Source: Terriglobus sp. TAA 43
GTDB taxonomy: Bacteria > Acidobacteriota > Terriglobia > Terriglobales > Acidobacteriaceae
Assembly: GCF_000800015.1 (NCBI RefSeq)
Contig: NZ_JUGR01000001.1
Coordinates: forward strand, 1,116,001-1,180,000
Length of the DNA stretch: 64,000 nucleotides
Direction of reading: 5' to 3'
Part shown: positions 1 through 64,000 of the stretch, in pieces
How the letters are laid out: every line of letters starts with the position of its first letter
Position numbering within the stretch: the first letter of the stretch is position 1
Notes under the pieces: model-generated
What the model was told of the DNA's origin: nothing
Database searches by the model: none
What the model saw: the letters and a program-made list of their open reading frames with translations, nothing else
Program-made: the position numbers and the translations under genes

Positions 1-825
1 CTAGACCACATGCGTTCTGCGGAAGAGGTCTATTCCTACGACCCCATCCCTGCAGGCAGCAACCTCACTCCCGCGCAGGCAAAGCTCGTACTCGGTGGCG
101 AAATCTGCATGTGGGGCGAGCAGGTGGACGACCTCGCCATTGACTCGCGAATCTGGCCGCGCGGTGCCGTTATTGCGGAACGCTTCTGGTCCCCTGCCAC
201 CACACGCGACGTAGCCGACATGTACCGCCGCCTCGGCCCCATGCAGCTTCGTCTCGACGCTCTCGGCTTGCAAAACATAAGCGGCCCACAGCGCGGTCTC
301 CGCCAACTCGCAGGACCGAATCCGGCGGAGCAACAGGCGCTCGCCACGTTTGACTCCGTACTGCAACCCGTCGACTTCCACGAGCGCTATGCAGAGCAGC
401 ACACCGGCCCGTCGACGCCCTTCGGACGCCTCGTGGACTTCACTGTGCCTGACCCGCCAATGCGCTACGAATTCGGACGCATGGTCAGCAACTACCTTGA
501 TCCCGGCACCAACAACCAGCGCGCAGCCGCTTATGCAGAGTTGAAATCGGTTTTACAACAATGGCAGTCCGCCGCCAACACGGTGGATGACATTGCGCAG
601 CACAGCCCACTCGTGGCAGAGGAACAACAGCGTCGCCAGCAGTTCCATCAACTGGCCACGATGGGACTTGAGGCGTTGGAACGTCTGCAATCACGTCGAC
701 TCAACGACACTGCGTGGATTGCAACGCAAAAGCAAATCCTTGCCGAGGCAGGCAAGCATACGGAGCTGGTCGACTTCGTCATTCTGAAACCGATGCAACA
801 ACTCGTAGACGCCACCCAGCAGTAA
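1..825 (+). CDS. Beta-N-acetylhexosaminidase (GH20), 3' part only
   Basis: The reading frame is open to the left edge, so the catalytic N-terminal half lies outside the window and 274 codons are visible. The segment GGEICMWGE followed by RIWPRGAVIAERFW matches the end of the GH20 barrel, where a conserved Trp lines the GlcNAc pocket (family knowledge). The remaining 170 or so residues form a helical tail. The enzyme would release terminal GlcNAc or GalNAc from chitin- or peptidoglycan-type oligosaccharides. A signal peptide cannot be judged because the start is missing. The stop is TAA at 823-825, and a small opposite-strand gene converges on it. Confidence 0.85.
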   Translation, partial: LDHMRSAEEVYSYDPIPAGSNLTPAQAKLVLGGEICMWGEQVDDLAIDSRIWPRGAVIAERFWSPATTRDVADMYRRLGPMQLRLDALGLQNISGPQRGLRQLAGPNPAEQQALATFDSVLQPVDFHERYAEQHTGPSTPFGRLVDFTVPDPPMRYEFGRMVSNYLDPGTNNQRAAAYAELKSVLQQWQSAANTVDDIAQHSPLVAEEQQRRQQFHQLATMGLEALERLQSRRLNDTAWIATQKQILAEAGKHTELVDFVILKPMQQLVDATQQ

Positions 826-840
826 AGCAGGATGCAGAAC

Positions 841-1122
841 CTACTGTGAGAGCAATGCGGAGATCATCTCCACCCGCTCCTGCGCAATCGAACCACGAAA
901 CACAGGGCGACCGGCCCGCCGATACCAATACTCGGCGTTTGACTGGTCGCCTTCTTCGCGATGCAGCAGTGCATGCACCCACGCCGAGTTACGATCTTCG
1001 CCTTCCTGCGCTTCCTCATGCGCGGCATTCCAGTTGCCATGCGCGGCGTGCCAAAGCGCTCGCAGTGCATGTCCCTTCACATCGTCCAGCGATCCCGCCA
1101 CAAACTCATCCACATTCCGCAT
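841..1122 (-). CDS. Small uncharacterised helical protein
   Basis: This 93-residue soluble protein begins MRNVDEFVAG; the ATG at 1122 is preferred over an in-frame upstream start that would run into the divergent ABC gene. It is rich in Ala, Trp, His and Glu and looks all-helical, with a TPR-like stretch (ALRALWHAAHGNWNAAHEEA) and a later WYRRAGRP segment. I do not recognise a named family, although the conserved look of WYRRAGRP suggests a real gene. The start lies 13 bases from the divergent ABC gene, so the two probably share a promoter region. It converges on the GH20 gene with 15 bases between them. Confidence 0.6.
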   Translation of the reverse strand: MRNVDEFVAGSLDDVKGHALRALWHAAHGNWNAAHEEAQEGEDRNSAWVHALLHREEGDQSNAEYWYRRAGRPVFRGSIAQERVEMISALLSQ

Positions 1123-1135
1123 AGGATGAGAATAG

Positions 1136-1837
<702 letters not shown>

Positions 1838-2173
1838 CCGATAATTCGTTCCAGCCAGCGAAGATGCGCGAAGCACGGCCAGAACGGTGCGAGTACTGCA
1901 CCTTTTTCCCACAGGTTGCGTCCAATAAGGACATTTCAGGAGCAGTGCTTCTCCTGTTATCGTTTTGCCTAAGTTTCAGGGCAGTACGGCGTACCGGCCA
2001 GTCGGGTACACTGGATGCACAAAAGATGTGGGAATAACCTCGGCGGCGTGCATTCGGCGGGGTTTGTTCCAGGGGTTCCCGCATCATGGCGCTTTTTGGC
2101 GGATGCGGGAACGGGCAGTGAACCAATGGCCTTCTGCGTGGCGGCACGTCACGACGGAGGAGCTAGGGGGAGC
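1838..2173. other. Intergenic region between the ABC ATPase gene and clpC
   Basis: 336 bases without a convincing gene. A weak hairpin (CAGGAG at 1937-1942 pairing with CTCCTG at 1951-1956, then TTATCGTTTT) could end the ABC transcript. TACACT at 2007-2012 resembles a -10 box but has no good -35 partner. A frame open from 2015 runs into clpC, but its first 53 codons look non-coding and the strong GGAGGAGCTAGGGGG ribosome site sits just before 2174. Confidence 0.4.
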
Positions 2174-4660
2174 ATGTTCGAGCGTTATACCGAAAAAGCG
2201 CGGCGCGTTATCTTCTTTGCGCGTTACGAAGCAAGCCAGTTCGGCTCACCTTACATTGAGACGGAGCACCTGCTTCTTGGCCTGCTCCGCGAAGACAAGG
2301 CGCTGACCAACCGGTTCCTCCGTTCGCACGCATCGGTGGAATCCATTCGTAAACAGATTGAAGGCCACACCACCATTCGCGAGAAGGTGTCGACGTCGGT
2401 CGACCTGCCGCTGTCGAATGAGTGCAAGCGCGTCCTCGCCTACGCTGCGGAAGAGGCTGAGCGCCTCTCGCACAAGCACATCGGCACGGAGCACCTGCTC
2501 CTCGGTTTGCTGCGCGAAGAGAAGTGCTTCGCCGCGGAAATCCTGATGGAGCGCGGCCTGCGCCTGCCCACCATCCGCGAGGAACTGCAGCGCACCACGC
2601 AGGAAAAGCCCACGCCGCAGGCATCGTCCAGCAAGCAGCAGCGCCAGCAGCAGCAGAACGGCGAGCAGTCCATGCTGGCTGAGTTCTCTCGCGATCTGAC
2701 GCAGGCCGCCATGGACCAGCAGCTTGATCCGCTGGTGGGCCGCGATGGCGAAGTGGAACGCGTCATTCAGATCCTCTGCCGCCGCACGAAGAACAATCCG
2801 GTGCTCATCGGCGAACCCGGTGTTGGCAAGACCGCCATCGTCGAAGGCCTGGCGCAGAAGATTGCTGACGGCGAAGTCCCCAGCTTCCTTGCAGACAAGC
2901 GCGTCCTGTCGCTGGATCTTTCGCTCATCGTCGCTGGCACCAAGTACCGCGGCCAATTTGAAGAGCGCCTGAAAACCATCATGAAAGAACTGATGGAGAA
3001 CCAGAACTCCATCGTCTTCATCGACGAACTTCACACCCTCGTCGGCGCGGGCTCGGCCGAAGGCTCGCTCGACGCTGCGAACATCCTCAAGCCCGCACTT
3101 TCGCGTGGCGAGATTCAGTGCATCGGCGCGACGACACCTGCGGAATTCCGTAAGAGCATCGAAAAGGATCGCTCGCTGGAACGCCGCTTCCAGGCCGTGA
3201 AGGTGCCGCCGCCAAACGAAGAAGATGCCATCAAGATCATCATGGGCATCAAGGAGAAGTACGAGAAGTTCCACGCCGTCACCTACACCGACGACGCGAT
3301 CACTTACTCCGTCACGCACTCCAATCGTTACATCCCGGACCGCTTCCTTCCGGACAAGGCGATCGACCTCATCGACGAGGCTGGTGCGCGCGTGAAGCTG
3401 CGCCAGACCACGCTTCCGGAAGAGCTAACTGAAGTCCAGAAGCGCATCAAGTTCATCGTGCACCGCATGGAAAACGCCATTGCAAACCACGAGTTTGAGA
3501 AGGCACGCTTCTACTCTGACGAGGAGCGAAAGGAGCGTGAAAACCTCCGCGCACTCCGCGAACGCTACCACCTCGACGACTCGTCCGCAGGCGTGGTCAC
3601 CAAGGAAGATATTGAGGACGTCGTCAGCCGCTGGACCGGCGTGCCGATCACTTCACTCAAGGAAGAAGAGCAGCAGAAGCTGCTTCGCGTGGAAGAAGAG
3701 CTGCACAAACGCGTTATCTCGCAGGACAAGGCGATCAGTGCCCTCTCCCGCGCGATCCGCCGCTCACGTGCAGGCCTCAAGAACCCCTCGCGCCCCATCG
3801 GTTCGTTCCTCTTCCTCGGCCCCACCGGCGTCGGCAAGACGGAGATGGCGCGCACTCTGGCCCAGTTCCTCTTCGGGTCAGACAAGGCGCTCATCCGCTT
3901 CGATATGTCGGAGTTCATGGAGAAGCACTCGGTCAGCAAGTTGATCGGTTCGCCTCCGGGATACGTTGGTTACGAGGAGGGCGGTCAGCTCACCGAGCGC
4001 GTCAAGCGTCAGCCATACTCCGTCGTCCTGCTCGACGAAGTCGAAAAGGCGCATCCGGATGTCTTCAACCTGCTGCTGCAGGTCTTTGAAGACGGCCACC
4101 TGACGGACGGCCTCGGCAACACGGTCGACTTCAAGAACACGATCCTCATCATGACGTCGAACATCGGCGCCAAGCACCTCATGAAGCGTGAGGGCCTCGG
4201 CTTCCAGTCGAACAAGAACGAGGTCATGCTGGAGAAGATGGAGGAGATGGTGAAGGGCGAGGTCAAGCGCACCTTCAACCCCGAATTCATCAACCGTCTC
4301 GACGAGATCATCGTCTTCACGGCACTCTCTGACAGCGACCTGATGCAGATTCTGGAACTTCTGGTGCAGACCCTAAACACCAATCTGGTGCACAAGGCCA
4401 TCACCATCAGCGTCAATGACGACGCGAAGAAGTGGATTCTTGACAAGACGCTCACAGACCGCAGCTACGGCGCACGTCCGCTCCGCCGCGCTCTACAGCG
4501 TTACATCGAAGACCCGCTGTCGGAGGCGCTCATCGCTGGCCAGATCACCCAGCGCCCATCGTTCCTCGAGGTCTACCTCGATAACAACCAGCTCTTCTAT
4601 CGTCCTGTGGCCCAGGAAGGCGAAGAGCAGGCTGAAGGCGCAGCACTCGCTATCATGTAG
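2174..4660 (+). CDS. clpC: ClpC, Clp protease ATP-binding unfoldase
   Basis: An 828-residue class I AAA+ unfoldase that feeds substrates to ClpP. Two Clp_N repeats (about 1-75 and 80-145) are followed by a Gln-rich linker (about 152-166). NBD1 has GEPGVGKT (213-220), and a UVR-like coiled middle segment ([20 protein letters not shown]) marks ClpC rather than ClpA or ClpB. NBD2 has GPTGVGKT (549-556), and a C-terminal D2-small domain follows. The start at 2174 ([11 protein letters not shown]) is chosen from homology and the purine-rich ribosome site immediately upstream. ClpP is encoded 44 kb away in this window. A strong hairpin follows the stop. A McsB-type adaptor is not seen nearby. Confidence 0.95.
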
Positions 4661-4674
4661 TCCAACATCATCAC

Positions 4675-4714
4675 AAAGACGGAAGGGAGGCCACGTGGCC
4701 TCCCTTCTGTCTTT
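4675..4714. terminator. Bidirectional hairpin terminator, clpC / CE15 gene
   Basis: Near-perfect inverted repeat GAAGGGAGGCC-ACGT-GGCCTCCCTTC, extended by AAAGAC/GTCTTT. It lies between the convergent clpC and esterase genes and has T-rich sequence on both exits. Confidence 0.85.
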
Positions 4715-4728
4715 CTCTGGATACAGCT

Positions 4729-6000
4729 TCAATGAGCCGAAGCCGTTGGCTTCAGGTTTCGATTCGCAAACGCAACATACTGCGTCCAGTCGAACGGCGT
4801 AATGTCGTGCTTCCCTGTCCTCAGGTGATAACCAATCCGATCGCCAATAGAAGTATTCACTGGCGGTGGAAAGCTTCCCGATACGCCGCGCAGCCCATAC
4901 AGCGCATACACCTTGCCCGCTTCCTGCGCTGATAGGAACTCGCCCTTTGGATCAGCCCACTTATCTTCGGTTGCACTGGCCACATATAACGGGCGCGGTG
5001 CGATCAATGAAAGCAATTCATGTTGATCGATCGGCAATGAATCCGCCTTGCCGTTGAAGTTTCGGAACTGAGGAATGAACCAGTGGGGGAAGGCTCGATT
5101 CAAATCTTCCGTGGTCTCACCGAAGTTACGGCGCGCAAGCGCTGCACCACCTTCCCCGGAGTCGTTCGAAACCACCATCGCAAACCGCGTATCGTTCGCG
5201 CCGGCCCACAGGCAAGCCTTTCCTAAGCGCGAATGTCCGGTTGCGATAATTCGGTGCGAATCGACCTCGGGCCGCGTCAAAAGATAATCCTGAATGCGAC
5301 TCATGCCCCAGGCCCATACACCGATGGCAGCCCACTCCTGCGGCTGAATGTGCAGCGAATCGGCCAACGTGATGCGAACTCCCGTCTTCCAACCATCAGG
5401 CGTGTCCACTTCCACGTCGCCATACCAGGCCGTCGCTACGCCATATCCCGCGCCAACCAGGTCTGCGTAGGGCCATCGGCTCGCCTGATCTCCACGCACC
5501 GGCGGCTTGTCATTACTCTTCTGCGCCGCCAGCCAGTTCGGCTGAATGGTGATGTTCGGATCAGTGGTGGTCGAGTGATTTCCAAGAAAGTTCAACCCAA
5601 CAAACACAGGCGCTTTCCCTGCAGCATGTGCCGGAAGATAGAGCAACACGTGCATCACTGGGGCATCGTCCGAGGGGCCAAGAAACACGCTGACCTCCGA
5701 ACGCACCGCCGTCCCACCCAGCGCATTCTTATCGACAGACTCTACGCGATAGTGAGTTCCTGCAGGAGCGGCAGGCATACGGCCATAGACATTCTCAGCA
5801 AATGTCTTCAGGAGATACGTACGTTGTTGCTGCCAATCCTCCACTGTGCGAACCGTCTTACCATCCGGCGTCGTCAGTGCCGATGGCAGCGTGTACGGCT
5901 GCACCTTGCTCTCATCCAGATTCGTCTTTGCTGTTTGCGCATGTGCCAACAGCAAAGAACCTGCCAGAACAATCGCTACTCGATTCCAAGCGAACGCCAT
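4729..6000 (-). CDS. Secreted glucuronoyl esterase-like protein (CE15)
   Basis: A 423-residue alpha/beta hydrolase with a signal peptide (hydrophobic stretch to about 21, AHA|QT cleavage). GHSRLGK (255-261) matches the CE15 nucleophile motif G-x-S-R-x-G-K, with Ser257 as nucleophile; His398 in RTGKHD is the likely catalytic His. The family cleaves ester links between 4-O-methylglucuronic acid of xylan and lignin alcohols; some members are labelled acetylxylan esterase. The protein should act in the periplasm or outside the cell. Its start overlaps the end of the ubiD-like gene by 25 bases, so the two are probably co-transcribed. The signal peptide requires this upstream ATG, so the overlap is real. 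Confidence 0.8.
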   Translation of the reverse strand: MAFAWNRVAIVLAGSLLLAHAQTAKTNLDESKVQPYTLPSALTTPDGKTVRTVEDWQQQRTYLLKTFAENVYGRMPAAPAGTHYRVESVDKNALGGTAVRSEVSVFLGPSDDAPVMHVLLYLPAHAAGKAPVFVGLNFLGNHSTTTDPNITIQPNWLAAQKSNDKPPVRGDQASRWPYADLVGAGYGVATAWYGDVEVDTPDGWKTGVRITLADSLHIQPQEWAAIGVWAWGMSRIQDYLLTRPEVDSHRIIATGHSRLGKACLWAGANDTRFAMVVSNDSGEGGAALARRNFGETTEDLNRAFPHWFIPQFRNFNGKADSLPIDQHELLSLIAPRPLYVASATEDKWADPKGEFLSAQEAGKVYALYGLRGVSGSFPPPVNTSIGDRIGYHLRTGKHDITPFDWTQYVAFANRNLKPTASAH

Positions 6001-7556
6001 ATCTCATCCACTCTCTTCTTCACAGGTTCAGGCATCTCCAGCATCTCTGGCCACGGACGAGTGAATCCTTCCGCAGCCCACTTCCGAGTGGCATCAATGC
6101 CCATCTTGCTACCGAAGTTCGGCAGGCGCGATGCGTGATCCAGCGAATCCACTGGCCCCAACGTAAATTGAATGTCGCGCTCCGGGTCAATGTTGTTCGC
6201 GACGCGCAATACCACTTCGCCCACGTCCTGCACATCGCAATCTTCATCGACAACCACGATGCACTTGGTAAACATCGCCTGCCCAAGTGCCCAGATGCCG
6301 TTCATCACCTTGCGCGCCTGTCCCGCATAACTCTTGCGGATCGAGATCAGCATAAGGTTATGTGCCACGCCTTCGGGCGGCAGGTTAATGTCCACAATCT
6401 CCGGCATCGTCAGCTTGATCAGCGGCAGGAAGATGCGCTCGACAGCCTTCGCCATCCATGCATCTTCCATCGGAGGCTTGCCGACGATCGTGGCTGCATA
6501 GATCGGGTCTTTGCGATGCGTGATCGCTGTCAGATGAAAGACCGGATACTCCTCAGGCATGGTGTAGAACCCGGTGTGATCGCCGAACGGTCCTTCCATG
6601 CGCAGTTCTGCAAGATCGACGTAGCCTTCCAGGATGTACTCCGCATGAGCAGGCACTTCCAGGTCAACTGTCTCAGCCTTCACTAACTCCACAGGTTTAC
6701 CGCGCAGGAATCCGGCAATCAGAAACTCTTCAATCTCCGGCGGTGCAGGGACAATTGCGCTGAAAGTCAGTGCCGGATCGGCACCGATGGCAACAGCCAC
6801 TTCCATCCGTTCACCGCGAATTTTCGAGAGCGTCACACCATTCAACGATGTGGAGTCTTCCGCTGCCGTCGTACCCCCTGCAGTCATTGCCATTAGCTTC
6901 ACGCGTTCCGCATCGGTTGTCGCTGTCGCACGCAAGCGATCACGCAGATGCTCCGCAGCATTCTTCTGCCGCTGCCAGTGCATGCCCGTGGTGCGTTCGT
7001 CATACACCTGCATTCGATACATGCCTACGTTGCGTTTGCCGGAACGCGGATCGCGCGTCATCACCAGCGGCAACGTAATGAATCGCCCCGCGTCACCGGG
7101 CCACGTACGCAGAATGGGCAGTTCTGACAGATTGATCTGGTCGCCCGTCTTTACTACTTCCTTGCATGAAGCCTGCTTGCGATCAACAACCTTCGGGAAG
7201 AACGATCCCACCTCCGCCAGCATGGGAAGCATCTTCAGCTTGTCCATAAAGCCGGTCGGCACTTCGGGCTTCAGAAGTGACTGCAAACGGTCAGCGATGG
7301 CATCCAGTGAATCGCACTCCAGCGCCATCTGCATCTTACGCAGGCTACCGAACTGGTTCATCAGAACCTTCGCGCCGGGATAGCCTTTCACGTTCTCAAA
7401 CAACAGCGCCGGACCGCCCTTGCCGCCGTTCATCTTCGCGGCGCGGTCAGCAATCTCTGCCATCTCAAGATCCGTATCCACTTCGACGCGGATACGCTTC
7501 AATTCCCCGCTTTTTTCCAGGCGCGTCAACCACTCGCGCAGGTCGCGATAAGCCAT
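5976..7556 (-). CDS. UbiD family prenyl-FMN decarboxylase
   Basis: A 526-residue protein starting MAYRDLREWLTRLE; AAGGGAG about 10 bases upstream of this ATG supports the start over one 42 bases earlier. EGPFGDHTGF (321-330) and the earlier ITLPLVMTRDP and NVGMYRMQVYD segments are typical of UbiD/Fdc enzymes, which use prenylated FMN to (de)carboxylate aromatic or alpha,beta-unsaturated acids. Relative to typical family members there is an insertion of roughly 35 residues around 200-240. UbiD in quinone synthesis is the default guess, but the substrate cannot be read from sequence, and the overlap with a lignin-xylan esterase leaves aromatic catabolism possible. The UbiX flavin prenyltransferase is not in the window. 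Confidence 0.85.
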   Translation of the reverse strand: MAYRDLREWLTRLEKSGELKRIRVEVDTDLEMAEIADRAAKMNGGKGGPALLFENVKGYPGAKVLMNQFGSLRKMQMALECDSLDAIADRLQSLLKPEVPTGFMDKLKMLPMLAEVGSFFPKVVDRKQASCKEVVKTGDQINLSELPILRTWPGDAGRFITLPLVMTRDPRSGKRNVGMYRMQVYDERTTGMHWQRQKNAAEHLRDRLRATATTDAERVKLMAMTAGGTTAAEDSTSLNGVTLSKIRGERMEVAVAIGADPALTFSAIVPAPPEIEEFLIAGFLRGKPVELVKAETVDLEVPAHAEYILEGYVDLAELRMEGPFGDHTGFYTMPEEYPVFHLTAITHRKDPIYAATIVGKPPMEDAWMAKAVERIFLPLIKLTMPEIVDINLPPEGVAHNLMLISIRKSYAGQARKVMNGIWALGQAMFTKCIVVVDEDCDVQDVGEVVLRVANNIDPERDIQFTLGPVDSLDHASRLPNFGSKMGIDATRKWAAEGFTRPWPEMLEMPEPVKKRVDEIWRSLGIE

Positions 7557-7638
7557 GCGACAGTCACTCCCTTGGACCGCTCCAGGCGGCCCGAACAAGT
7601 CTCATGGTATCGCGCAGATAAGCCCTAAAACGAAAAGA

Positions 7639-7656
7639 TGCCCGCCGAAGCGGACA
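7639..7656 (-). terminator. UUCG-loop terminator of the HTH gene
   Basis: On the minus strand TGTCCGC-TTCG-GCGGGCA forms a 7-bp stem with one G-U pair and a stable C(UUCG)G tetraloop, followed by TCTTTTCGTTTT. It lies about 29 bases after the HTH stop codon. Confidence 0.7.
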
Positions 7657-7684
7657 CCCTTATCTTCCCAATCAAACGTTAGGT

Positions 7685-8083
7685 CTAAGCGGCACGATGA
7701 ACAGCCGAACCAGAGGCCAGCTTTTCATTCACCTTCAACACCACGCCTGTCATCGACGCAACGCGCTCTTCTGTGCTGGCACTGGCGTCCACTCGTTCGC
7801 TAGCAACCCCATTCAGGCTGGCCAGACGCGATACTTCACGCTCCAATGAGGACAAACCAGCAACCGATCCAGTAGCCGGTGCGCCTTCCAATTCCGTACG
7901 CGATACGGAACCGCGGTGCATCCACTCTTCCAGGTCACTGGTCCGGGCCAAAACCACGTTGCTGGGCGCACCCGGCGGACGATGGATCGGCAGATCAAGA
8001 GTCTTCTCCCACCGCTGGACGGTGCGTACACCCTTACCAAAGAAGTGGGCGATCTCTTTCCACGAACTCAGCATTTTGCTCAA
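7685..8083 (-). CDS. Helix-turn-helix DNA-binding protein
   Basis: A 132-residue protein whose N-terminus (SWKEIAHFFGKGVRTVQRWE, about 7-26) is a MerR/excisionase-like helix-turn-helix, a form common in Acidobacteriota. Residues 60-132 are Ser/Ala/Glu-rich, probably partly coiled, with no recognised sensor domain. The start is uncertain. TTG at 8083 has GAGGTGAG at good spacing, while ATG at 8074 gives a product three residues shorter with poorer spacing. A terminator follows. An imperfect dyad lies about 25 bases upstream of the start and could be an operator. It sits next to the flagellar genes, but no functional link is shown. Confidence 0.7.
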   Translation of the reverse strand: MSKMLSSWKEIAHFFGKGVRTVQRWEKTLDLPIHRPPGAPSNVVLARTSDLEEWMHRGSVSRTELEGAPATGSVAGLSSLEREVSRLASLNGVASERVDASASTEERVASMTGVVLKVNEKLASGSAVHRAA

Positions 8084-8366
8084 AACTCACCTCAACGTGC
8101 CGGATACGACAAATCCTGTCATTTTGTCTGACGCTTCAAGACCCAATTAGGTTTCTCTTTTGGCCGAAAACCGAATTTTTATGTCGTTAATCGGACATTT
8201 CGGGCCAGCAACTACGACAGCGTCATCCACGGGGCGTATAAAAACACCCCATTTGTGTGAAGAGTATCACCATTCACGCGACGTAAAGCGTTTCAGGATA
8301 GAGTGTCAATCTCCGCGGCTTTGCACCAGGACTACTGAACCCGTTACCGCTTTTATTATGAGTTAC
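8084..8366. other. AT-richer intergenic region upstream of the HTH gene
   Basis: 283 bases with no convincing gene. On the minus strand a TTGACA box (plus 8304-8309) could be a -35 element, but no good -10 sits 16-18 bases downstream. An imperfect dyad GACAAAT-CCTGTC-ATTTTGTC spans 8108-8128, close to the HTH start. Confidence 0.4.
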
Positions 8367-8834
8367 TTACGCGCTCCAGCGAGGCTGGCCGCTGCTCATC
8401 GATTGTTGCTGAGGTACAGCCACAGGAAGTCCGCGGCGTTCGGCAGCAGTCCGCAATTCCCGCGGTAACGCGCGATTTGCCGCCGGATCTTTCGCGACCA
8501 CCGCCCACGCCTCTTTGACGTTGCGCACACAGGCAATGACGTTCCGCATTTCCTCTGCTGATCCCGAGTGCGACGCCTCCAGTGTCATCGTGAACATTGC
8601 CGCATAGAAATCCGAGAGGGCCTTCGCCGGTTCGCCCCCGATATCTGGCCGAAGACGGGCCTCCAGGTACATAAGAATGTCCAGCGCACGCTTTACCGCG
8701 TAGCGGCGTTCGATCACATCATCAGCCTCGCACGCCGCTGCTGCACGATACAGAAAACGGATCCAGCCGTCGTACAACGCCACAATCAGTTCCACTCCCG
8801 TGGCTCCGGAGAGCGCCTGTTCCTGATAGTTCAT
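8367..8834 (-). CDS. fliS: FliS flagellar export chaperone
   Basis: A 155-residue helical protein with the FliS pattern: N-terminal YQEQ, then LIVALYDGWIRFLYRA, KRALDILMYLEARLRPDIGGEPAKALSDFYAAM. FliS binds the C-terminus of flagellin in the cytoplasm, prevents premature polymerisation and hands it to the export gate. The last 25 residues (Pro/Gln/Ser-rich) extend past the usual helical bundle. It lies 11 bases downstream of fliD on the same strand, the common fliD-fliS order, so the two are co-transcribed. Confidence 0.9.
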   Translation of the reverse strand: MNYQEQALSGATGVELIVALYDGWIRFLYRAAAACEADDVIERRYAVKRALDILMYLEARLRPDIGGEPAKALSDFYAAMFTMTLEASHSGSAEEMRNVIACVRNVKEAWAVVAKDPAANRALPRELRTAAERRGLPVAVPQQQSMSSGQPRWSA

Positions 8835-8845
8835 CTCAGTTCCTC

Positions 8846-10207
8846 CTAGCTGGATTGGCCATAGCCGGTGATCGCGGCGTAGATCTGTTTGATCTCGTTC
8901 AACTGTTGTGGAATCGCCTGCAAGATTTCATTCGCTGCATTCAGTTCGGCCGTAAGCAAGGTCTGGTAGGTCGCCAGCCGCGCCTCCAGCTTCGTCTTGT
9001 TATCCGCCAACGACGATTCTTCCGAAGTGTTCTGTGCCGCACGCAATGCCAACGCGCCGTTGCCGCTGTTTCCCAGCCCGCTCAAAACCGCCGTAAGGTT
9101 CTGTCCGAAGTCACCGACGTTCATGAAGAAGTTTGAGATTCCCGTGAAGTTTGTCGAAAGCGCGCTGTTGAGTGCAGATGTATCCAGGCTCAACTGCCCG
9201 TTTGTGCCGACGCTGATGCCAAGTTGAGCAAGATTGCTGGTTTTGCCACTGTTCCCCGTCGAGTACGCAAGCGCAGTTGAGAGCTGCGACTGGATCAGGG
9301 ACAGAATCTGATCTCCGAACAAGGGTTCCGCATTACCGGAAGAGTCTTTCGTCTCCTGACCGGAGAGCGCTGACGTCAGCGTGTTGTATGCGGTAATGAA
9401 GGTGTTCAACGAAGTCGCAATCGAGCCTGTATCGTTCACAATCTCCATCGTCACGTTCGTGCTGGATGTACCTACGAGTTGAAAGGTGATGCCCGACAGC
9501 GCACTAGCTACTGTGTTGGAACTGCTCGTCAACGAAATACCATCGAGCGTATACGCCGCATCGGCACCCGTGGCCGTGGCTTTCATGGAGATGCCGTTGC
9601 CATTGGAATCGGTCAGGCCTGACGTATCCAGCGTCATGTTGCCAATTGCGCCACTCGTATTGCTTGTCAGCGAAAGATAGGAACCTGAACTATCTGTAAT
9701 CACTGTCGCTGTCACACCCACATCCAGATCGTTGATCGACTTCGCGAGTGTGGACATGGTGTTGTTTGTCGAATCGATAGTGATGGTGGTTGCTGCTCCA
9801 CTACCCACCTGAATGCTGAGAGAGCCGCTGAGTGTTGCTCCTGTCGCCACAGCACTGGAATGCTGCTGGCTTGTTGTTGCCAGCTGCGAAACGATCAGCG
9901 TATGAGTTCCCGCGGCGGAGAGCGGAGTCGCATCCGTTAGCGAAACCACGCTGCTGTCACTAGTTGCGCCTTCTTTTTGAGCGAAGGCACCATCGAAGGA
10001 TGTAAGCGTTGCCAGCGCACTCGAGAGCGACGAAAGGTCCGTTCCCAGTGTGCTCAAAACCGTGTCCTGCGACTGCAAAGTGGTTGTGCGCGTCGCCCAT
10101 GCGGTCTCGGGCGTACGCATGTTCGTCATGATGCTGTTCACCGTGCTGGTTACATCAAAACCATCACCACTGGTGGCCGATCCGAAATTAATCCCGACAA
10201 CGGACAC
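8846..10207 (-). CDS. fliD: FliD flagellar filament cap (hook-associated protein 2)
   Basis: A 453-residue Ser/Thr/Asn-rich secreted protein without a classical signal peptide. The N-terminal segment VGINFGSATSGDGFDVTSTV and the coiled C-terminus (about 395-453, LEARLATYQTLLTAELNAAN) are the FliD_N and FliD_C parts that flank the variable centre. FliD forms the cap under which flagellin assembles. GTG at 10207 is chosen because AGGAGGG lies 7 bases upstream; a GTG six codons earlier overlaps that site and is less likely. It is followed at 11 bases by fliS and preceded by hairpins separating it from flagellin. Confidence 0.9.
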   Translation of the reverse strand: MSVVGINFGSATSGDGFDVTSTVNSIMTNMRTPETAWATRTTTLQSQDTVLSTLGTDLSSLSSALATLTSFDGAFAQKEGATSDSSVVSLTDATPLSAAGTHTLIVSQLATTSQQHSSAVATGATLSGSLSIQVGSGAATTITIDSTNNTMSTLAKSINDLDVGVTATVITDSSGSYLSLTSNTSGAIGNMTLDTSGLTDSNGNGISMKATATGADAAYTLDGISLTSSSNTVASALSGITFQLVGTSSTNVTMEIVNDTGSIATSLNTFITAYNTLTSALSGQETKDSSGNAEPLFGDQILSLIQSQLSTALAYSTGNSGKTSNLAQLGISVGTNGQLSLDTSALNSALSTNFTGISNFFMNVGDFGQNLTAVLSGLGNSGNGALALRAAQNTSEESSLADNKTKLEARLATYQTLLTAELNAANEILQAIPQQLNEIKQIYAAITGYGQSS

Positions 10208-10283
10208 GCGGAACCCTCCTGACACAAAACCATTCGCACGCTAAGGGCCACGTACAGCACAGCATTCTTAGTCGCGCATAAGA

Positions 10284-10317
10284 ATGGCGCGGACAGTAGG
10301 TACACTGCCCGCGCCAT
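10284..10317 (-). terminator. Terminator or attenuator after flagellin
   Basis: A 14-bp stem ATGGCGCGGGCAGT / ACTGTCCGCGCCAT (one G-U pair) with a 6-base loop follows the flagellin stop. The T-tract is weak (TCTTATG), so read-through into fliD is possible. A second hairpin overlaps its 3' flank (10263-10286, CATTCTTA/TAAGAATG). Confidence 0.65.
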
Positions 10318-10330
10318 CTGCTTCCTACGA

Positions 10331-11530
10331 TTACTGCAGCAGCTTCGTTACTTCCTGCTGCACGCTGTTGGCCTGGGCCAGAGCGCTGATACCGGTCTGC
10401 GACAGCACCTGGTACTTCGACAGGTTCGAAGCAGCCTGACCATAGTCGGTGGCGCGGATGTTGTCCTCGGCCGCCGTCAGGTTCGTCTGTTCATTGCTCG
10501 CAACGGACTGTGCAGAGGCAAGCTGGTTGATGTTCGCGCCGATGGTGCCGCGCTGGAAGGCCACATCGCCGATGGCCGTCGTCAGTGCCGTCAGCACGTT
10601 CTTTGCAGAGCTTGCCGTCAGCGCGCTCACGGTGGAAGCGGTGAAGTCTACGCCTGAACCCGTACCGCTGGCAGGAGTCGTATCACTGAGGCTGCTGCCG
10701 GTGGTGTCCAGATCGCTCGATGCAGCCGTCGGGCCAGAGATGGTCAGCGCCCCCGTGGTGGAATTATAAGCAGCAGTGATACCAGCACCCTGATAGGTGG
10801 TATCGGCGTTGATCTGCGTTGCGAGAGCAGACATCGAGGTGCCCGACGCAATGGTAATGCTGTGCGAGCTACCCGTGCCCACAGCCAGTGCCAGAGTTCC
10901 CGACACCGTGTTTGTCGTGGCTCCGAGCGTCAGCGTCGTCGTTGAAGCTGCAGATGACGACGATGTGGATGGTGTGGTCAGAGAAACCGCCGCAGACGTG
11001 CTTGTGGCTGCAGATGTTCCCACGCTGCTGGTGGACAGGGTGCCCACGGTGTCGCTGTACGTTGCCGATCCAGCCGTCGTGCCATCGGATACGAAGAAGT
11101 TACGTGCCGTGCTGGAGAACACAGACGTTCCGTTGAAGTTTGTGGTGGTGCCGATGTTGTTAATCTGCGTCAGGATGTTCTGATACTCCTGGTTTGCAGA
11201 CGACACCTGCGAGGAGCTCAGCGTACCGTTGGCGGCCTGCGTTGCGAGTGTGACTGCGCGGTTCAGAAGCGAAGTCACCTGTGAAAGAGCGCCGTCTGCC
11301 GTCTGCAACAGACCGGTAGCGTCGCTTGCATTGCGGCTGGACTGCGCCAACGCAGTTTCGTTTGCGGCAAGACCATCTGCAACAGCAAGGCCTGCAGCGT
11401 CATCTGCACCACTGTTAATACGTGAGCCCGACGACAACTGCTGCAACGTCTTGGAAAGGTTGTTTTGGGTTGCGCTCAAGTTGTTCTGAGCGTAGATGGC
11501 CGAAATGTTATTTAGTACACCGAGGGACAT
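10331..11530 (-). CDS. fliC: Flagellin
   Basis: A 399-residue flagellin. The N-terminal D0/D1 part (NNISAIYAQNNLSATQNNL, then LSSGSRINSGADDAAGLAVA) and the C-terminal part (about 305-399, ending in the helical NSVQQEVTKLLQ) are well conserved. The centre (about 150-300) is Ser/Thr/Ala-rich, variable and surface-exposed in the filament. AGGAGA precedes the ATG. A sigma-28-like promoter lies about 70 bases upstream. The gene is transcribed toward fliD-fliS, whose products cap and chaperone it. It is the only flagellin copy in the window. Confidence 0.95.
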   Translation of the reverse strand: MSLGVLNNISAIYAQNNLSATQNNLSKTLQQLSSGSRINSGADDAAGLAVADGLAANETALAQSSRNASDATGLLQTADGALSQVTSLLNRAVTLATQAANGTLSSSQVSSANQEYQNILTQINNIGTTTNFNGTSVFSSTARNFFVSDGTTAGSATYSDTVGTLSTSSVGTSAATSTSAAVSLTTPSTSSSSAASTTTLTLGATTNTVSGTLALAVGTGSSHSITIASGTSMSALATQINADTTYQGAGITAAYNSTTGALTISGPTAASSDLDTTGSSLSDTTPASGTGSGVDFTASTVSALTASSAKNVLTALTTAIGDVAFQRGTIGANINQLASAQSVASNEQTNLTAAEDNIRATDYGQAASNLSKYQVLSQTGISALAQANSVQQEVTKLLQ

Positions 11531-11601
11531 GTGCGTTTCTCCTGATTCAGCGAGATTGTGAAGTGAGTTCCCAACGCCGTTTCCCTGGCGCTCAACACAC
11601 T

Positions 11602-11628
11602 CATCGGCGCCTCCTCATATCCCTTGAG
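11602..11628 (-). promoter_or_regulatory. Sigma-28-type promoter of flagellin
   Basis: Minus strand TCAA, 15 bases, then GCCGATGA. The sigma-28 (FliA) consensus is TAAA-N15-GCCGATAA, so each box has one mismatch and the spacing is exact. Transcription would start about 65 bases upstream of the flagellin ATG. Confidence 0.6.
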
Positions 11629-11696
11629 AAAAAACTTTCCTGTTCCGCTTTGTGACATCGCAGTCTGCGGCTTTCGTGCATATATGGAACGGAAAT

Positions 11697-11723
11697 TCAT
11701 TTCTTTCCTCTTCCTGCCGATAC
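11697..11723 (+). promoter_or_regulatory. Sigma-28-type promoter of flbD-motAB
   Basis: GCCGATAC at 11716-11723 matches 7 of 8 bases of the FliA -10 consensus. TCAT lies 15 bases upstream and is a poor -35. Transcription would begin about 20 bases before the flbD ATG. It faces away from the flagellin promoter. Confidence 0.45.
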
Positions 11724-11748
11724 AAAGAACGAATACAGAAGGTTCGTC

Positions 11749-12000
11749 ATGATTGAACTAACCCGCCTCAACGGCCATATCTTTGTTGTGAATAGCGATC
11801 TGATCAAACTGGCCGAAGCTATACCTGACACCACACTCACACTCGTCACAGGCGAAAAGATCGTCGTTCTGGAAACCTGTGCCGACGTTCTTACGCGCAC
11901 AATGCAATATCGCTCCAACGTGTTGCACAACGCATGGCCTTCTGCCGATGCTGCGATCAGTGCGCACCTTGCACTGCACGCAGCACAGCATCACTCCTAA
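11749..12000 (+). CDS. flbD: FlbD family flagellar protein
   Basis: An 83-residue protein beginning MIELTRLNGHIFVVNSDLIK, the hallmark start of the small FlbD family found in flagellar operons of Firmicutes and other phyla; it is unrelated to the Caulobacter regulator of the same name. The family continues with T-x-T-L-x-x-G-x-K-x-V-V, seen here as TTLTLVTGEKIVV. The role is poorly known but tied to swarming and motility. AGAAGG lies 6 bases before the ATG. The gene is 24 bases upstream of motA and presumably co-transcribed. Confidence 0.8.
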   Translation: MIELTRLNGHIFVVNSDLIKLAEAIPDTTLTLVTGEKIVVLETCADVLTRTMQYRSNVLHNAWPSADAAISAHLALHAAQHHS

Positions 12001-12024
12001 CTTTTTCGGAGATGGAGACACACA

Positions 12025-12786
12025 ATGGATATCGCAAGCATCGGAGGCATTGTCATCGCCCTCGTTGCCATCCTTGGCGCCATGATGATGGAAGGCGGCA
12101 ACCTCGGCCAAATCACCCAACTTACGGCTGCCATGATCGTCCTCGGAGGCACTATCGGCGCATGTGCTGTGCAATTCCCCCTGAATGTCCTCATCGCTTC
12201 CGCCAAGGGCGTTGTTGGTGTCTTCCTGCACAAAGGTGCGGATGAAGATGCAGTGTTGAAGCAGATTGTCGAATTTGCAAATAAGGCTCGTAAAAGCGGG
12301 ATCGTCTCGCTCGACGCGGATCTCGCCACCGTCAAAGATCCTTTCTTGAAACAAGGCCTGATGCTCGCCGTGGATGGCACTGAGTCCAGCGAAGTCCGCA
12401 AGATCATGCAGCTCGAGATCGACAACAAGAGCGAGATGGAAGAGAAAATTCCCGCTGTACTGGAATCCGCGGGCGCCTTTTCACCTACCGTCGGCATCAT
12501 CGGCGCTGTGCTTGGACTCATTCAGGTAATGCAGCACCTCGACAACATCGACGAAGTGGGTAAAGGCATCGCTGTCGCGTTCGTCGCCACGATTTACGGT
12601 GTCGCGCTCGCGAATCTCTTCTGTCTTCCTGCTGCGGGCAAGCTAAAGATCCGCCATAAGGAACACTTGATGATGCAGGAGATGATGCTCGAAGGCGTCA
12701 TCAGCATCCTGGAAGGCCTGAATCCACGCATGATTGAAACTAAGCTGAAAACCTTCCTTGCTCACGGCCACACAGAGGCTGCATAG
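12025..12786 (+). CDS. motA: MotA flagellar stator subunit
   Basis: A 253-residue inner-membrane protein with four hydrophobic segments (about 5-24, 32-55, 150-172 and 182-205) and a large cytoplasmic loop between the second and third. The loop contains charged residues expected to contact FliG. The stretch AGAFSPTVGIIGAVLGLIQVM is the conserved third helix lining the ion path in MotA/PomA. With MotB it forms the 5:2 ion-driven stator. GGAGA precedes the ATG. MotB begins two bases after its stop codon. Confidence 0.93.
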   Translation: MDIASIGGIVIALVAILGAMMMEGGNLGQITQLTAAMIVLGGTIGACAVQFPLNVLIASAKGVVGVFLHKGADEDAVLKQIVEFANKARKSGIVSLDADLATVKDPFLKQGLMLAVDGTESSEVRKIMQLEIDNKSEMEEKIPAVLESAGAFSPTVGIIGAVLGLIQVMQHLDNIDEVGKGIAVAFVATIYGVALANLFCLPAAGKLKIRHKEHLMMQEMMLEGVISILEGLNPRMIETKLKTFLAHGHTEAA

Positions 12787-12788
12787 CC

Positions 12789-13658
12789 ATGGGCAAGAAG
12801 AAGCATGCCGAGCACGTAAATCATGAACGATGGCTCGTTTCCTGGGCTGACCTCCTCACACTGCTCTTCGCCTTCTTCGTTGTGATGTTTGCATCCAGTT
12901 CCAGTGACAAGAAGAAGGCAGCCAAGATGGCCATGGCGATGCAGACTGCGTTCCAACAGACTGGCGGCTTCGATGCTCATGCGAAGACACCACCACTTGC
13001 GCCAGGAGCAGGCACCAGCAACGGCGCACCCATGCCGCTGGAGATGCCCATCGAGACACCTCTTATCGAGGGCAGCAAAGGCGAGGGAAAGGAGGATGCC
13101 GCCAGAGACGAGATTGCAAGCGCACTCGCTGCCGCAGTGCAGCAACACATGGTCACCATCCGTAACAACGACGAGGGAACAACGTTGTCGCTCGACAGCG
13201 CGGGCTTCTTCGACTCAGGGAACGCAGAGGTAAAGCCCTCTGCACTAGCGATTCTGACAAAGATTGCGCGAGCGCTTCCCATCGGCCCTACACGCATTGA
13301 AGGGCACACGGACAATCAGCCCATACACACGGCACAATTCCGTTCCAACTGGGAACTATCCACGGCACGCGCTGCATCCATCGCGCAGGTTCTCATGATG
13401 AGCAGCATCAACTCACCCGCGAACTTCACTCTTGCGGGCTACGGTGAATTTCACCCCATCGCAGGCAACAACACCGCCGAAGGCCGCGCCGCCAATCGGC
13501 GCGTTGACATTGTCCTGTTGCGCACAAAAACAGCAATCCCCGTAGCGAACAACAAGTCGAATGAAACAAAAAAGCCTCGTGGCATCTCTGCCAACGAGGC
13601 TCCTCCATTACCATTCGCAACGCGATCTAATTCGTCACGCCCAACCCATTTGAACTAA
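12789..13658 (+). CDS. motB: MotB flagellar stator subunit
   Basis: A 289-residue protein. One N-terminal membrane helix carries Asp21 in SWADLLTLLFAFFVVMF, the ion-binding aspartate. A Pro/Gly-rich plug and linker covers about 60-100, and an OmpA-like peptidoglycan-binding domain covers about 120-250 (EGHTDNQPI, NWELSTARA, GRAANRRVDIVL). The last 40 residues are a low-complexity Asn/Ser/Pro tail. This tail is encoded by DNA that, on the other strand, forms the terminator of the convergent DedA gene, so it may be a recent extension. The stop overlaps the end of that gene by 4 bases. Confidence 0.92.
   Translation: MGKKKHAEHVNHERWLVSWADLLTLLFAFFVVMFASSSSDKKKAAKMAMAMQTAFQQTGGFDAHAKTPPLAPGAGTSNGAPMPLEMPIETPLIEGSKGEGKEDAARDEIASALAAAVQQHMVTIRNNDEGTTLSLDSAGFFDSGNAEVKPSALAILTKIARALPIGPTRIEGHTDNQPIHTAQFRSNWELSTARAASIAQVLMMSSINSPANFTLAGYGEFHPIAGNNTAEGRAANRRVDIVLLRTKTAIPVANNKSNETKKPRGISANEAPPLPFATRSNSSRPTHLN
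13568..13601 (-). terminator. Rho-independent terminator of the DedA gene, inside motB
   Basis: Minus strand AGCCTCGTTGGCA, loop, TGCCACGAGGCT followed by six T residues; one unpaired base in the stem. It begins 54 bases after the DedA stop and lies entirely within the motB reading frame. Confidence 0.8.
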
Positions 13659-14296
13659 GCCTCAACGGGCGCGTTGCGATTCTTCAGGTGCGTCCACACG
13701 AACCAGACGATTGCAACAAGAATCACCAGGATGATGGCCGCATCTGCCTTGTGCAGAATCCGCTTCAGTGTGCTGTGCGGATCGTTCCAGCTTGCACCCG
13801 CTTTCATGCCCACATAAGCCAACGCAAAGCACCACGGCCATGAGCCGATGAACGTGTAGATGTGGAAGCGAAGCTGCGGCATACGTGCAATCCCAGCGGG
13901 TAGCGCAATAAACGTGCGCACCACCGGCAGCAGACGTCCGATCAACACCGTGATCTCGCCATACTTCTTGAAGTAGTGATCCACGCGGTCCAGATCCTTG
14001 TGGCTCATCAGCACGTAACGACCAAACCGCTCCACCAGCGGACGACCGCCGTAAGCACCAATCCAATACGCAATCACTGACCCAAGATTGCAGCCAATCG
14101 CGCCAGCCGTTGCAGCAAGATAGAGATTCATCTTGCCCAGGCTGACTACAAATCCAGCAAACGGCATGATGATTTCGCTTGGCAGAGGAATGCAGGCGGA
14201 CTCAATCGCCATCAGCAGCGCTACGCCGGGATATCCAATCGCGGTGATCAGGTGAGTGACGTAGGGCAGCAGGAAGTCAATGATCTTTTCGGTCAT
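13655..14296 (-). CDS. DedA family membrane protein
   Basis: A 213-residue integral membrane protein of the DedA/SNARE-associated (VTT) family. It has conserved E-(S)-x-x-x-P-x-P-S-E in IESACIPLPSEIIMPFAG (about 31-48) and GRLLPVVRTFIALPAGIARM (about 119-138), which form the re-entrant loops with the key acidic and Arg residues. Members act as undecaprenyl-phosphate or phosphatidylethanolamine flippases and affect membrane potential and drug tolerance. Four to five further hydrophobic segments are visible. The gene converges on motB with a 4-base overlap. Confidence 0.88.
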   Translation of the reverse strand: MTEKIIDFLLPYVTHLITAIGYPGVALLMAIESACIPLPSEIIMPFAGFVVSLGKMNLYLAATAGAIGCNLGSVIAYWIGAYGGRPLVERFGRYVLMSHKDLDRVDHYFKKYGEITVLIGRLLPVVRTFIALPAGIARMPQLRFHIYTFIGSWPWCFALAYVGMKAGASWNDPHSTLKRILHKADAAIILVILVAIVWFVWTHLKNRNAPVEA

Positions 14297-14368
14297 GTCG
14301 GCTTTCTTTCAATGGCTCGCGAGTTTGGGGAAACTTCGCTGAGTATACCCGGCTGATATTCTTAAGGC

Positions 14369-15184
14369 ATGGCAGAAACGAACGCGCCCGAAACAACCGC
14401 CGCCCACACCGTCACTCCCGTCGCCGGACCTCCGGCCGGTTACGGATCGCAGCCCTCGGGCCGTCCGCAACACACACATGGCGGTGGAGCGCCCGTCAAA
14501 CGCCAGATCGTAGCCTTTTCCTTCTACCGCATTCTGCCGGAGTGGAAACGCCTTCCCGCTGCTGAAAAGGCTGCTCAAAAGGCTGCCTTCAATGCCGTCA
14601 TTGAAAAGTGGCAGAAGCCAGGCGCGTTCCTCACCATGACCTACTCCACCGTGGGTACGCGCGGCGATGTGGACATGCTCGTCTGGTCCATCTGCTACTC
14701 CGTGGAAGAGATGAACCGCATGCGCAGCGAACTGCTCTCCACACCGCTCGGTGGCTACCTCGAAATCCCGCATCACTTCCTCTCCATGACGAAGCGTTCG
14801 CAGTACCAGATCGATCGCGAAGACGAGAGCGAAGCAGAAAGCCGCGGCGCCATTCGCCCCGGTGGTCACAAGTACATCTTCGTCTATCCCTTCTGGAAGA
14901 CGCGCCCGTGGTACATGCTTTCGATGGAAGAGCGCCGTCGACTGATGGACGAACACATCCGCGTCGGCCTCGCGTATCCGCGCGTGAAGCTCAACACGAC
15001 GTACTCCTTCGGCATCGACGATCAGGAGTTCGTGGTGGCCTTCGAAACCAACTTCCCGGAAGACTTCGTCGACCTCGTACAGCAGCTTCGCGAAACCGAA
15101 GCCAGCATGTACACGCTGAAGGACTTCCCGATCTTCTCCTGCGTCCGCGTGACGCCCGAAGAGATGCTCGATCGCATCGGCTAA
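14369..15184 (+). CDS. hemQ: Chlorite dismutase-family protein, probable coproheme decarboxylase HemQ
   Basis: A 271-residue protein. The first 40 residues are Pro/Thr/His-rich and probably disordered. The rest is a tandem ferredoxin-like fold of the Cld/HemQ family, with KYIFVYPFWKTRPWYMLSMEERRRLMDEH (about 167-195) matching the YP-x-x-K...WY-x-L-x-x-EER...H stretch. The Tyr needed for coproheme decarboxylation and the proximal His are expected there. Family role: last step of the coproporphyrin-dependent haem pathway. No Arg typical of true chlorite dismutase was confirmed. No other haem gene is adjacent. A terminator follows. Confidence 0.8.
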   Translation: MAETNAPETTAAHTVTPVAGPPAGYGSQPSGRPQHTHGGGAPVKRQIVAFSFYRILPEWKRLPAAEKAAQKAAFNAVIEKWQKPGAFLTMTYSTVGTRGDVDMLVWSICYSVEEMNRMRSELLSTPLGGYLEIPHHFLSMTKRSQYQIDREDESEAESRGAIRPGGHKYIFVYPFWKTRPWYMLSMEERRRLMDEHIRVGLAYPRVKLNTTYSFGIDDQEFVVAFETNFPEDFVDLVQQLRETEASMYTLKDFPIFSCVRVTPEEMLDRIG

Positions 15185-15210
15185 GTAACCTCTGCAAAAA
15201 CACGAGAGAG

Positions 15211-15241
15211 AAAGGGTATGGCTTACGTCATGCCCTTTTTA
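15211..15241 (+). terminator. Terminator of hemQ
   Basis: AAGGGTATG - GCTTACGT - CATGCCCTT (one G-U pair) followed by TTTTT, about 27 bases after the hemQ stop. Confidence 0.8.
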
Positions 15242-15245
15242 TCGC

Positions 15246-15611
15246 TTACGCTTTCCGCGCAGGCTCGCCAAACGTGATCCAGAAGCCATTGCAATCACGC
15301 AAAATAAACTCACGTTGACCGTAAAACGTGTCGTGAGGATCTTCAACCACCTCTGCCTTGTTCCGCATGGAATCAAAAAGCCCATCCACGTCCTCCGTGT
15401 GGATATAAAGATCGGCACTTCTGCGTATATGCTGCGGTGGGTGGCCCCCTGCGCTCAGCGTCAACTCCGCACCACGCCACGACAGTAACGCCCACACAGC
15501 TTCATCGCCGTCCCGGCCAATGTCATGCACAGTAAATCCAAGCTCGGCATACCAAGATGCAGTCCCGATCACATCTGGCACATGCAACATGACAACCATG
15601 CGAGCATCCAT
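15246..15611 (-). CDS. VOC superfamily (glyoxalase/bleomycin-resistance-like) protein
   Basis: A 121-residue protein with the beta-alpha-beta-beta-beta fold of VOC proteins: LHVPDVIGTASWYAELGF at the start of module one and LYIHTEDVDGLFDSM at module two, ending FILRDCNGFWITFGEP. Such small proteins are dioxygenases, isomerases or drug-binding proteins, and the substrate is unknown. The start at 15611 has GAGGGGA 7 bases upstream; an ATG two codons earlier is too close to that site. Its start region overlaps the divergent nth gene's start by a few bases. Confidence 0.75.
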   Translation of the reverse strand: MDARMVVMLHVPDVIGTASWYAELGFTVHDIGRDGDEAVWALLSWRGAELTLSAGGHPPQHIRRSADLYIHTEDVDGLFDSMRNKAEVVEDPHDTFYGQREFILRDCNGFWITFGEPARKA

Positions 15612-15615
15612 AGCC

Positions 15616-16431
15616 ATGTCCCCTCGGCCGGATTACACTGCTCTCGTGCCAGTCAAAGCAACGAAAAAGAAACAAGCCCCCGTGAAAGCCGCTTCCCCAT
15701 CAGCGGCAAAGGCCGTCTCTGCGCGTAAAATCGCCACGAGCGAACCCGTCTCGCCAAAGAAAGCCTTGGGCAAGACGAAGAATCCGCTCGCCCCGGAGCG
15801 CGTGCGCGCCATCATTGACGCGCTGGACCGCACTTACCCCAACGCTACCTGCGCTCTGAATCACCACAACGCGTGGGAACTGCTGGTCGCCACAATTCTC
15901 TCGGCGCAATGCACCGATGTACGCGTGAACATGGTCACTCCTGCGCTGTTTAATGCTTATCCCACACCGCAGGACATGGCGCAAGCTACACCAGAAGCCA
16001 TCCAGCCAATCATCGCTTCCCTCTCCTTCTTCCGCATGAAGGCCAAGTCACTCGTGGGCGCAGCGAAGATTGTCACGGAAGAATTTGGCGGCCACGTCCC
16101 TCAAACCATGGATGAGATGCTGCGCATTCCTGGCGCTGCACGCAAGACCAGCAACGTAGTCCTGGGCACATGGTTCGGTATCCCCACTGGAGTTGTCGTA
16201 GACACGCACGTTCTGCGCTTGTCCCGTCGACTGGAACTCACCACCAACGATGACGCAGTGAAAGTAGAGCGCGACTTGATGCAGATCATCCCACAGGATC
16301 ACTGGATCAGCTTCTCGCACGAACTGATTTATCACGGCCGTCAGATCTGCGAAGCGCGCAAGCCAAAGTGCGTCGATTGCTCCTTAGAAACTCTCTGCAA
16401 CTCCAGCGACAAAACCTGGGCTTCCCACTAG
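15616..16431 (+). CDS. nth: Endonuclease III
   Basis: A 271-residue DNA glycosylase/AP lyase for oxidised pyrimidines. The helix-hairpin-helix IPGAARKTSNVV (171-182) carries catalytic Lys177, and VVDTHVLR carries Asp196. Cys245-x6-Cys252-x2-Cys255-x5-Cys261 binds the [4Fe-4S] cluster. A Lys/Ala/Pro-rich extension of about 57 residues precedes the catalytic domain and may aid DNA binding. The start is uncertain: ATG 15616 is used, GTG 15649 is possible, and neither has a clear ribosome site. A perfect bidirectional terminator follows. Confidence 0.9.
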   Translation: MSPRPDYTALVPVKATKKKQAPVKAASPSAAKAVSARKIATSEPVSPKKALGKTKNPLAPERVRAIIDALDRTYPNATCALNHHNAWELLVATILSAQCTDVRVNMVTPALFNAYPTPQDMAQATPEAIQPIIASLSFFRMKAKSLVGAAKIVTEEFGGHVPQTMDEMLRIPGAARKTSNVVLGTWFGIPTGVVVDTHVLRLSRRLELTTNDDAVKVERDLMQIIPQDHWISFSHELIYHGRQICEARKPKCVDCSLETLCNSSDKTWASH

Positions 16432-16436
16432 CCAAA

Positions 16437-16467
16437 GGAAAAGCCCTCCGATTTGGAGGGCTTTTCC
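16437..16467. terminator. Bidirectional terminator between nth and an amino acid permease
   Basis: Perfect 13-bp stem GGAAAAGCCCTCC-GATTT-GGAGGGCTTTTCC, U-rich on both exits, between convergent genes. Confidence 0.9.
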
Positions 16468-16480
16468 ATACTTCAGTTGT

Positions 16481-18100
16481 TTACAGGTGGTCAACCGGTT
16501 CGGGATCAGGCAGTCCCAACTGCACGCGGCTGTTCTTGCGCGAGTAGGTGAAGTACACCACCATACCGATCACCAGCCATCCGATCAGACGGACCCAGTT
16601 CCAGATGCCCAGCTTGTACATCATGTAGCCGTTGAACAATACACCGAGCACCGGAACTACCGGAATCGGCCATACCAGCGGTGCGCGGAACGGGCGCTCA
16701 CGATCTGGATCGGTCTTGCGCAGCACCATGATCGCAATGCACACGATCACGAACGCCAGCAACGTTCCAATGTTCACCATCTTGCCAATATCGTCGATTG
16801 GCGTAACGGAACCCACAATCGCTGCCAGCACGCCTGCAAGGATGGTGGCCTTCCAGGGGGTGCGGAACTTCGGATGGATAGAGCCAAAGAACTTGTTTGG
16901 CAGCAGACCGTCCTTCGCCATTGCATACAGCACACGCGACTGTCCCAGCAGCATCACCAACATGACGCTGGTAAGGCCCGCCAGTGCGCCGACCGTAATG
17001 ATGTTCGCAGCCCATGCCAGGTTATGCGACAGGAACGCGCTCACCACCGGTGCCTCAATGTTGATGTCGGGCCAGTAGACCATGCCCGTCAGTACGGCCG
17101 CGACGCCGATGTACAGCACGGTGCAGATAATCAGCGAAAGAATGATGCCGATAGGCAGATCGCGCTGCGGGTTCTTGGCTTCCTGTGCCGTTGTCGACAC
17201 CGCATCGAAGCCAATATAGCTGAAGAAGATCAGTCCGGCTGCAGTACCAATGCCGCCCACACCCATGGGTGCGAAAGTGTGCCAGTCACCACCCCAGTTT
17301 GAGTGGCTGATGTAATGCGATCCCAGGCCGATGACGAACAGCACTACTGCGACCTTCATCACGACGATGCCCGCGTTGAACTTCGCCGATTCCTGAATTC
17401 CCACCACCAGAATCGCCGTAATGATCAAGGCGATAATGAACGCTGGCAGGTTGAATCCAATCTCCATGCCGAACAGATGAGGCGCATTCAACAAAGTATG
17501 TGCCTGTTCCGTCAATGCAGCCGGAGCGGCCAGCTTCAGCGCCTCAAGCGCATCAGAAAAGGCCTTCGTTCCCGCAATCAGTTCCGGGTGCTGCGCATGC
17601 AACATCGCACGTGCCACCTGGTCAGTCGCGGTACGCAGACCGGTCCAGTGGTCATACGCCAGCCACAAGGGAAACTTGATGCCGAAGATGTTCAGGAATT
17701 CGATGAAGTGATTCGACCATCCACCTGACACCGTCGAGGCACCCATCGCATATTCCAGCGTCAGGTCCCAGCCGATAATCCACGCGAAAATCTCGCCCAG
17801 CGTTGCATACGCATAGGTGTAGGCAGAACCCGCTAGCGGAATCATTGCAGCGAACTCCGCATAGCAGAGTCCCGCAAACACACAGCCCAGGCCGCTCAGT
17901 ACATAGGACAGGATCAAGGCCGGTCCCGCATTGTGCGCGCCGATGCCCGCAAGCACAAAGATGCCCGCGCCGATGACCGCGCCAACACCCAGCGAAGTCA
18001 AAGCAAACGGCCCAAGCGACCGTTGCAGTGTGTGGGCGCCCTCTTCGCGTGCCTCCGCGAGCAGGACATCCATGGTTTTACGGGCAAAAAGATTCGCCAT
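16481..18100 (-). CDS. APC superfamily amino acid permease, cationic amino acid transporter type
   Basis: A 539-residue inner-membrane transporter with about 12-14 hydrophobic segments. The first helix has GVGAVIGAGIFVLAG (about 38-52), the APC substrate/Na+ motif, and the sixth helix has FFSYIGFDAVSTTAQEAKNPQRDLPIGI (about 293-320), the classic CAT/YfnA signature. An unusually long extracytoplasmic loop lies between helices 4 and 5 (about 145-215). The substrate is probably one or more amino acids but cannot be specified. AGAGGTAA precedes the ATG. A second APC transporter lies 30 bases upstream in the same direction, so the two may form an operon. Confidence 0.88.
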   Translation of the reverse strand: MANLFARKTMDVLLAEAREEGAHTLQRSLGPFALTSLGVGAVIGAGIFVLAGIGAHNAGPALILSYVLSGLGCVFAGLCYAEFAAMIPLAGSAYTYAYATLGEIFAWIIGWDLTLEYAMGASTVSGGWSNHFIEFLNIFGIKFPLWLAYDHWTGLRTATDQVARAMLHAQHPELIAGTKAFSDALEALKLAAPAALTEQAHTLLNAPHLFGMEIGFNLPAFIIALIITAILVVGIQESAKFNAGIVVMKVAVVLFVIGLGSHYISHSNWGGDWHTFAPMGVGGIGTAAGLIFFSYIGFDAVSTTAQEAKNPQRDLPIGIILSLIICTVLYIGVAAVLTGMVYWPDINIEAPVVSAFLSHNLAWAANIITVGALAGLTSVMLVMLLGQSRVLYAMAKDGLLPNKFFGSIHPKFRTPWKATILAGVLAAIVGSVTPIDDIGKMVNIGTLLAFVIVCIAIMVLRKTDPDRERPFRAPLVWPIPVVPVLGVLFNGYMMYKLGIWNWVRLIGWLVIGMVVYFTYSRKNSRVQLGLPDPEPVDHL

Positions 18101-18130
18101 CAGTCGGGTTACCTCTAGAACAAAATCAAA

Positions 18131-19672
18131 CTACGCTGCAGCAGACGCAGAGCGTCCCCGCCAAAGGAAATACACCGGGAGTCCCAGCAGCACCAGGATC
18201 AGCCCCGGCCAAGTGTATTGCGGCTTATATCGCAAGAGTACAACACAGATGAAGCTTGCCATCACGATGTACAACCCCGGCAAGACGGGATATCCAATGG
18301 CCCGGTACGGTCGTTCCGCATCTGGACGCGTTTTGCGAAGCCGGAACAGCGCCACAATCGTCAGGATATAAAACACCAGCACCGCAAAGATCACATAATC
18401 CAGCAGTTGCCCGTACGACCCCGAAAGGCAGAGCAGGCAGGTCCATGCCCACTGCACCCAGAGGCTCACTACCGGAGCTTTTGACTTGGGTGAAAGCTTT
18501 CCAGCCGCCTTAAAAAACAGACCGTCCTGGCTCATCGTGTAATACACGCGAGCGCCGCTCAACAGCATGCCATTCGCACAGCCAAACGTGCTGATCATCA
18601 CCGCCAGCGCCATGATCCGCGCGCCATACCCGGCAAATGCCTGCTCCATCACCGCCGTAGCCACGCGGTCTTCGCTGGCAAACTGGATGCCCCGTTGCAG
18701 AATTGTGCCGCCGTCGGCCACACCATGCAGCGGCAAAACCGCCAAGTAGATGAAGTTCACTGCGATATACAACAACAGAACCACACCCGTGCCAATCGCA
18801 AGCGACAGCGGCAGATTCCGCTTCGGATTCGTGATCTCGCCTGCAGTAAAGGTGACGTTATTCCACGCGTCACTGGAGAACAACGATCCGACCTGTACTA
18901 CGGCAATCACGGTCAGGAAACCGACCATCGCCGTTGGTCCGCCAACTCCCACCTGCACCGGATGCAGCGTATGTACACCTGCACCGGCCCAGAAGTTGCC
19001 GTTGGCAAAGTTCGCCGCGATGGCGGTGGCGTTCTTCGCCATCAGCCCAAGCCCAACCACCATCAGCAACGCGAAAATCTTGGCGCTGGTGAAGATGTTC
19101 TGAATCAACGCGCCCAACTTGACGCCAAAGCTGTTCAGGAGGGTCAGCAGGGTCAGAATGATGATCGCGGCAAAGTTCGCCGTCGAAAGCCCCACTTCCA
19201 TGTTGCCCAGCACCATTGGCCCAACGGGCCATGCCGGAACATGCGCAATATGCCAGATCCAGTTGCTGGCCGAAACGCTAGGCACAAATACGCCCAGAAA
19301 CTTGCCGAAAGCCACGGCCACTGCGGCGATCGTGCCACACTGAATGACCAGAAACAGCGTCCAGCCGTACAGAAAGCCCCACATGGGCCCCAAACCTTCG
19401 CGCAGATACACATACTGACCGCCCGCCTTCGGCATCATGGCGGCAAGCTCGCCATAGCTCAGCGCACCGATCAGCGTCATCGCAGCCGTTACCAGCCACG
19501 CAGCGATCAATAGGGCTGGCGATTGCACGCCCCGCGCCATCTCTGCCGGAACAATGAAGATGCCACTGCCCACCATCGAACCCATGACGATGGCAGTCGC
19601 AGAGAACAATCCGAGGCCTTTGACGAACTCTGTCGTCTCGGCCGATTCAGGTGAGGAGGCAATGTTGGACAC
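18131..19672 (-). CDS. APC superfamily amino acid permease
   Basis: A 513-residue transporter with about 12 hydrophobic segments. GSMVGSGIFIVPAE (about 31-44) in helix 1 and FTAGEITNPKRNLPLSLAIG (about 277-296) after helix 6 are typical of the amino acid/polyamine LAT-like branch. It differs clearly from the neighbouring permease, so this is not a simple duplication. The start is GTG at 19672; no strong ribosome site is visible. A perfect 18-base palindrome sits 6 bases upstream of the start and may be an operator that controls this gene and the permease behind it. Confidence 0.85.
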   Translation of the reverse strand: MSNIASSPESAETTEFVKGLGLFSATAIVMGSMVGSGIFIVPAEMARGVQSPALLIAAWLVTAAMTLIGALSYGELAAMMPKAGGQYVYLREGLGPMWGFLYGWTLFLVIQCGTIAAVAVAFGKFLGVFVPSVSASNWIWHIAHVPAWPVGPMVLGNMEVGLSTANFAAIIILTLLTLLNSFGVKLGALIQNIFTSAKIFALLMVVGLGLMAKNATAIAANFANGNFWAGAGVHTLHPVQVGVGGPTAMVGFLTVIAVVQVGSLFSSDAWNNVTFTAGEITNPKRNLPLSLAIGTGVVLLLYIAVNFIYLAVLPLHGVADGGTILQRGIQFASEDRVATAVMEQAFAGYGARIMALAVMISTFGCANGMLLSGARVYYTMSQDGLFFKAAGKLSPKSKAPVVSLWVQWAWTCLLCLSGSYGQLLDYVIFAVLVFYILTIVALFRLRKTRPDAERPYRAIGYPVLPGLYIVMASFICVVLLRYKPQYTWPGLILVLLGLPVYFLWRGRSASAAA

Positions 19673-19678
19673 GGTGTT

Positions 19679-19696
19679 GCTCTGTTGTAACAGAGC
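19679..19696. promoter_or_regulatory. Palindrome upstream of the permease genes
   Basis: GCTCTGTT-GT-AACAGAGC is a perfect 8+8 inverted repeat with a 2-base centre, placed 6-24 bases before the GTG start of the permease gene. It fits a dimeric repressor site or an RNA hairpin covering the ribosome site. No regulator gene is adjacent. Confidence 0.5.
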
Positions 19697-19773
19697 GGGT
19701 CATCATCCGCCACCCAAACGTCCCCAGACCGGTGCCGTCTCGCATGGACGCACCCATCTGGCCAGTTTTCCGC

Positions 19774-20790
19774 CTATGCTTTCTTCTCTTCATGACCGCC
19801 GAACTGAAACCGCATTGCGGACAGCAATTTGTCAGCGAAGATGCTGCCTTCGCGGGAGGTGAACCGGGCGTAGAGGGCCGTGGTGAGGATGTCTGCCGGA
19901 ACGCCTTCATCAATGGCAGCGATCGACGTCCAACGTCCTTCACCAGAATCCGAGACCCTTCCGCCGAACTCCGTCAACTCCGGTGATGCGGCCAGCGCAG
20001 TAGCCGTCAGATCGAGCAGCCACGACGACACGACACTGCCACGACGCCAGACCTCGGCAATCTCCGGCAATGCAAAGTCGTATTGATACAGTTCGGGATT
20101 CCGCATCGGAGTGGTTTCCGCGTCGGTTGAATCAACCGTTTTACCTGCGTTTGCGTGCTTCAGGATGTTCAGCCCTTCGGCGTACGCGCCCATGATCCCG
20201 TATTCGATGCCGTTATGAACCATCTTGACGAAGTGCCCTGCACCCGAAGGCCCGCAGTGTAGGTAGCCATCTTCCGCGGTGCTGGCGGGGAGTTTTTCTC
20301 GACCCGGCGTGCGATCCACGCTGCCACGTCCTGGAGCAAGCGATTTGAAGATAGGATCCAGCGATTTCACGGATGCTTCGTCGCCACCGATCATCAGGCA
20401 ATACCCACGTTCGAGGCCGAAGACGCCTCCGCTCGTTCCAACATCGACCCATTTCACACCGGATTGAGCAACTTCCTTCGCACGGCGGATGTCGTCAACG
20501 TAGTACGAGTTTCCGCCATCGATCAGGATGTCGTTGGCGCTAAAGTGCGGAAGAATCTGCGCAACGGTATCGTCGACTGCACCTGCGGGCACCATCAGCC
20601 ACAACGCGCGCGGCGGTGTGAGACGTTCGATAAGTTCTTCAATGGAAGCCACGCCTGTGGCACCGTACGCTGCGACCTTCGCAACAGTGGCAGGTGTTCG
20701 CGCATAGATCACGCACTCATGCCCAGCGTTCACGAGCCGCCGCACCATGTTGCTTCCCATCCTGCCGAGTCCGATCATTCCGATCTGCAT
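19774..20790 (-). CDS. gnd: 6-phosphogluconate dehydrogenase, decarboxylating, short type
   Basis: A 338-residue enzyme of the short NAD(P)-dependent Gnd type (YqeC/GntZ-like), smaller than the usual 470-residue form. Rossmann GLGRMGSNM is at 7-15; the substrate motifs are DGGNSYY, VGTSGGVFGLERGYCLMIGG and GHFVKMVHNGIEYG (catalytic Lys and substrate Asn). It oxidises 6-phosphogluconate to ribulose 5-phosphate and CO2. GAGGTGGGG lies before the ATG. There is no zwf or pgl next to it. An Asp/Gly-rich insertion of about 20 residues (PGREKLPASTAEDGYLH) precedes the catalytic Lys segment. Confidence 0.88.
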   Translation of the reverse strand: MQIGMIGLGRMGSNMVRRLVNAGHECVIYARTPATVAKVAAYGATGVASIEELIERLTPPRALWLMVPAGAVDDTVAQILPHFSANDILIDGGNSYYVDDIRRAKEVAQSGVKWVDVGTSGGVFGLERGYCLMIGGDEASVKSLDPIFKSLAPGRGSVDRTPGREKLPASTAEDGYLHCGPSGAGHFVKMVHNGIEYGIMGAYAEGLNILKHANAGKTVDSTDAETTPMRNPELYQYDFALPEIAEVWRRGSVVSSWLLDLTATALAASPELTEFGGRVSDSGEGRWTSIAAIDEGVPADILTTALYARFTSREGSIFADKLLSAMRFQFGGHEEKKA

Positions 20791-20952
20791 AAGAACCCCA
20801 CCTCAATCTTGAGGAAATGACTTTTGCCCATTAGAAGACAGGTCGGGGCAGGATGATGTGCGTCGTGTCGTGAATATTTTGCGGATAGATGAGTGGACTT
20901 CCGCTGGCCACTCGCGAGTAACCCCGCTTCTGGAAACTGACTCAGCTCTCAA

Positions 20953-22038
20953 TCACGACCGGTTGATCTTTTCTGCCGCGCTATCAACAAGTGTTGTCAG
21001 CAACTCTTCCACGTTGGTGCATCGAGCAAGATTCGCACTTTGACCAGCCCAAAGAGCAAGCAGTTCAGCATCCCTCGCCTCCTGTGCTGGGAGTGCCAGG
21101 CTACGCATCAGCCCCCTCTGTAGCGGGTAAGGCAAAATCTCCACGCCGGGCTGATTGAGCGTCTCAAGGAGTTCATTCTGGATGCCACGAGCGAGCCTTC
21201 CCGTGAAGCCTCGAGTCAGCGACGTGTGTTTAGCCTTGCCACTGAGAATGGCCTCGCGGTGAACCGGATGCGCACCCGACTCCTCACACGTTAAGAAAAC
21301 CGTTCCCATCTGAACCCCTCCAGCCCCAAGCGCGAAGGCGGCGGCTATGCCACGTGTGTCAGCAATGCCTCCTGCTGCGATGACGGGAATACTTACTTGA
21401 TCTACCGTCTGCGGAACGAGGGAGATGGTGCCGGTAAGAGAGTCCTCGGATGAGCGCAGGAATGATCCTCTATGCCCACCTGCCTCGAAGCCTGACGCAA
21501 CAACCAAATCGACACCAGCTTGTTCCAGTGCTGATGCTTCGTTAGGCGTGGTCGCTGTGCCGATGGTGATCACGCCTTTCCTGCGCGCCTCATCGAGAAT
21601 CTCTCGGGGAGGGACGCCGTAGATGAACGAAAAGACGGGAACGCCGCCATCGAACAAAGCGCGAGCCTGGTCTTCAAATCGGATCCCCTTGTATGGGGAG
21701 TAATTCGGCGCCGATCCGCCAACTTTCTTGATATGCGGGGCCAGATGCCACAGCGCCTTTTGAAAGGCGGCATCATCCGAAGTATGAGCGCCCTGATCTT
21801 CCATAGAAACCCAAAGATTCATGGCGAACGGCTTTGAGGTCATAGAACGAATCTCGGCAATTCGCTCGTTGATCACTGCCGGTTCAAGCCCGTGAGCTCC
21901 GAAAGAACCGAGCCCTCCGAAGTTGGATACTGCAGCCGTCAGACGTTGCGATGGAAAGCCGCCGAGCGGTCCCTGAATCAGGGGATATACGACGCCAAGC
22001 TTCTCGGCAACTCGGGTATGATTCCATGCCTTTGACAT
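20953..22038 (-). CDS. Nitronate monooxygenase / 2-nitropropane dioxygenase family
   Basis: A 361-residue FMN enzyme with a TIM-barrel fold. PLIQGPLGGFPSQRLTAAVSNFGGLGSFGA (about 17-46) is the N-terminal flavin site, followed by GVDLVVASGFEAGGHRGSF (catalytic His in GGH) and PVIAAGGIADTRGIAAAFALGAGGVQMGTVFL for the phosphate site. Members detoxify propionate-3-nitronate; some are enoyl reductases, so the substrate is not certain. The start at 22038 has AGAGGAT upstream and is preferred to a start 42 bases earlier. It is monocistronic. Confidence 0.85.
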   Translation of the reverse strand: MSKAWNHTRVAEKLGVVYPLIQGPLGGFPSQRLTAAVSNFGGLGSFGAHGLEPAVINERIAEIRSMTSKPFAMNLWVSMEDQGAHTSDDAAFQKALWHLAPHIKKVGGSAPNYSPYKGIRFEDQARALFDGGVPVFSFIYGVPPREILDEARRKGVITIGTATTPNEASALEQAGVDLVVASGFEAGGHRGSFLRSSEDSLTGTISLVPQTVDQVSIPVIAAGGIADTRGIAAAFALGAGGVQMGTVFLTCEESGAHPVHREAILSGKAKHTSLTRGFTGRLARGIQNELLETLNQPGVEILPYPLQRGLMRSLALPAQEARDAELLALWAGQSANLARCTNVEELLTTLVDSAAEKINRS

Positions 22039-22248
22039 AGATCCTCTGAAAAGAATTGACTCAGATACGACTCCCGTCAACGTTGTATGGATTCAGAATG
22101 GCTTCGAGACCAAAGGCTGGGTAACTACTAGCGAAGTTATGGCGAAGAAGCAGATTATCCCGATAGGAAAGCGTCAGCGCTCTAAAGTCCCCACGCAGGA
22201 GGTAACAGCACGCGCAGGCATTGAATTGAAAGTATTTAGGGGGGGTAA

Positions 22249-22340
22249 TGGCGGAGAGTGAGGGATTCGAACCCCCGATAGGATTGCTCCTATGTCTGAT
22301 TTCGAGTCAGGTGCATTCAACCGGGCTCTGCCAACTCTCC
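22249..22340 (-). tRNA. tRNA-Ser (anticodon CGA)
   Basis: On the minus strand the RNA starts GGAGAGU, has a D-arm, an anticodon loop CUCGAAA (anticodon CGA, reads UCG), a long class II variable arm (AUAGGA/UCCUAU), a GGGGGUUCGAAUCCCUC T-arm and the closing ACUCUCC. Discriminator G and an encoded CCA follow (22249-22252). The long variable arm identifies serine. Confidence 0.93.
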
Positions 22341-22481
22341 GACTTCATCAGTATAGCGGTTGAGCGAGTTAGTGGCAATGAAGCCAATCACATCCGAATC
22401 GTGGAAATCGAGCCTATTCCGCATGAATGTACGTTGTTTGGTTGATGGGAAGAATGGCGCCAAGTACACTGACTGGGACGC

Positions 22482-23111
22482 ATGCCAACGGTAGCCGAAC
22501 AGACCGGAACAGAAGAAGTGCACCCCGACGTTGCGTTGGTGGAAGCTGCGCGCGGCGGCGATGCCGCTGCGTTTGAGAAGCTGGTGCGGCAATATGACCG
22601 CCAGATCTTCCGTGTAGCGCAGCACATCACGCAGAACCGCGAAGATGCTGAAGACATTACGCAGGACGTCTTCATGAAGGCGTATGGCAAGCTGGACCAG
22701 TTTCAGGGAAACAGCAAGTTCTCCACCTGGCTGACACGGATTGCCGTCAACGAGAGCCTGATGCGGCTGCGGAAACGCAAGACCAGCCGCACCGTCTCCA
22801 TGGACCAGGAAGTGCAGACGGAAGAGGGTTCCATCCCTCGCGATTTCGCCGATTGGACACCCGATCCCGAGCAGCAGTACAGTTCTTCCGAGCTTGGAGA
22901 CATCCTGCAGAGGACGATTTCAGGTTTGTCGCCAGGTTTCCGCACCGTTTTCACCCTCCGCGACATCGAAAACTTGTCGACGGAAGAAACGGCAGAGGCA
23001 CTCGGATTGAGTGTCCCGGCGGTTAAGTCGAGATTGCTACGGGCAAGGCTTCAACTGCGTGAGCGTTTGAGCCGATACCTGAAGCGTAAGGATGGGAGCG
23101 TCAGACCGTGA
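22482..23111 (+). CDS. ECF sigma factor (sigma-70 family, RpoE-like)
   Basis: A 209-residue sigma factor. Region 2 covers about 33-100 (FEKLVRQYDRQIFRVAQHIT, DAEDITQDVFMKAY, FSTWLTRIAVNE) and region 4 about 148-200 (LSPGFRTVFTLRDIENLSTEE, then the helix-turn-helix LGLSVPAVKSRLLRARLQLRE). The linker (about 105-145) is acidic. It resembles RpoE/SigW-type factors that read envelope stress. A zinc-finger protein begins about 50 bases after its stop and is probably its anti-sigma factor, followed by two membrane proteins of unknown function. Confidence 0.9.
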   Translation: MPTVAEQTGTEEVHPDVALVEAARGGDAAAFEKLVRQYDRQIFRVAQHITQNREDAEDITQDVFMKAYGKLDQFQGNSKFSTWLTRIAVNESLMRLRKRKTSRTVSMDQEVQTEEGSIPRDFADWTPDPEQQYSSSELGDILQRTISGLSPGFRTVFTLRDIENLSTEETAEALGLSVPAVKSRLLRARLQLRERLSRYLKRKDGSVRP

Positions 23112-23163
23112 AGCTGCTCTTTGGTCAATTCGATACGCACACACAGACCCGCGGAGGCGTCCG

Positions 23164-23424
23164 ATGACCTGCACGGAATTTCTGGCCCAAATGACGGATT
23201 ATTTCGACGGACAGGTCGAGCCTGAGCTGCTGACGGAAATTCAGTCACATCTGTGCGAGTGCCACCACTGCGAAATTCTTGTGGACACCACCCGCCAGAC
23301 CATTCATGTCTATAAGAATCATCAGGTTTACGACCTGACCGACGAAGTGCGAGAGCGCACGGTGCAGCGTATTCTGGCTGCGTGCACGGGACGTAAGTCC
23401 ATTTCTGCTTCGGGGCAGCGATAG
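23164..23424 (+). CDS. Zinc-finger anti-sigma factor candidate (zf-HC2-like)
   Basis: An 86-residue soluble protein. His29-x3-Cys33-x2-Cys36 in SHLCECHHC is the ZAS/zf-HC2 zinc motif found in anti-sigma factors that bind ECF sigma factors. There is no membrane segment, so it would act as a cytoplasmic, possibly redox-responsive, sensor. GGAGG lies before ATG 23164; a longer frame from 23092 overlapping the sigma gene is unlikely. It is immediately downstream of the sigma gene. Confidence 0.75.
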   Translation: MTCTEFLAQMTDYFDGQVEPELLTEIQSHLCECHHCEILVDTTRQTIHVYKNHQVYDLTDEVRERTVQRILAACTGRKSISASGQR

Positions 23425-23503
23425 CATTTTCTCTTTACTTTGAGTCTCCCTTCACGTAGGGTTTGCGTGTTGCGGTACGCTTTCCCTCCCGAGAGGGGTT
23501 TTC

Positions 23504-24337
23504 ATGTCTCTGCCTGATCCACCGATTGCACGTGAACGTCGCGCCATCCCCACCGGCGGACGTCGCTCAACAGACAATTCAGCTGAACATCACTCCGGTC
23601 GTCGCGCCATGGATAGCGCGCCACGCCGTCGTAGTACCGACCCTCAGATCAGGCGCCGTCGTCAAGACCATAGACCCGGAAAATCCGCCTTAGGCGCACT
23701 CATCACCGTGGTGGGTGCTGTGCTGTTTCTGGGGTATGTCTTCAACGTCGTGGGTTTTGCATCCTCCGCGGATCGTTTCCTTTCCAGTCTCAACGCCTCC
23801 GCACAGAGCTGGACCGATGTCGTCGTCAAAATTGTGGAGTTGGTCTACCCCGCGATCGGACTGATCGGAGTGGGGTTGATTTTGTTCGCGGCACTTCTGT
23901 TTCTCTATCGACGGATTCGGGGCGCGAAGAAGACCCGTGCTTTGGCCGGCCGTGAAGTCATTACGCTGGAACAATTCCGCAAGATCACGGAAGCCAGGGG
24001 CATTCGCCCGAGAATTTCGACGCAGGCTTATCAGTTTCTCCTGCCCTATTACGCCAGCAGCATGCGCGCCCGACTGGATGATCGCCTCATCGAGGATCTG
24101 CATATGACTGCGGAACAAGTGCAGGACTTATACGGAAATCTTCTTCGCAATACGGACCGCAAGAAACCTGTGGGGGCCCGGACCAACATTGTCTCCGTTA
24201 TGGATTTGCTGAACGCAGTGCAGGCGGCCAAACGCCAATCGTTGATGGATTCCACAAGCCGTCCCGTTGCGCGAATTTCAACGGTGCGGCGGGCACAGAC
24301 TGCTACGAAAGACAGAAGCAAGGACTTCACCCTCTAG
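23504..24337 (+). CDS. Unknown two-helix membrane protein, paralogue A
   Basis: A 277-residue protein of no family I recognise. The N-terminus (1-60) is Arg-rich with a loose repeat (GRRSTD, GRRAMD, RRRSTD) and likely cytoplasmic. Two membrane helices (about 61-85 and 113-137) enclose a loop of about 27 residues. A C-terminal cytoplasmic domain (about 154-240) has the pattern LEQFRKI...RGI...AYQFLLPYY...DDRL.EDL.MTAEQVQDLYGNLL...SVMDLLNAV. The same pattern recurs in the next gene. AGAGGGG precedes the ATG. Position after a sigma/anti-sigma pair suggests an envelope-stress role, which is inference only. Confidence 0.8.
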   Translation: MSLPDPPIARERRAIPTGGRRSTDNSAEHHSGRRAMDSAPRRRSTDPQIRRRRQDHRPGKSALGALITVVGAVLFLGYVFNVVGFASSADRFLSSLNASAQSWTDVVVKIVELVYPAIGLIGVGLILFAALLFLYRRIRGAKKTRALAGREVITLEQFRKITEARGIRPRISTQAYQFLLPYYASSMRARLDDRLIEDLHMTAEQVQDLYGNLLRNTDRKKPVGARTNIVSVMDLLNAVQAAKRQSLMDSTSRPVARISTVRRAQTATKDRSKDFTL

Positions 24338-24399
24338 CCGCGCAGTGGGCAAGCAGCCCGTGGTCTGATACGTTCAAAGAACGTTATACCTCTGCGCCC

Positions 24400-25650
24400 A
24401 TGGATGAAACCCACGCCAGCTTTTCCCTACCGCGCAGGCTTCCCCGACAGCCCAAAGCAGCGTCTTATCCAGCGGAAAGTCTTGCGGAAGACATCGCGCT
24501 TGCTCCGAATGTTTCTTATTTCGCAGAAGACGTCAATGCTCCCGTCCCGCCCGGGCCGACAGTGAGTGCCTCATCTCTTCGTGCAGAGCCAGTCACGAAG
24601 CAAGACGTTGCACGAAGCGCAGAAACTGCACCGCCCATGCAGACGGCAGATCGTCCGTTGCGAGAATTGCTCCTCCCGCAAACGGCTTCGATTTCAGCAT
24701 CCGAGGGCGGCCAGAATCGGCCCTCGTACGATGATCCCAAACCCGGCTACGCGCGCCCTTCCGGCATTTCGCGATCGCGACTGTCCCGACGTTCGGGTAT
24801 CTCTGCCGCGGCACGTCCCTCCATCAGTCCTGCAATCCGAGAGGCTGGCGATGGCGGAGTAGCAAGCACGCAAGAAACCACGCCTCTTCGTGTTTCCGCG
24901 GAGCATTCTGTCGTTACTCCGATCGCACAAGTGTCCCAAAGCGAAACACGAGACATCACGAACCGGCCATTGCTCTCGGTTCCAATCGACAATGCAGCGA
25001 TTCCCTCCACTGGCGAAAGCCGAGTTGTGAAGAGGACAAGTCGTCGCGCCTCCCGCAAACGAAGGATTCCGGCGGGCATTGCTCTTGCGGTGCTTTCGAG
25101 CATTCTCGTGACCTATTCCTTTGCAGTCGGCAGTATTGAAAACGAAGTGGACCGCTCGATCGTGAACTCGGACACTATGCCCGTGTTCTTCAAATCGATG
25201 CTGCCCTGGCTTCCCTTACTTCCGCTGGTCCTCCTACTGGGCATCGTTTTGTGGATTCTCGCAGGAATGATCGGCCTTCGACGCGCAAAGCATCGGATGG
25301 AATCCCCGTCCGCCGGCAGCGAAAAAACAGTGGAACAGCGCGAAACGAAACACCGAAAAGCTCCACTGGAACTATTCCGTGATGAGGCCGAAAAGGAAGG
25401 CATAGACAAAGATGCCGCGTATCAGGCATGGCGTCTGCTGCAAAGGTATGGTCCAGACAGCCACGTCTTGTCGATCTATGACGATTTACACAGCACGCTC
25501 GGCATGACTCCGCAACAAATTCAGCGGGTTTATCAGCAGCTGGCTCCGTCCGCGGAAAAAACAGTTTCCCCGCATTCGGTGCTCGATCTGATGCGATTCG
25601 TAAACTCTCCGCAGCAAAATACTGCACACCGCCAGAAGGCCGCTCAATAG
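24400..25650 (+). CDS. Unknown two-helix membrane protein, paralogue B
   Basis: A 416-residue protein with a long disordered Ser/Pro/Arg-rich N-terminus (1-220). Two membrane helices (about 223-245 and 269-293) and a C-terminal domain (about 323-405) follow. The latter reads LELFRDE...EGI...AYQAWRLLQRY...IYDDLHSTLGMTPQQIQRVYQQL...SVLDLMRFV and aligns by eye with the C-terminal domain of the upstream gene. Order and spacing of helices also match. I know of no named family. It is 62 bases downstream of paralogue A and ends at a strong terminator shared with secA. Confidence 0.8.
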   Translation: MDETHASFSLPRRLPRQPKAASYPAESLAEDIALAPNVSYFAEDVNAPVPPGPTVSASSLRAEPVTKQDVARSAETAPPMQTADRPLRELLLPQTASISASEGGQNRPSYDDPKPGYARPSGISRSRLSRRSGISAAARPSISPAIREAGDGGVASTQETTPLRVSAEHSVVTPIAQVSQSETRDITNRPLLSVPIDNAAIPSTGESRVVKRTSRRASRKRRIPAGIALAVLSSILVTYSFAVGSIENEVDRSIVNSDTMPVFFKSMLPWLPLLPLVLLLGIVLWILAGMIGLRRAKHRMESPSAGSEKTVEQRETKHRKAPLELFRDEAEKEGIDKDAAYQAWRLLQRYGPDSHVLSIYDDLHSTLGMTPQQIQRVYQQLAPSAEKTVSPHSVLDLMRFVNSPQQNTAHRQKAAQ

Positions 25651-25696
25651 CATTTCGCGCGCCGCTGGTAAGCGATCACCTTTCTGCAAAAGAGAA

Positions 25697-25721
25697 ACGC
25701 CGCAAGCACTGCTTGCGGCGT
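25697..25721. terminator. Bidirectional terminator, paralogue B / secA
   Basis: An 11-bp perfect stem ACGCCGCAAGC / GCTTGCGGCGT with a 3-base loop, between the convergent genes. Confidence 0.8.
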
Positions 25722-25733
25722 CTTCATTTCTTG

Positions 25734-28616
<2,883 letters not shown>

Positions 28617-28711
28617 AGGGGTCGTCCTTGCTGATACGAAAAATAGCGCGATCAAGAGGGCGCGGTGCCGCAGCATCCGCGAGAAAGAAGTGCACTCCTA
28701 TCAGCAGCGCG

Positions 28712-29008
28712 CTACAGGCTGCTTCCCGTCACAGCGTGTACGTGCGCTGTCTGCGCCACGGCATCATGTACCGGACGCACGACGCGGTGTTCGGATGACA
28801 CCGAAGCCGCAAAGTCATGGGATTCCGCGTTCGCCGGACCAGATGTAGCGGGCTCAGACTCTTCAATCGCCGCCTGCAGCAGCAGGTTGCGTACAAAGAC
28901 GCCGCCAGGAGTCCGCGTGGGTTCCACGCTGCTGGCACGCGCGTCTGACACTGCCAGGCTCGAAAGCAGCAGCAATAGACACGCGAGATGAACGGCGCGG
29001 GAACGCAT
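28712..29008 (-). CDS. Small secreted or membrane-anchored hypothetical protein
   Basis: A 98-residue protein with an N-terminal signal sequence (RSRAVHLACLLLLLSSLAVS, probable cleavage near ARA|SS) and a polar remainder without recognised motifs. AGGAAG 5 bases before the ATG supports translation. It is 95 bases upstream of secA on the same strand and could be co-transcribed; secM, which regulates secA in Enterobacteria from the same position, is a tempting analogy, but no arrest-type motif is evident at its C-terminus (HAVTGSSL). Confidence 0.6.
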   Translation of the reverse strand: MRSRAVHLACLLLLLSSLAVSDARASSVEPTRTPGGVFVRNLLLQAAIEESEPATSGPANAESHDFAASVSSEHRVVRPVHDAVAQTAHVHAVTGSSL

Positions 29009-29086
29009 GTGCTTCCTAGTTTAGACGAACGTACGTTTTGGCGCATCAGCTGCCGAAAATGGCTTTAGGATTAGACTCATGCGCGC

Positions 29087-29281
29087 ATGTCCACTGGCAC
29101 AAAGGGTGTCGTCTGCTTTGTGGTGTGCGTACTCGCTTTTATTGGCGTCGCAGTCCGCGGCGACGGGATGTGTCCTTCCGGAATTACGGCCCTGCTTTGC
29201 TTCGTGGCTCTCGCTTCGTTTTTCGCTTCACTGGTATTTCTTGTGACCGACAAAGCGCGATCCAGACGTCGTCTCAATTAG
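29087..29281 (+). CDS. Small two-helix membrane protein
   Basis: A 64-residue protein with two hydrophobic helices (about 6-23 and 33-54) and a basic tail KARSRRRLN. No ribosome site is evident. It overlaps the end of the convergent xerC gene by 8 bases. The hydrophobic pattern and positive-inside tail argue for a real gene, but there is no recognised family. Confidence 0.45.
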
Positions 29282-30263
29282 CCCGCGGGTGGGTCTCGTC
29301 GTACACCTGCTGCACCTGGCCTACGGTGAGCTGTGTATACCGTTGCGTGGTGGAAAGCCGTTCATGGCCAAGGAGTTCCTGAATCGCTCGCAGGTCGGCT
29401 CCCTCCTCCAGCATGTGCGTGCCGAAGGCGTGGCGCAGCGTGTGAGGGTGAACATCAGCCGGTAGACCGCGCTGGATGGCGATGGCCTTCACAATTCTTC
29501 CCACAGAACGCGTCGTCAGGCGCGCCGAACCACGCGCGGACTGGTTGATGAGCAGTGGGCCGTCTGCGATGAGCGCCGCTTTGCCATTCCTTAGTTTCGC
29601 TTCCCGATGTGGCAGATAGCCGCGAACAGCTTCTGCCGCAGCATCGCCTAAAGGCACATAACGCTCTTTGCGACCTTTGCCGCGAACCAGGATCGCGTCG
29701 TTGGACCAATAAATGTCACGCAGATTGATGCCGACCAGCTCTGAATTACGGATTCCGCAGCCGTAGAGCAGCTCCCAGATCACGCGGTCGCGCTCTGGCC
29801 ACCCGGTGTATTCCTTGTCTGCCAACTTCGCAGATTTCTTGCCAGCTTTCTTCGCCGAACGCGGCGTTGCTCTTACGTTCTCAATGGCATCCAGAACGCG
29901 ATTGACCTCTTCCGCAGACGGCACCCGTGGAAGATGCTTCGGCAGCTTCGGAGTGGCAACCAGCGTCGCCGGATTCTGTTCGACGACGCCCTCTTTGGCC
30001 ATCCAACGAAACCACGACCGAACTGCCGCAAGCGCACGTGCTGCCGATGCCTTCGTCAATCCACGGTCATACAGGACTGCCAGATACGCGCGCACATGCG
30101 TGTGCTCCACCCGTCGGATATCGCCCTCTTCGCCAAGCGTTTCCACCAGCCACGCAGCGAAGTTCTGCACTTCACGTGTGTAAGCACGAACAGTGTGCTC
30201 GCTGGCGCCGCGCTCAGTCTCCAACACGGTGACGTAGCGACTGCTTAGATCGGACAGGCTCAT
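29274..30263 (-). CDS. xerC: Tyrosine recombinase XerC
   Basis: A 329-residue site-specific recombinase. A SAM-like N-terminal domain (1-105) precedes the catalytic domain, with Arg172, Lys196, His274, Arg277, His300 and nucleophile Tyr309 all present. With XerD it should resolve chromosome dimers at dif. A Lys-rich insertion (about 131-152, [15 protein letters not shown]) interrupts the start of the catalytic domain and is unusual for XerC. The ATG overlaps the xerD stop as ATGA, giving translational coupling. Confidence 0.88.
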
Positions 30264-31201
30264 GATGCACGCACCTCCGCACTATGGCGGCGAGCACGCG
30301 GATGGTGCAGTCGATGCACCTCTTTCAAACGACCCAGCGCAAGATGCGTGTACACCTGCGTGGTGCTGATGTCGGCATGGCCCAGCAGTGTCTGCACGCT
30401 GCGCAGATCAGCTCCGTGTTCCACCATGTGCGTGGCACAACTGTGGCGAAGTTTATGCGGGCTGGCCTGTGAGTTCGTCGACTTCACAATCGACCACACC
30501 ACCTGCGTCGTTAGTGGTTTCCCGCGCACGGAGAGAAATAACGTCCGTTGCAATCCCTTGCCTGCAAGCTGCGGACGTCCACGCTGCAAATACTCTTCAA
30601 TTGCCCGGCACGCAGTCGCGCCCAACGGTACGATGCGTTCCTTATCGCCCTTGCCGCGCACCTGCGCACGTTGTTGGTCCAGATGCAGGTCTTCCACTCT
30701 CAGCGTAACAATCTCACCGGCGCGGAGCCCGCCTGCGTATAACAGTTCCATCAGCGCATGATCACGAAGCGAAAGTGCATCAGCCTGCGGATGATGCGCG
30801 GCCACGCCGGTCATCTCCAACATGCGCGATACATCTTCTTCCGCCAGCGACTTTGGCAACACCTTCCATGTGCTTGGCGCTTCAATGTTTACCGTGGGAT
30901 CGTGGCTCATGCGTTTGTCCAGCAACATCCACTTGTAGAAGCCACGCAGGCAGCTCAACTTACGCGCAATGGAGCGATCCGTGCGGTCATGGGTACGCAG
31001 ATGCTCCATCCACGCCGCCACGTCTTCCCGCTTCGCCGAAGCAAGCTGGCCATCGGTTACTTCCAGATGCTCGCAAAACTGTTCTAGATCACGCAGATAC
31101 GCCTCGCAGGTTAGCGGGCGAAGCCCCTTTTCCACGCGCAGCATGGTCATGTATTCGCGGAGGAGTTCGGAGTTGCGGCTGCTTGTCGTGGACGCCTGCA
31201 T
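30260..31201 (-). CDS. xerD: Tyrosine recombinase XerD
   Basis: A 313-residue recombinase with Arg160, Lys184, His249, Arg252, His275 and nucleophile Tyr284 (TTQVYTHL). The N-terminal core-binding domain covers 8-110. The final TH(L/V)-x-x-x-L-K-x-x-H-x-x-HPR motif, seen here as [19 protein letters not shown], matches XerD. It is coupled by a 4-base overlap to the downstream xerC-like gene, whereas the two are usually unlinked. Which of the two is XerC and which XerD is a judgement from sequence. No dif-like site was identified. Confidence 0.88.
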
Positions 31202-31279
31202 CGCATCATTGATTATGGGTCTGCCGCCGCCGCAGAGCGAGAGCCGGAACCTAACTCGTCATAACCACAGAGGCTAACC

Positions 31280-31768
31280 ATGCATCACACTGAAATCATG
31301 AATGGAACGGTCCGCGTGGGTGTGATTTCTGATACGCACGGACTCCTGCGCCCGGAAGTCCCTCCCCTGCTGGAGGGTGTGGACTGCATTCTGCACGCGG
31401 GCGATGTGGGCGATATCAATATCCTTCATCGCCTGGCGCACATTGCACCCGTTACTGCGATCCGCGGCAATGTGGATACCACCGGACCATGCGCAGCACT
31501 CTCTGCCACTGACCTGATCGAAATTGGCGGCACATCCATTTACATGGTGCACTCCATCCACGACCTGGATATCAAGCCGGAAGCGGCCGGTGTCCGCGTG
31601 GTGGTGAGTGGCCATACTCACAAACCCGCTACTGAGGAACGCAACGGTGTTCTCTATCTCAATCCCGGCAGCATCGGTCCGAGGCGCTTTCGCCTGCCTG
31701 TCTCGATGGCCCTTCTCCATTTGAGCGGCAACGACACGCGCGTGGAGTTCGTCACGCTGGATAGTTAG
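31280..31768 (+). CDS. YfcE/MJ0936-type metallophosphoesterase
   Basis: A 162-residue calcineurin-like phosphoesterase: VGVISDTHG (13-21), HAGDVGD (39-45), IRGNVD (60-65) and SGHTHKP (108-114) supply the two-metal site residues D, H, D, N, H, H, H. Members hydrolyse small phosphodiesters in vitro; the natural substrate is unknown. The gene is single and divergent from xerD. It ends 5 bases from a convergent secreted protein gene without an obvious terminator. Confidence 0.85.
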   Translation: MHHTEIMNGTVRVGVISDTHGLLRPEVPPLLEGVDCILHAGDVGDINILHRLAHIAPVTAIRGNVDTTGPCAALSATDLIEIGGTSIYMVHSIHDLDIKPEAAGVRVVVSGHTHKPATEERNGVLYLNPGSIGPRRFRLPVSMALLHLSGNDTRVEFVTLDS

Positions 31769-31773
31769 TTCTC

Positions 31774-32424
31774 TTACCGATCGATGTGAATCGATCCAAG
31801 GATGTTTGCCAGCCGCGTATTCACATCGCCAAGCTGCTGCGAGTTCATCTCCACCGCACCGCTGGACTCTCCACAAAACGTGTTTACCACCAGATCAAAG
31901 CGCAAGCATGTATTGCCCTTTAGCGCGGTGAAGACTTCATTGCGCGATTCCGTACACACGCCGCCATGTTGATCCTGCCCGTGCTTGAACGTTATGCCGG
32001 CAGTCGTCACGTCGGGCTTCGGCTTCAGCTTTCCGGTGGTCGCCAATGCGCCACAGCTTTGCGCATTCGCGTTCGGCACGACGGAGTAATAGAACAGCGC
32101 ACCGGAAAAGGTCGTTGGCGGATACGGGTTGTAGTTGATGGCAGAAACACCTCGTACCTGCATGCTTCTGTTTGCGCTGCGGACATCCTTTGCCAAGTCA
32201 GACAGGACGCCGTCTTTGCGCTCCGTATCCCATCCGGCCGGAACCCTGTAGGAAACGTGGTACTTCGAATCGTGAAAGACCAGTGCCGCAGGCTGCGGGT
32301 TTGCAGGCTCGTCGGGTACGGTAAATCCCTTCAGATTCTGCGCACCATTCGGCTTTGCCTGCTGTGCAGCAAGAGAAGACGAGAGGAGCAACGAGGCGGT
32401 CGCAGCTGCGATGAAAGAACGCAT
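31774..32424 (-). CDS. Secreted hypothetical protein
   Basis: A 216-residue protein with a signal peptide (MRSFIAAATASLLLSSSLAAQ, cleavage near LAA|QQ). The mature part has four Cys (CGAL, GGVC, NTCL, NTFC) that could form disulfides, and a segment SKYHVSYRVPAGWD seen in exported proteins of Acidobacteriota. No enzyme motif is visible. It lies 25 bases downstream of an ABC permease on the same strand and may be the last gene of that operon. Confidence 0.7.
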   Translation of the reverse strand: MRSFIAAATASLLLSSSLAAQQAKPNGAQNLKGFTVPDEPANPQPAALVFHDSKYHVSYRVPAGWDTERKDGVLSDLAKDVRSANRSMQVRGVSAINYNPYPPTTFSGALFYYSVVPNANAQSCGALATTGKLKPKPDVTTAGITFKHGQDQHGGVCTESRNEVFTALKGNTCLRFDLVVNTFCGESSGAVEMNSQQLGDVNTRLANILGSIHIDR

Positions 32425-32449
32425 ACCTGGACGAGTCTACCGCTTCCAG

Positions 32450-33400
32450 CTACGAACGTCGCAGCCGCGGATTAGCCAGTGTGTACAGCAGGTCCGTAAG
32501 CAGGTTCGCTGCAAGGTACGTCAGGCCAATGGTTAACGTGCAGCCCTGCACCAGGGCATAGTCGCGATTGGAGATAGCGGAAAGCGTCAAACGCCCGATA
32601 CCAGGCCACGAGAAGATCGTTTCCGTCACAATCGCGCCCGCCAACAGCGAACCAAACTGCAACCCAATCACCGTTAGTACCGGCACCAGAGCATTACGCA
32701 ACGCATGTTTGTAAACGACCGTACGTTCGGGCAATCCCTTTGCGCGCGCGGTACGGATATAGTCCTGCCCAAGCTCTTCCAGCATGGAGGTGCGCACCAT
32801 GCGGGTGAGAATGGCGGCCAATGAGAGGCCCAACGTAATCGAAGGCAAAACAAGATGGAGCAGCGTACTTGGCCCCAACAAGGGTCCTGTACCTGCACCG
32901 GAAACCGGAAGCCATCCGAACCCAATCGAAAATACCAGAATCAGAATCGGACCCAGGGCGAAATTGGGAAATGACAATCCCACCAGCGAAACTCCCCCAA
33001 GGATGCGGTCCGTTGCTTTGCCACGATGCAAAGCCGACCCGACACCCGCGGGCACGGCAAGCAGAATCGCCAGCAACAGCGACGTCAGCGACATGAGCAA
33101 CGTGTATGGATAACGCGCCAGCACCAGCGCGGTCACTGAATCTTTCAACCGGATGGAACGGCCGAGATCACCGTGCAGGACGCCCTTCCAATACAGCAGA
33201 TACTGCGTGTGCAATGGCAAATCAAGCCCAAGTTGATGACGAAAGGCAGACAGGTCTGTGGAACTCGCGCCCTCTCCCATCATCTGCGCCACGGGATCGC
33301 CCGGCACCAGATGAATCAGTAGGAAAACTAACGATACGATGATCCACAACACCGGCAGGGTGAGCAGCACACGTTTCACAATGGGCCACACGGATTTCAT
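32450..33400 (-). CDS. ABC transporter permease, DppB/OppB type
   Basis: A 316-residue inner-membrane permease with six hydrophobic helices. The segment GDLGRSIRLKDSVTALV after the first periplasmic loop and TARAKGLPERTVVYKHALRNALVPVLT (the EAA loop that contacts the ATPase) are typical of the dipeptide/oligopeptide/nickel DppB family. The DppC, ATPase and binding-protein partners are not in the window, so the transporter is either completed elsewhere or orphaned. Its ATG overlaps the stop of the CorC-like gene by 4 bases. Confidence 0.88.
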   Translation of the reverse strand: MKSVWPIVKRVLLTLPVLWIIVSLVFLLIHLVPGDPVAQMMGEGASSTDLSAFRHQLGLDLPLHTQYLLYWKGVLHGDLGRSIRLKDSVTALVLARYPYTLLMSLTSLLLAILLAVPAGVGSALHRGKATDRILGGVSLVGLSFPNFALGPILILVFSIGFGWLPVSGAGTGPLLGPSTLLHLVLPSITLGLSLAAILTRMVRTSMLEELGQDYIRTARAKGLPERTVVYKHALRNALVPVLTVIGLQFGSLLAGAIVTETIFSWPGIGRLTLSAISNRDYALVQGCTLTIGLTYLAANLLTDLLYTLANPRLRRS

Positions 33401-34818
33401 GCCTCGTTGCGCTCTTCCTGCACCGATTCAACGGCTTCACCTTGTGCGACAGGCGTGGTTTGCACACGGATACGGCTGATGCGACGACCGTTCATTTCCA
33501 ACACACGAAACACGTGTCCACCGTAGACCACATCCTCGCCAGTTTTGGGCAGATGGCCAAGCTGCGCCAGCATGAAACCTGCCAGCGTCTCAATGCCCGC
33601 TTCACGCGGAAAGTGCCAATGCAATTGGGTGGTCAAATCGCGCAGCGTCACCGTGCCATCCAGATCCACGTTGCCGTGTTGATCCGGCGTAGGAAGGTTG
33701 CGTGCCGCCAAGTCGAACTCATCCTGCAGCTCTCCTACCACCTGCTCCAGAACATCTTCCGCGGTAACCAATCCCACCGTAGAACCGAACTCATCCACCA
33801 CAATGGCAATCTGACGTCGACGATGCTGGAACTCTTGCAAAACTTCGACGGCAAGCTTCGTTTCCGGGACGACCATTACGTCACGCACCACGTTGCGCAG
33901 TGGCACGGAAGGCGCCTGTAAGACAGCAGGTAGACGGTTGTCACGGCGATAGTGCATCAACCGTGAGATGTCTTTGGAGTACACCACGCCGATGATGTGC
34001 TCGGTTCCCAACACAGGGTCATATACCGGCACGCGCGAGTGCTGCTCTTCAATGATGCGGGCCGATGCAAGCTCCACGGGCATATCAGCCGGCAACGCGA
34101 AGATGCGTCCGCGCGGCGTCATAATCTCGCGCACGGTTACGTGATTCAGGTCGATGGCGTGATGAATCATCTGTTCCTGAAACTCAGGCAGCAGGCCGTT
34201 GCGACGTGTTGCCGTGGCCACCATCTTCAACTCTTCCGGCGAGTGCACTTCTCCGCCTTCGCTGCGCAACGGCATGCGAAACATACGCAGCACCAGCGCG
34301 GTGGAACCTTTCAGGAAGCGCACCGCAGGTTGCGTAATGCGGATGAAGACATCCATAGGCCCAGCAACTGCCAACGCAAGGCGCTCACTGCGCTGCAGAG
34401 CAATCGATTTCGGCACCTGCTCGCCCAACAGAACTTCCAGGTAGGTGATGATAGAAAATGCGAGCACAATCGCCACAATGTGGCTGATGGCAGTCTCGTG
34501 CAGCGCGAACACCTTCCACCGTTGCAGGAAAGTGGCCTGCCCAAAAAGCTGCTCCAACACCTGGGCCACGGCACTCTCACCCAGATAGCCAAGCGCCAGC
34601 GAACACAGCGTTACGCCAAGCTGGTTTGCCGCCAGGAAGTCATCTATTTCCTGCTTCAGTCGCAGAGCCGTCGCAGCGCCAACGCGCCCGTTGCGCACCA
34701 TGTGTTCCAGACGCGTTTCGCGAACTGACACAATCGCAAACTCCGCCGCAACGAAGAACGCGTTCGCCAGAATCAGAACGGCGACGGTCATCAGGCGGAA
34801 CAGAGCCGACTCAAGCAT
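33397..34818 (-). CDS. HlyC/CorC (CNNM) family membrane protein with CBS pair
   Basis: A 473-residue protein. The CNNM transmembrane domain (about 1-190; NAFFVAAEFAIVSVRETRLE, ANQLGVTLCSLALGYLGE) precedes a CBS pair (about 215-340; MTPRGRIFALP, HSRVPVYDP, VVDEFGSTVGLVTAEDVLEQVVGE) and a CorC/HlyC C-terminal domain (about 360-440). The family is linked to Mg2+ or Na+/Mg2+ exchange and resistance. The start at 34818 (MLESALFRL) is taken from homology; the frame remains open upstream, but that part looks non-coding. It is translationally coupled to the ABC permease gene. Confidence 0.85.
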   Translation of the reverse strand: MLESALFRLMTVAVLILANAFFVAAEFAIVSVRETRLEHMVRNGRVGAATALRLKQEIDDFLAANQLGVTLCSLALGYLGESAVAQVLEQLFGQATFLQRWKVFALHETAISHIVAIVLAFSIITYLEVLLGEQVPKSIALQRSERLALAVAGPMDVFIRITQPAVRFLKGSTALVLRMFRMPLRSEGGEVHSPEELKMVATATRRNGLLPEFQEQMIHHAIDLNHVTVREIMTPRGRIFALPADMPVELASARIIEEQHSRVPVYDPVLGTEHIIGVVYSKDISRLMHYRRDNRLPAVLQAPSVPLRNVVRDVMVVPETKLAVEVLQEFQHRRRQIAIVVDEFGSTVGLVTAEDVLEQVVGELQDEFDLAARNLPTPDQHGNVDLDGTVTLRDLTTQLHWHFPREAGIETLAGFMLAQLGHLPKTGEDVVYGGHVFRVLEMNGRRISRIRVQTTPVAQGEAVESVQEERNEA

Positions 34819-34903
34819 GGAGTCGAGTGTACTGGAGGAAAAGTCGCTCTGCCCGAACAGGCGCCGTCCGGCATTGTGTAATCTACAATCAGAGCACGCA
34901 AAG

Positions 34904-35266
34904 ATGATGACAGAGTTACAAGCCGCAAACAGCACCACGCGTTTCCAACGCGCATGTGCTGTGCTGTGTCTGTTTCTTCTGCTCTTCTCGGTGGCCCACA
35001 CCGTTTTCGGCCACTCGGAGGCCTTGAAGGCTCCGCTGGCAGGCGCCACAGGATCGTCCGGCAATTTCGTTCTTCATGCACTGAACACGGATGCACCAGA
35101 CACCTGCGCCCTTTGCGTAGCCATCACCACCATTGTGGTGATGGCGGTCCTGATACTTGGCGCGCCGCGTCAAGCGCATCCGCGACCGCCAGTGTTGTTG
35201 GAGCTTTCCGGAACAGTTACCGGATGGCATCCTTCCCTTTTCTCGCGGCCTCCTCCAGCCCGTTAA
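34904..35266 (+). CDS. Small membrane protein, possibly DUF2946-like
   Basis: A 120-residue protein starting MMTELQ. It has a hydrophobic N-terminal segment (about 17-34), an extracytoplasmic loop ending in DTCALCVAI (a CxxC pair) and a second hydrophobic helix (about 62-82). The layout resembles DUF2946-type proteins found beside copper-linked TonB receptors, but this is a weak assignment. The TonB receptor gene begins 91 bases downstream on the same strand. TACAAT at 34884-34889 may be its -10 box; no clear -35 is seen. Confidence 0.55.
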   Translation: MMTELQAANSTTRFQRACAVLCLFLLLFSVAHTVFGHSEALKAPLAGATGSSGNFVLHALNTDAPDTCALCVAITTIVVMAVLILGAPRQAHPRPPVLLELSGTVTGWHPSLFSRPPPAR

Positions 35267-35356
35267 TTCGCGTCGCTCGGCAGCGTACCGCTGCCGCTTT
35301 GCTGCCTTGATGCAGCATTCACGCTGATTTGCTTTCAACATTTTGAGGAGTTCTCC

Positions 35357-37939
35357 ATGCGCATGGGCCAGTTTGCCCTCATGCTCTCCCTTCCAGTAGC
35401 CGCTATCGCCGCTGGTATTCCTGCTGTTGCTCAATCCACCGCTGGCACCGTGTCCGGCATCGTCACCGACGCCAGCGGCGCAGCGATCCCCAACGCTACC
35501 GTTCTCATTGCCAATCCCGTCAGCGGCCTTAGCCGCACCGCGAAGAGTGATACCACTGGCCGTTATACCTTCACAAATCTGCCGTTCAATCGCTACCACA
35601 TTGAAGTTTCGGCAACTGGTTTCTCCAGCACGACAAGCGATGTCCAGGTACGCACCGGCAACGCAACGCAACTCGATCTGCAACTGAAGGTCGGCGCAGC
35701 GTCGCAGGAGATAACCGTCGAGTCGGACGATGTACTGAATACCTCCGCACAGCAGTCCACGACGATTGACCGCGATCTGTTTACGAAACTGCCGCTGGTC
35801 AGCACCTCGTCGCCACTCTCCAGCCTTGTCACGCTGAGCACGCCCGGCATCGCATCGGATTCGAACGGCCTCTTCCATCCGCTTGGCGAACACGCCGACA
35901 CGACTTTCGCGATTGACGGTCAGCCGATCAGCGATCAGCAGAGCCGCGTCTTTGGCAATCAGCCATCACCGAACATCATCCAGTCGGTTAACGTGATCAA
36001 CGGCATTGCGCCCGCAGAGTATGGCGATAAGACTAGCCTGGTGGTGGAAACCACCACGCGCTCCGGCGTGGGACTGGCCAAGCCTACGGGCACGGTTGGA
36101 CTAAGCTACGGCACGTTCGGTTCGGTCACGCCATCACTTGCTGTCGGCTTTGGCGGCAAAACGGTAGGCGACTTCCTTTCCATCGACGGCTATCGCAGCG
36201 GTCGCTATCTGGATAGCCCGGAATATCGTCCGGTGCATGACGTTGGCAACAGCATCAACATCTTCAATCGAAGCGACTATCACCCCACTGACGTGGATGC
36301 CCTGCAACTGAACCTGTCGTTCTCGCGTTCATGGTTCCAGCAACCCAACCAGTATGACCAGCCCAACCAGGATCAGCGCGCAAAGATCATCTCTTTCAAC
36401 ATTGCGCCAAGCTGGACACACACCATCAGTCCCAACAGCCTGATCACGGTTTCCCCGTATCTGCGCCAGGACAACTTCCACTACTACCCCAGCAATGACG
36501 TCTTCAACGACACGCCCGTAACGCTGTCGCAATCACGCCGCCTGCAAAATGCCGGCCTCCGCGCGGACTACACGCTCAACAAGGGCATTCACACGTTGAA
36601 AGCTGGAGCGACCTTATACCACACCTTCCTAACGGAAGGATTCGGCCTCGGCGTTACGGATGCGACGTTTAATGCACCGTGCGTTGATGCTGACGGCAAT
36701 CCTGTCACGGATCCCTCCATCACTAGCCCCACGCAATGCGGTGTGGGCAACGACTTCACGGCCAACGACAGCTACGCACCAGGGCTTGCACCGTACGATC
36801 TGACTCGTGGTGGTTCCATCTATCGTTTCCACGGCCATACCGACATCAAGCAGGAAGCCGTATATCTGTCGGACAACATCATGTGGCACGACTGGAACGT
36901 ACAGTTGGGCGTGCGCGCGGACAACTACAACGGCTTGAGCACCCGCTCCAAGGTGGAACCACGTATCAATGTCGCGTATCACGTGCATCCCAGTGGCACG
37001 GTCCTGCGGCTGGGTTGGGGACAATTCTTCCTTACTCCGTATAACGAAAACCTGATCGTCAGCAGCACGACAGGCGTCGGTGGATTACAGAGCACGTCGG
37101 GCGACCAGCTTAAAGACGTCGCGCTGAAGCCCGCCTCACGTAATCAGTACACCGCTGGATTTGAGCAGTCATTTGGCCGCTACCTGGTCGTGAACGGTGA
37201 GTATTTCTGGAAGTACACGGACCGTGACTTTGACTTTGACGTTGTACTGAATTCCCCGCTGGCCTTTCCTATCCAGTGGCAGAAGTCCAAGATCGATGGC
37301 TTCGGTATCAAAGTCACGATGCCGACGTACCACGGCGTTTCCGCGTATTCGGTGTTGGGACACACACGTTCGCGCTTCTTTGGCCCCGAGGTTGGCGGCG
37401 TACTCTCAAACGATCCAACGATCAACACCAGCAGTGTGTTTCGTATTGACCACGACCAGGCTTTCCAGCAGTCCACCAACTTGCAGTACCAGTACAAGCA
37501 CGGCCCGTACTTCGGTCTGACCTGGCGCTATGAGAGCGGTCTGGTGGCTGGCTCCGTAACGGATCCTGAAACGGCATTGGGCTTCACACCCGATCAGCAG
37601 CAACAGATTCAGCTGACCTGCGGCAATGTTCGTGCGACCCTTGCGAACCCCATCACCAGCTGCGCCCCTGGCCAGCTTTATTCTCCGCTGGTGAAGATTC
37701 CGGCTCCCGGAACGGAGAATGACGACAAGAATCCGCCGCGCATTGCTCCCCGTACCCTGTTCGACGGCCAGCTTGGTTGGGACAACGTATTGCACAAGGA
37801 TCGCCTGAAGACGAACCTTTCCGTCACAGCCACAAACCTCACCAACAAGACAGCGCTGTATAACTTCCTGTCGACCTTTAGCGGAACGCACTATGTTTCG
37901 CCGCGAACTGTAACTGGACAGATCTCGTTCAACTTCTAA
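35357..37939 (+). CDS. TonB-dependent receptor with carboxypeptidase-regulatory-like domain
   Basis: An 860-residue outer-membrane protein. A signal peptide (to about AVAQ|ST) is followed by a CarboxypepD_reg-like beta sandwich (about 28-110; GTVSGIVTDASGAAIPNATV, GRYTFTNLPFNRYHIEVSATGF). A plug (about 115-235; TTFAIDGQPISDQQ) and a long beta barrel ending in aromatic GQISFNF complete it. This architecture is abundant in Acidobacteriota for carbohydrate or metal-chelate uptake. The ligand cannot be inferred; a link to copper rests only on the uncertain upstream gene. GAGGAG precedes the ATG, and a very strong terminator follows. Confidence 0.9.
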   Translation: MRMGQFALMLSLPVAAIAAGIPAVAQSTAGTVSGIVTDASGAAIPNATVLIANPVSGLSRTAKSDTTGRYTFTNLPFNRYHIEVSATGFSSTTSDVQVRTGNATQLDLQLKVGAASQEITVESDDVLNTSAQQSTTIDRDLFTKLPLVSTSSPLSSLVTLSTPGIASDSNGLFHPLGEHADTTFAIDGQPISDQQSRVFGNQPSPNIIQSVNVINGIAPAEYGDKTSLVVETTTRSGVGLAKPTGTVGLSYGTFGSVTPSLAVGFGGKTVGDFLSIDGYRSGRYLDSPEYRPVHDVGNSINIFNRSDYHPTDVDALQLNLSFSRSWFQQPNQYDQPNQDQRAKIISFNIAPSWTHTISPNSLITVSPYLRQDNFHYYPSNDVFNDTPVTLSQSRRLQNAGLRADYTLNKGIHTLKAGATLYHTFLTEGFGLGVTDATFNAPCVDADGNPVTDPSITSPTQCGVGNDFTANDSYAPGLAPYDLTRGGSIYRFHGHTDIKQEAVYLSDNIMWHDWNVQLGVRADNYNGLSTRSKVEPRINVAYHVHPSGTVLRLGWGQFFLTPYNENLIVSSTTGVGGLQSTSGDQLKDVALKPASRNQYTAGFEQSFGRYLVVNGEYFWKYTDRDFDFDVVLNSPLAFPIQWQKSKIDGFGIKVTMPTYHGVSAYSVLGHTRSRFFGPEVGGVLSNDPTINTSSVFRIDHDQAFQQSTNLQYQYKHGPYFGLTWRYESGLVAGSVTDPETALGFTPDQQQQIQLTCGNVRATLANPITSCAPGQLYSPLVKIPAPGTENDDKNPPRIAPRTLFDGQLGWDNVLHKDRLKTNLSVTATNLTNKTALYNFLSTFSGTHYVSPRTVTGQISFNF

Positions 37940-37950
37940 AAAACGACCAA

Positions 37951-37989
37951 AACGAAAACGTCCGCGAAGGCTTCGCGGACGTTTTCGTT
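37951..37989. terminator. Bidirectional terminator, TonB receptor / glycosyltransferase
   Basis: AACGAAAACGTCCGCGAAG pairs with CTTCGCGGACGTTTTCGTT, a near-uninterrupted 19-bp stem with U-rich flanks, between convergent genes. Confidence 0.92.
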
Positions 37990-37995
37990 TGTTGT

Positions 37996-38979
37996 TTACG
38001 ACTGCATTGTCTCTTCCGATGATCGCAGCCGAACCATTCGTTCCACTGCGTACGGCGCGCGGTTCTGTGGCGAGTAGAAATGGCGCACTTGGAGCTCGCC
38101 AAGCAGGCCAATCCCAATCAACTGCACACCCGCCACGATCAAGACAGAAGCCACAATGAACCAAGGCCCATGTTGATTCAGTATTGCGCCGCCACGAATC
38201 ACCTTTATCAGCAGCAATCCAAGCGACATCGTCATGCCGACCAGCACGCTGAGCGCCCCGAGGCTACCGAAAAAGTGCAACGGCCGCGTCATGTACTTCA
38301 ACAGGAACCGAATGGTCAGCAAATCGAAAAACACGCGGAAGGTGCGAGTGATTCCATAGTGGCTTTTTCCCGCGCCCCGAGGTGGGTTCGAAATGGGAAT
38401 TTCGCAGATGGAGGCTCCCCACCAGGATGCCAACGCAGGGATGAAGCGGTGCATCTGCCCATATAACGGAATGCTCTGGATCACTTCGCGACGATAAGCC
38501 TTAAACGTCGTTCCGAAATCATGGATCTTCACTCCGCTCAGTTTGGCCACCAGCCAGTTCGCCGCGCGTGAAGGAATACGGCGCATCACAAAACTGTCTG
38601 CGCGCTGCGCACGCCAGCCACTTACTACATCGTATCCTTCTTCCAGTTTGGCCAGGAAGTTCGGTATCTCGCGGGGGTCGTGCTGCAAATCGCCATCCAT
38701 GGCCAGCACATAATCCCCTTGCGCATTGTCAAACCCGGCAGCCAGCGCAGAAGTCTGGCCAAAATTACGGCGCAACTTGATCACCAGAACGCGGCTGTCC
38801 ACCGCCGCAATCTCTTCAAGTAGGCGATAGGTGCGATCACGCGATCCATCATCCACAAAGATAAATTCGAAGTTATCGCCCAGGTGTTCCATGACCTCTT
38901 TCAACTGGTCATAAAGCGCGGTGACATTCTCTTCTTCATTGTGAAATGGAACGACGATGGAATACTTAAACACATCCAA
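37996..38979 (-). CDS. Membrane glycosyltransferase, GT2 (DPM1/ArnC-like)
   Basis: A 327-residue enzyme. The GT-A domain has YSIVVPFHNEEENV (6-19), FIFVDDGSRDRT (39-50), AMDGDLQHDP (93-102, DxD-type metal site) and RRNFGQTSA. Two C-terminal membrane helices (about 237-262 and 272-298) anchor it. This is the polyprenyl-phosphate glycosyltransferase type that transfers a sugar from a nucleotide sugar to undecaprenyl phosphate, as in ArnC or GtrB. The product pathway is not identifiable because the neighbours are unrelated. Confidence 0.85.
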   Translation of the reverse strand: MDVFKYSIVVPFHNEEENVTALYDQLKEVMEHLGDNFEFIFVDDGSRDRTYRLLEEIAAVDSRVLVIKLRRNFGQTSALAAGFDNAQGDYVLAMDGDLQHDPREIPNFLAKLEEGYDVVSGWRAQRADSFVMRRIPSRAANWLVAKLSGVKIHDFGTTFKAYRREVIQSIPLYGQMHRFIPALASWWGASICEIPISNPPRGAGKSHYGITRTFRVFFDLLTIRFLLKYMTRPLHFFGSLGALSVLVGMTMSLGLLLIKVIRGGAILNQHGPWFIVASVLIVAGVQLIGIGLLGELQVRHFYSPQNRAPYAVERMVRLRSSEETMQS

Positions 38980-39062
38980 ATTCTACGCTCACCCATTTGG
39001 GGGAATCTGGTCGGATTCCTAAGAGCAATTTCCTATCGACTTGTATCTCATTCACCGACAAG

Positions 39063-39683
39063 ATGATGCAGATGGCGACACAGCCCTACACGGAAGAGCC
39101 TCTCCCGGAGAGTAACAACACGGAAGATGTAGGCGCTGTTGAAGAGTTCCATGACGCACCGACATCCCGGCGGTGGTACCTTGGAAGCGATATGGGTAAG
39201 AAGCTTATTGGCGTCGTCATTGTCGTTTTGATTGCTGCGGCCGCCTGGTATGCGTATCACAGGCGCACTACCCAGATGGGTGACGGCAGTGTCCGGTTTG
39301 ACGATACGAGCGCACTGACGGACGAATCGAATTCCACGCCGTCTTCGTCCTCCAGCATTGTCACGACGCCCTCCGACACTTCCAAGCGCAACATTGTGCA
39401 GCCCACAACAAATGTGCAGCCGCCGATGACTGGTAGCGTTACCAGCGCTGCCGCTCCTGTAACTTCAGCCGCCCCCGCAGCGACAGCACCTGCGACCGAC
39501 ACCATCTCTGCAAACCCAACGAATGGCATGGCGTTCACCGGCAACGGAAAGTATCAGGTGTATCGCCAAGGCAATCTGACCTGGCGCCTTGATACGGAAA
39601 CAGGTCGTACCTGCATCCTGTTCGCCACGATGGAAGAGTGGCGCAAGCCAATCGTCTATCAACATGGCTGCAATAACAGCTAG
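39063..39683 (+). CDS. Single-pass membrane protein of unknown function
   Basis: A 206-residue protein. The cytoplasmic N-terminus (1-45) is acidic, one membrane helix lies at about 46-64 (LIGVVIVVLIAAAAWYAY), a Ser/Thr/Ala/Pro-rich spacer covers about 85-155, and a small C-terminal domain (about 160-206) contains KYQVYRQGNLTWRLDTETGRTC. That WRLDT-x-TG pattern looks like a beta hairpin found in other bacterial exported proteins, but I cannot name the family. Three nearby ATGs (39063, 39066, 39072) are possible starts. Confidence 0.6.
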   Translation: MMQMATQPYTEEPLPESNNTEDVGAVEEFHDAPTSRRWYLGSDMGKKLIGVVIVVLIAAAAWYAYHRRTTQMGDGSVRFDDTSALTDESNSTPSSSSSIVTTPSDTSKRNIVQPTTNVQPPMTGSVTSAAAPVTSAAPAATAPATDTISANPTNGMAFTGNGKYQVYRQGNLTWRLDTETGRTCILFATMEEWRKPIVYQHGCNNS

Positions 39684-39720
39684 ATATATCAGCGGACGTA
39701 ACCTGCTACACATCAATGAA

Positions 39721-39750
39721 AAGGGCATGGCGAAAGCCATGCCCTTAAAA
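39721..39750. terminator. Bidirectional terminator before the TSUP gene
   Basis: Perfect 11-bp stem AAGGGCATGGC-GAAA-GCCATGCCCTT with a GNRA tetraloop and A/T-rich flanks, between convergent genes. Confidence 0.9.
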
Positions 39751-39767
39751 GTATTCGCGAATGTAAC

Positions 39768-40529
39768 TTAGCGAATCGGATGAATCGCGTTGTTGTAGAT
39801 GAACTGCGCCCCGATGATCAGCAGCCACACCCACAGCGCGAAACGCAGTGGGCGCTTGGGAATAAACCTTGCGGACCACGTTCCCACCATCACGCCGAAG
39901 ATGCCGCCGATGACTAGTTCCTTCAGCAGCGAGGCATCATGTGCTCCGCTGAACATGTGCGCACCGCTGCCGACCAGCGATAGAACAAAGCCGAACAGGA
40001 TATCTGTCCCCACTACCTGAGCGGGAGCAAGGCTCGTCAACGACAAGAGAGCAGCAGTGCCCAGAGCGCCTGCACCGGCAGACGAAAAGCCTACTTCAGC
40101 ACCCACGGGGAACATCAACAAGGGCATGCAGAAGCGGCAATCACGCGGCTTTTCGCGTTGCGAGATGGGGCGGAACGAAAAGATGATCTGGTAGACCGCC
40201 GTCAGTACAAGCACCGCACCCAACAAGCCGTTCATGATGTGCTGCGAACCCTTACTCACCAGATGTGCGAGGAACAGCGACCCTAGCAGAACGCCGGGCA
40301 ATCCGCCCAGCAGCATCCATCCCAACACATGCCAGTTCACCTGTTTGCGGACGATCTGCGTTGGCACCAGGAACAGCTTTACAACCGCCGAAAACACAAG
40401 TCCGGTGGTAACAGCGACCGCTGTTGGTACTCCAAGGAACAGGATGAGCAACGGCGTGGTGATGGTGCCGGCTCCCACGCCCGTCAAAGCGATGAACATC
40501 GCAATGACAAATCCAATCAGGTAATGCAT
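39768..40529 (-). CDS. TSUP (TauE/SafE) family sulfite or sulfonate exporter
   Basis: A 253-residue membrane protein with about eight hydrophobic helices and the TSUP repeats GVGAGTITTPLLILFLGVP (about 17-35) and SSAGAGALGTAALLSLTSLAP (about 150-170). It is the last gene of the cysD-cysN-cysH operon, 67 bases after cysH. That context fits export of sulfite (to avoid toxicity) or movement of sulfate. The direction of transport cannot be read from sequence. Confidence 0.82.
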   Translation of the reverse strand: MHYLIGFVIAMFIALTGVGAGTITTPLLILFLGVPTAVAVTTGLVFSAVVKLFLVPTQIVRKQVNWHVLGWMLLGGLPGVLLGSLFLAHLVSKGSQHIMNGLLGAVLVLTAVYQIIFSFRPISQREKPRDCRFCMPLLMFPVGAEVGFSSAGAGALGTAALLSLTSLAPAQVVGTDILFGFVLSLVGSGAHMFSGAHDASLLKELVIGGIFGVMVGTWSARFIPKRPLRFALWVWLLIIGAQFIYNNAIHPIR

Positions 40530-40596
40530 CGTCTGCTTTCGTGAACAGACTGCGGAAGAATTACGCAGCCAGGAAAATCGTTCGTCTTCCTAAGAA

Positions 40597-41427
40597 TCAG
40601 TGCGCAGCATCCGGATTGGCCGTGTCCGTGGCCTGGATATGGATGCCGCATTCCACCTTCTTTCCTCCCCAACGGCCCGAGCGAGGATCGTTCGGGTCCG
40701 TGGGGAGGGTGGTACATGGCTGACATCCAATGGACGTGTACCCCAGGTCGTACAAGGGCAACAGAGGAATATTGAAGTGCGCGCTAAGCTGCCACACATC
40801 GCGCGTGGTCCAATCCGCGAAGGGGCTGAGCTTGCGCACAATGATGCCCGGCTTCACCGCGAAGTCGTCAATCTCTTGCAATGCAGTGCGGCTGCGCGCC
40901 TGTTCACGGCGCAAGCCAGTAAGCCAGACTTTGTAATTTGCAACCGCATCGAACAGCGGCTCCACCTTGCGCAAACCGCAGCAGCGATTCGGCTCGGTTT
41001 GATAGAGCAAACCAAACTCCGACTCCTGCTCTGCAACTGTCTTCTTCGGCAGCAGATTCGTCAGGTTGAGGTTCCACTCACGCGCCATGCGGTCGCGGTA
41101 CTCGTACGTTTCAGGGAAGTGATAGCCCGTTTCCAGAAATAGAACTGGGATGTTCGGACGAAGCTCCATCGCAAGATGCAGCAGCAGCACATCCTCTGCC
41201 TGAAACGAACACGTCAGGCATGCTTCGCCTTCGCCGATACCTTCCAACTCCGTGCGCAACATTTCACGCACATGCGCAAGCTGCGCCAGCAACTCCGGCC
41301 GCAACTCTGGAAGATTGCCATCGCCGGTGACTACCGGTGCGCCGCCATGACGTTCTGTTTCGCGCTCGGCGCGAAGGATCTCTTTCTCGTGCTCACGTGA
41401 GACGATGCCGGGAGTAGTGGTGTCCAT
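40597..41427 (-). CDS. cysH: CysH, APS/PAPS reductase with [4Fe-4S] cysteines
   Basis: A 276-residue reductase. TCSFQAEDVLLL (about 72-83) is the nucleotide loop, and RCCGLRK (Cys-Cys) with GCQPC (CxxC) are the four cluster ligands of assimilatory APS reductases. ECGIH near the C-terminus carries the catalytic Cys. The cluster implies use of adenylyl sulfate directly, so CysC kinase would not be needed, and none is present in the operon. It converts APS to sulfite with thioredoxin. The start overlaps the cysN stop as TAATG. The first 45 residues are a polar extension. Confidence 0.9.
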   Translation of the reverse strand: MDTTTPGIVSREHEKEILRAERETERHGGAPVVTGDGNLPELRPELLAQLAHVREMLRTELEGIGEGEACLTCSFQAEDVLLLHLAMELRPNIPVLFLETGYHFPETYEYRDRMAREWNLNLTNLLPKKTVAEQESEFGLLYQTEPNRCCGLRKVEPLFDAVANYKVWLTGLRREQARSRTALQEIDDFAVKPGIIVRKLSPFADWTTRDVWQLSAHFNIPLLPLYDLGYTSIGCQPCTTLPTDPNDPRSGRWGGKKVECGIHIQATDTANPDAAH

Positions 41428-43016
41428 TACGCATCCTCCTTCAGCACGCCAGCCTGACGCAGCGCATCCAGTGCAAGATCGAGTGCTTCGCGTGTGCCTT
41501 CCAGACGCAACGCATGTGCTGGCTTCAGGATCACGTCTGTCACATGGTGTGCGCCATGCGCTGACGAGATCGATGCAGCGCCACGAATCATGCCCGCAGC
41601 CACAGTCGCATTGCTCTGCGAATCAATCAGCACAAAGCTGCCTGTGTGACGATCAGCAGCATAGCTGTCAAATGCGATAGGCTGCAGCGTCTCCACGACA
41701 ACCGCGCCAATACCGTTTAGGTGGAGCGATGCGCTTTCTGTCTGCGATGCGGAAGCAGCCGTGAGATTTACTGCATTCAATACCTCAGGAACAAGTGCTG
41801 GAACGCTGCGGCTTCCCTGCTTCAGCAGGTAGCGACGCGTGGTGTCCAGCGGCGTCTCATTCATCCACACAAGCGAAGCATTAAACCGCGACGCCACATG
41901 CGGAAGCGATGCGGAAGCAGCCAGCAGATCGCCACGGCTAATGTCGATTTCATCTTCAAGCACCACCGTGACCGACAACGGCGCAAACGCATCCGCAAGA
42001 TCGCCGTCGAAGGTAACGATGCGGCTTACGCGGCTTCTCTTCCCTGAAGGCAGAGCGACCAGTTCATCGCCAATGCGAATCGTGCCAGAAGCAATCTGTC
42101 CTGCAAACCCACGGAAATCAAGGTTCGGACGCACCACACGCTGCACATGCATACGGAATGGCGCCTCCGTAATGACCTGCGACGACGGGATGGATTCCAG
42201 CAATCCAAGCAGCGGTTGGCCGCTATACCACGGCGTCTTCGCGCTGGCGTGAACCACGTTGTCACCTTCAAGCGCGCTCACCGGCACAAAGTGCAGCACC
42301 GTATCGGTGTGGCCATCTATATCCAGGCCGTAAAAGAAGTCGCGGAAATCCTGCGTGATCTGCGTGAAGACAGCCTCGCTGTAACCCACAAGATCCATCT
42401 TGTTGACTGCGACAATCACCTGCCGCACGCCGAGCAGCGCTGTAATGTACGCATGGCGGCGCGACTGAATCAGCACGCCCTTACGTGCATCCACAAGGAC
42501 TACAGCAACGTCAGCCGTGCTGGCGCCTGTTGCCATGTTGCGTGTGTACTGCTCGTGGCCCGGCGTATCCGCAATGATGAACTTGCGGCGCGGCGTCGAG
42601 AAGTAGCGGTAGGCAACATCAATCGTGATGCCCTGTTCGCGTTCTGCACGCAGGCCATCGGTCAGCAGAGCGAGATCGAGCACGCCCGGAGCCGTGGTGC
42701 CTTTGCCTTCAATGGAACGTACCTGGTCGTCATAGACCGATTGCGTGTCGTACAACAGACGTCCAATCAGCGTGGACTTTCCATCATCCACTGAGCCAGC
42801 AGTGGAGAAGCGCAACAGGTCCTTGCCGCGTTCTTCAGCAAGGTAGTCATCGACATTGAAGTTCTCAGCGAATGATGGCGATACCACCACAGGCTCAGGT
42901 TCCGGCGTCTGGCCTTTCAGTGGCGTATACACATCCACGTTTTCATTCCAGACTTCTGGCTCACCAGCAGGCGCGCCGTTGGCAGCCAATTCCACGAGGT
43001 TATTCTTAGCGCTCAT
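41427..43016 (-). CDS. cysN: CysN, sulfate adenylyltransferase GTPase subunit
   Basis: A 529-residue EF-Tu-like GTPase that powers ATP sulfurylase. GSVDDGKS (74-81), DTPGHEQY and NKMD form the G1, G3 and G4 motifs; LIGRLLYDTQ follows G1 as in CysN/NodQ. The last 300 residues hold the beta-barrel domains. No fused CysC kinase domain is present after the barrels. The N-terminal 55 residues are an acidic Pro/Glu-rich extension. The ATG at 43016 is separated from the cysD stop by one base. Confidence 0.92.
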   Translation of the reverse strand: MSAKNNLVELAANGAPAGEPEVWNENVDVYTPLKGQTPEPEPVVVSPSFAENFNVDDYLAEERGKDLLRFSTAGSVDDGKSTLIGRLLYDTQSVYDDQVRSIEGKGTTAPGVLDLALLTDGLRAEREQGITIDVAYRYFSTPRRKFIIADTPGHEQYTRNMATGASTADVAVVLVDARKGVLIQSRRHAYITALLGVRQVIVAVNKMDLVGYSEAVFTQITQDFRDFFYGLDIDGHTDTVLHFVPVSALEGDNVVHASAKTPWYSGQPLLGLLESIPSSQVITEAPFRMHVQRVVRPNLDFRGFAGQIASGTIRIGDELVALPSGKRSRVSRIVTFDGDLADAFAPLSVTVVLEDEIDISRGDLLAASASLPHVASRFNASLVWMNETPLDTTRRYLLKQGSRSVPALVPEVLNAVNLTAASASQTESASLHLNGIGAVVVETLQPIAFDSYAADRHTGSFVLIDSQSNATVAAGMIRGAASISSAHGAHHVTDVILKPAHALRLEGTREALDLALDALRQAGVLKEDA

Positions 43017-43017
43017 T

Positions 43018-43965
43018 TTAGAAATATCCCTCGCGCTTCTTGATCTCCATGGAACCTTCCTGATCGTGGTCAATCACACGGTTCGCGCGCTCCGACGACT
43101 TGAAGCCGAGAATCTCTTCGATGATTTTTGGGATGGTGTCAGCCTCGCTGCGAATAGCGCCGGTGCAGGGGCTGCATCCCAACGAACGCAGGCGGCACTT
43201 CACCATCTGCGGCTTCTCACCCAAGCGTGCAACGAAGTCCTGTTCAATGGGCAGAAGCGCGTCGCCACGTATATACATGGGGCGTTCCTTCGCGAAGTAC
43301 AGGTCCACGACTGGAATGTTTTCTTCGTGGATGTATTGCCACACATCCATCTCAGTCCAATTGCTGAGCGGGAACACGCGAATACTTTCGCCCGGGTGGA
43401 TGCGCGAGTTGTACAGATTCCAAAGCTCAGGCCGCTGGTTCTTCGGATCCCACTGACCAGCCTTATCGCGGAACGAGTAGATTCGTTCCTTTGCGCGCGA
43501 CTTTTCTTCATCGCGACGAGCACCGCCAAAGGCAGCAGTGAAGCCATAGTGGCTCAGACCATCCAGCAACGCCTGCGTCTTCAACAAACCGCAGCAGCGC
43601 TTGGTATCCAGTGCGATGGGATTTGTTCCGGCTGCCAGCGCAGGCTCGTTGCGCCAAACCAGCAACTCAGCGCCAATGCTCTTCGCCATGTTGTCGCGGA
43701 ACTCAAGCATCTCGTGGAACTTGTATCCAGTATCGATGTGGAGCAAGGGAAATGGGATTGGCCCGGGATAGAACGCCTTCTGCGCCAATCGCAGCATTAC
43801 GGACGAGTCCTTACCGATGGAGTACAGCATTACTGGCTTTTCAAACTCCGCGGCTACTTCACGCAGAATGTGAATGCTCTCCGCCTCTAACAGACGCAAA
43901 TGACTAAGCCGCGGCGGTTGCGGTGATGCGGGGGCCTGCGGCGATAACAGTGAAGCTGTTCCCAT
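43018..43965 (-). CDS. cysD: CysD, sulfate adenylyltransferase catalytic subunit
   Basis: A 315-residue member of the PP-loop ATPase group. [11 protein letters not shown] (about 48-58) is the PP-loop, followed by [34 protein letters not shown] and [15 protein letters not shown], all characteristic of CysD. It forms APS from sulfate and ATP together with CysN. The ATG at 43965 has AGGGA upstream and is preferred to a TTG six codons earlier. It is the first gene of the cys operon. About 200 gene-free bases upstream must hold its promoter; no riboswitch was recognised there. Confidence 0.93.
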
Positions 43966-44167
43966 TGAATCCCTGTGTGACAAGAAATGTGCGCGGCGAA
44001 ACCGTGCGATTCAGTGCTTTGAGTGTGGGGTGAGGCGTTCCGGCGAGAAGGGTGAAACTATCGCACGCGACAACACACGGCCACGGAACAGGCCGGACAA
44101 CAGTTGCGGTATTGACAACAAGCGCGCATGCGTACTTATGAGACTAACAGACAGCCAGAAGCGATTC
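43966..44167. other. Intergenic region upstream of cysD
   Basis: No gene or clear operator was found. On the plus strand TTGACA (44112-44117) with TATGAG 19 bases on could start a short transcript ending at the 44168-44214 terminator. On the minus strand TTGTCA in the same place is a weak candidate -35 for cysD. Confidence 0.3.
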
Positions 44168-44214
44168 AAAAAGCAATCGAGCCCCGCCAAAAGCGATGGG
44201 CTCGATTGCTTTTT
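44168..44214. terminator. Strong terminator after the YtxH-like gene
   Basis: Perfect 17-bp stem AAAAAGCAATCGAGCCC / GGGCTCGATTGCTTTTT with a 13-base loop. It can act on both strands. Confidence 0.9.
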
Positions 44215-44231
44215 GCGTTTCGGTAACGCAA

Positions 44232-44594
44232 CTACACCATCGCGCGAACTTTCTTCGATGCGGTCTCCACGCCATCAATCGCCGAATCAGCAGCGGATGC
44301 GAGCCGATCTTTCGCTTCGGAATAGATATCGTCCAGTGCGTCGGAAGCCTTGGAATAGACCTCGTCAAGCTGCTTCACGCCTTTCTTGTAAGCGTGTGAG
44401 GCCTCTTTTGACAGACGCTCTGCCCTGTCTTTCACGTAGTCTGCGGCGTCTTCCAGAGCGTCTTCCGCATCGCCGTAAGCGCGGCCAATCTTCTTACGTG
44501 TGGTTTTCCCATCATGCGGTGCATATACCAAAGCCACAACTGCGCCTACAGTAAGACCGGTGATAAAGGCGGCCCAGAAACTCTTGTTATTCAT
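44232..44594 (-). CDS. YtxH-domain small membrane protein
   Basis: A 120-residue protein. An N-terminal membrane helix (about 5-26, FWAAFITGLTVGAVVALVYAP) with APHDGKTTRKKI is the YtxH hallmark, and a long amphipathic Ala/Asp/Lys helix (about 38-118) follows. Such proteins are induced by general or osmotic stress in several phyla; the biochemical role is unknown. It stands alone, with a very strong terminator after it. Confidence 0.75.
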   Translation of the reverse strand: MNNKSFWAAFITGLTVGAVVALVYAPHDGKTTRKKIGRAYGDAEDALEDAADYVKDRAERLSKEASHAYKKGVKQLDEVYSKASDALDDIYSEAKDRLASAADSAIDGVETASKKVRAMV

Positions 44595-44723
44595 GGTCGA
44601 AAGTGCCTCGCTTCCCTTTTGTCTGCTGCACTGCGCACATCGGACTGCAGCACAATTCGTAAAACCCGTTCCTTTATCGTGTGATGAACAACGGATGGTA
44701 CAGGTTGTTCTGGCGGCAACCGA

Positions 44724-45455
44724 TCATGAAAGCCCGGCGAGTTCGCGGGTCCGCACAAAAATGCGTGTGAACATCGCTTTATCCAGTCGGCCCGTGTTCG
44801 TGTTGCGCAGCGAGGGATGGTAGCTGGCGATCAACGTAATGCCATTCGGAAGTTTGTGTTCCGCTCCATGCGCAAACCCATACTCGCGACGCGACGTGAT
44901 GACTCCCTGCGAGATAAGAAAATTCAGATATCCATCAAAGGCAATCCGTCCAAGCGCGACGACGACGCGCAACTTACGCAACGTCTGAATCTCCGTCGCC
45001 AGAAACGGTGCGCAATTACGAATCTCCTGGGGCGTCGGCTTGTCTCCCGGCGGGGCGCAACGGCAGATAGAACAAATCCGACATCCGCGCAGTTTCAGGC
45101 CGTCATTTCGTGACGTCGCATCAGGTTGCGTGGCAAACCCGGTCTCATACAACACGGGATACATGAAATAACCCGCGCCATCGCCGGTGAAAGGGCGTCC
45201 GGTCCGATTGGCTCCGTGAGCCCCAGGAGCGAGCCCCACAATCAACACGCGTGCGTTTACATCTCCAAAACCCGGTACAGGACGCGCCCAGTAATCCCAA
45301 TCCATGTACGCGCGCCGCTTCGTCTCTCCAAGGGCGGTGCAATACTCGCGCAGGCGAGGACAACGCGCGCAGGACACAATCTGTTCATTCAAAACGGCAA
45401 ACTCGGCGACGGCAGAGCGACTTGTAGGTACGGACTTCTGGAGCTTCGATGGCAT
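44724..45455 (-). CDS. Uracil-DNA glycosylase family 5 (UdgB-like)
   Basis: A 243-residue [4Fe-4S] uracil-DNA glycosylase. CARCPRL (cluster Cys pair), VGLAPGAHGANRTGRPFTGD (motif 1 of type 5 UDG, lacking the acidic residue of type 4), further Cys in RGCRICSICRC, and ASYHPS (motif 2 His) are visible. It removes uracil and some other deaminated bases from DNA. The start is uncertain: ATG 45455 (MPSKLQ) or ATG 45467 are both possible, without a clear ribosome site. It is divergent from the next gene. Confidence 0.85.
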   Translation of the reverse strand: MPSKLQKSVPTSRSAVAEFAVLNEQIVSCARCPRLREYCTALGETKRRAYMDWDYWARPVPGFGDVNARVLIVGLAPGAHGANRTGRPFTGDGAGYFMYPVLYETGFATQPDATSRNDGLKLRGCRICSICRCAPPGDKPTPQEIRNCAPFLATEIQTLRKLRVVVALGRIAFDGYLNFLISQGVITSRREYGFAHGAEHKLPNGITLIASYHPSLRNTNTGRLDKAMFTRIFVRTRELAGLS

Positions 45456-45544
45456 GGTAGACCACATGATGGTAGCGTGAGTGGTGGCACACCTGCGTTC
45501 GGAGCCTCTGAAAACGCGGTGCATCCCCAGAGCAAAGGAATCCT

Positions 45545-46642
45545 GTGAGCAGCTCCAATAACGGCGAACGACGGCGCAAGAAGCGATTTAGCCTAGCGAG
45601 TTCCGGCTTGCTGACAGCTCTGATTCTTGCGGTTGTACTCGGGGTTCTCGGCATTGTCTGGGTAGCGCATTTGCACGGAAGACTCCACAAACTCAGCACC
45701 GTCGAAGTTCCTCCTGAAAGCGGAGTGTTGCCTCGTCCCGGCGGGCAAGACGTCATCGAAGTTCATCGCATCTCACCTGCCTCCGGCGTTACACCGCAGT
45801 TCGTGGGTCTCTCGGTGATGCCCGGCGTAGGCATGGGGATTTTGCAGTTGTCGCTGGACCTTCCGGGCCGCGATCCACAGGATCTGCTTGTTGGGACTCC
45901 GATTCCCTCCCTATCGCCGCTGCTGATGCCGAATACTGGAGCGCCCAAAGCATCTCTGAAATACTCTCCGATCTCCCTCAAAGTTTTTTCACCGGCGGAC
46001 TCTTCAGAGGGACAGGAAGTTCTGGCCATGCAGGCAGCTCAGGACGCCCACAATGAGATGACTCCGGACGGTACGGGTGCCACTGCCGGCTTCTCTGCCG
46101 AACCTGCACCCGGCGCGGACGGTATCGCACCACCTCCGTCCGGCCTCCAAACGCAAGTCTCAACAACAATCTCGGACCGCGGTTACGACCTCTCGATCAC
46201 GACGAAAAACGTCACCGGTGAACCCAAATCCGTAGTGCTCTCCTGGAGCCCGCAGTTCGCCATCCCTACAAAGGGACTGGGCAGTCTGCGCATCACCCCT
46301 CCGGAAACGGCAGAAAACGCTGAGAAAGCCGCAGAAATCCCGTTGGATACGCGCGATTTGCATCGGACATGGCACGGCCTGAAGTACTCCTACCTGAGCA
46401 GCGGTCCAGAGCTTCGGCTGCACAACCTTGCAGACGGCTACACCTTGCGGTTGATGGCATTGACGTCAAGCATCCGGAATTTTCGAGTGGACGTACCCAA
46501 GGACGCAAGCGCGGTTTCTTTGACTTTCAGCACGGAAGGGCCGGACGGGACCAAAACGCTCATAGGCCCCGGAGAGACCCTCCAGTGGCATCTGAGAATC
46601 CAGGTAGCGCCGAACAATTCCTACTCCCCGGCCAGCAATTAA
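45545..46642 (+). CDS. Membrane-anchored protein of unknown function
   Basis: A 365-residue protein with a basic N-terminus (ERRRKKRF), one membrane helix (about 20-41) and a large extracytoplasmic beta-rich domain (about 50-365). The middle (about 165-200) is Gly/Ala/Pro-rich. YDLSITTKNVTGEPKSVVLSWSPQF and the following LRITPPE segment faintly resemble galactose mutarotase-like folds, but catalytic residues cannot be confirmed. The GTG start has AAAGGA upstream. It precedes tig by about 115 bases on the same strand. Confidence 0.6.
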   Translation: MSSSNNGERRRKKRFSLASSGLLTALILAVVLGVLGIVWVAHLHGRLHKLSTVEVPPESGVLPRPGGQDVIEVHRISPASGVTPQFVGLSVMPGVGMGILQLSLDLPGRDPQDLLVGTPIPSLSPLLMPNTGAPKASLKYSPISLKVFSPADSSEGQEVLAMQAAQDAHNEMTPDGTGATAGFSAEPAPGADGIAPPPSGLQTQVSTTISDRGYDLSITTKNVTGEPKSVVLSWSPQFAIPTKGLGSLRITPPETAENAEKAAEIPLDTRDLHRTWHGLKYSYLSSGPELRLHNLADGYTLRLMALTSSIRNFRVDVPKDASAVSLTFSTEGPDGTKTLIGPGETLQWHLRIQVAPNNSYSPASN

Positions 46643-46757
46643 TCACATCGGGTTTGACCCTCTCCGCCGCTGTCCGTACGATGGTGGATGACGGCAAATC
46701 CGCATGCGGCCACACCGCCGCAGCACGCCGCAGAGACCCATCCAGAAGGCACCGATT

Positions 46758-48149
46758 TTGACTCCGAACGAGACAGTAGAAGCAGTGGCCGAGACCACCC
46801 CCGTGGAGACGGCAGAACAGCACACGCACGACCACGATCACGCTGGTCACAACCACACCCACGGCCCCGCGCTGAACCCCGAGCTGACCAAAGAAATCAG
46901 CGTGGAAGTTCCGGCCGCCGATGTGGACAAGGCCTTCGGCAAGGTCGTTAAGCGTTACGCCAAGCAGGCACGCATTCCCGGCTTCCGTCCGGGCAAGGTG
47001 CCTGAGGCAACCATCCGCAATCGTTTCGCTCGTGAAGTCCGCCAGGAAGTCATGGACATGCTGGTGCAGGACCGCTTCCGCACCGAGATGGAGTCCAAGG
47101 GCCTTAGCCCGGTTTCCCAGCCGCAGATCGTAGAGCTGAATCTGAACGAAGGCCAGCCGCTGCGCTTCCGTGCACAGTTTGAAGTCATGCCCGGCTTCGA
47201 TATCAGCGGATACGAGACGGTGACCGTGGCCAAGTCTGCCCCTGAGTTGACCGAGCAAGAATTCGACATCGAACTCGATCGCGTTCTGGATGCACACGCC
47301 ACCATTGAACCGGTGGAAGAGGATCGCGAACTGGTTGATGGTGACTGGGCAGAGATCAGCTTCAAGGGCGTTCGCCGCAAGCCAGAAGGTGACACCACCG
47401 TGCAGGAAGCCGACGAGATCGACGGCGAAGACGTTCTGGTAGAAATCGGCGGCAAGAACACTCTGCCTGCATTCAGCGATGCCCTGCGCGGCAAGAAGGT
47501 CGGCGCGGAGTTTGAGCTGGAAGTGAACTACCCCAGCGACTTCGGCGACGTTCGCCTGGCTGGCCTGACGATTGATTACAGCGTTACGTTGAAGTCGATC
47601 AAGCGCAAGGTTTATCCCGAAAAGAACGATGAGTTCGCGAAACAGCTTGGCGAGTACGAGAGCTGGGATGCCTTCCTGACCGGACTGCGTGAGAACGCAA
47701 CGTCGGGCAAGAAGCAGAACGCAGAGAACGAAGATAAGGGCAAGCTTGTCGATGCTCTGGTCGAGAAGTTCACCTTCCCCGTTCCCGAAGCCTTCGTGCA
47801 GCAGCAGATCGACGTCCGCCTGGATCGCGGCCTGCGCGCACTTGCGCAGCAGGGCATGACGCGCGAGCAGATGCAGCAGCTTGACTTCAACAGCCTGCGC
47901 GCCGCACAGCGTGACGAAGCCATCAAGGAAGTAAAGGCATCGCTCATCCTGGACAAGATCGCAGATGCGACCAATGTTCAGGTGAAGGACGATGACGTGG
48001 AGCGCGAGCTCATGATCATGAGCTTCCAGACGCGTCAGCCGCAGGATGTGATCCGTCAGCAGATGACGCAGGATGGTTCGCTGCAGCGTATGCGTGAGCA
48101 GATGCGCCGCGAAGCTACCGCGACCGCTCTGTACGAGAAGCTGGCTTAA
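46758..48149 (+). CDS. tig: Trigger factor, ribosome-associated chaperone
   Basis: A 463-residue trigger factor. The ribosome-binding domain (about 40-150) includes the GFRPGKVP signature loop. A PPIase (FKBP) domain (about 190-280; DGDWAEISFKGVR, IGGKNTLPAFSDALRGKKVG) and a C-terminal helical chaperone domain complete it. The start is probably TTG at 46758, preceded by AGAAGG at 8 bases; an ATG 54 bases earlier lacks a ribosome site. The N-terminal extension (1-39) contains seven His in residues 22-35 (HTHDHDHAGHNHTH), unusual for this family and a likely metal-binding tail. It is followed by a long hairpin and clpP. Confidence 0.92.
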   Translation: MTPNETVEAVAETTPVETAEQHTHDHDHAGHNHTHGPALNPELTKEISVEVPAADVDKAFGKVVKRYAKQARIPGFRPGKVPEATIRNRFAREVRQEVMDMLVQDRFRTEMESKGLSPVSQPQIVELNLNEGQPLRFRAQFEVMPGFDISGYETVTVAKSAPELTEQEFDIELDRVLDAHATIEPVEEDRELVDGDWAEISFKGVRRKPEGDTTVQEADEIDGEDVLVEIGGKNTLPAFSDALRGKKVGAEFELEVNYPSDFGDVRLAGLTIDYSVTLKSIKRKVYPEKNDEFAKQLGEYESWDAFLTGLRENATSGKKQNAENEDKGKLVDALVEKFTFPVPEAFVQQQIDVRLDRGLRALAQQGMTREQMQQLDFNSLRAAQRDEAIKEVKASLILDKIADATNVQVKDDDVERELMIMSFQTRQPQDVIRQQMTQDGSLQRMREQMRREATATALYEKLA

Positions 48150-48166
48150 CTCTGGTTCAAAAGAAA

Positions 48167-48213
48167 ACGGCTTTAGCAGCTGCGGGAAGACTCCCTCAGC
48201 GGCTAAAGCCGTT
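48167..48213 (+). terminator. Long hairpin between tig and clpP
   Basis: AACGGCTTTAGC pairs with GCTAAAGCCGTT, and inside it GCTG/CAGC and GGGA/TCCC continue the helix with single mismatches, giving about 20 pairs and an AGAC loop. The downstream tract ATTCTAT is only weakly U-rich, so it may terminate partially or act as a processing site. Confidence 0.7.
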
Positions 48214-48313
48214 ATTCTATGGACACGCATTTTGGCACGCAGCGAAGTGCGGCGAAGCGTGAGTCGATGTGACTTGCGAAGCATCAAGAGCAACAACGGA
48301 AACGAGGAGATAC

Positions 48314-48910
48314 ATGGGTCTGATTCCAATGGTGCTCGAGCAGACGAGCCGGGGCGAACGCTCCTATGACATTTACAGCCGTCTGCTGCGCGACAACATC
48401 ATCTTTCTGGGAACTCCGATCGATGACAACGTTGCAAACCTGATCATTGCGCAGTTGCTCTTCCTGTCCGGTGAAGATCCGGAAAAGGATATTCAGCTTT
48501 ACATCAACTCTCCGGGCGGATCGGTAAGCGCCGGCATGGCGATCTACGACACCATGCAGTACATCAAGAACGACGTATCCACGTTGTGCATCGGCCAGGC
48601 CGCCAGCATGGGCGCCTTCCTGCTGATGGCGGGTAAGAAGGGTAAGCGTTTCGCTCTGCCGAACTCGCGCATCCTCATTCACCAGCCGCTGATCATGGGC
48701 CACGGCATTCAGGGACAGGCCACCGAGATCGACATTCATGCCCGCGAGATTCTGCGTCTGCGCGAGCGCATGAACAAGATCATGGCAGAGCACACCGGCC
48801 AGAGCTTCGATCAGATCGAACGCGATACCGATCGCGACTTTACCATGGGCGCAGACCAGGCTAAGGACTACGGCCTGATCGACGACATCATCACGCGTCC
48901 ACGTTCGTAA
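48314..48910 (+). CDS. clpP: ClpP protease subunit
   Basis: A 198-residue serine peptidase. Ser98 in GQAASMGAF and His123 in LIHQP are catalytic, and the third residue is an Asp near 172. The N-terminal [23 protein letters not shown] is the typical ClpP start. It forms the 14-mer degraded-substrate chamber served by ClpX and ClpC, both encoded in the window. GAGGAG precedes the ATG. Two unrelated opposite-strand genes separate it from clpX, unlike the contiguous clpP-clpX of many bacteria. Confidence 0.96.
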
Positions 48911-48928
48911 CGCTCAATCGCAGAAACG

Positions 48929-48957
48929 AAGAAGCCCGGCAATCGCCGGGCTTTCTT
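48929..48957. terminator. Bidirectional terminator, clpP / paiB-like gene
   Basis: AAGAAGCCCGGC-AATC-GCCGGGCTTTCTT; 7-bp GC stem extended by AAG(A)A/T-rich pairs. It lies between convergent genes and overlaps the last codon of the minus-strand one. Confidence 0.85.
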
Positions 48958-49576
48958 ATTTGCTCAAGGGAATATAGTCTGCTACGTCATCTCTGCCCCG
49001 TTCCCGTAACCCGGCTGCAACTCCCTCGCGATCCGCAAGCGGACGGTTCTGACTCATCTTTCGCTTCCCTTGCAGCCGCGTAATCGCCATACGAAAACCG
49101 ACGATGGCTCTCAACTGGCCGCGGATGAAATCGTCCGGCGCATCACTTACCTGCCACTCGCCGCCGATCTTGCCTTCATGATGCTGCGTGAGCAGCGTTA
49201 CCAAATCCAACAGGCGCACCTCGTCCTGAAAGAACTCCGGCATACCGTAGGCGTGAATGGTTTCGTAATTCCATGTAGGAACCACCTTGCCCGTTTCCTG
49301 CTTGGTGGCATACCAACTGGGCGTGATGTAAGCGTCCACACCAGAAAACAGCGCAAGGGCTTCTCCGACCACCGGAGCACTCGCTTGCGGATTTGCCTTC
49401 GCCAGATGTCCGTAGAGCGTCCCGAACTCGCCTTCGTCACGCACAAGGATCAATGGCAAAGGCGTTGAAAGCAGTTCAGTCCCGTTCCACGTCACCAGGT
49501 TCGCAAGACCTACAGCCTCCATAGCTTGATGGATGGCAGATAGATCCGACACTTCAAAGTGTGGCGGTAAGTACAT
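48956..49576 (-). CDS. PaiB-type FMN-binding protein
   Basis: A 206-residue split-barrel flavin-binding protein beginning MYLPPHFEVSD, as in PaiB. VTWNGTELLSTPLPLIL, GHLAKANPQ, SGVDAYITPSWYATK and VPTWNYETIHAYG are family hallmarks. PaiB was named as a negative regulator of sporulation and degradative enzymes in Bacillus; biochemically it is a flavin or haem-type oxidoreductase-like fold. The start at 49576 is from homology; the frame is open further upstream. It lies between clpP and clpX on the opposite strand. Confidence 0.85.
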   Translation of the reverse strand: MYLPPHFEVSDLSAIHQAMEAVGLANLVTWNGTELLSTPLPLILVRDEGEFGTLYGHLAKANPQASAPVVGEALALFSGVDAYITPSWYATKQETGKVVPTWNYETIHAYGMPEFFQDEVRLLDLVTLLTQHHEGKIGGEWQVSDAPDDFIRGQLRAIVGFRMAITRLQGKRKMSQNRPLADREGVAAGLRERGRDDVADYIPLSK

Positions 49577-49602
49577 GTGTTCACTATACGAAGTGGGTGC
49601 AA

Positions 49603-50064
49603 TTACTTTGAATGCGGTGCCCGAATACCCGTGTAATGTGCGCCCAGCAGCTTCCACGTACCGTTCTCTCGCTGCGCAATAAACGAGCCGCGCATCTCCA
49701 TGGAACGAGTGCCGCCGTCTGGCTGGGGCATCTGGTAGGTGAACTTCACAATCTCAATCGCGGTATCGCCAAACATGCGCACACTGATGTCGCTGGTGGA
49801 CATCTGAGGCCAATCCGTCTTCTTTTCTGGCGTATAGAAGCTCAGAAAGCGATCGTGTTCATCCACTTCACCTGCGGGCGATACCTCCACGTAGCTCTCG
49901 CTGATCATGCGCGCCAGCGATGCCGCGTCGTAGCCCTGTTCTGCTTTCAGGAAGTTATCAACAAGCTGTTTCACCACCGCATCTTCACCAACGCGCGGCA
50001 GCGCATGGGCGCTAACAACGGCAGCCATCATCAGAACGGCAAACATTCCCTTAATCCGCTTCAA
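49603..50064 (-). CDS. Secreted NTF2-like (SnoaL/DUF4440) protein
   Basis: A 153-residue protein. TTG at 50064 is chosen because AGAGG precedes it and the product then starts with a perfect signal peptide (MKRIKGMFAVLMMAAVVSAHA|LP). The mature part has the NTF2-like pattern of an N-terminal helix pair (VKQLVDNFLKAEQGYDAASLARMI) followed by a curved sheet ending GTWKLLGAHYTGI. Such secreted proteins are binding domains or small enzymes of unknown substrate. It lies 26 bases upstream of the PaiB-like gene on the same strand. Confidence 0.7.
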   Translation of the reverse strand: MKRIKGMFAVLMMAAVVSAHALPRVGEDAVVKQLVDNFLKAEQGYDAASLARMISESYVEVSPAGEVDEHDRFLSFYTPEKKTDWPQMSTSDISVRMFGDTAIEIVKFTYQMPQPDGGTRSMEMRGSFIAQRENGTWKLLGAHYTGIRAPHSK

Positions 50065-50315
50065 CTTCTTACCTCTTATGCACGCAGACAGATACGTGAA
50101 ATGACGCACTTTGGTTCCGGTCAACTCATTGGACGTCGCGTCCAGTGCCGAGGATTCACGACCAGGCTTCTGGACCCAGATTCCGGGAAATGTGTGGATT
50201 TCTCGTTCGAAATGTCGTCTGGACGGGTACTTACCATCACCACGGCGGTTATTGAGGGGGTGTAAACTTATTCTCTGTCAGGATTCTTCCCCCCTGGCAA
50301 GGAGCTCTCGACTCG

Positions 50316-51596
50316 ATGAAGACTTCCAAGGGCACTGACGACTCGCTACGGTGCTCGTTCTGCCACAAGTCGCAGGATGCAGTAGCGAAGCTGATCTCTT
50401 CCCCATCGGATTACCCACGCGCGTATATCTGCGACGAGTGCGTTGCTGTTTGCAACTCCATTCTGGAAGACGACCGCGCTGAGACCACGCCTGGATCGGC
50501 CCCGGCCCATCTGCCGAAGCCGCACGAGGTGAAGGCGTTCCTCGATGAGTACGTCATCGGCCAGGATCTCACTAAGAAGAAGCTCGCCGTAGCGGTCTAC
50601 AACCACTACAAGCGCATCCAGATGAACCGCACACGCGGTAACGATGTGGAGCTTGCGAAGTCAAACATCCTTCTCGTTGGCCCCACCGGCAGCGGCAAGA
50701 CCCTGCTGGCACAGACGCTGGCCAAGATGCTGGATGTTCCCTTTGCAATCGTCGACGCCACCACGCTCACTGAAGCTGGCTATGTGGGCGAAGACGTAGA
50801 AAACATCATCCTGAAGCTGCTCCAGGCCGCCGACGGTGACGTGACACGTGCGCAACAGGGCATCATCTACATCGACGAAATCGATAAGATTGGCCGCAAA
50901 GACGAGAACCCCTCCATCACTCGCGACGTTAGCGGCGAAGGTGTGCAGCAGGCACTGCTGAAGATGCTGGAAGGCACCGTCGCCAATGTTCCACCGCAAG
51001 GCGGCCGCAAGCACCCGCATCAGGAGTTCACCATCGTTGATACGACGAACATCCTGTTCATCTGCGGTGGCGCATTCGTCGGGTTGGAAAAGGTGATCGC
51101 TCGCCGTATCGGCAAGAAGGCGCTTGGCTTCAAGACCACGGTCGAAGGCAAGGAAGCGGAGGTTACTCCGATCCGCCCACAGCGCGATACGGAGATGCTG
51201 CGTCAGGCAGAACCGCAGGATCTGTTGAAGTATGGCTTGATCCCCGAGTTCGTCGGCCGTCTGCCCGTGTTGGGCATTCTGGACGAACTGGATGAAGCTG
51301 CGCTGATCGACATCCTTACTCGTCCGCGCAATGCCATTCTGAAGCAGTACGCGAAGCTGTTCGAGTTTGAAGGTGTAAAGGTCACCTGGACTCCAGAGGC
51401 TGCACAGGCCATCGCGCATGAAGCCTTGAATCGCAAGGTGGGTGCACGTGGTCTACGCATGATTCTGGAAGAGCTGATGCTGGATCTGATGTACACCGTT
51501 CCAACGAACAAGAAGATCAAGGAGTTGGAGATTACGGCGGAAATGGTGAAGAGCCGTACCGTCGCTCTGCCCCTTCCACTTGAAAAAGCCGGTTGA
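50316..51596 (+). CDS. clpX: ClpX, Clp protease ATP-binding unfoldase
   Basis: A 426-residue AAA+ unfoldase. The zinc domain has Cys13, Cys16, Cys39 and Cys42 (CSFC, CDEC). GPTGSGKT (about 125-132) is Walker [11 protein letters not shown] is Walker B, and [11 protein letters not shown] is the sensor/arginine-finger region. The ClpP-binding IGF-type loop is expected in the insert after [16 protein letters not shown] precedes the ATG. It is ended by a strong terminator, then lon. It serves ClpP encoded 2 kb upstream. Confidence 0.96.
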
Positions 51597-51606
51597 TATA
51601 TGAAGG

Positions 51607-51645
51607 CAAAACGCGGCGACCTCTGTGGTCGCCGCGTTTTGTTTT
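51607..51645 (+). terminator. Terminator of clpX
   Basis: Perfect 15-bp stem CAAAACGCGGCGACC-TCTGT-GGTCGCCGCGTTTTG followed by TTTTG, 10 bases after the stop. Confidence 0.95.
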
Positions 51646-51752
51646 GTATGTGATTTCCCACACCAACTTACACGCCTTAAAGGCAGTACAATCACCGGAA
51701 GTGTCCCACGTCGCATCCTGCGCTGTGTTGCCACGTCTAATGAGGGAGACCC

Positions 51753-54179
51753 ATGCCGAAACAAACTGATCAGCCCCACGGCGAAGTACGTAAGCTCCCC
51801 ATGATGCCCATCCGCGACATGGTCATCTTCCCGCATATGATGACCCCGTTTGTCGTGGGCCGCGAATCCAGCGTACGCGCGTTGGATGAAGCACTCACGG
51901 GCGACCGCAAAATCTTCCTTGCAACGCAACATGACGCAAGCATTGACGAACCGACTTCCGACGACATCTTTGAGACCGGCACCATTGGCAACATTGTGCA
52001 GTCTGTGAAGATGCCAGACGGCAACATCAAGGTGCTGGTAGAAGGTGTCGAACGCGCGCGCACCATCGAACTGAACGATGAGGACGGTTTTTTCGTCGCG
52101 ACCGTGCGCACAGGCAAAACAGAACTCGTCATCACACCGCAGATTGAGCAATTGATGCAGCTTGTGCAGCAGCGCTTCGAGCAACATCTGAAGCTGCAGC
52201 AGAGCCTCAACTACGAGACGATGGTGGCCAGCATCCGCACAGATGACCCGACAAAGCTCGCGGACGTCATCGCAGCGAACCTGCAGCTCTCCATCGAAGA
52301 AAAACAGGAACTGCTCGATCTCTTCGATCCCGCACAGCGCCTCACCAAGATCGCTGACGTACTCGACATCGCGATCGAAAAGCTCAACATGGACCGTACC
52401 GTGCAATCACGTGTAAAGCGGCAGATGGAGCGCGCGCAGAAAGAGTACTACCTCAACGAGAAGATCAAGGCCATCCAGAAGGAGCTTGGCCGCGGCGAAA
52501 AGTCCGAATGGGACGAGCTGAAGAAGAAGATTGAAGCCGCGGGCATGCCAAAGGAAGCCTTTGATAAGGCTATCCAGGAGTTAAAGAAGCTTGAGGCCAT
52601 GCCGCCCATGTCAGCGGAATCCACCGTCAGCCGCAACTATCTTGACTGGCTGCTGGCTGTGCCGTGGAAGAAGAAGTCCAAGGACATCCGCAACATTGAA
52701 CACGCGGAAACCATCCTGAACGAAGATCACTACGGACTGCCGAAGATCAAGGACCGCATCCTTGAGTTCCTCGCAGTACGACAGTTAGTGAAGAATCCTA
52801 AGGGTTCCATCCTTTGCTTCGTCGGACCTCCGGGTGTGGGTAAAACATCGCTCGGCATGAGCATCGCCAAGGCTACCGGACGCAAGTTCGTCCGAATGTC
52901 TCTTGGCGGCGTGCGTGACGAAGCAGAGATTCGCGGTCATCGCCGCACGTACATCGGTTCCCTGCCCGGCCAGATCATTCAGTCGATGAAGAAGGCCGGA
53001 ACGAAGAACCCTGTCATCATGCTCGACGAAGTCGACAAGATGGCCAGCGACTTCCGTGGCGATCCGTCAGCAGCGTTGTTGGAAGTTCTTGATCCCGAGC
53101 AAAACGCCACCTTCCAGGACCACTACCTCGACGTGGAATACGACCTGTCGCAGGTACTCTTCGTGGCCACGGCAAACGTGCTGCACACGATCCCGGGACC
53201 GCTGCAAGACCGCATGGAAATTCTGCGCCTGCACGGCTACACCGAAGTCGAAAAGCTGGAGATTGCCAAGCAGTACCTCGTGAAGAAGCAAATGGAAGCC
53301 ACCGGCCTGACGGCGGACAACATCGAGTTCAACGACGAGGGACTGAAGGAGCTTATCCGCGGCTACACCCGCGAAGCCGGCGTTCGTAACCTGGAACGCG
53401 AAATTGGCAACGTCTGCCGTAAGGCTGTACGTCGCGTGGTGAAGGAAGGCACGAAGCACAAGAAGGAATCGATCACTGCGGAGAACATTGCTGATTACCT
53501 CGGCCCGCAGAAGTTCCACGACTCGATCATCCAGGAGAAGAGTGAAGTCGGTCTTGTCACCGGCTTGGCTTGGACCGAGGTCGGCGGCAGCATTCTGCAG
53601 ACCGAAGTACAGGTTCTGGATGGCAAGGGCAAGTTGACCACTACTGGGCAGCTTGGCGATGTGATGCAGGAGTCGGCTCAGGCCGCGCTGAGCTACGTGC
53701 GTTCGCGCGCGCAGCACCTGGGCCTTCCCAAGGACTTCTACCGCAACATCGACATCCATGTGCACGTTCCGGAAGGCGCTATCCCGAAGGACGGCCCCTC
53801 CGCTGGCATCACGCTGGCCACTGCGCTCACCTCTGCGCTAACGCTGATTCCCGTACGTCGCGACATCGCGATGACCGGCGAAGTGACCCTGCGTGGCAAG
53901 GTTCTCCCGATTGGCGGATTGAAGGAGAAACTCCTCGCAGCACATCGCGCCGGTATCCGTGAAGCCATCATGCCCAAGGACAACGAAAAGGACTACGCCG
54001 AACTGCCGCAGCTCATCAAGGATGAGATGAAGCTGCACTTCGCCGCAGAAATGGACGAGGTTCTAAAGCTGGCGCTCGAAGGCCCCCTACCGAAACTGGA
54101 AGAGGAAAAGCCCGAGGCCCTCAACAACAAAATGCCTCCTCCCAACACGCTGCGTCCTGCTACAGAGGCGCGTCAGTAG
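51753..54179 (+). CDS. lon: Lon ATP-dependent protease
   Basis: An 808-residue protease. The N-terminal LON substrate-binding domain (about 12-205; [15 protein letters not shown]) precedes AAA+ with GPPGVGKT (358-365), then the S16 protease domain with Ser683 in PKDGPSAG and Lys726 in GGLKEKLL. It degrades misfolded and regulatory proteins in the cytoplasm. GGGAG lies before the ATG. TACAAT at 51688-51693 resembles a -10 box but has no obvious -35. The last 25 residues are a polar tail. It completes the tig-clpP-clpX-lon cluster. Confidence 0.96.
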
Positions 54180-54201
54180 GGATACCAATCAGACAAAGCA
54201 G

Positions 54202-54230
54202 AAGGGCCGACATCGGGATGTCGGCCCTTT
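54202..54230. terminator. Bidirectional terminator, lon / small membrane protein gene
   Basis: AAGGGCCGACAT-CGGG-ATGTCGGCCCTT followed by TCTATTTGTT; 12-bp perfect stem between convergent genes. Confidence 0.9.
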
Positions 54231-54248
54231 CTATTTGTTCTCAACGCG

Positions 54249-54392
54249 TCACTTCTTGCTGCTGAATAGGCCGCCGATCAGCGAAATCACCCACACAATA
54301 GCCAGGATATGAATCGCCAGGCTCGCACCATGGGTAAAGATTTCACCAAGCAGCCAGATCAGAAACAAAACACCTGCAATTGCCAGAAACAT
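54249..54392 (-). CDS. lmo0937 family small membrane protein
   Basis: A 47-residue protein too short for most gene callers. MFLAIAGVLFLIWLLGEI, then HGASLAIHILAIVWVISLIGGLF, gives two membrane helices, ending SSKK. This matches the lmo0937-type family of tiny proteins common in Acidobacteriota and Bacteroidota. GGAGGAGGAAGGG immediately upstream is a strong ribosome site. A 12-base palindrome CCGCAGCTGCGG (54407-54418) overlaps the start of that site. Function unknown. Confidence 0.8.
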   Translation of the reverse strand: MFLAIAGVLFLIWLLGEIFTHGASLAIHILAIVWVISLIGGLFSSKK

Positions 54393-54577
54393 ATACCCTT
54401 CCTCCTCCGCAGCTGCGGACAAATCACCCTGCCAATAGAAGCATGCATGGGAGCAGTGGTTGTATGCGCTTTCACAAAATCAAATTGGGCTCGATGAGGA
54501 AACGTATTCCGAAGCACCATGCATCTAGTCTCCTGTCGCGCAACTTGCGCACACGAATTTGAAAGGAGACTTCCCCC

Positions 54578-54727
54578 ATGTTGATTCTTCTCATCATTCT
54601 TCTTCTGCTCGCATTCGGCACCTCCCCGATTCTTCCCTACAGCCGTGGTTGGGGCTACTACCCGAGCGGTGGGCTCGGTCTGCTGGCAATCATTGTGCTG
54701 ATCGTCCTGCTGATGCACGGCGTCTAA
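54578..54727 (+). CDS. DUF3309 family small membrane protein
   Basis: A 49-residue protein reading MLILLIILLLLAFGTSPILP, a Gly/Tyr-rich turn (YSRGWGYYPSGG), then LGLLAIIVLIVLLMHGV. Two hydrophobic helices with the central W-G-Y-x-P-S-G-G are the DUF3309 signature. AAAGGAG lies 10 bases before the ATG. It is divergent from the lmo0937-type gene; both types of tiny protein are often stress-linked. A perfect terminator follows. Function unknown. Confidence 0.8.
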   Translation: MLILLIILLLLAFGTSPILPYSRGWGYYPSGGLGLLAIIVLIVLLMHGV

Positions 54728-54745
54728 GTCGAAAGAAACAGGTTG

Positions 54746-54787
54746 GCAAACAGGAACGGGAGCCATATGGCTCCCGTTCCTGTTTGC
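54746..54787. terminator. Bidirectional terminator, DUF3309 gene / metO-like gene
   Basis: Perfect 19-bp stem GCAAACAGGAACGGGAGCC-ATAT-GGCTCCCGTTCCTGTTTGC between the convergent genes. Confidence 0.93.
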
Positions 54788-54800
54788 ATAAAAAGAAATC

Positions 54801-55082
54801 CTACTTGCAGCCACCTGCGATCGAAGGGATGAACATAACCTCATCGCGATCCTGAAACTGATACGCATCGCCGCCTAGGAAGCGGATGTCTTCATCGTTG
54901 ACATACACGTTGATGAACTTACGCAGCGTGCCGTCCTCGTCCTTGATGTGCGTGCCCAGCTCCGGGAACTTCAGTCCCAGATCATCCACCAGCGCGGGCA
55001 GCGTAGCCGCCTCAGACTGCACCTGCTTTGTTCCTGACGTGTGCCGCGCAAAGGCGGCGGGAAGCATTACTCGAATTGCCAA
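54801..55082 (-). CDS. ThiS/MoaD-type sulfur carrier, MetO-like
   Basis: A 93-residue beta-grasp protein. MAIRVMLPAA opens the fold, VNVYVN-like INVYVNDEDIRFLGGDAYQFQDRDEVMFIPSIAGG closes it, and Gly90-Gly91 is the usual thiocarboxylation site. Two extra residues (Cys-Lys) follow the diglycine, so a protease step, as in CysO/HcyS systems, would be needed before activation. TTG at 55082 is the start, with AGGAGG at 8 bases; the site overlaps the end of the upstream PLP-enzyme gene, so both are co-translated. With that enzyme it resembles the MetM/MetO pair. A MoaD or ThiS role is less likely because no moa or thi genes are near. Confidence 0.75.
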   Translation of the reverse strand: MAIRVMLPAAFARHTSGTKQVQSEAATLPALVDDLGLKFPELGTHIKDEDGTLRKFINVYVNDEDIRFLGGDAYQFQDRDEVMFIPSIAGGCK

Positions 55083-55083
55083 C

Positions 55084-56376
55084 TTAGTTTCCTCCTGCAA
55101 GTGCCAGTTCCGGCTCTGCAGTCGATGCAGCAACTCCGTCCAGCTCGTTGATGTACTCTTCAAAGTCCGCCAGGCGCGGACGTACTGCGCGGCCCAACGT
55201 AAAGCGATCTGCAATGCAATCGGTCGTCTTCAGACCATTGCCTGTGATGCAGACGACGGTCAGTTCATCCGCTGCAATGCGACCCTGCGCAATCAGCTTC
55301 GCTGTTACGGCAGTAGTGACGCCACCAGCAGTCTCCGTGAAGATGCCTTCCGTCTCTGCAAGCTCCTGAATGCCGCTGACCACTTCAATGTCCGAAACAT
55401 CCTCGGCCCATCCGCCCGTCTCGCGAATCATGCGCGATGCAAACGGACCATCCGCAGGATTGCCAATCGCCAGCGAACGCGCAATCGTCGAAGGCTTCTG
55501 CGGCGTGATGGTTTCGGTATTATTCTTCACTGCCTGTGCAATGGGCGAGCAGCCCGTAGCCTGCGCACCGAAGAAGCGCACATGCTTCTTCTCTACCAGG
55601 CCCAGGTACACCAGCTCATCAAATGCCTTCTTGATCTTGCGGATCAGCGAACCACCGGCCATTGGAACCACAACGTTGTCCGGCAGCTTCCAGCCAAGTT
55701 GTTCCGCAATTTCAAAGCCCACAGACTTTGAACCTTCTGCGTAGTAAGGACGCAGATTTACATTCACAAAGCCCCAGTTGTACTGGTCTGCGATCAGGCT
55801 GCACAGGCGATTTACGTGGTCATAGTTGCCGTCGATACGCACCAGGCGCGCGCCGTAGATCAGGGTGTTCAAAATCTTCGCAGGCTCAAGATCAGCGGGT
55901 ACCAGAATGCAAGCCTTCATGCCAAGGCGTGCTGACTGCGCTGCCACCGAATTCGCCAGGTTGCCCGTAGATGAGCAGCCAACCACATCAAAGCCAAACG
56001 CACGCGCATTCGCCAGCGCAACCGCCACCACGCGATCCTTGAAGCTCAGCGTCGGAAAGCAAACAGCATCGTTCTTGACGTAAAGATTCTGCGAACCAAG
56101 ACGCTTGCCCAGGTTCTTCGCACGCACCAGCGGCGTAAATCCAACCGGCAGATCCGGTTCAAATCCCTCAGGAATGGGCAGCAGCGAACGATAACGCCAC
56201 ATGTTGTCCGGGCCTGCTTCAACAATCTTCTTTGTGAACAGTGGCTTTGCAGCCTCAAGGTCGTAGCGCACTTCCAGCGGAGTAAACGACTCGTCGCAGA
56301 TGCTCAGCGGCTGGTTGCCATAGCTCTTGCCCGATTCCTTCGAGTAAAGCTCGTACGGTGTACACGCAGACGACAT
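55084..56376 (-). CDS. Threonine-synthase-like PLP enzyme, probable MetM (O-phosphohomoserine sulfhydrylase)
   Basis: A 430-residue fold-type II PLP enzyme. SFKDR carries the PLP Lys113, and the phosphate-binding CSSTGNLANSVAAQSARLG and C-terminal CITGNGLK segments match threonine synthase. Start ATG 56376 (MSSACTPYELY) has AGAGGG upstream. Two features argue against a plain ThrC role: a SAM-I riboswitch controls it, and a sulfur-carrier gene follows directly. In the MetM/MetO pathway reported from Streptomyces, a threonine-synthase homologue makes homocysteine from O-phosphohomoserine with a thiocarboxylated carrier. Threonine synthase or cysteate synthase remain possible. A SAM-regulated threonine enzyme would make little physiological sense. 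Confidence 0.75.
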   Translation of the reverse strand: MSSACTPYELYSKESGKSYGNQPLSICDESFTPLEVRYDLEAAKPLFTKKIVEAGPDNMWRYRSLLPIPEGFEPDLPVGFTPLVRAKNLGKRLGSQNLYVKNDAVCFPTLSFKDRVVAVALANARAFGFDVVGCSSTGNLANSVAAQSARLGMKACILVPADLEPAKILNTLIYGARLVRIDGNYDHVNRLCSLIADQYNWGFVNVNLRPYYAEGSKSVGFEIAEQLGWKLPDNVVVPMAGGSLIRKIKKAFDELVYLGLVEKKHVRFFGAQATGCSPIAQAVKNNTETITPQKPSTIARSLAIGNPADGPFASRMIRETGGWAEDVSDIEVVSGIQELAETEGIFTETAGGVTTAVTAKLIAQGRIAADELTVVCITGNGLKTTDCIADRFTLGRAVRPRLADFEEYINELDGVAASTAEPELALAGGN

Positions 56377-56379
56377 AGA

Positions 56380-56395
56380 ACCCTCTTCCAAGGGT
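56380..56395 (-). promoter_or_regulatory. Hairpin covering the ribosome site of the MetM-like gene
   Basis: Minus strand ACCCT-TGGAAG-AGGGT puts the AGGG ribosome-binding bases in a 5-bp stem 4 bases before the ATG. It could be the translational off-switch of the SAM riboswitch about 140 bases upstream. The stem is short, so this is tentative. Confidence 0.4.
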
Positions 56396-56531
56396 GGAAG
56401 AAAGACACTGCATGCGACGCTCTCTATGGATTTGGCGCGTTCCATGGCGATGGACAACGCCGCGCGGAAGGAAGTCTGATTAGACGGTCATACTGCTGGT
56501 CCGACCAAGGTGCGGAGAAGCTGTATCCCGA

Positions 56532-56635
56532 ATCTCATGTTCCCCGGTTCCCCAGGAGAGAGTTGACACCGGTACAGACCTCGTCCGGTTGTCGTGGCGT
56601 CGCAGGGCTCATCCCTCAACCACTCTTCATGAAAT
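56532..56635 (-). ncRNA. SAM-I (S-box) riboswitch
   Basis: On the minus strand all four helices of the S-box aptamer can be drawn. P1 is ATTTCATG/CATGAGAT (8 pairs). P2 is GTGG/CCAC around the conserved GAGGGATGAGCCC with the kink-turn bases. Then comes the GACAACC strand. P3 is ACCGG/CCGGT, followed by GGTGTCAA (consensus GGUGCxAA), and P4 is CCTGG-GGAA-CCGGG. It begins about 35 bases after a promoter and lies 156 bases before the MetM-like start codon. In this class SAM binding turns expression off. The expression platform has no obvious terminator; a hairpin over the ribosome site suggests translational control. Confidence 0.9.
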
Positions 56636-56676
56636 CCGAATCTGCGTGATGCCATTGCAGAAAAGGATGTTGCTTC

Positions 56677-56705
56677 TTTATATCAACGCGCTGAGGTCCA
56701 TGCAA
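56677..56705 (-). promoter_or_regulatory. Promoter of the SAM riboswitch transcript
   Basis: Minus strand TTGCAT, 17 bases, TATAAA. Box and spacing fit a sigma-70-type promoter, and transcription would start about 35 bases before the aptamer. Confidence 0.6.
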
Positions 56706-56769
56706 CCCCGTTCCGGGCGGAGGTGGAGGTAACGAGAATCAACGGTTCGCAAACCACGGAATCTATTGG

Positions 56770-57168
56770 CTACTTCTCGATATGGGACAGGATGCTGCGA
56801 ACGCCCGATACAAATCGGTGAGGATCGAACTCCGTACGCAAAATCTCGTCAGGGCAGTCTGTCAGCACGGCGACACGCCAATTGCAAACAAACGCGACAA
56901 CCTGCTCGGGCTGCCCTGTCTTAATTTCGGAGCACAGTTGTTCCGCAGCCTTCACCTTCTGCTCACCCTCAACGTCGATCAGCACCAGGTCATACAGCTT
57001 GCTCCAAAACATCGAAAGCCCTTCGGCAGTAGAAAGCGTGGAATCCACGTCGAAGCCCGAAAGTCGGAGGATTTGGTCACGCAAAGGACGTAAGGTCTCG
57101 CGCGAGCATATATGCAGAATGTTTTTTGACGGGGTCTCAGCAGGAATCAAAGGCATATCGGATGACAT
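56770..57168 (-). CDS. Response-regulator receiver-like protein
   Basis: A 132-residue single-domain protein. NILHICSRETLRPLRDQILRLSGFDVDSTLSTAEGL resembles the start of a CheY fold, and YDLVLIDVEGE supplies an Asp at the phosphoacceptor position. The acidic pair near the N-terminus is replaced (CSRE) and the Thr/Lys switch residues are not evident, so it may be a degenerate receiver. No histidine kinase is nearby. It lies between the riboswitch promoter and the divergent metH genes. Confidence 0.6.
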   Translation of the reverse strand: MSSDMPLIPAETPSKNILHICSRETLRPLRDQILRLSGFDVDSTLSTAEGLSMFWSKLYDLVLIDVEGEQKVKAAEQLCSEIKTGQPEQVVAFVCNWRVAVLTDCPDEILRTEFDPHRFVSGVRSILSHIEK

Positions 57169-57297
57169 TGGCTACGTGCCTCTTGCGAAATCGAAGTGCA
57201 AGCTCAGAGGCAGTTTTAGTGTACAGAAGCCCGCCGTCCCAAGACGAAGAGCGGCCGGACGCGTCCCACCGCACTCCAGTATCATCGAATCTTTGCC

Positions 57298-58400
57298 ATG
57301 TTTTCTAACAGCGATCAACATCCTCTGCGTAAAGTCCTCCAGGAGCGCATCGCCATCATCGATGGCGCCATGGGCACCACTATCCGTACCTACGGGATGA
57401 CGGAAGCCGACATGCGCGGTGAACGCTTCAAAGACGCACCCAAAGACCTGCTGAACAACGGTGATCTCTTTTCTCTCACGCAGCCAGAGATGATCTGCGA
57501 CATCCATCGCCGCTTCTTGGTCGCAGGCGCGGATATTGTGGAAACAAACACATTTTCCGCGACGGGCATCGCGCAAAGCGAGTTCTTTGTGGAAGATCCG
57601 CGCGAACACGGCGGACGCAAAGACCCTGACTTCTACCAGAAGATTCTTGAGAACAAGTTCCTCAACGATCTCGCATGGGAAATCAACGAAGTCTCAGCGC
57701 TACAGTGCCGCGAATGGGCCGATAACGTGGCCAGCGATGATGGCCGCCAGCGTTTCGTCGCAGGCGCCATTGGCCCTCTGACGGTATCGTTGTCCAATTC
57801 GCCGGATGCCGACGATCCCGGCTTCCGCGTCGTGACCTTCGATCAGGTACGCGAAGCCTACAAGCTTCAGACACGCGCGCTGATTGCGGGTAAAGTCGAC
57901 ACCCTACTCGTGGAAACCATCTTCGACTCGCTCAATGCAAAGGCCGCGCTCGTAGCCATCCGCGAAGTCTTCGACGAAGACAAAGTAGAGCTTCCGGTGA
58001 TGATTTCTGCAGCCGTTGGTCGCGGTGGCGAGACCATGATCTCCGCCCAGACAGTAGAAGCATTCTGGAACGCGGTGAGTCATGTAAATCCGCTGTCTGT
58101 CGGACTGAATTGCTCTATTGGCCCGGACCTCATGTTCCCGTTCCTTAGCGAACTCTCAGCGAAAGCTCACACTGCCATCAGCGCCTATCCGAACGCCGGC
58201 CTGCCCAATCCCCTGTCGCCCACAGGGTTCGATCTGGAACCAGAGGACATGGCGCGTTTCCTCGGCGACTTCGCTAATAATGGCCTCATTAACATTGCAG
58301 GTGGATGCTGTGGCAATACACCGGAACACATAGCCGCCATTGCTAAAGCCCTCGACGGCAAACATCCGCGCGAATACGCATTGGAACTGGCAGGAGCACG

Positions 58401-58404
<4 letters not shown>
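57298..58404 (+). CDS. metH: Methionine synthase, homocysteine-binding part (split MetH, N-terminal)
   Basis: A 368-residue protein equal to the first module of cobalamin-dependent methionine synthase. [13 protein letters not shown] opens the Hcy-methyltransferase barrel, and Cys272 (GLNCS) and Cys337-Cys338 (GGCCG) are the zinc ligands that bind homocysteine. In most bacteria this module is fused to the folate and B12 domains; here the frame ends and the next gene begins with a 4-base ATGA overlap, so the two parts are made together and probably assemble. No riboswitch was seen upstream. Confidence 0.9.
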
Positions 58405-61109
<2,705 letters not shown>

Positions 61110-61133
61110 CCCCTCCCCTCCCCCCGTTTTCCT

Positions 61134-61214
61134 AAAATCGTCTTTCTATTGGGTTTAGGTTTTTTGAGTGGCTGTAAAATCGTCTAAACATTGGGGTTAA
61201 GGGCAAAATCGTCT
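61134..61214 (+). repeat. Three interspersed copies of AAAATCGTCT
   Basis: Copies at 61134-61143, 61176-61185 and 61205-61214; the first and third extend to AAAATCGTCTTTCTA. Spacing is irregular (42 and 29 bases start to start). They sit between the metH stop and a terminator. Significance unknown. Confidence 0.7.
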
Positions 61215-61229
61215 TTCTAAAGGAGATAG

Positions 61230-61254
61230 GGCCGCGCTTTCGCGCGGCCATTTT
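61230..61254 (+). terminator. Terminator of metH
   Basis: GGCCGCGC-TTTC-GCGCGGCC, an 8-bp perfect GC stem followed by ATTTT, 120 bases after the metH stop. Confidence 0.8.
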
Positions 61255-61534
61255 CCGTCTATTTCTATTTTAGTGATTCGGAAGAAATAGCATGCCAACT
61301 CTATTTCTTTTGATTTGTTGATGTTGGGCGAAAGTGGGGCTTGACAACACTTCGCTGCCGTTCTCTGGCGATCTACACGCGGTTTGGGCAGCTGAAACAA
61401 GGAATAGAGCGGGCCTTTGGCCCTTTGTTTCGTAGAGGACTGTCTAGCCTAGGCTAATATCGGGTCGCGCCTTTGGCGCTTATTGCAGTGACTGGTTAAA
61501 TTGCAACAATGCAATCGTCTGCTATCGTGCTGCC
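61255..61534. other. Hairpin-rich intergenic region
   Basis: No gene was found. AAGAAATAG (61282-61290) pairs with CTATTTCTT (61301-61309), followed by TTGATTTG. The minihairpins GGGCC-TTT-GGCCC and GCGCC-TTT-GGCGC follow, and TAGCCTAGGCTA (61445-61456) is a 12-base palindrome. TTGCAA (61501-61506) and TATCGT 16 bases on could be a promoter for the next small gene. Confidence 0.4.
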
Positions 61535-61711
61535 ATGCCATTGAAGCAGTGGGTCATCGTCGGCTGCGGAGCACTTTTCTGCGTTGCTAATGCCACACGC
61601 ATCATGCGCAACGAGCCAAATTTGAGCGGCTACGAACTTAGATGGAGACTTCTGCCGAGCGTTCTATTGTTCGTGTTCGTGGGAATGATTGCCTTTCTCC
61701 TAGTGAAATAA
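61535..61711 (+). CDS. Tiny two-helix membrane protein candidate
   Basis: A 58-residue frame: MPLKQWVIVGCGALFCVANA, a polar loop with RNEPNLSGYELRWR, then LLPSVLLFVFVGMIAFLLVK. Two hydrophobic helices separated by a charged loop look protein-like. There is no clear ribosome site; a weak promoter ends close to the ATG. A perfect terminator lies about 55 bases downstream. No family is recognised. Confidence 0.45.
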   Translation: MPLKQWVIVGCGALFCVANATRIMRNEPNLSGYELRWRLLPSVLLFVFVGMIAFLLVK

Positions 61712-61765
61712 GCGTGCCGTGCCACGGTAGCCCCGGCATCGCTTCAGGTGCCTCGCCCTCAAATC

Positions 61766-61800
61766 GGATGCCCAGATTCGTATGGCGAATCTGGGCATCC
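61766..61800. terminator. Bidirectional terminator before the M3 peptidase gene end
   Basis: Perfect 15-bp stem GGATGCCCAGATTCG-TATGG-CGAATCTGGGCATCC followed by GTTGTTTTGTTG. Confidence 0.9.
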
Positions 61801-61826
61801 GTTGTTTTGTTGTTTGTCTGGCTTGA

Positions 61827-63926
61827 CTACTCTGCAGCTGCGGCGGAGTCCGGAATGCCGCGTTGTTGGAGCATGGGGCCTATTTCTGGGTCGCGGCCTG
61901 CCCATTCGCGGTACAGCTCGGCGGGGTCTGCTGTGTTGCCGCGTGAGAGGACCATGTTGCGCAGGCGGTCGCCGTTAGCGCGGGTGAGGCCTCCGTTCTG
62001 TTCGAACCAGTGGTAGGCGTCGCTGTCGAGCATCTCGGCCCACAGATAGGCGTAGTAGCCCGCTGCATAGCCTCCGCCGAAGATGTGCGCGAAGTAGGTG
62101 GAGCGGTAGCGTGGCGGTACAAGCGCGAAATCCACGCCCTTCTCTGCCAGGGCCTTTGCTTCAAATACATCTGCCTGTTGGGCACACTCGCTTGATGGCA
62201 GCGTATGCCACTGCAGATCGACTTCTGCGGCGGCGAGTACCTCTGTGAGCGCGTGACCGCCGTTGAAGTTCTTGGTGGCCTTCAGCTTTGCCTGTAGCTG
62301 TTCCGGCATTGCTTCGCCTGTCTTCCAGTGTTTCGCGTAGTTCGCAAACACGGCTGGATACGAGGCCCAGTGTTCATTGAACTGCGATGGGAATTCCACG
62401 AAGTCGCGCGGCACGGATGTTCCGCTGAGCGATGGGTAGGTGACGTCGCTCAACATGCCGTGGAGTGCGTGGCCGAACTCATGGAAGAGCGTGTTCACTT
62501 CGTCGCTGTCGATGAGCGATGGCTGGCCGTCCACGGGCTTGGTGTAGTTGCACACGTTGGTGATGATGGGTGCATATCCCAGCAGCTTTGATTGCGTGAG
62601 GAGCGAACTCATCCATGCGCCACCGCGCTTGGAGTCGCGACGGTAGAAGTCGCAATAGAGGAGCGAGAGGTGTGAGCCGTCGGCATTGAAGACTTCGTAG
62701 GTGACGACGTCAGGGTGATAGACGGGCAGGTCTGTACGCTTGGCAAAGGTGATGCCATAGAGTTGCGTTGCTGCAAACAGAACGCCGTCTTCAAAAACGC
62801 GGTTCAGATCGAAGTACTGCTTTACCTCGTCTTCGTTGATGTCGTACTTCGCCTTACGCACCAGCTCTGCGTAAAAGGCCCAGTCCCACGGCTCCAACGT
62901 AAACTCGCTACCGATCAGTTCCTGCATAGCCGCGGCTTCTGCGTTTGCACCAGCGAGCGCAGCAGGAACGAGATTGTCGAGGAATGCGATGGCCGCGTGG
63001 GGTGTACGCGCCATCTGATCGCTCAGCTTCCACGCTGCATAGTTTTCATAACTAAGCATGCGTGCACGCTGGGCGCGGAGTTGCGCGAGACGCGCGATCA
63101 TTTCGCGTGTATCGCTGGTATTGCCCTTTTCTGCGCGTGACAGTGAGGCCTGCCACAATGCCTGGCGTGTTTCGCGGTTCTTCAGCGACGCCAGCGCGGG
63201 CTGCTGCGTGGTGTTCTGCAGCGTGAGATAGAAGCCCTCAAGTTCGCGGCTCTTTGCAGCTTCTGCTGCTTCGGTAATTTCCGCATCGCTTAGGCCGTCC
63301 AGTTCTTCACGCGATGCGACCTGTAAGCCGCCTTCCTTCATTGCGGCCAACACACAGTTAATGAACTTTGCCTGCAGGGTGGACTGTTCCTGATTGAGCG
63401 CCTTCAATGTGTTCTTGTCGGGGTCGCTAAGCAATGCACCGGACTTCACAAAGCCGTCGTAGGTGAGCTCCAGCAGGCGGAGCGATTCGGCATCGAGCGA
63501 GAGGGATTCGCGCTGGTCGTAGACAGCCTTCACGCGCGAAAACAAACGCTCGTCAAGGTTGATGCTGTCGCTGTGTGCCGCGAGCCTGGGCGCTACTTCC
63601 TGCTGCAACTGCTGCAGGGTTGGATTGGTATGCGCGCCCGACACGGCGTAAAACGCATGCGCTACGCGGTTCAGCAACTCGCCGGTTTTCTCAAGCTCGA
63701 CAATCGTGTTCTGAAAGGATGGACCTTCTGCATTCGCGATGATTGCATCAACCTCTGAACGCGCCTGCGCCATACCCGCTTCAAATGCGGGCATGTAATG
63801 TTCGTCGCGAATGAGGTCAAACGGCGGAGCATAAAACGGCAGCGTGCTTGCGGAAAAGAATGGGTTGCTACTGTCAAAAACATCAGTGGAAGCCGAAATT
63901 GCCTCCGAACCTTGCTTATCAGTCAT
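61827..63926 (-). CDS. M3 family oligopeptidase (Dcp/OpdA-like)
   Basis: A 699-residue zinc metallopeptidase. HEFGH at 482-486 is the zinc motif; the third ligand Glu lies in the following EVLAAAEVD segment. The whole chain is helical, as in peptidyl-dipeptidase Dcp and oligopeptidase A, which clear short peptides left by proteases such as Lon and Clp. No signal peptide is seen, so it is probably cytoplasmic. The ATG at 63926 has GAGG 7 bases upstream; a TTG four codons earlier is less likely. The final residues (about 690-699) are polar and Ala-rich. Confidence 0.9.
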   Translation of the reverse strand: MTDKQGSEAISASTDVFDSSNPFFSASTLPFYAPPFDLIRDEHYMPAFEAGMAQARSEVDAIIANAEGPSFQNTIVELEKTGELLNRVAHAFYAVSGAHTNPTLQQLQQEVAPRLAAHSDSINLDERLFSRVKAVYDQRESLSLDAESLRLLELTYDGFVKSGALLSDPDKNTLKALNQEQSTLQAKFINCVLAAMKEGGLQVASREELDGLSDAEITEAAEAAKSRELEGFYLTLQNTTQQPALASLKNRETRQALWQASLSRAEKGNTSDTREMIARLAQLRAQRARMLSYENYAAWKLSDQMARTPHAAIAFLDNLVPAALAGANAEAAAMQELIGSEFTLEPWDWAFYAELVRKAKYDINEDEVKQYFDLNRVFEDGVLFAATQLYGITFAKRTDLPVYHPDVVTYEVFNADGSHLSLLYCDFYRRDSKRGGAWMSSLLTQSKLLGYAPIITNVCNYTKPVDGQPSLIDSDEVNTLFHEFGHALHGMLSDVTYPSLSGTSVPRDFVEFPSQFNEHWASYPAVFANYAKHWKTGEAMPEQLQAKLKATKNFNGGHALTEVLAAAEVDLQWHTLPSSECAQQADVFEAKALAEKGVDFALVPPRYRSTYFAHIFGGGYAAGYYAYLWAEMLDSDAYHWFEQNGGLTRANGDRLRNMVLSRGNTADPAELYREWAGRDPEIGPMLQQRGIPDSAAAAE

Positions 63927-64000
63927 GAAATGCCTCAACAGAAATCTAACAATTTTTGATGGTTGAATTCGTTATGAAAGTGCTACCTTGCGCACAACGG

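Follow-up and report, generated by a model that had tools for sequence, protein, structure and literature searches.

A threonine-synthase homologue and a capped sulfur carrier behind a SAM riboswitch as the probable homocysteine synthase of Terriglobus sp. TAA 43

In Terriglobus sp. TAA 43, a gene that passes as thrC lies behind an S-box RNA, which raises the question of whether its product makes threonine or, together with the small sulfur carrier encoded behind it, homocysteine. The locus was read in a window of 64,000 nucleotides, which is the whole stretch of DNA analysed, and was followed into the 4.95 Mb genome (99.9% complete) and a sample of 297 Acidobacteriota genomes including TAA 43 itself. 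The gene pair is very probably the MetM/MetO-type homocysteine synthase of this organism, which would form homocysteine from O-phosphohomoserine and the carrier thiocarboxylate, using a capped carrier and trimming by a JAMM protease. As far as sequences can tell, the assignment to this pathway is strong by context. The features of the locus are given in Table 1.

Table 1. Features of the metM-like locus of Terriglobus sp. TAA 43 (window coordinates)
Feature	Position	Strand	Basis
Possible promoter, TTGCAT-N17-TATAAA	56677..56705	-	by eye; TTGCAT 56705-56700, TATAAA 56682-56677
SAM-I (S-box) riboswitch aptamer	56532..56635	-	RF00162, 72.3 bits, and covariation
Hairpin over ribosome-binding site	56381..56404	-	-11.6 kcal/mol
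metM-like gene, PLP fold-type II, threonine-synthase homologue	55084..56376	-	430 aa from ATG 56376
metO-like ThiS/MoaD-fold sulfur carrier, 93 aa, TTG start, C-terminus GGCK	54801..55082	-	PF02597 ThiS
metH part 1, homocysteine S-methyltransferase domain	57298..58404	+	PF02574, 250.7 bits; sole domain there
metH part 2, pterin-binding, B12-binding and activation domains	58401..61109	+	NF007024, 1507.6 bits over 1497

The preliminary description had read a threonine-synthase-like gene followed, one base after its stop, by a ThiS/MoaD-like carrier, and this reading was confirmed. The enzyme scored 276 bits with TIGR00260 (cut-off 167) and was matched to Thermus ThrC 1UIM by phmmer with an E value of 6.3e-46, and its best named match was an enzyme of Terriglobus roseus DSM 18391 with 92% identity. 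The carrier scored 47.9 bits with PF02597 (ThiS; cut-off 22.5), and its TTG at 55082 follows the ThrC-like stop codon at 55086-55084. The listed open reading frame of the enzyme starts at TTG 56457 (457 aa), and the leader alignment (n=77, 21 read by eye) indicated that the ATG of Table 1, just 3' of a purine-rich ribosome-binding site, is most likely the start. The statement that the carrier ends in GG was wrong; the translated end is IPSIAGGCK, and the misread end concealed the most interesting part of the locus. The split metH described next to the pair on the opposite strand proved to be real, with the PF02574 domain in one part and the pterin, B12 and activation domains in the other. As a conserved partner of the pair, metH was rejected, since of the 80 related loci just 10 showed part 1 and 20 showed part 2; in 68 of the 80 the match starts beyond base 3900.

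The aptamer reported from the letters was verified with RF00162 over the full model at 72.3 bits (gathering score 44.4, E value 5.6e-15), and it was the sole RF00162 match reported in the genome among the 150 of 398 first-look candidates that were scored. All 16 related loci that were compared with Rfam also had an RF00162 match upstream. A model made from these loci and the window then recovered the aptamer in 79 of 81 sources, 16 of these hits following from its construction; the hit at L028 was partial, and the two misses, L066 and L082, have at most 51 bases before the match. Among the 79 matches, 9 of 27 pairs were changed on both sides, compared with a shuffle mean of 1.1 (0 of 500 shuffles as high), and 99.8% of the pair cells were paired in an alignment fitted to the model. 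The promoter claimed in front of the aptamer stood in part, as its hexamers are visible by eye, and a consensus scanner, whose rule requires the second hexamer to end in T, reported none in 54600-57400; the promoter is therefore possible but unproven.

The hairpin over the ribosome-binding site was flagged as terminator-like by the scanner, and the bases following it, TTCTATGTCG, have no clean T run. It is likely to be a translational expression platform. Of the 16 relatives viewed of 79, many have a hairpin before the chosen start, picked by a simple rule, though some lack one. A model of the full expression platform was dropped, because the hairpin persisted in a simple fold in which P1 was blocked.

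In 40 distant loci, fetched from among the 72 genomes with a MetM-like gene, SAM-I was found in 14, SAM-II in two and neither in 24. The SAM-II matches (RF00521) lie just above the gathering score of 36 (L116, 37.3 bits; L119, 36.3 bits). At L116 (oriented 2211-2285), some 190 bases separate the end of the match from the likely enzyme start, and at L119 (oriented 1386-1460) the match precedes a run of SDR, enzyme and carrier genes, so that the SDR gene comes first after SAM-II, ahead of the enzyme gene. SAM-I appears to have been replaced by SAM-II in some lineages.

The earlier proposal of a homocysteine synthase drawing on the threonine branch was supported by a separate thrC, by MetX and MetA not being found, by the tree and by the rare co-occurrence of MetM and MetX; the step from O-phosphohomoserine to homocysteine is one that we infer. 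Eight PF00291 proteins are encoded in the genome, one of which is the enzyme of the window. A second, riboswitch-free thrC does exist: a 449-aa ThrC (TIGR00260, 282 bits) is encoded beside the homoserine kinase gene thrB (TIGR00191, 240 bits), and no SAM riboswitch was found in the surrounding 14 kb stretch. A further thrC-like gene is of the PRK08197 type (514 bits over 303). Neither MetA (PF04204) nor HcyBio (PF01837) had a match in the genome, and the best match to the MetX model reached 92 bits, compared with 355-397 bits in the six genomes of the family that carry MetX. Two strong enzymes were present among nine PF01053 matches, both of which scored under the TIGR01326 MetY model (179 and 335 bits versus 495.1).

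The window protein was matched at 390 bits or more in 70 of the 297 genomes (47-100% identity), with two fragments in addition (304 and 252 bits), giving 72 genomes with a MetM-like gene; the next matches, below the gap, had at most 246 bits and at most 38% identity. Because the curated MetX cut-off of 500 was reached by 0 of 297 genomes and 0 of 14 controls, MetX was counted at 200 bits or more, our own threshold, which admits a few fragments. Both genes were present in 6 genomes of the phylum, MetM only in 66 and MetX only in 67 (Fisher p = 1.3e-4), and in the family of the window (n=31) the counts were 1 with both, 24 with MetM only, 5 with MetX only and 1 with neither (p = 2e-4), both p-values overstating independence because the genomes are related. 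The other 158 of the 297 genomes had neither the MetM-like gene nor MetX at the thresholds used.

A MetY-like gene was found in the fetched MetX neighbourhood of all six family genomes with MetX; among the four of these MetY-like genes that were tested, TIGR01326 was passed by all four and PRK08248 by three. No SAM riboswitch was detected at threshold in the seven MetX loci fetched. SECIS_3 matches of 68.9 bits occur near MetX/MetY in two relatives without MetM (L150:2930-2988 and L153:3613-3671). Within this one family, MetX/MetY and the MetM/carrier pair have likely been swapped in evolution.

Homocysteine might instead be made mainly by plant-type transsulfuration of O-phosphohomoserine, with the product of the pair being minor. 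Of the two strong PF01053 enzymes, the cystathionine beta-lyase-like one (L105:8026-9180) exceeds two beta-lyase cut-offs (561 over 500 and 397 over 366), but the cystathionine gamma-synthase/lyase-like one (L107:6234-7406) passes no cut-off of the 25 families listed of 43 matched. The one reported SAM riboswitch of the genome is at the pair, whereas none was found in the stretches around L105 or L107, and the presence of MetM tracks the absence of MetX. This explanation is very unlikely.

In a maximum-likelihood tree of 62 chosen rows with a midpoint root, 55 MetM-like rows grouped together with a support of 100/99, apart from seven ThrC-type rows, which in part have long branches, include a Thermus stretch of 323 residues and hold no actinomycete ThrC; the tree, proposed as a check in the preliminary description, thus spoke for its reading. 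Motifs conserved in ThrC are changed in the MetM-like clade, for example STGNT to STGNL and NSVNPHRLEGQK to NVNLRPYYAEGSK. The altered motifs (STGNT and NSVNPHRLEGQK) are ones that we take to line the active site. The clade consists of the window side (32 rows, support 88/79) and a SYKDR side (23 rows, 98/96). At the 23 loci of the SYKDR subclade, an adjacent carrier was found in one (L125) and not in 22, and SAM-I was found in six (L124, L125, L129, L131, L144 and L149, the last with its match more than 1 kb upstream), leaving 17 without a SAM riboswitch. On the window side, no carrier was found at four of the 17 distant loci (L114, L120, L121 and L147) and no SAM riboswitch at seven (L112, L113, L117, L118, L122, L145 and L148). 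A MetM-like protein of Nonomuraea from the plasmid collection (an 11.85 Mb record) showed 52.5% identity over 86% of the query, compared with 31-36% for the other 39 records listed of 139. Its locus has the same order, with a SAM-I aptamer (68.7 bits) upstream, the enzyme, and a carrier ending in GG downstream. The protein joined the window-family rows at 90/94, on a long branch whose placement was called unsure by the tool.

Further genes accompany the pair in relatives. At L110, L111 and L115, which belong to one family, SAM-I lies about 2 kb before the enzyme; the row at L115 comprises SAM-I, a ThiF-family gene (251 bits), a class-V aminotransferase (274 bits) that may be cysteine-desulfurase-like, the MetM-like enzyme and a carrier ending in GG. 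Rhodanese-ThiF fusions adjoin enzyme and carrier at L112 and L122, so the operon appears to gain a ThiF/MoeB-type activating gene in some lineages. An amino-acid-kinase (aspartokinase-like) gene lies downstream at L117 and L131. At L148 (genome G009), enzyme, carrier, SDR-like and CysM-like genes were found in one stretch, and JAMM was matched some 2.5 kb beyond the enzyme.

With a dedicated thrC beside thrB elsewhere in the genome, an enzyme clade outside the ThrC rows, an adjacent sulfur carrier, carrier-activating genes in some relatives and rare co-occurrence with MetX, it is extremely unlikely that the gene encodes a further threonine synthase whose SAM-tied expression balances threonine against methionine, even though it passes the TIGR00260 "thrC" model. 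What speaks for that possibility is a ThrC from Microcystis that shares 51.6% identity with S. albulus MetM and is described as mainly a threonine synthase, with deaminase activity in addition (PMC12172450); in view of this protein, function is not settled by sequence identity alone.

The residues behind the GG motif were compared among the carriers. A carrier was found by motif in 79 of the 80 close-relative loci (none in L099), and no residue follows GG in 4 of them, 1-6 residues in 54, 12 in one and 16-42 in 20, so that 75 of 79 carry an extension of 1-42 residues. Of the 75 extensions, 38 begin with Cys and 21 with Ser. In 16 carriers (L071, L072, L075, L079, L080, L083, L084, L088-L090, L092-L094 and L096-L098), a variable linker behind GG leads to the terminal sequence CCSYCGxE[ED]CxC. 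The mean minor-base frequency over the 12 codons of this Cys-rich tail was 0.271 at the third position, 0.062 at the first and 0.068 at the second, which is the pattern expected of a protein under selection. Pfam gave ThiS/Urm1 only for the Cys-tailed carrier of L097. The 40 distant loci yielded 14 carriers, and bare GG is the terminus of 12 of these, L145 and 11 from outside the window's family; of the other two, L146 in the window's family ends in TI and L125 has eight extra residues. Outside the window's family, bare GG was thus seen in 11 of 12 carriers.

The GG of the TAA 43 carrier would become terminal only after trimming. A single JAMM (Prok-JAB) protein is encoded in the genome, with the motif HSHx7SxxD, and its gene lies directly before a carrier-MoeB-rhodanese fusion gene (L104:6643-8627; G000:C1 about 1380642-1382626). 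The fusion has 497 aa and consists of a ThiS-like carrier (GG followed by AP...), a MoeB/MoeZ part and a rhodanese domain; the fused carrier would need excision to become free. JAMM (PF14464) was found in 66 of 72 MetM-like genomes versus 75 of 225 others. It was not found in G019, G128, G153, G169 and G215, which form one family, or in G140; the three carriers read from that family (L110, L111 and L115) all end in bare GG. This distribution is compatible with capped carriers depending on JAMM. Many genomes with bare-GG carriers also have JAMM, however, and it could equally serve cysteine synthesis. Every one of the 31 genomes in the window's family has it, whether or not MetM occurs there, so the protease is no special feature of the MetM route.

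In Mycobacterium tuberculosis, CysM and CysO make cysteine from O-phosphoserine with a carrier thiocarboxylate produced by MoeZR, and the protease Mec+ frees cysteine from the CysO adduct (PMC3227635). The proposed TAA 43 system shares with it the carrier thiocarboxylate, a phospho-amino-acid substrate and a protease, and differs in that the M. tuberculosis product is cysteine and that a second carrier is fused to a MoeZ-like protein in Terriglobus. Mec+ itself is presumably a JAMM-type protease. That the pair makes another sulfur amino acid, such as cysteine from O-phosphoserine, is the least probable explanation of all. The similar chemistry and carrier type of the mycobacterial system (PMC3227635) and the lack of a CysE (TIGR01172) match over the cut-off in the genome (best 96.5 versus 210.65 bits) speak for it. 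Opposed to it are the SAM regulation of the pair, the ThrC ancestry of the enzyme, which makes a phospho-substrate with four carbons likely, the separate CysM-like gene of the genome and the joint occurrence of MetM-like and CysM-like genes in the G009 stretch. A carrier route to cysteine is possible in TAA 43 as well.

The homocysteine synthase proposed here was compared with known systems. PMC12172450 describes Streptomyces MetM as a ThrC-like enzyme with a SAM riboswitch upstream and O-phosphohomoserine as the substrate. TAA 43 resembles that system in having a ThrC-like enzyme distinct from its own ThrC, the riboswitch upstream and a carrier directly downstream, and in that the homoserine-acylating genes MetX and MetA were not found. 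In Streptomyces, the sulfur carrier MetO lies downstream of MetM, a system reportedly described by Hasebe et al. in AEM in 2024. The MetM/MetO route is already known from Streptomyces, and the novelty lies in the residues after the carrier GG: the TAA 43 carrier, from the phylum Acidobacteriota, ends in GGCK, whereas that of Nonomuraea, used as a proxy in place of the Streptomyces end, stops at GG. The capped and trimmed carrier looks like a new variant of this route. Work by Krishnamoorthy and Begley in 2011 is said to have described HcyS/HcyD/HcyF with MetY in Wolinella succinogenes, where the carrier needs JAMM trimming and the enzyme is reportedly a MetY-type O-acetylhomoserine sulfhydrylase. 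Homocysteine synthesis by a protein thiocarboxylate with JAMM trimming would be common to both organisms, but the enzyme proposed for TAA 43 is homologous to ThrC and would draw on the threonine branch. It shares with ThrC such as Thermus 1UIM the PLP fold-type II and the TIGR00260 match, and differs in its separate clade, changed motifs, SAM control and carrier partner; from the MetY/MetX route TAA 43 differs in having neither gene at threshold. A protein thiocarboxylate pathway for homocysteine is mentioned in the excerpt of PMC5764234, and nothing on Acidobacteria stands in that of PMC12452182. No capped carrier was found in the open-licence literature searched, and publication elsewhere is possible.

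At low SAM, the S-box would leave the ribosome-binding site open and both proteins would be made, the carrier with a two-residue cap (CK) behind GG. The JAMM metalloprotease encoded elsewhere would trim this cap, and the MoeB/MoeZ-type enzyme with the rhodanese domain would adenylate and sulfurate the exposed glycine. The resulting carrier thiocarboxylate would hand its sulfur to the PLP enzyme for gamma-replacement on O-phosphohomoserine, and homocysteine would pass to the neighbouring split MetH. A more tentative, and rather doubtful, extension is that the Acidobacteriaceae carrier is translated as an inactive precursor, capped at a GG-Cys end that mimics the adduct of carrier and cysteine cut by Mec-type proteases, which would provide a second, post-translational gate on methionine synthesis. 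In one subclade the cap would have become a conserved CCSYCGxE[ED]CxC module, with a possible role in sensing metals or thiol state or in docking the protease.

In summary, the pair offers a route to homocysteine in soil Acidobacteria without recognisable MetX or MetA, and suggests that a match above the thrC cut-off may also come from a homocysteine synthase. The capped carriers and Cys-rich tails suggest that the carrier has to mature, in a step that cysteine synthesis may share.
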